From Candidatus Altimarinota bacterium (GTDB lineage: Bacteria > Patescibacteriota > Gracilibacteria > UBA1369 > LOWO2-01-FULL-3), in NCBI GenBank assembly GCA_029939035.1, contig JAOZTS010000024.1:1-14192 (forward strand): DNA of 14,192 nt, in the 5' to 3' direction. The notes beneath the pieces are model-generated. The model was not told where the DNA came from and made no database searches. It saw only the letters and a list, made by a program, of their open reading frames with translations. This document shows, piece by piece, positions 1 to 14,192 of the stretch. Positions within the stretch are counted from its first letter, which is position 1. Every line of letters starts with the position of its first letter. Both the position numbers and the translations under genes were made by a program.

Positions 1-1
1 G

Positions 2-1144
2 CTAAGGAGTACGTGGTATTCCCAGATCAAAAATCCAGCCAGTCTCAATTGTAGGATCTCCCTTCATGATCTCATTCACAGGAGGGTAAGTATCAATGCG
101 GCCAAGAACACCAGCAGCCACAGTCGTCTGCACTGTAATCGGATCAAACTCACCCGGATAATCTTCTTCCGCATCCTCCGACAGCCCAACCGTCAAAATA
201 ATAGTAACCGTAGGATGAGCACGAAAATCCGGCTCTGCAAAAGCTTTGTACGGATCCTCTAGTGGTTGAATAATAAATCTCAACTCCAGTATATTCGCCC
301 TCAGTGGTGAAATCGGCACAAACTGTGTGCCATTAACATCAAAAAGCCCAATCAAGTCAGATTCTTGAGGTAGACGAATTTGTGGATCGAGTTCAGAGGG
401 TTGTTTACCAATCAAATCTAAATAAGGAATTGCAATAGCGCCGTTAATAGTTCCAGGTTCGTCCTCACAATTAAATTCATCCAAACAGGTAAACGAATCC
501 ACAAATCCATTTTGATCAAAATCAATTCCTCTCATTCGCACTAATCCAATTGCATAATCGAAAGAATTTATCTGTTTTTTCGCAATAATCGTCTTTTGTG
601 TCCCGGTATTATCAATCAGGAACAAATGATCAGTCACTCCATCAGTACTACAGCCTCCAGCATTCCCTATATCCTCAAAAGCACTTGCACTCTTGGGATC
701 ACCATAAAATGGATTTTGACCAACATTTATATCGGTCGACAAAGTATAAACAACTTCACATTCATTGGTAATAGGGTCTTTGTACGAACATTCCAGTCCT
801 AGATCCTCAGGATTAAATGTTGCCAACCCGTCCAAACTTTTCCCAGGATCATAAAATCGACTTCCATAAACCCCATGATTAATACCAAAAAACACGCTCT
901 CCGCAGGCTCACCTTCCTGAATCACACAATAACTATAATATTCATCATAATCGATCGTCCCAGTCTGAATCTCCTTGGTCAAAAGCTGCAACATAATCCT
1001 AAGATCCTCATAAATTGCATTCTGCACAGAACTTTTCTTCTCAAGCTGAACAATATCGATCAAAATCGTACTCGACATCATCGCAACAATCGCAAAAAGG
1101 CTTATTGCAATCAAAACCTCAATTAACGATAGACCTTTTTTCAT
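2..1144 (-). CDS. GspJ/PilW-like minor prepilin
   Basis: A 380-residue protein with a class III (prepilin) signal: MKKG then LSLIEVLIAISLF. Cleavage after Gly4 would leave Glu at mature position 5, followed by a hydrophobic helix of about 20 residues. Such proteins are inserted in the membrane, cut by prepilin peptidase and built into type IV pili or type II secretion pseudopili. The large globular part and its third place in an H-I-J gene order suit the GspJ/PilW class, but the subfamily is inferred. It holds six cysteines (73, 119, 129, 165, 220, 226), possibly disulfide-forming, and an Asp208-x-Asp210-x-Asn212-Gly-x-x-Asp216 loop that looks like a calcium-binding loop. The ATG lies 2 bases after the TAA of the upstream gene with no Shine-Dalgarno, so translational coupling is likely. 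The stop is TAG. Any further downstream genes are outside the window. Confidence 0.85.
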   Translation of the reverse strand: MKKGLSLIEVLIAISLFAIVAMMSSTILIDIVQLEKKSSVQNAIYEDLRIMLQLLTKEIQTGTIDYDEYYSYCVIQEGEPAESVFFGINHGVYGSRFYDPGKSLDGLATFNPEDLGLECSYKDPITNECEVVYTLSTDINVGQNPFYGDPKSASAFEDIGNAGGCSTDGVTDHLFLIDNTGTQKTIIAKKQINSFDYAIGLVRMRGIDFDQNGFVDSFTCLDEFNCEDEPGTINGAIAIPYLDLIGKQPSELDPQIRLPQESDLIGLFDVNGTQFVPISPLRANILELRFIIQPLEDPYKAFAEPDFRAHPTVTIILTVGLSEDAEEDYPGEFDPITVQTTVAAGVLGRIDTYPPVNEIMKGDPTIETGWIFDLGIPRTP

Positions 1145-1146
1145 TA

Positions 1147-1752
1147 TTATAAGAAATTATAAAGCAATAATTCTCTCTTCAAAGACCGCACCTTTTGTCC
1201 CTCTTTCCACTCAACAACCACCTCAAAAACTGCATACTCATCCACACCATCAGCAGGCGCATTATCAGCTATCGAAATTACATTAATTGCTCTGTAAAAA
1301 ATTGTAGGCTCGGATGAAGACGTAGTTCCATACAAATATCTGCCATTGTCTTCGTGCAGCAGATATTCAATATCAGGGTCGGTATCTGACAAGTCCAGCT
1401 CTTCACCAGACCAATTGGTCATATACCACTTTCCACCCTCTTCTTCTGGGCGATAGTTTCCACCCTCACTCATCTTAAGCGGGCAAATATCAACACCACT
1501 ATTAGGCTCCATCTCCAGCCAACAATCAGGATCACCAGGCTGCAGCAGCCAATTCGTATCACGCACACTCTTTATCGCTTCCATCCCTTCTGTAGCCAAA
1601 TTCTGAGCAATCAGATAATTCCTCGACAAAACAGTAGTCCGAACAGAAGTCTGAATTATTGAAGCCAAAACCAAAGACCCAATAGAGAGCATAGCTATAG
1701 CCAGCAACGCTTCTGTCAGTATAAGACCCGATTTGTTTTGTCTAATTTTCAT
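1147..1752 (-). CDS. GspI/PilV-like minor prepilin
   Basis: A 201-residue prepilin-like protein. The N-terminus has a short basic leader (MKIRQNKSG) and then LILTEALLAIAMLSIG, giving Glu at mature position 5 after cleavage behind Gly9. Residues about 50-69 contain AQNLATEGMEAIKSVRDTNW, a pattern I associate with PilV-like prepilins of candidate-phyla bacteria (recalled, not searched). The rest is a small globular domain with two cysteines (77, 90). It is the middle gene of a three-gene operon. Its ATG overlaps the stop of the upstream gene (TAATG), and the next gene begins 2 bases after its own TAA. This arrangement implies co-translation and probably fixed stoichiometry. The expected role is a minor pilin or pseudopilin in a tip complex. 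The prepilin assignment is secure; the GspI/PilV class rests on size and order. Confidence 0.85.
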   Translation of the reverse strand: MKIRQNKSGLILTEALLAIAMLSIGSLVLASIIQTSVRTTVLSRNYLIAQNLATEGMEAIKSVRDTNWLLQPGDPDCWLEMEPNSGVDICPLKMSEGGNYRPEEEGGKWYMTNWSGEELDLSDTDPDIEYLLHEDNGRYLYGTTSSSEPTIFYRAINVISIADNAPADGVDEYAVFEVVVEWKEGQKVRSLKRELLLYNFL

Positions 1753-2297
1753 TATTTAGTTATTTCTTCAGCGATCCCAGAAACCTGGAATATATAAATG
1801 TATTTACTTAAGTCTAGCCCCTCATCATGAAACTCCAAATCAATTCTCTTCGTATTCACTTTATCCATCAAGAGAAGGCCAGTATTAGTAGTAGCATAAG
1901 ACGAAAGTTCACCTGTTGCGAATTCATAATAAAGGTAAATTGGGAGGTGATAGCTCGCCTCATCATGTGAAAATATAATTTCATATGGACTCAAATTCAA
2001 AGTTTCCAAAGGCACATCTGCACCACCATACACATATGGAGTATCTACCTCACCAAACAGAACCAATCCCTCATGTGAAATCTCAATCCCATACCTGTCA
2101 TAGATGTCACTATCCTTGTTATTAATTGCAAAAGATCGAGCTTTTCTTAGATCCGAAATGATCGGTTTGTACTTTGAGAAAAATGTAAAAGTGGCGCTCG
2201 TATCAAAAAAACTTGTAAGCGCAGCCACAGCAAGCATCCCAATGAGGGTAATGATCAGCAGAACTTCAATTAAAGTAAAAGCTTTTTTATTTCGCAT
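1752..2297 (-). CDS. GspH/FimT-like minor prepilin
   Basis: A 181-residue protein starting MRNKKA|FTLIEVLLIITLIGML, a textbook prepilin N-terminus with Phe at +1 and Glu at +5; the -1 residue is Ala rather than the usual Gly. Residues about 49-60 read DLRKARSFAINN, the pattern seen after the N-terminal helix in GspH/FimT pseudopilins. The C-terminal part is predicted to be a beta-rich domain. It is the first gene of the minus-strand operon, and its TAA overlaps the next ATG as TAATG. A perfect TATAAT on the minus strand ends 6 bases before the ATG, so the transcript could begin at or next to the start codon (a leaderless message); no Shine-Dalgarno is present. The divergent PilX/GspK-like gene starts 40 bp away. 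Confidence 0.87.
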   Translation of the reverse strand: MRNKKAFTLIEVLLIITLIGMLAVAALTSFFDTSATFTFFSKYKPIISDLRKARSFAINNKDSDIYDRYGIEISHEGLVLFGEVDTPYVYGGADVPLETLNLSPYEIIFSHDEASYHLPIYLYYEFATGELSSYATTNTGLLLMDKVNTKRIDLEFHDEGLDLSKYIYIFQVSGIAEEITK

Positions 2298-2303
2298 ATC
2301 TTG

Positions 2304-2311
2304 ATTATAAT
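2304..2311. promoter_or_regulatory. Shared palindromic -10 of divergent pilin promoters
   Basis: ATTATAAT is its own reverse complement, so it gives a perfect TATAAT on each strand (plus 2306-2311, minus 2309-2304). Toward the plus gene, a start site near 2318 would give a leader of about 20 bases to ATG 2338. Toward the minus gene, it would place the start at or beside ATG 2297. I find no good -35 box for either direction. Using the same box both ways would make the two transcripts compete. Confidence 0.5.
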
Positions 2312-2337
2312 GGGTGCGACAAAATTATTCCAGTATC

Positions 2338-3672
2338 ATGGAAAAATCCAAAATAATTAAAGAAGACGGGTTCATAGCAATCATCGCTTTGAGCATCTTT
2401 TTACTTCTCAGTCTTTTTGGAATAATAGTACAGCGAGTCACAACCGACTCCCTCAACAACGTCGCTACCACAAACAAATACAACGAAGCCAGCGACATAG
2501 CCGACTCAGTAATCGAATATTTGCAGTACGAAATGTCACAGCGTGAGGCGGGATTTAGCATGGACGAGGTGGAATGCGTATATGTGGAAGACACAACTCA
2601 GCAAGGTTGGAATGAAGAAATTTGCGACAACATCGACGAACCTTTAGGAATTGGTGGCAAGGAAATTACGATAACTATGGAGGTGGAGGGGCGGAATGAT
2701 GCTCTAAATGAGAAAGATTATCTGACAGGGTACGGTCCAACAGGAGGGGATGTTTTTGTAATTCCTCACCTGGGGACAGGTGACGCAGGCAGTAAGTGTG
2801 ATGTTTATCAGTCTGAAATTGAAGAAGCAAATTGGGACTCAGCCGTAGACGCACACATTAGTCGTAAAGGCCAAATAGTAGAAACTACAGAAAATGAATT
2901 TATGGAGCAGATAGATTATCCATGTAATTGGAACAAATTGTCATTTGGCAGTAGTTCGACTGATAGAGTAGCAATTCCATTGTATTACGATGAAAGTGAA
3001 GCAGGAGACGTACAATCCATCATAGTAAATCCATTTTTAGATATATACGATACAAACACTGATGTTAAAGTGAATCAATTAATTGTAAGAATTAGACCAC
3101 CTTGCGAACCATGTCTGAGCACAGATTGTCCTGCAGACAAGACTTTTTGTGACGGGACTCAAACTCATAGATATGTTTTGGACGATGGAGGTGGCCAAAC
3201 CGAAGAAAATGACATTGTTGTCCAATGGCAAATATCAGGGGAATGTGATGGGGAGCCTTGCAGTTTGATCCCGTATGCTAAAAATGTTATGAATCATGAT
3301 TATATTGATGTGTCTGCTTCCTCAGTAATTACAGAACTTGAAATAAATAACACCTGGGGAATAAATTTTGAGGTTCTACATTTTGCATTAAACAGTGGTA
3401 TAAGCACAGATGATTATAAGGAATATTTAATAATTGATGAATTAAGCGGAGAAATTGAAAAACCAACTCTTATTTTATTTCTAAACGAAAAATTATTAAC
3501 TAGCCCGGGCTTAAACGTCCCTTACCTTGAATATCAAATCCTTACTGACAACCCAGTAGGGAGCCCAAATACTCAAGCAATTACAACTATAAATATAGAT
3601 GGGTATGTTTTTGAGAAAACGCTTACTCAGCAAGAAGAAACATCCCTTATTGACTTTGCAGTACAGAATTAG
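2338..3672 (+). CDS. PilX/GspK-like minor prepilin lacking Glu+5
   Basis: From ATG 2338 the protein has 444 residues. It begins MEKSKIIKEDG and then FIAIIALSIFLLLSLFGIIV, a prepilin-like leader with Gly at -1 and Phe at +1, but mature position 5 is Ile, not Glu. GspK, the capping pseudopilin, also lacks Glu5, so I read this as the K/X member of the set. The body holds at least ten cysteines, including a dense cluster (RPPCEPCLSTDC, then more to about residue 320), suggesting disulfides. A GTG at 2314 in the same frame would add eight residues, but a TATAAT at 2306-2311 would place the transcription start near 2318, so ATG 2338 is preferred. There is no Shine-Dalgarno. The gene is divergent from the H-I-J operon. 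Its TAG stop lies 1 base before the -35 box of the next promoter. Confidence 0.78.
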   Translation: MEKSKIIKEDGFIAIIALSIFLLLSLFGIIVQRVTTDSLNNVATTNKYNEASDIADSVIEYLQYEMSQREAGFSMDEVECVYVEDTTQQGWNEEICDNIDEPLGIGGKEITITMEVEGRNDALNEKDYLTGYGPTGGDVFVIPHLGTGDAGSKCDVYQSEIEEANWDSAVDAHISRKGQIVETTENEFMEQIDYPCNWNKLSFGSSSTDRVAIPLYYDESEAGDVQSIIVNPFLDIYDTNTDVKVNQLIVRIRPPCEPCLSTDCPADKTFCDGTQTHRYVLDDGGGQTEENDIVVQWQISGECDGEPCSLIPYAKNVMNHDYIDVSASSVITELEINNTWGINFEVLHFALNSGISTDDYKEYLIIDELSGEIEKPTLILFLNEKLLTSPGLNVPYLEYQILTDNPVGSPNTQAITTINIDGYVFEKTLTQQEETSLIDFAVQN

Positions 3673-3673
3673 C

Positions 3674-3701
3674 TTGACAAATTGCGCAAAAACGGTAAAA
3701 T
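3674..3701 (+). promoter_or_regulatory. Sigma70-type promoter TTGACA-16-TAAAAT
   Basis: A perfect -35 TTGACA at 3674-3679, a 16-base spacer and TAAAAT at 3696-3701 stand directly after the stop of the PilX/GspK-like gene. The expected start near 3708 leaves a leader of about 20 bases before ATG 3728. This is the clearest promoter in the window. It supports 3728 rather than the internal ATG 4013 as the start of the surface protein. Confidence 0.75.
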
Positions 3702-3727
3702 AACATGCTTTATTAACCACTATAAAT

Positions 3728-5818
3728 ATGAGCGAATTAGCACAAAATAACGATATTCTAGAGAAGAAGCCAGAAGCTGCAATTGTCGCAGCAGAACAAG
3801 GTGAAGCATCCGAAACGATAAGCAAAAATGTAGAGATAGTTTCGATTAGTCAGGTTTTGAGACTAGAGGCACCTGATGGCAAAGAAGATGAGATTCTTTG
3901 TATTGGTGAAGTAGAGGATTTAGGAAATGGTGCGACAGCAACCAAAGCAAAAATTGTACCAATGGAAATAGCCGGATTAATAGAACCCAACGAACCAAGA
4001 GCAAAACAAGGCATGACTAAGAGGGCTTTAGCAGCAACAGTAGCTGCAGTCTTAGGTGGTGGAGTAGTAGTATCTGCAGCAAGTGGGTGTAATTTGGTGA
4101 ACGGTGAAGGAAATGCAGCAGGAGACCAAATGAAGAAGAATATGACATCAACTGATTACGCAAACAACTTCCAAGACCAAGGACTAGCATGTTTTAGCCA
4201 AGCTGGTGACAAACCTTTATCCATAGGAACTTTACCAAATGGAGATAAGATTATTTTATTTTCAAGAGGAGATGAATGTTTTGGTGTAACAGCACCAGAT
4301 TATCAAACAGCTGCAACTCAGGAATGTACACCGCAATTAATACAAATAGATGGAGATTGGTATGGTGGCACTCCTCCAATTCCATCATGTACAGCAGATG
4401 GAACAAGAATAGCTGCCGTAAGAGGAGGTGAAGGAGTATTAGGAGATTTGACAGTTACCGGAGGTGTAATAGAGTCTAGTAATGAATTTCACCATCCTAA
4501 CATTCAAGCAGCGAGTAGACTTAAGTTTGTAAGAGATGGAGGTCAACAATTCATTCTTACTAATAATGGGTCTGGTCTTGATAAAGTTAATTTAGATACT
4601 CAAATTGTAGATAACACTACCGTACCAGTTGATTGCGACCTACCTTCAAAAGACGACGCCGCAAACATCTGGCTAGGAGCAAGAGAGATTGGAGGAGATT
4701 GTACAGTCATTCAAGCACCAACTTTACAAGGATTAGCTTCAAGCATAATTCAAATTCAAGGAATTCAAGGTACTTATATGGGACCAAGCGCAGGAGACAG
4801 TATTTTATTCTTCAACGCAGCAGACGGAAACCACTACGCAGTCGTTCTCCCATACTGTGGAGACGGAACTTGTGACGCCGGGGAAGATTCAAGCAACTGT
4901 TCAGCAGACTGCGGAGCTCCACAAGAAGACGCTGGGGTAGATGCAGAGGTCGATGCAGAAGTCCAGAACGATGCAGAAGTACAAAACGACGCAGAAGTTC
5001 AAAACGATGCAGAAGTCCAAAACGATGCAGAGCCGCAAAACGACGCAGAAGTAGACGCAGAAACCCCACTACCATGTGACAAATACAAAGGAAATGCTGA
5101 CAGCAGATTACAATTAAGTAATGGAACGTGTGAAATCACTGATTGTGAGGAAACAGCACTTCAAGAACTATTAACAGTTCAAGGAGACTGTACCGCAGAA
5201 GTAGATGCAGGTGGGACATTACCAAAAATTCACGCTCTTTATTCTGCAAACGGATCAAATGGAGGAGCATTACGATTGGATCTAAAGGATTCAGAAAATC
5301 CACAATTACTATTCGGAGGAATGCACACAACAACAAACGGTAATGCGCACACAACTACCTATACAAAAAATGGACATACAGTTGCAACTGTAGCTGAGGG
5401 AACAGAATTTAGAGAAGAAGAAATGTCAAATAGTAGATACAAAATTGAAATATTGGATAAGACTGTAAATGTACACAAAAACGGAGATCTTATGGGGACA
5501 TTAACTGACACAGGAGAAATTATATTAGATTTGAGCGGAACCGTAACAAATCCAGATGCCGGAGTAGATGCAGGAACTGATTCTGGAGTGGATGCAGGGA
5601 CTGGAGAAAAACCTAAACCAGGCTGCGCAGAAGGTTGTAGCACATCAAATGGAGCACCAACCACTGAACTCGCACTTGTTGCTGCTGCTTTAATGGCATT
5701 AGCATGGGCAAGAAGACGAAATGAAGATCTCGCTGAGTCAGAGAGAGTACCAGGACAATTATTGAGTAGAATGGGAATACGAAAAGCATTAAAGGAAATA
5801 TTCAGAAAAGAGGCTTAA
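3728..5818 (+). CDS. Surface protein with MYXO-CTERM-like C-terminus
   Basis: A 696-residue protein I cannot assign to a named family. In order: residues 1-95, hydrophilic and cytosol-like; 96-121, a perfect-looking signal (Lys-Arg, hydrophobic stretch, A-S-G-Cys121 lipobox); about 125-375, a secreted domain rich in short repeats of Gly/Asp turns, perhaps propeller-like; 377-395, CGDGTCDAGEDSSNCSADC, a small disulfide motif; then an Asp/Ala linker with five QNDAE(V/P) units; a second Cys-containing domain from about 450; a DAGVDAGTDSGVDAG linker; and a C-terminus with GCAEGCSTSNG, a hydrophobic segment at 648-661, RRR at 662-664 and a 32-residue charged tail. The Cys-hydrophobic-Arg trio resembles the MYXO-CTERM sorting signal. 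ATG 3728 is chosen for the strong promoter 20-50 bp upstream; ATG 4013 (Met96) is a serious alternative. A predicted cell-surface role is inference. Confidence 0.75.
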   Translation: MSELAQNNDILEKKPEAAIVAAEQGEASETISKNVEIVSISQVLRLEAPDGKEDEILCIGEVEDLGNGATATKAKIVPMEIAGLIEPNEPRAKQGMTKRALAATVAAVLGGGVVVSAASGCNLVNGEGNAAGDQMKKNMTSTDYANNFQDQGLACFSQAGDKPLSIGTLPNGDKIILFSRGDECFGVTAPDYQTAATQECTPQLIQIDGDWYGGTPPIPSCTADGTRIAAVRGGEGVLGDLTVTGGVIESSNEFHHPNIQAASRLKFVRDGGQQFILTNNGSGLDKVNLDTQIVDNTTVPVDCDLPSKDDAANIWLGAREIGGDCTVIQAPTLQGLASSIIQIQGIQGTYMGPSAGDSILFFNAADGNHYAVVLPYCGDGTCDAGEDSSNCSADCGAPQEDAGVDAEVDAEVQNDAEVQNDAEVQNDAEVQNDAEPQNDAEVDAETPLPCDKYKGNADSRLQLSNGTCEITDCEETALQELLTVQGDCTAEVDAGGTLPKIHALYSANGSNGGALRLDLKDSENPQLLFGGMHTTTNGNAHTTTYTKNGHTVATVAEGTEFREEEMSNSRYKIEILDKTVNVHKNGDLMGTLTDTGEIILDLSGTVTNPDAGVDAGTDSGVDAGTGEKPKPGCAEGCSTSNGAPTTELALVAAALMALAWARRRNEDLAESERVPGQLLSRMGIRKALKEIFRKEA
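4955..5044 (+). repeat. Five 18-bp tandem repeats coding (E)VQNDA units
   Basis: Units begin at 4955, 4973, 4991, 5009 and 5027, each of the form GCAGAAGTNCAAAACGAY; the fifth reads GCAGAGCCGCAAAACGAC. They encode Ala-Glu-Val-Gln-Asn-Asp, with Pro for Val in the last. Differences between the first four are all synonymous (for example GTC/GTA/GTT, GAT/GAC, CAG/CAA), so the protein sequence appears to be what is kept. The array forms an acidic linker between two Cys-containing domains. Confidence 0.9.
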
Positions 5819-5834
5819 TAGAGAGCCAGATTTA

Positions 5835-5843
5835 TGCTATAAT
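5835..5843 (+). promoter_or_regulatory. Extended -10 promoter for the cyclase gene
   Basis: TGCTATAAT is an extended -10 element (TGn-TATAAT) in the 49-bp gap after the surface-protein gene. A start near 5850 would give an 18-base leader before TTG 5868. No good -35 box is seen at the expected place (TTAATA at 5815-5820 overlaps the previous stop), which is normal for extended -10 promoters. Confidence 0.6.
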
Positions 5844-5867
5844 AACTAGATTTAATATCTTGTTATT

Positions 5868-7958
5868 TTGGCAAAAACTCTACTGAAAAATAAAGCAATA
5901 TCCTCTGTTTTGGTCGGTGCTGTTATTACACTCCTCCTTACAGTATTTTCGTTTACAAATTTATTCAATTCTTGGCATCTGAAAATTGCAGATACTTTGT
6001 ACGCAAATAATCAATCTTCTGATGAGATTGTGATAATCGGAATAGATGAAAAAAGCACATATAGATCGCCAGAAGGACTAGGTCAATTCTCCAAATGGAG
6101 CCGAGAAAATTATGTAGATTTATTAGATGTACTTGGTGATGATCCAAAAGTAATCGTCTTTGACCTTTTATTCGATACAGAAACTCAAGAAATTCCGATT
6201 CAAATGATAACAGATCTGAAATATGGGAATACTGATCAAACTTACGAAGAATTTATAGATGCCAATTCAACAATTATCGATAATTCCATAGATAAAGCAT
6301 TAGCAGAAAAGTTTTACGAAACTGAAAATTTGGTATTAGCATTTCATTCAAACAATGGGAGCCCAATATTCCCATTAAATAAATTCAGCATAAATGCAAA
6401 ACTTGGAGATGTAATTGCTGAGGTTGATGATGATGGGGTGCTTAGAAAAACACCACCATTTTATCAAGATGAAACCGGATATTATTCGGATATGGGTATG
6501 GCTGCAGTGCAAGAATACTTAGATGCAGAAGATATAAATGTGACCCCAGATTCGCTAACAATTAAAAGCGCAACAAAAGAAATTCAAATTCCACTCGAAG
6601 AAGGCAAAATGAATATGAATTTCTTTGAGAATCCAGGTCACACTCACATTTCATTTATAGATGTAGTAAATGGAGATTTTGATAAAGAGCTAATACAAGA
6701 CAAAATCGTTTTAGTAGGAGTCACAGAACTAACAAGTACTCAAGACACTGTCACAACACCACTATCAGAATCAAAGATCATATTTGGCGTCGAATTCCGT
6801 GCAAATGAAATCCAAACAATCCTCGATGAAAAATTCCTCACAAACCAATCCACTCTAGGGAAAATCGCAACAATAGCCCTAATCTCAATCGCTCTAGCAT
6901 TGATAATCATGCACCTCGGTGCGATCCTTTCTACAGTGATTGCGATTGTCGCTATCGTCGGGTATTACATGCTCGCTCACGTATTATTCCGCACAGGTTT
7001 GATCGTGAACATGGTGTATCCGTTTATGGCGATTATCCTCACCTTCCTAGCTTCTTGGGTGTATAAGTACACGATCGCGGACAAAAAGAAGCGTGAAATG
7101 AAATCAGCATTTGGGCACTACGTAAGTGACAAATTGGTTGAGGAAATCAGCAAGAATCCAGATCTAGTGAAATTAGGAGGAGAAAAACGGCAGGTCTCAG
7201 TATTCTTCTCGGATATAAAAGATTCTACGAAAATGTCTGAACAAATAGACACAGCTCTGTGGGTAGCACAGATGAACGAATATTTCACAATGATGGAAAA
7301 GGTGATAAAGCAAGTCGGTGGAACGATCGACAAATACGAAGGGGATGCAATTATGGGATTCTTTAACGCACCAATCCCACAAGAAAATCACCAGGCACTC
7401 GCACATCTCTGTGCGTTGGAAATGAAAAAAGCATTGGCAATATTGCACAAGAAATGGGAACCAGAAGGTAAACCATTATTAGAATTTAGGATCGGTATAA
7501 ACACAGGTGAAGCAATCGTCGGTAACTTCGGATCAGCAGACAGATTCGATTACACAGTAATGGGGGACACGGTGAACGTCGCTTCCAGATTGGAAAGCTC
7601 AGCAAACAAAACATATGGGACCAAAATAATGGCATCAGGGTTCGAGAACTCAGACCAAATAGTAGTCCGAGAAATCGATATAGTCCTCCTCCCGGGGAAA
7701 GCAGAACCAGTAACTCTGCACGAACTAGTCTGCACAGCAACAGAGCTCACAGAAGAGCTCAAAACAGCAATCCAAACATACGCAGCAGGCCTAGAAGCCT
7801 ACAGAAAAAAAGACTTCACAACAGCAATCGCAAACTTCGAAAAACTAGCAAAAGATCCACCAGCTCAAATAATGCTGGCAAGATGTCAGGCCCTAGCAAA
7901 AGGCGAACAAGTCGCAGGCCTAGAAGACAATATGGTCTTCAGAATATTCAACAAATAA
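5868..7958 (+). CDS. CHASE2-domain class III adenylate cyclase
   Basis: A 696-residue membrane enzyme predicted to make cAMP from ATP. The order is: a basic N-terminus and first membrane segment (about 11-30); an extracytoplasmic CHASE2 sensor (about 35-310, with DEIVIIGIDEKS and PKVIVFDLLFDTET near its start); three membrane segments (about 333-352, 353-373, 379-400); the FGHYVSDKLVEEI linker (about 415-427); a cyclase homology domain; and a TPR-like tail from about 634. Catalytic residues are complete: metal ligands Asp449 and Asp493, adenine-selecting Lys489 and Asp561, and transition-state residues Asn570 and Arg574. The Lys/Asp pair argues for adenylate rather than guanylate cyclase. The start is TTG, since the next in-frame ATG would remove the first membrane segment; there is no Shine-Dalgarno. 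What the CHASE2 domain senses is unknown. Confidence 0.93.
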   Translation: MAKTLLKNKAISSVLVGAVITLLLTVFSFTNLFNSWHLKIADTLYANNQSSDEIVIIGIDEKSTYRSPEGLGQFSKWSRENYVDLLDVLGDDPKVIVFDLLFDTETQEIPIQMITDLKYGNTDQTYEEFIDANSTIIDNSIDKALAEKFYETENLVLAFHSNNGSPIFPLNKFSINAKLGDVIAEVDDDGVLRKTPPFYQDETGYYSDMGMAAVQEYLDAEDINVTPDSLTIKSATKEIQIPLEEGKMNMNFFENPGHTHISFIDVVNGDFDKELIQDKIVLVGVTELTSTQDTVTTPLSESKIIFGVEFRANEIQTILDEKFLTNQSTLGKIATIALISIALALIIMHLGAILSTVIAIVAIVGYYMLAHVLFRTGLIVNMVYPFMAIILTFLASWVYKYTIADKKKREMKSAFGHYVSDKLVEEISKNPDLVKLGGEKRQVSVFFSDIKDSTKMSEQIDTALWVAQMNEYFTMMEKVIKQVGGTIDKYEGDAIMGFFNAPIPQENHQALAHLCALEMKKALAILHKKWEPEGKPLLEFRIGINTGEAIVGNFGSADRFDYTVMGDTVNVASRLESSANKTYGTKIMASGFENSDQIVVREIDIVLLPGKAEPVTLHELVCTATELTEELKTAIQTYAAGLEAYRKKDFTTAIANFEKLAKDPPAQIMLARCQALAKGEQVAGLEDNMVFRIFNK

Positions 7959-7985
7959 CTCAGTTAGGATATTAAATCAGAAAGG

Positions 7986-8016
7986 GGAGGGTCTTGAAAT
8001 CAAGACCCTCCTTTTT
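7986..8016 (+). terminator. Strong intrinsic terminator after the cyclase
   Basis: An 11-bp perfect stem GGAGGGTCTTG (7986-7996) with CAAGACCCTCC (8001-8011), a 4-base loop AAAT and then TTTTT (8012-8016). It lies between two convergent genes. On the minus strand the stem is followed by only a weak T run (CCCCTTTC), so it is chiefly a plus-strand terminator, though it may also slow minus-strand transcription. Confidence 0.9.
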
Positions 8017-8053
8017 CAAAGCATCTCAAGGATTTTTTGGCCTAGAAACAGGC

Positions 8054-10588
8054 CTAAGGATTTGGTGTACGAACCAGAAGGGAAAGGCTTGGGAAGGTAG
8101 AGGAGAAGATGGAAGTCGAACCAGAAGCACCAAAAGGTGGATCGATCACAATTGATCCAGAGAAGGGAGCCCAATAAGAAAAATCGGGTAGACCAGTGTC
8201 CAGCAAGTAAGCCTGAACATACTGGGAACCACCATGAATCAAAATAGACGCAGGCATATCCACACAGTCAAAATTGATAGACATGGAACCGGTGCCAAAG
8301 GAACCACTAAGATAAGGAGTCGGACCGGAAGTCGCAATCTCATACGTTCCTCCCGGTGAATCCATGTAAACAGTGTAACCCACGTTCGGGTCGCAATTAT
8401 TCCATGGGTTCTGATATGCACCTTCGCATTGGCCAATAGAAGCATTGCACGATTCACCGCTAGGGCAACTATTGCAAACACCTCCACAGCCATCAAAGCC
8501 ACATACCACACCAGTACACGAGGGCACACAACTGGAAACGCATTGTCCCAAAGGAACATCACAAATATCTCCAGTAGCGCAGAATCCGCAGAATCCTCCA
8601 CAGTAGTCCGGTCCACATTCACGACCCGTACAATCAACTGTACAAGTGCATTGGCCGATAGCATTATCGCACACCTGGCCAGTTGCACAGGAACCACAAT
8701 CCCCACCATATGGATTCGATCCACAGACTCTGCCATTGCAGTAGCAATCAGCAAAAGGAGCCTCTGGCACAGAGATTGTAATCTGATCAACGTCCACAAA
8801 GACGATGTCAGGCCCAGTAACAGCATGTGTTAGATCCAAAGAAACGTCGATTCCTCCATCAGAAGGCCTTTCCAAACACGTAATGTCAAAATGCCCGGTA
8901 ATCGATTCGGTTTCGCCAGGAGAAACGGTGTTGTAACCAACACCATCCCTATAGTCATCGTCTGTCACCTGACAGATCGATGCAGCTCCAGGATCATCCA
9001 TCACCAAGCGGAGGTCAATCACATTCACAACCTCATCTCCGTTGTTTGTGACGTCACATTCAATCTGCAACACCGTGTCTGGATTAACGCACTGCGTATC
9101 CTCAGGATCAACGTAGCAGTTTAGAGAAACGTCCAATACGAATTCATCTTCACTGCCTCCAGTTCCAGCACTATTGTCATCCGGGTCAACACAGGCAAAA
9201 ACTGCCTGGTCACACTGACAACCGCTTTCGCAGTTAACATTTCGACAATAGCAGGGAGAAAGAGAAGCAACCATGATGAAATAATCACCACGACCGATTT
9301 CCATCCCCGGGGAGAAACTCAAAGCAGCAGAATCAAGCCCTCCATAATAATTAATAGTCTCCACATACCGATATGCCCAATGAGTTTTCGGGATATTTGG
9401 GAAATGGGCATGCGAAGGGTTTTGAATACTAATTACTCCAGTTTTCGAAGCGGCCTCAACTACGAACTTCGCAGCTTCAGCAAACTCCACTCTTTCATTA
9501 GGAAGAAAGTAATCCGCAACAGAATTCACAATTCCATATCGAACTGCACAGGCGACCACTCCAAAATACCAGTCGTCCTGATCCACATCCACAAAGGGTT
9601 CACTCGCTCCACAGCCATCCATCAGCCCATACAAAAACATAGGGACTTTCAGAGCTTCAGCACGAGTCAACTTGTCATCAGGATGCAAACCTCCATCCGC
9701 TTTGCCATCCAAAGCACACTCGGCATACAAATACGCCCCAGCCTCCGCCACGAGCGAAGACAGCGCACTCTGATCAGTAAACTGATGCCCCCATTCACGA
9801 CCACAATTTGGAATCAAAGGACACCCTGGCAAAGCACCACATTCAGCAGAAAACCAGCCGCCCTCAGGCAACTCACCACCACCAAAAGTGTCGCCACTTT
9901 GGTCACACGAAAAAACCATATTGTTAGTCAGAATCAAAGCAGTGTAATTCCCATGAGAATCGTAGCGATAATCACCACGAACACATTTAGGCACACCATT
10001 GCCATCTGTGAAGCGATGGGGGATGCCTTCTCCAGAATCACACTCTTCAAACTGAAAATGAAGATGATAACCAGCAGAATCGCCAGTATTCCCAATCTCT
10101 CCAATCTTCAGCCCCTGGCAAATCTGCTGACCTTCTGAAATGTGATCAACAGAGCCATTAAGCATGTGAGCAGACCGCGAACATATATTATTTCCATGGT
10201 CAATTACTATGTAATTTCCCCATCCGTAGTCGAGCCCAGCATCTACAACGACACCATCAGCCGTGGCAAGAACTGGTTTCCCATTGTCTTCACTGCCAGG
10301 GAGGTTAAAATCCCATCCATACTTGCAACAATTCCAAGTATGGGACATTTCGGCATCACAATAATCCCAATCAGAATAATACTGATTGCACTCAGCGCAA
10401 TGCTCCTTCCAGGACTGAGTAATTTCCCAGTCATAGCCTGGTGGAATAGGAACCTTGAAGCTTCGGCTCCCTCCTCCCATGTCAGGGTAGGAATAGTTAG
10501 AATTACTTACGGCGTTTGGTTCGAGCGTACACGAAGCTGAGAAAAAAAAAGCTACGAAAATCACTACAAAAATGGGCTTTGAAAACAT
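8054..10588 (-). CDS. Lipoprotein with M23, SLH and Cys-repeat domains
   Basis: An 844-residue mosaic surface protein. In order: a signal peptide ending FFFSASC (Cys20, imperfect lipobox); an M23/LytM-like domain, about 47-220, with Asp93, His141 and the HLH motif at 175-177; three S-layer homology domains at about 267-320, 331-385 and 395-443; a Cys-rich turn; a CARDB-like beta domain, about 483-608; three Cys-rich repeats at 615-721; and a C-terminal beta-rich domain. M23 enzymes cut peptidoglycan cross-bridges, and SLH domains bind cell-wall polymers. The first zinc ligand (His of HxxxD) is Lys89 here, so activity is doubtful. ATG 10588 is chosen over an ATG 18 codons upstream because AGGAGG lies 6 bases before it and the signal peptide then begins at residue 1. 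Sampled G+C is about 47-52%, above most neighbours. The stop is TAG. Confidence 0.9.
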   Translation of the reverse strand: MFSKPIFVVIFVAFFFSASCTLEPNAVSNSNYSYPDMGGGSRSFKVPIPPGYDWEITQSWKEHCAECNQYYSDWDYCDAEMSHTWNCCKYGWDFNLPGSEDNGKPVLATADGVVVDAGLDYGWGNYIVIDHGNNICSRSAHMLNGSVDHISEGQQICQGLKIGEIGNTGDSAGYHLHFQFEECDSGEGIPHRFTDGNGVPKCVRGDYRYDSHGNYTALILTNNMVFSCDQSGDTFGGGELPEGGWFSAECGALPGCPLIPNCGREWGHQFTDQSALSSLVAEAGAYLYAECALDGKADGGLHPDDKLTRAEALKVPMFLYGLMDGCGASEPFVDVDQDDWYFGVVACAVRYGIVNSVADYFLPNERVEFAEAAKFVVEAASKTGVISIQNPSHAHFPNIPKTHWAYRYVETINYYGGLDSAALSFSPGMEIGRGDYFIMVASLSPCYCRNVNCESGCQCDQAVFACVDPDDNSAGTGGSEDEFVLDVSLNCYVDPEDTQCVNPDTVLQIECDVTNNGDEVVNVIDLRLVMDDPGAASICQVTDDDYRDGVGYNTVSPGETESITGHFDITCLERPSDGGIDVSLDLTHAVTGPDIVFVDVDQITISVPEAPFADCYCNGRVCGSNPYGGDCGSCATGQVCDNAIGQCTCTVDCTGRECGPDYCGGFCGFCATGDICDVPLGQCVSSCVPSCTGVVCGFDGCGGVCNSCPSGESCNASIGQCEGAYQNPWNNCDPNVGYTVYMDSPGGTYEIATSGPTPYLSGSFGTGSMSINFDCVDMPASILIHGGSQYVQAYLLDTGLPDFSYWAPFSGSIVIDPPFGASGSTSIFSSTFPSLSLLVRTPNP
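8426..8746 (-). repeat. Three Cys-rich repeats in the SLH/M23 lipoprotein
   Basis: Residues 615-647, 649-683 and 687-721 share the pattern CxCxGxxCGxxxCGGxCGxCxxGxxCxxxxGQC, with small changes in each copy (the first has NPYGGDCG in place of the CGGxCG core). The spacing suggests separate small disulfide-knotted modules. I have seen similar repeats in secreted proteins of Myxococcota and relatives (recalled). The DNA copies have diverged, so this is an old protein repeat, not a recent tandem duplication. Confidence 0.85.
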
Positions 10589-10594
10589 GTCGGA

Positions 10595-10600
10595 CCTCCT
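10595..10600 (-). promoter_or_regulatory. Canonical Shine-Dalgarno AGGAGG
   Basis: AGGAGG on the minus strand lies 6 bases before ATG 10588 and fixes that codon as the start of the SLH/M23 lipoprotein. No other gene start in this window has a comparable ribosome binding site. Confidence 0.88.
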
Positions 10601-10631
10601 TGTTTGGGTTTGTTTCAAGCCAAAATTACCT

Positions 10632-10653
10632 CGAGATGTCAAAGAGCATCTCG
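10632..10653. repeat. Inverted repeat CGAGATG-8-CATCTCG
   Basis: A perfect 7-bp inverted repeat with an 8-base centre lies 44-65 bases upstream of the minus-strand ATG 10588 and overlaps a minus-strand TTGACA. It could be an operator for a dimeric regulator or a hairpin in the leader RNA. There is no T run after it, so it is not a terminator. Confidence 0.45.
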
Positions 10654-10874
10654 TAAACTATTTCATCGAATGTTCACAAGAATGAGGATAGAAGTCGGGA
10701 AAGAAAGCGATCAATTAGATACTCAAGTTCACAGCCATTTCTATCGATGGAGCAAAATTGTACTGCTAAAAATAAAATCACAAATTTTAAAGAAAATTCA
10801 AAATCCAAAACCACAACCACATAACAAAAATCACTCGAAAAAAGTGTTGTCAAAAAATAAACAACAGTATTTCC

Positions 10875-10903
10875 TTGCCCAACTTTTCCCAAAGTACTAA
10901 CAT
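10875..10903 (+). promoter_or_regulatory. Candidate promoter TTGCCC-17-TAACAT
   Basis: A -35-like TTGCCC at 10875-10880, a 17-base spacer and a -10-like TAACAT at 10898-10903. The expected start near 10910 would give an 18-base leader before ATG 10928, the same geometry as the two stronger plus-strand promoters in this window. The boxes are only partial matches in an A-rich region. Confidence 0.35.
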
Positions 10904-10927
10904 ATTAGACACTTTAACCAAACACCA

Positions 10928-12196
10928 ATGAAACAACTAATAATCATACCATTACTATCGATCTTTCTATTGAGTGCATACGGATGTGTAGCAGTCGAAG
11001 AAACGATTGAAACAGAAGGAACAGTAGAAACAGAAGAAAGGACATACGACGAAATAGGATTGTCCCCTCAAAGCGAATATCGCTTCAACGAAATGACCGA
11101 CTGGGAAGATGAGATAAGTCCGGAATACCTATTCAAATTCAAATATCCACAAGAAATGAGGACACATTCAACAAGCAGCGAAAGATGGGGATACAGTATT
11201 GCGGTCTACCCTGATGAGGGAACCAGTCCATTCAGTGTAATGGTAAAAGATCCCACACTCATTACAGATGATTCAGAATTGAAAGAGTTATACAGTAAAA
11301 ACCTGGAAGAATATTTGATTGAAGTATGTAATGTCAGCGATCTGGAAGAAATAAAGGACACTTTCAGAGGAAGAGATGCATACAAAATACTAACATCAGA
11401 TTGCGAAGGCTATATTGAAGATGTAGACCATCTTAGATTAAAAAGATCCATTTTTACTGAATACAATGGTCTGGTTTACGAATTGTCCTATATGGATTAC
11501 GCCTCAGCATTTAACATCCTAGTTTCATTTGAATTCATTCCCGAAGACGAAAGACCTGAAGTTCTGAGCAGAGATACTTATGAATATTGTTTTAACAAAT
11601 TCAAAACCCAGAGCAATATAGAAAATTGCTTACAATACACATACATTGAAGAAGCTGCCTGCAAAGAATTCACGGAAAACATGACTTACAAGGCTGAGTG
11701 TTATTGGCGCTTAGCGTTACAAGAGAAAGATCAGTCGATATGTGAAAATTTGGATGAAGAAGCCACAGAAGGCGTGAATGATAAAGAAACTGTATATGCC
11801 CCTCTAGATTACAATGTTAGCAATTGTAAAGACGCCATTTCATACACAGCTGATGGAGTCGAATGGAATATAACAAGCGTAGATGTAGAGGGGAGAATTA
11901 GTTATAGCGGAAACGCAATTATTGAAGGGTGGGTCGATTATAAAACTTATTATGGAGATGAGGGGATTCCTGTTTTCCACGTTGCTGATATGACAAAATT
12001 GCCTCCAACCATTAGAAGTTCAGATCATTTTATTCAAATGGATGGTGTTGAATTGAAACAATACGAACACATTCCAGCTGAATTATTAGAAAAGTTAAAA
12101 GACTACGACGAAAACAATATGGCAACACTTTCTGTAAACGGAATAAGTGTCGGGTATGGAACTTCATACTTGTATGTGGTCGAAATGGTTGAATAA
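10928..12196 (+). CDS. Putative lipoprotein with PsbP-like middle domain
   Basis: A 422-residue exported protein of unknown function. The N-terminus MKQLIIIPLLSIFLLSAYGC reads as a lipoprotein signal with Cys20, though the lipobox (A-Y-G-C) is atypical. A Glu/Thr-rich linker follows. Residues about 67-205 contain YLFKFKYPQEM and a later SFEFIPED, resembling PsbP-like domains of small bacterial lipoproteins (tentative). Residues about 220-305 carry spaced cysteines with Glu/Lys-rich helices, including ALQEKDQSICENL, like short Cys-helix repeats I associate with candidate-phyla and archaeal proteins. A C-terminal domain of about 110 residues is not recognised. No Shine-Dalgarno precedes the ATG. 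The gene ends in TAA 1 base before the stop of a convergent lipoprotein gene, leaving no room for a terminator. Function is not claimed. Confidence 0.8.
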   Translation: MKQLIIIPLLSIFLLSAYGCVAVEETIETEGTVETEERTYDEIGLSPQSEYRFNEMTDWEDEISPEYLFKFKYPQEMRTHSTSSERWGYSIAVYPDEGTSPFSVMVKDPTLITDDSELKELYSKNLEEYLIEVCNVSDLEEIKDTFRGRDAYKILTSDCEGYIEDVDHLRLKRSIFTEYNGLVYELSYMDYASAFNILVSFEFIPEDERPEVLSRDTYEYCFNKFKTQSNIENCLQYTYIEEAACKEFTENMTYKAECYWRLALQEKDQSICENLDEEATEGVNDKETVYAPLDYNVSNCKDAISYTADGVEWNITSVDVEGRISYSGNAIIEGWVDYKTYYGDEGIPVFHVADMTKLPPTIRSSDHFIQMDGVELKQYEHIPAELLEKLKDYDENNMATLSVNGISVGYGTSYLYVVEMVE

Positions 12197-12197
12197 C

Positions 12198-12758
12198 CTA
12201 CAAAATTGTATCAAATACAAATTCGTCTACTTCTTCAGCTTTATCAGCGTCCCAAGAAACTAGCAGATTGAATCCATCATATGTATTTGCAACGTAGTAT
12301 TCTAGCTTTCCATCTTTTTCTACACGAGCCGCTCGAACACCTGAAATATCAGATTTTCTTACAACCATAGATGAAGCCTCGACTCCGAAGTATTCAGCTA
12401 AACTTTCTGCGATTTGTTCTTCAGGTATTACAAAGGTCAAAGACTCGAAATCAGCCATCTTTTCAGCACCTTCAGCAGGTTCAAAATCTACAGATTCGTA
12501 ATAAAGAACTGGTCCACCATCTACGAAACTAACTGCGATCAATCTTCCAGTAACTCCAACAGTGTCTTTTACAGCTACTTCTCCCCATGCAGGGTCATAG
12601 CAAAATCCTAAAGAAGTATCCAAAACCATATACTCTGACATGTCAGTATTACAGTTCAAAGAAATTTCAGGCCTTGTAGGCTCGTCAGGTGTAGAAACAC
12701 CACCAACACAACCGATTAATAAAAGTGCAAACAAAAATGAAGTAAGTGTGCTTTTCAT
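12198..12758 (-). CDS. Small putative lipoprotein
   Basis: A 186-residue protein with a clear lipoprotein signal: MKSTLTSFLFALLLIGC, lipobox L-I-G-Cys17, then a short Pro/Glu-rich spacer. The mature part includes LGFCYDPAWGEVAV (about residues 50-63) and ends VDEFVFDTIL. The first of these resembles the opening of PsbP-like domains (a similar patch is in the convergent neighbour), but this is a weak match and the function is unknown. It follows leuS on the same strand after a 39-bp AT-rich gap with no terminator and no convincing promoter, so read-through from leuS is plausible. There is no Shine-Dalgarno before the ATG. The stop is TAG. The TAA of the plus-strand neighbour is 1 base away. 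Confidence 0.8.
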   Translation of the reverse strand: MKSTLTSFLFALLLIGCVGGVSTPDEPTRPEISLNCNTDMSEYMVLDTSLGFCYDPAWGEVAVKDTVGVTGRLIAVSFVDGGPVLYYESVDFEPAEGAEKMADFESLTFVIPEEQIAESLAEYFGVEASSMVVRKSDISGVRAARVEKDGKLEYYVANTYDGFNLLVSWDADKAEEVDEFVFDTIL

Positions 12759-12797
12759 GATTAAAAATGTTAAAAAATTAAATGGATTTTATATATA

Positions 12798-14192
12798 TCA
12801 TTTTACGACAAATCCCGCAATCCTTCCCGGTACGTAGATCTCTTTTACCACTTCGCCTTCTTCCAAGTATTTAGCAACATTTTCTAAAGCTTTCGCCGCA
12901 GCAATTGCTTCTTCTTGGGTCGCATCCTTGGAGATTTCTATTTCACCACGAATCTTTCCGTTTATCTGAACGCCGATGTTGACAGTACTATCAACAACCG
13001 CTTCTTTGTCATATTGAGGCCATTCACTATCAACCACGCTAAAGTTTTCACCCAATAGTTCCCAACATTCCTCAGCCAAATGAGGAGCAATCGGAGCAAT
13101 CAGTTGAACTATTATCTTTTTCGAATCTTTATCAATTCCGCTCTTCATCACAAAATTCACAAACTCCATCAAAGCAGCAACCACAGTATTGAACTGCATC
13201 TTCTCTATATCTTCAGAAACTTTCTTTATAAGTTTATTTAGATTTTTCTTTAATAATTCCGCGTCCTCAACCTTTTCTTCGCTATTCACAACATTCCAGA
13301 ACCGATCCACAAACCGCGCAATTCCAGTAATCCCCTTATCATTCCAATCTCCACCATCCACAAACGGCCCCATAAACATCAAGTACATGCGGAAAACATC
13401 ACTTCCGTATTTCTCAACAAATTCATCCGGCGAAACTACATTTCCTTTGGATTTCGACATTTTTGCCCCATCCTTCGTCACCATTCCCTGATGAACTAAT
13501 CTCTTGAAAGGTTCCTTGAACCCAACAAGACCCATATCATGAAGAGCCATATTCACAAACCTCGCATACAACAGATGCATACAAGCATGCTCAGGCCCAC
13601 CAATATACATATCAACCGGCAACCATTTATCCACAATCTTCTTATCAAACGGCTTGTCAGTCATCTTACTGCAAGGATATCTCAAATAATACCAACTACT
13701 ACAAAGGAAAGTGTCCAGAGTATCCACTTCGCGCTCAGCTTCACCACCGCACTCCGGACACTTCGTCTTCCGGAAACTATCACTGTGATAAAGGGGGGAT
13801 TTTCCATCACCCTTTAGCTTGAAATCAATATCCATCGGCAATTCCACAGGCAATTGATCCTCCGGAACCGGAACTTCTCCACATTTTTCACAATAAACAA
13901 TCGGAATAGGAGAACCCCAATATCTCTGACGAGAAATAGACCAATCTCTAAGTTTGTAATTTGTAACACGCTTCCCGTAACCCTTCTCCTCCATATGATC
14001 CATGATTTTTACCGTCGCTTCGTGGATATCAATTCCATCCAAAAAGTCACTATTTATCATCGTACCTTCGTGTTCTTGAACCTGTTCCGGCTTCGTAATC
14101 TCGGACTCATCACCATCTTTTCCAACAACAACACGGATAACCTCAAGGTCTTTCTCTATAGCAAATTCAAAGTCCCTAATATCATGTCCGGG
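12798..14192 (-). CDS. leuS: Leucyl-tRNA synthetase, C-terminal part (5' end outside window)
   Basis: The last 464 residues of LeuRS, which charges tRNA-Leu with leucine in the cytosol. The frame is open to the window edge, so the 5' end and the HIGH motif lie beyond it. The visible part begins inside the CP1 editing domain at PGHDIRDFEFA, which carries the editing-site Asp. There follow the LRDWSISRQRYWGSPIPIVYC core, a zinc ribbon (CEKC and CPEC), the GGPEHACMHLLYARF helix, KMSKSKGNVVSPDEF and an anticodon-binding region with a C-terminal domain. The link between QGMV and KMSKS is short, so the leucine-specific insertion of E. coli LeuRS is absent, as in Bacillus-type enzymes. The stop is TGA, which argues for the standard bacterial code. 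Nothing suggests damage. Confidence 0.97.
   Translation of the reverse strand, partial: PGHDIRDFEFAIEKDLEVIRVVVGKDGDESEITKPEQVQEHEGTMINSDFLDGIDIHEATVKIMDHMEEKGYGKRVTNYKLRDWSISRQRYWGSPIPIVYCEKCGEVPVPEDQLPVELPMDIDFKLKGDGKSPLYHSDSFRKTKCPECGGEAEREVDTLDTFLCSSWYYLRYPCSKMTDKPFDKKIVDKWLPVDMYIGGPEHACMHLLYARFVNMALHDMGLVGFKEPFKRLVHQGMVTKDGAKMSKSKGNVVSPDEFVEKYGSDVFRMYLMFMGPFVDGGDWNDKGITGIARFVDRFWNVVNSEEKVEDAELLKKNLNKLIKKVSEDIEKMQFNTVVAALMEFVNFVMKSGIDKDSKKIIVQLIAPIAPHLAEECWELLGENFSVVDSEWPQYDKEAVVDSTVNIGVQINGKIRGEIEISKDATQEEAIAAAKALENVAKYLEEGEVVKEIYVPGRIAGFVVK

Follow-up and report, generated by a model that had tools for sequence, protein, structure and literature searches.

The window, the 14,192-nucleotide stretch of DNA that was analysed, carries a minor-pilin cassette: three prepilin-like genes lie on the minus strand, and the plus strand has, in this order, a PilX-like gene, a gene for a putative surface protein with a Cys-helix-Arg C-terminus and a CHASE2-cyclase gene (Table 1). 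This order recurs in relatives. The DNA had been attributed to a probable CPR genome in the original prediction, and among named genomes, the nearest to carry this locus is indeed that of Candidatus Peribacteria ZH-bin-154. The PilX-like label rests on gene position, the N-terminus and a weak Pfam match; in Pfam, the window's PilX-like protein yields no match, and its counterpart in a relative (G074) yields a weak match to PilX_N, below the cut-off.

Table 1 Features of the cassette and of the tagged protein in the window
Feature	Position	Strand	Basis
Prepilin-type protein, PilW/GspJ place; runs to the window end	2..1144	-	N_methyl PF07963, 25.1 bits
Prepilin-like protein, PilV place	1147..1752	-	N-terminus by eye; no Pfam match
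Prepilin-type protein, FimU/GspH place	1752..2297	-	N_methyl PF07963, 26.7 bits
PilX/GspK-like minor pilin; N-terminus EDG followed by FIAIIALSIFLLLSLF, without Glu5	2314..3672	+	Position; N-terminus by eye; 11-gene profile (itself included)
Putative surface protein, 696 aa; predicted export segment, probable beta-propeller, Cys-helix-Arg end	3728..5818	+	ORF translation; three homologues
N-terminal hydrophobic segment with lipobox-like end AASGC (Cys 121), preceded by ~95 hydrophilic residues	4025..4090	+	Hydropathy; motif
Probable beta-propeller, residues 155-380	4190..4867	+	Low-confidence model with propeller matches
Asp/Gly-rich linker (PDAGVDAGTDSG...), precedes the signal	5564..5620	+	Sequence; kept across four homologues
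Cys-helix-Arg signal GCAEGC...RRR, residues 632-664	5621..5719	+	TIGR03901 match; order-wide profile A1, E=2.4e-14
Basic tail, 32 residues (665-696), R.PG..L motif	5720..5815	+	Tail alignment with P0001-P0003
CHASE2 + adenylate/guanylate cyclase	5868..7958	+	PF05226, 142.6 bits; PF00211, 74.7 bits

The surface protein (hereafter, the window protein) ends in ...KPKPGCAEGCSTSNGAPTTELALVAAALMALAWARRR followed by NEDLAESERVPGQLLSRMGIRKALKEIFRKEA. Its C-terminus consists of Cys 633 and Cys 637, a predicted helix of about 16 residues (~646-661), the RRR cluster at 662-664 and the tail. The original prediction had read this end as a layout resembling the MYXO-CTERM sorting signal, in which the Arg cluster is followed by 32 further residues instead of being terminal, and both parts of this reading hold up: GCAEGC, the helix and RRR are in place, the NCBIfam MYXO-CTERM profile TIGR03901 matches residues 636-664, and the translation contains the tail in full. 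A search of 5.8 billion proteins, in which scoring covered the 7,990 candidates with most words in common, returned three matches, P0001-P0003, in which 55-57% of the query aligned at 33-62% identity; the start codon of the 696-aa ORF is common to P0001. The homologues match the window protein along its full length except for the variable middle, and their Cys motif and helix are likewise followed by a tail of ~35 residues. Because these tails lie in the same frame and four of their residues (R673, P675, G676 and L679) are invariant in all four sequences, the stop codon and the tail are real. The tail is nevertheless the least conserved segment, with 19-31% identity for all pairs except P0002/P0003 (91%), compared to 42-48% identity between the signal of the window protein and those of the homologues; its length, net charge and R.PG..L motif are kept. 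Judging from this alignment, the tail is genuine and retained, yet weakly conserved, so that the question of tail conservation raised by the original prediction is answered in the affirmative for length and only weakly so for sequence. In a separate observation, the N-terminal and propeller parts of P0002 and P0003 are 23-39% identical and their C-terminal halves 86-95%, which looks like an exchange of the adhesive front part.

Against the whole window protein, TIGR03901 scores 16.9 bits (E=0.0062), below its cut-off of 20, and in a six-frame search of the genome it scores 23.2 bits at the same place, above the cut-off. TIGR03901 exceeds the cut-off in 21 of 195 relatives, all within the window's order of 89 genomes; in two of these (G030, G037), the matched stretch contains no Cys, and the other 19 are Cys-bearing. 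Relatives thus share the layout, so that the refuting outcome named in the original prediction, in which no protein of the genome or its relatives would do so, did not occur. The tags of the relatives are often short-ended, as is typical of MYXO-CTERM, and above the cut-off; the match in G074, at the very C-terminus, reaches 36.9 bits in the genome search and 30.9 bits as a protein. Among the 106 genomes outside the order, 10 had matches, all below the cut-off, with a Cys in none of the four loci viewed. Profile A1, which we built from 33 C-termini, matches 57 of the 89 order genomes at a threshold of E<=0.05 and, at the stricter one of E<=1.1e-4, 42; after removal of G080, which has no Cys, 41 of the 89 were counted as tagged. 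By eye, the layout is present in seven further genomes (G052, G058, G076, G067, G045, G012 and G021).

The GC ahead of the helix is invariant in all 33 aligned ends, which had been picked with a model favouring GC; at this place, a lone Cys is common. When an end was defined as GC, a 14-residue uncharged hydrophobic stretch and then two basic residues, 45 of 644 distinct ORFs of at least 150 aa in the fetched loci qualified, compared to 2 of 12,880 shuffled ends; given that the loci were in part fetched because of the tag, the former fraction is no genome-wide rate. A chance hydrophobic end, for which the 16.9 bits of the window protein alone might speak, can practically be dismissed, because of the profile matches in 41 genomes, the excess over shuffled ends and the repeated finding of the tag at the same place in the gene order. 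If the first charged residue is taken as its start, the end comprises 5-18 residues in 38 of the 45 tagged ORFs and 24-35 in the remaining 7, with the window protein having the longest end of all (35 residues, RRR plus 32). A genome usually encodes one to three tagged proteins. In the window's own genome (89% complete), where the original prediction suggested looking for other proteins with the same C-terminus, both TIGR03901 and A1 find the window protein only.

The named carriers of the tag belong to Ca. Peribacteria, Peregrinibacteria (including P0009, Candidatus Peregrinibacteria) and Gracilibacteria, and one of them, P0004, which is 74% identical to the G074 protein, is already entered at NCBI as 'MYXO-CTERM sorting domain-containing protein [Candidatus Gracilibacteria bacterium]'. 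The literature on MYXO-CTERM that was searched does not mention it together with Patescibacteria, and the phrase 'sorting signal' was not found in that on Peregrinibacteria; an earlier in silico study of myxosortase may contain such a mention. In Pfam, ten tagged proteins gave a weak propeller repeat (PD40, in G082), MopE metal-binding and DUF4215 repeats, with four lacking any match, and the window protein has no family over the cut-off.

The new element at this locus, overlooked in the original prediction, is the place of the tagged gene, between the PilX-like gene and the CHASE2-cyclase gene. In all 28 genomes where it could be read, the ORF after the PilX-like gene ends in the Cys-helix-basic layout, 26 times on the same strand (24 were recognised by the profile and four by a looser pattern). 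This count is partly circular because eleven genes adjoining tagged proteins served to build the PilX profile, and 24 of the 28 loci had entered the set through the window, the tag or similarity to the window protein; the four fetched for the cyclase alone (G052, G058, G067 and G076) all have the tagged PilX neighbour. A hydrophobic N-terminal segment is present in 26 of the 28 PilX-adjacent proteins, and a lipobox-like match in 14, at least two of which look misplaced by eye. Tagged genes also occur away from pilins, in G038 and G049 and, as far as the second and third copies are concerned, in G036 and G074.

Cyclase loci were fetched from 45 genomes, and in 28 of these, a tagged gene lies at most four ORFs upstream of the cyclase; in the other 17, there is none within four ORFs, and a contig border or other neighbours are found instead. 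By profile, the cyclase is present in 29 of the 41 tagged and 20 of the 48 untagged genomes (p=0.01), a weak tracking that gives p=0.075 among genomes at least 90% complete; genomes added by hand are left out of this count, since with them the figure is stronger but biased, some having come via the cyclase. A scan of the genome contigs with the cyclase alignment mostly brought up unrelated cyclases and one locus from Ca. Peribacteria.

Given the resemblance of the tag to that of Myxococcota, the cassette could harbor a true MYXO-CTERM system, in which the Cys is lipidated, a CPBP glutamic protease, such as the one encoded on contig C57 of the own genome, cuts behind it, and the helix and tail are released, so that the surface protein remains attached by the lipid. 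The scores of several relatives at the very C-terminus, well above the cut-off, and the presence of that one CPBP protein are compatible with such a system, and cleavage of TraA by MrtX in M. xanthus is reported to depend on the Cys pair of TraA, with E. coli supporting cleavage (PMC11980579). However, the myxosortase profile Mrt_core (NF040914), which matches 51 of the 89 order genomes at E<=0.01, exceeds its cut-off in none of the 89. The broader CPBP family (PF02517) is found in 59 of the 89 genomes, 29 of the 41 tagged and 30 of the 48 untagged ones (p=0.50), and at completeness of at least 90%, in 23 of 33 and 20 of 30, respectively (p=1). Ten tagged genomes at least 90% complete have no CPBP match (G007, a single contig, and G030, G053, G060, G062, G069, G072, G074, G082 and G084), and the search does detect CPBP in other members (G045, G078 and G085) of family f2, to which several of these ten belong. 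This co-occurrence pattern rules out CPBP as a general partner of the tag. The CPBP protein of the own genome scores 24.2 bits against a Mrt_core cut-off of 100, so that its role as the processing protease is only possible. Furthermore, Myxococcota have dozens of MYXO-CTERM proteins per genome, compared to the one to three found here. Overall, we regard a true MYXO-CTERM system as quite unlikely. As a separate observation, CPBP matches in three class relatives (G151, G181 and G172) contain in-frame TGA codons, as expected if TGA is recoded.

Rhomboid and exosortase, the other protease families searched, are likewise lacking or unconnected to the tag. Rhomboids gave four weak matches, none over the cut-off in the 89 order genomes, which removes them as processors and, together with the CPBP counts, leaves the processing by a CPBP or rhomboid protease envisaged in the original prediction unsupported. 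Exosortase exceeds the cut-off in 12 of the 89 genomes, the one point in favor of a different type of signal, for a sortase, exosortase or rhombosortase, but its presence is unrelated to that of the tag (6 of 41 tagged vs 6 of 48 untagged genomes, p=1), which eliminates it as a partner, and none is found in the own genome; in view of this and of the rhomboid result, a signal of that kind is very improbable. In the window, no protease gene adjoins the tagged gene.

Compared to known systems, the tag shares with MYXO-CTERM/MrtX of Myxococcota the Cys signature, the C-terminal helix, the Arg cluster and the occurrence in (here presumably) exported proteins with Asp/Gly-rich linkers, and relatives of the window protein exceed the curated cut-off. 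It differs in being found in CPR genomes, at a fixed place beside a PilX-like gene and with no myxosortase over the cut-off, and, in the window protein, in lying 32 residues short of the terminus, where the MYXO-CTERM signal is located. Because the signal is not terminal, no myxosortase exceeds the cut-off and the tagged proteins are few, the tag of the window is to be called MYXO-CTERM-like, as distinct from demonstrated MYXO-CTERM. The JDVT-CTERM/MrtJ and Synerg-CTERM/MrtS systems named in NCBIfam resemble the present one in having few substrates and CPBP protease relatives, and JDVT-CTERM also in a conserved Cys (PMC11980579), but MrtJ is encoded beside its substrate. Rhombosortase/GlyGly-CTERM differs by its rhomboid protease.

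Given that no protease family examined (CPBP, Mrt_core, rhomboid or exosortase) tracks the tag, the C-terminus might be an ordinary anchor, with the helix retained, the Cys pair in a disulfide or unmodified, no sorting enzyme and a convergent likeness to MYXO-CTERM. The long ends in seven of the 45 ORFs and the tail kept in four homologues suggest that the inner part matters, in favor of such an anchor. The invariance of GC, albeit among ends selected with a GC-favouring model, and the single Cys in many ends, which disfavours a disulfide within the motif, point the other way, and we consider an ordinary anchor unlikely, although less so than a true MYXO-CTERM system.

Enzymes that could lipidate the Cys are widespread. 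Lgt exceeds the cut-off in 87 of the 89 order genomes, and LspA is found in 81, usually in a single copy, with no hint of a second, tag-specific one. At least two Lgt matches, fragments counted, are present in 75 of the 89 genomes. A divergent Lgt paralogue was observed in the own genome (L247:1364-2179, contig C128) and at eight further loci. The Pfam match of this paralogue is clear, and by eye, the His and Arg of what we take to be the canonical Lgt motifs seem changed. In all nine loci, it adjoins a gene of ~445-467 aa, next to an apparent CTP synthase, and in most of them, a small membrane protein is encoded on the other side. That this paralogue serves as the acyltransferase of the tag is no more than an idea, given the unrelated neighborhood in 9 of 9 loci and the apparent loss of the motif His and Arg.

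The body of the window protein may resemble PilY1. A structural model of poor quality (mean pLDDT 38.3) yields propeller matches and suggests that the body forms a beta-propeller like that of PilY1, although structural matches to propellers are common among unrelated proteins. The P0004 model (mean 30.7) was unusable, and a sequence search of solved structures with the window protein found no match up to E=1. The Pfam family for the C-terminal domain of PilY1 did not appear among the window protein's matches, listed up to E=1. The resemblance to PilY1 encoded with FimU-PilV-PilW-PilX in M. xanthus and P. aeruginosa extends to the minor-pilin gene order, the PilX neighbor, the putative export signal and the probable propeller; the differences, apart from the missing Pfam match, are the C-terminal helix anchor and the often lipobox-like N-terminus. 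PilY1 is described as soluble, is touched by PilX in M. xanthus and has been compared there to a type II secretion substrate (PMC7541494), and the MYXO-CTERM proteins of that bacterium are reported to be type II secretion substrates (PMC11980579). A tagged protein encoded beside a PilX-like gene would fit both sets of facts, by analogy. Another parallel is PilX2 of Saccharibacteria (Nanosynbacter lyticus TM7x), likewise a CPR protein from a minor-pilin locus, with a beta-propeller and a proposed role as a PilY1-like, host-binding adhesin (PMC12206443), but in PilX2 pilin and propeller form one protein, whereas here a separate protein carries the Cys-helix-Arg end.

The window protein is probably, with some reservation, the PilY1-like surface component of a minor-pilin cassette in Ca. 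Peribacteria and relatives, and a MYXO-CTERM-like anchor would hold it. CPR cells generally have only one membrane. As we infer it, the N-terminal export segment, lipobox-like in this case, would take the protein through Sec, and the beta-propeller-like body would remain outside. The Arg cluster would stop the C-terminal helix in the membrane, placing the conserved Cys at the outer face, where an Lgt-type enzyme probably lipidates it. As the tail is kept here, the helix of the window protein may stay on, uncleaved. Held in the membrane near the pilus base, the protein would be available for uptake by the PilX-like tip pilin, and contact may be reported by the CHASE2-cyclase of the neighboring gene. 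CyaB of P. aeruginosa carries a CHASE2 domain. By way of analogy, PilY1 of that bacterium is reported to influence cAMP via CyaB expression (PMC13001225).

A more far-reaching version of this model, tentative and in our estimate rather improbable, is that a CPR order parks a PilY1-like propeller adhesin in its membrane beside PilX by means of a tag without myxosortase, that another enzyme, perhaps with one of the two Lgt-like proteins found in most of these genomes, finishes the attachment, and that the tail, in those proteins that keep one, couples the adhesin to the CHASE2-cyclase, yielding a one-cassette sensor of host contact. CPR bacteria hold their hosts by pilus tips, and a tag beside a PilX-like gene would link the MYXO-CTERM-like layout to such tips. 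MYXO-CTERM is described as a tag of Myxococcota that is connected with type II secretion (PMC11980579); its occurrence as a layout in CPR, beside a PilX-like tip pilin and with the known protease lacking, would separate the tag from the enzyme. What attaches such tags without a myxosortase and whether the neighboring cyclase reads pilus contact thereby become testable questions.

Several further features of the locus were observed. In several genomes of the window's family, a second protein of ~260-310 aa encoded near the cyclase also ends in the Cys-helix-basic layout (L097:11009-11932, L107:10748-11668, L286:3870-4730, L271:6273-7145, L285:8150-8929 and a 292-aa protein in L270); most of these have long tails, and the part seen includes no obvious N-terminal signal. 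On the minus strand of the window, positions 8054-10642 encode a protein of 862 aa that combines M23 peptidase and SLH domains with Cys-rich repeats; its N-terminus is hydrophobic and contains Cys. The window also has a gene for leucyl-tRNA synthetase close to the cassette (12798-14192, minus strand), as do, by sequence, L271, L286, L302 and L114.
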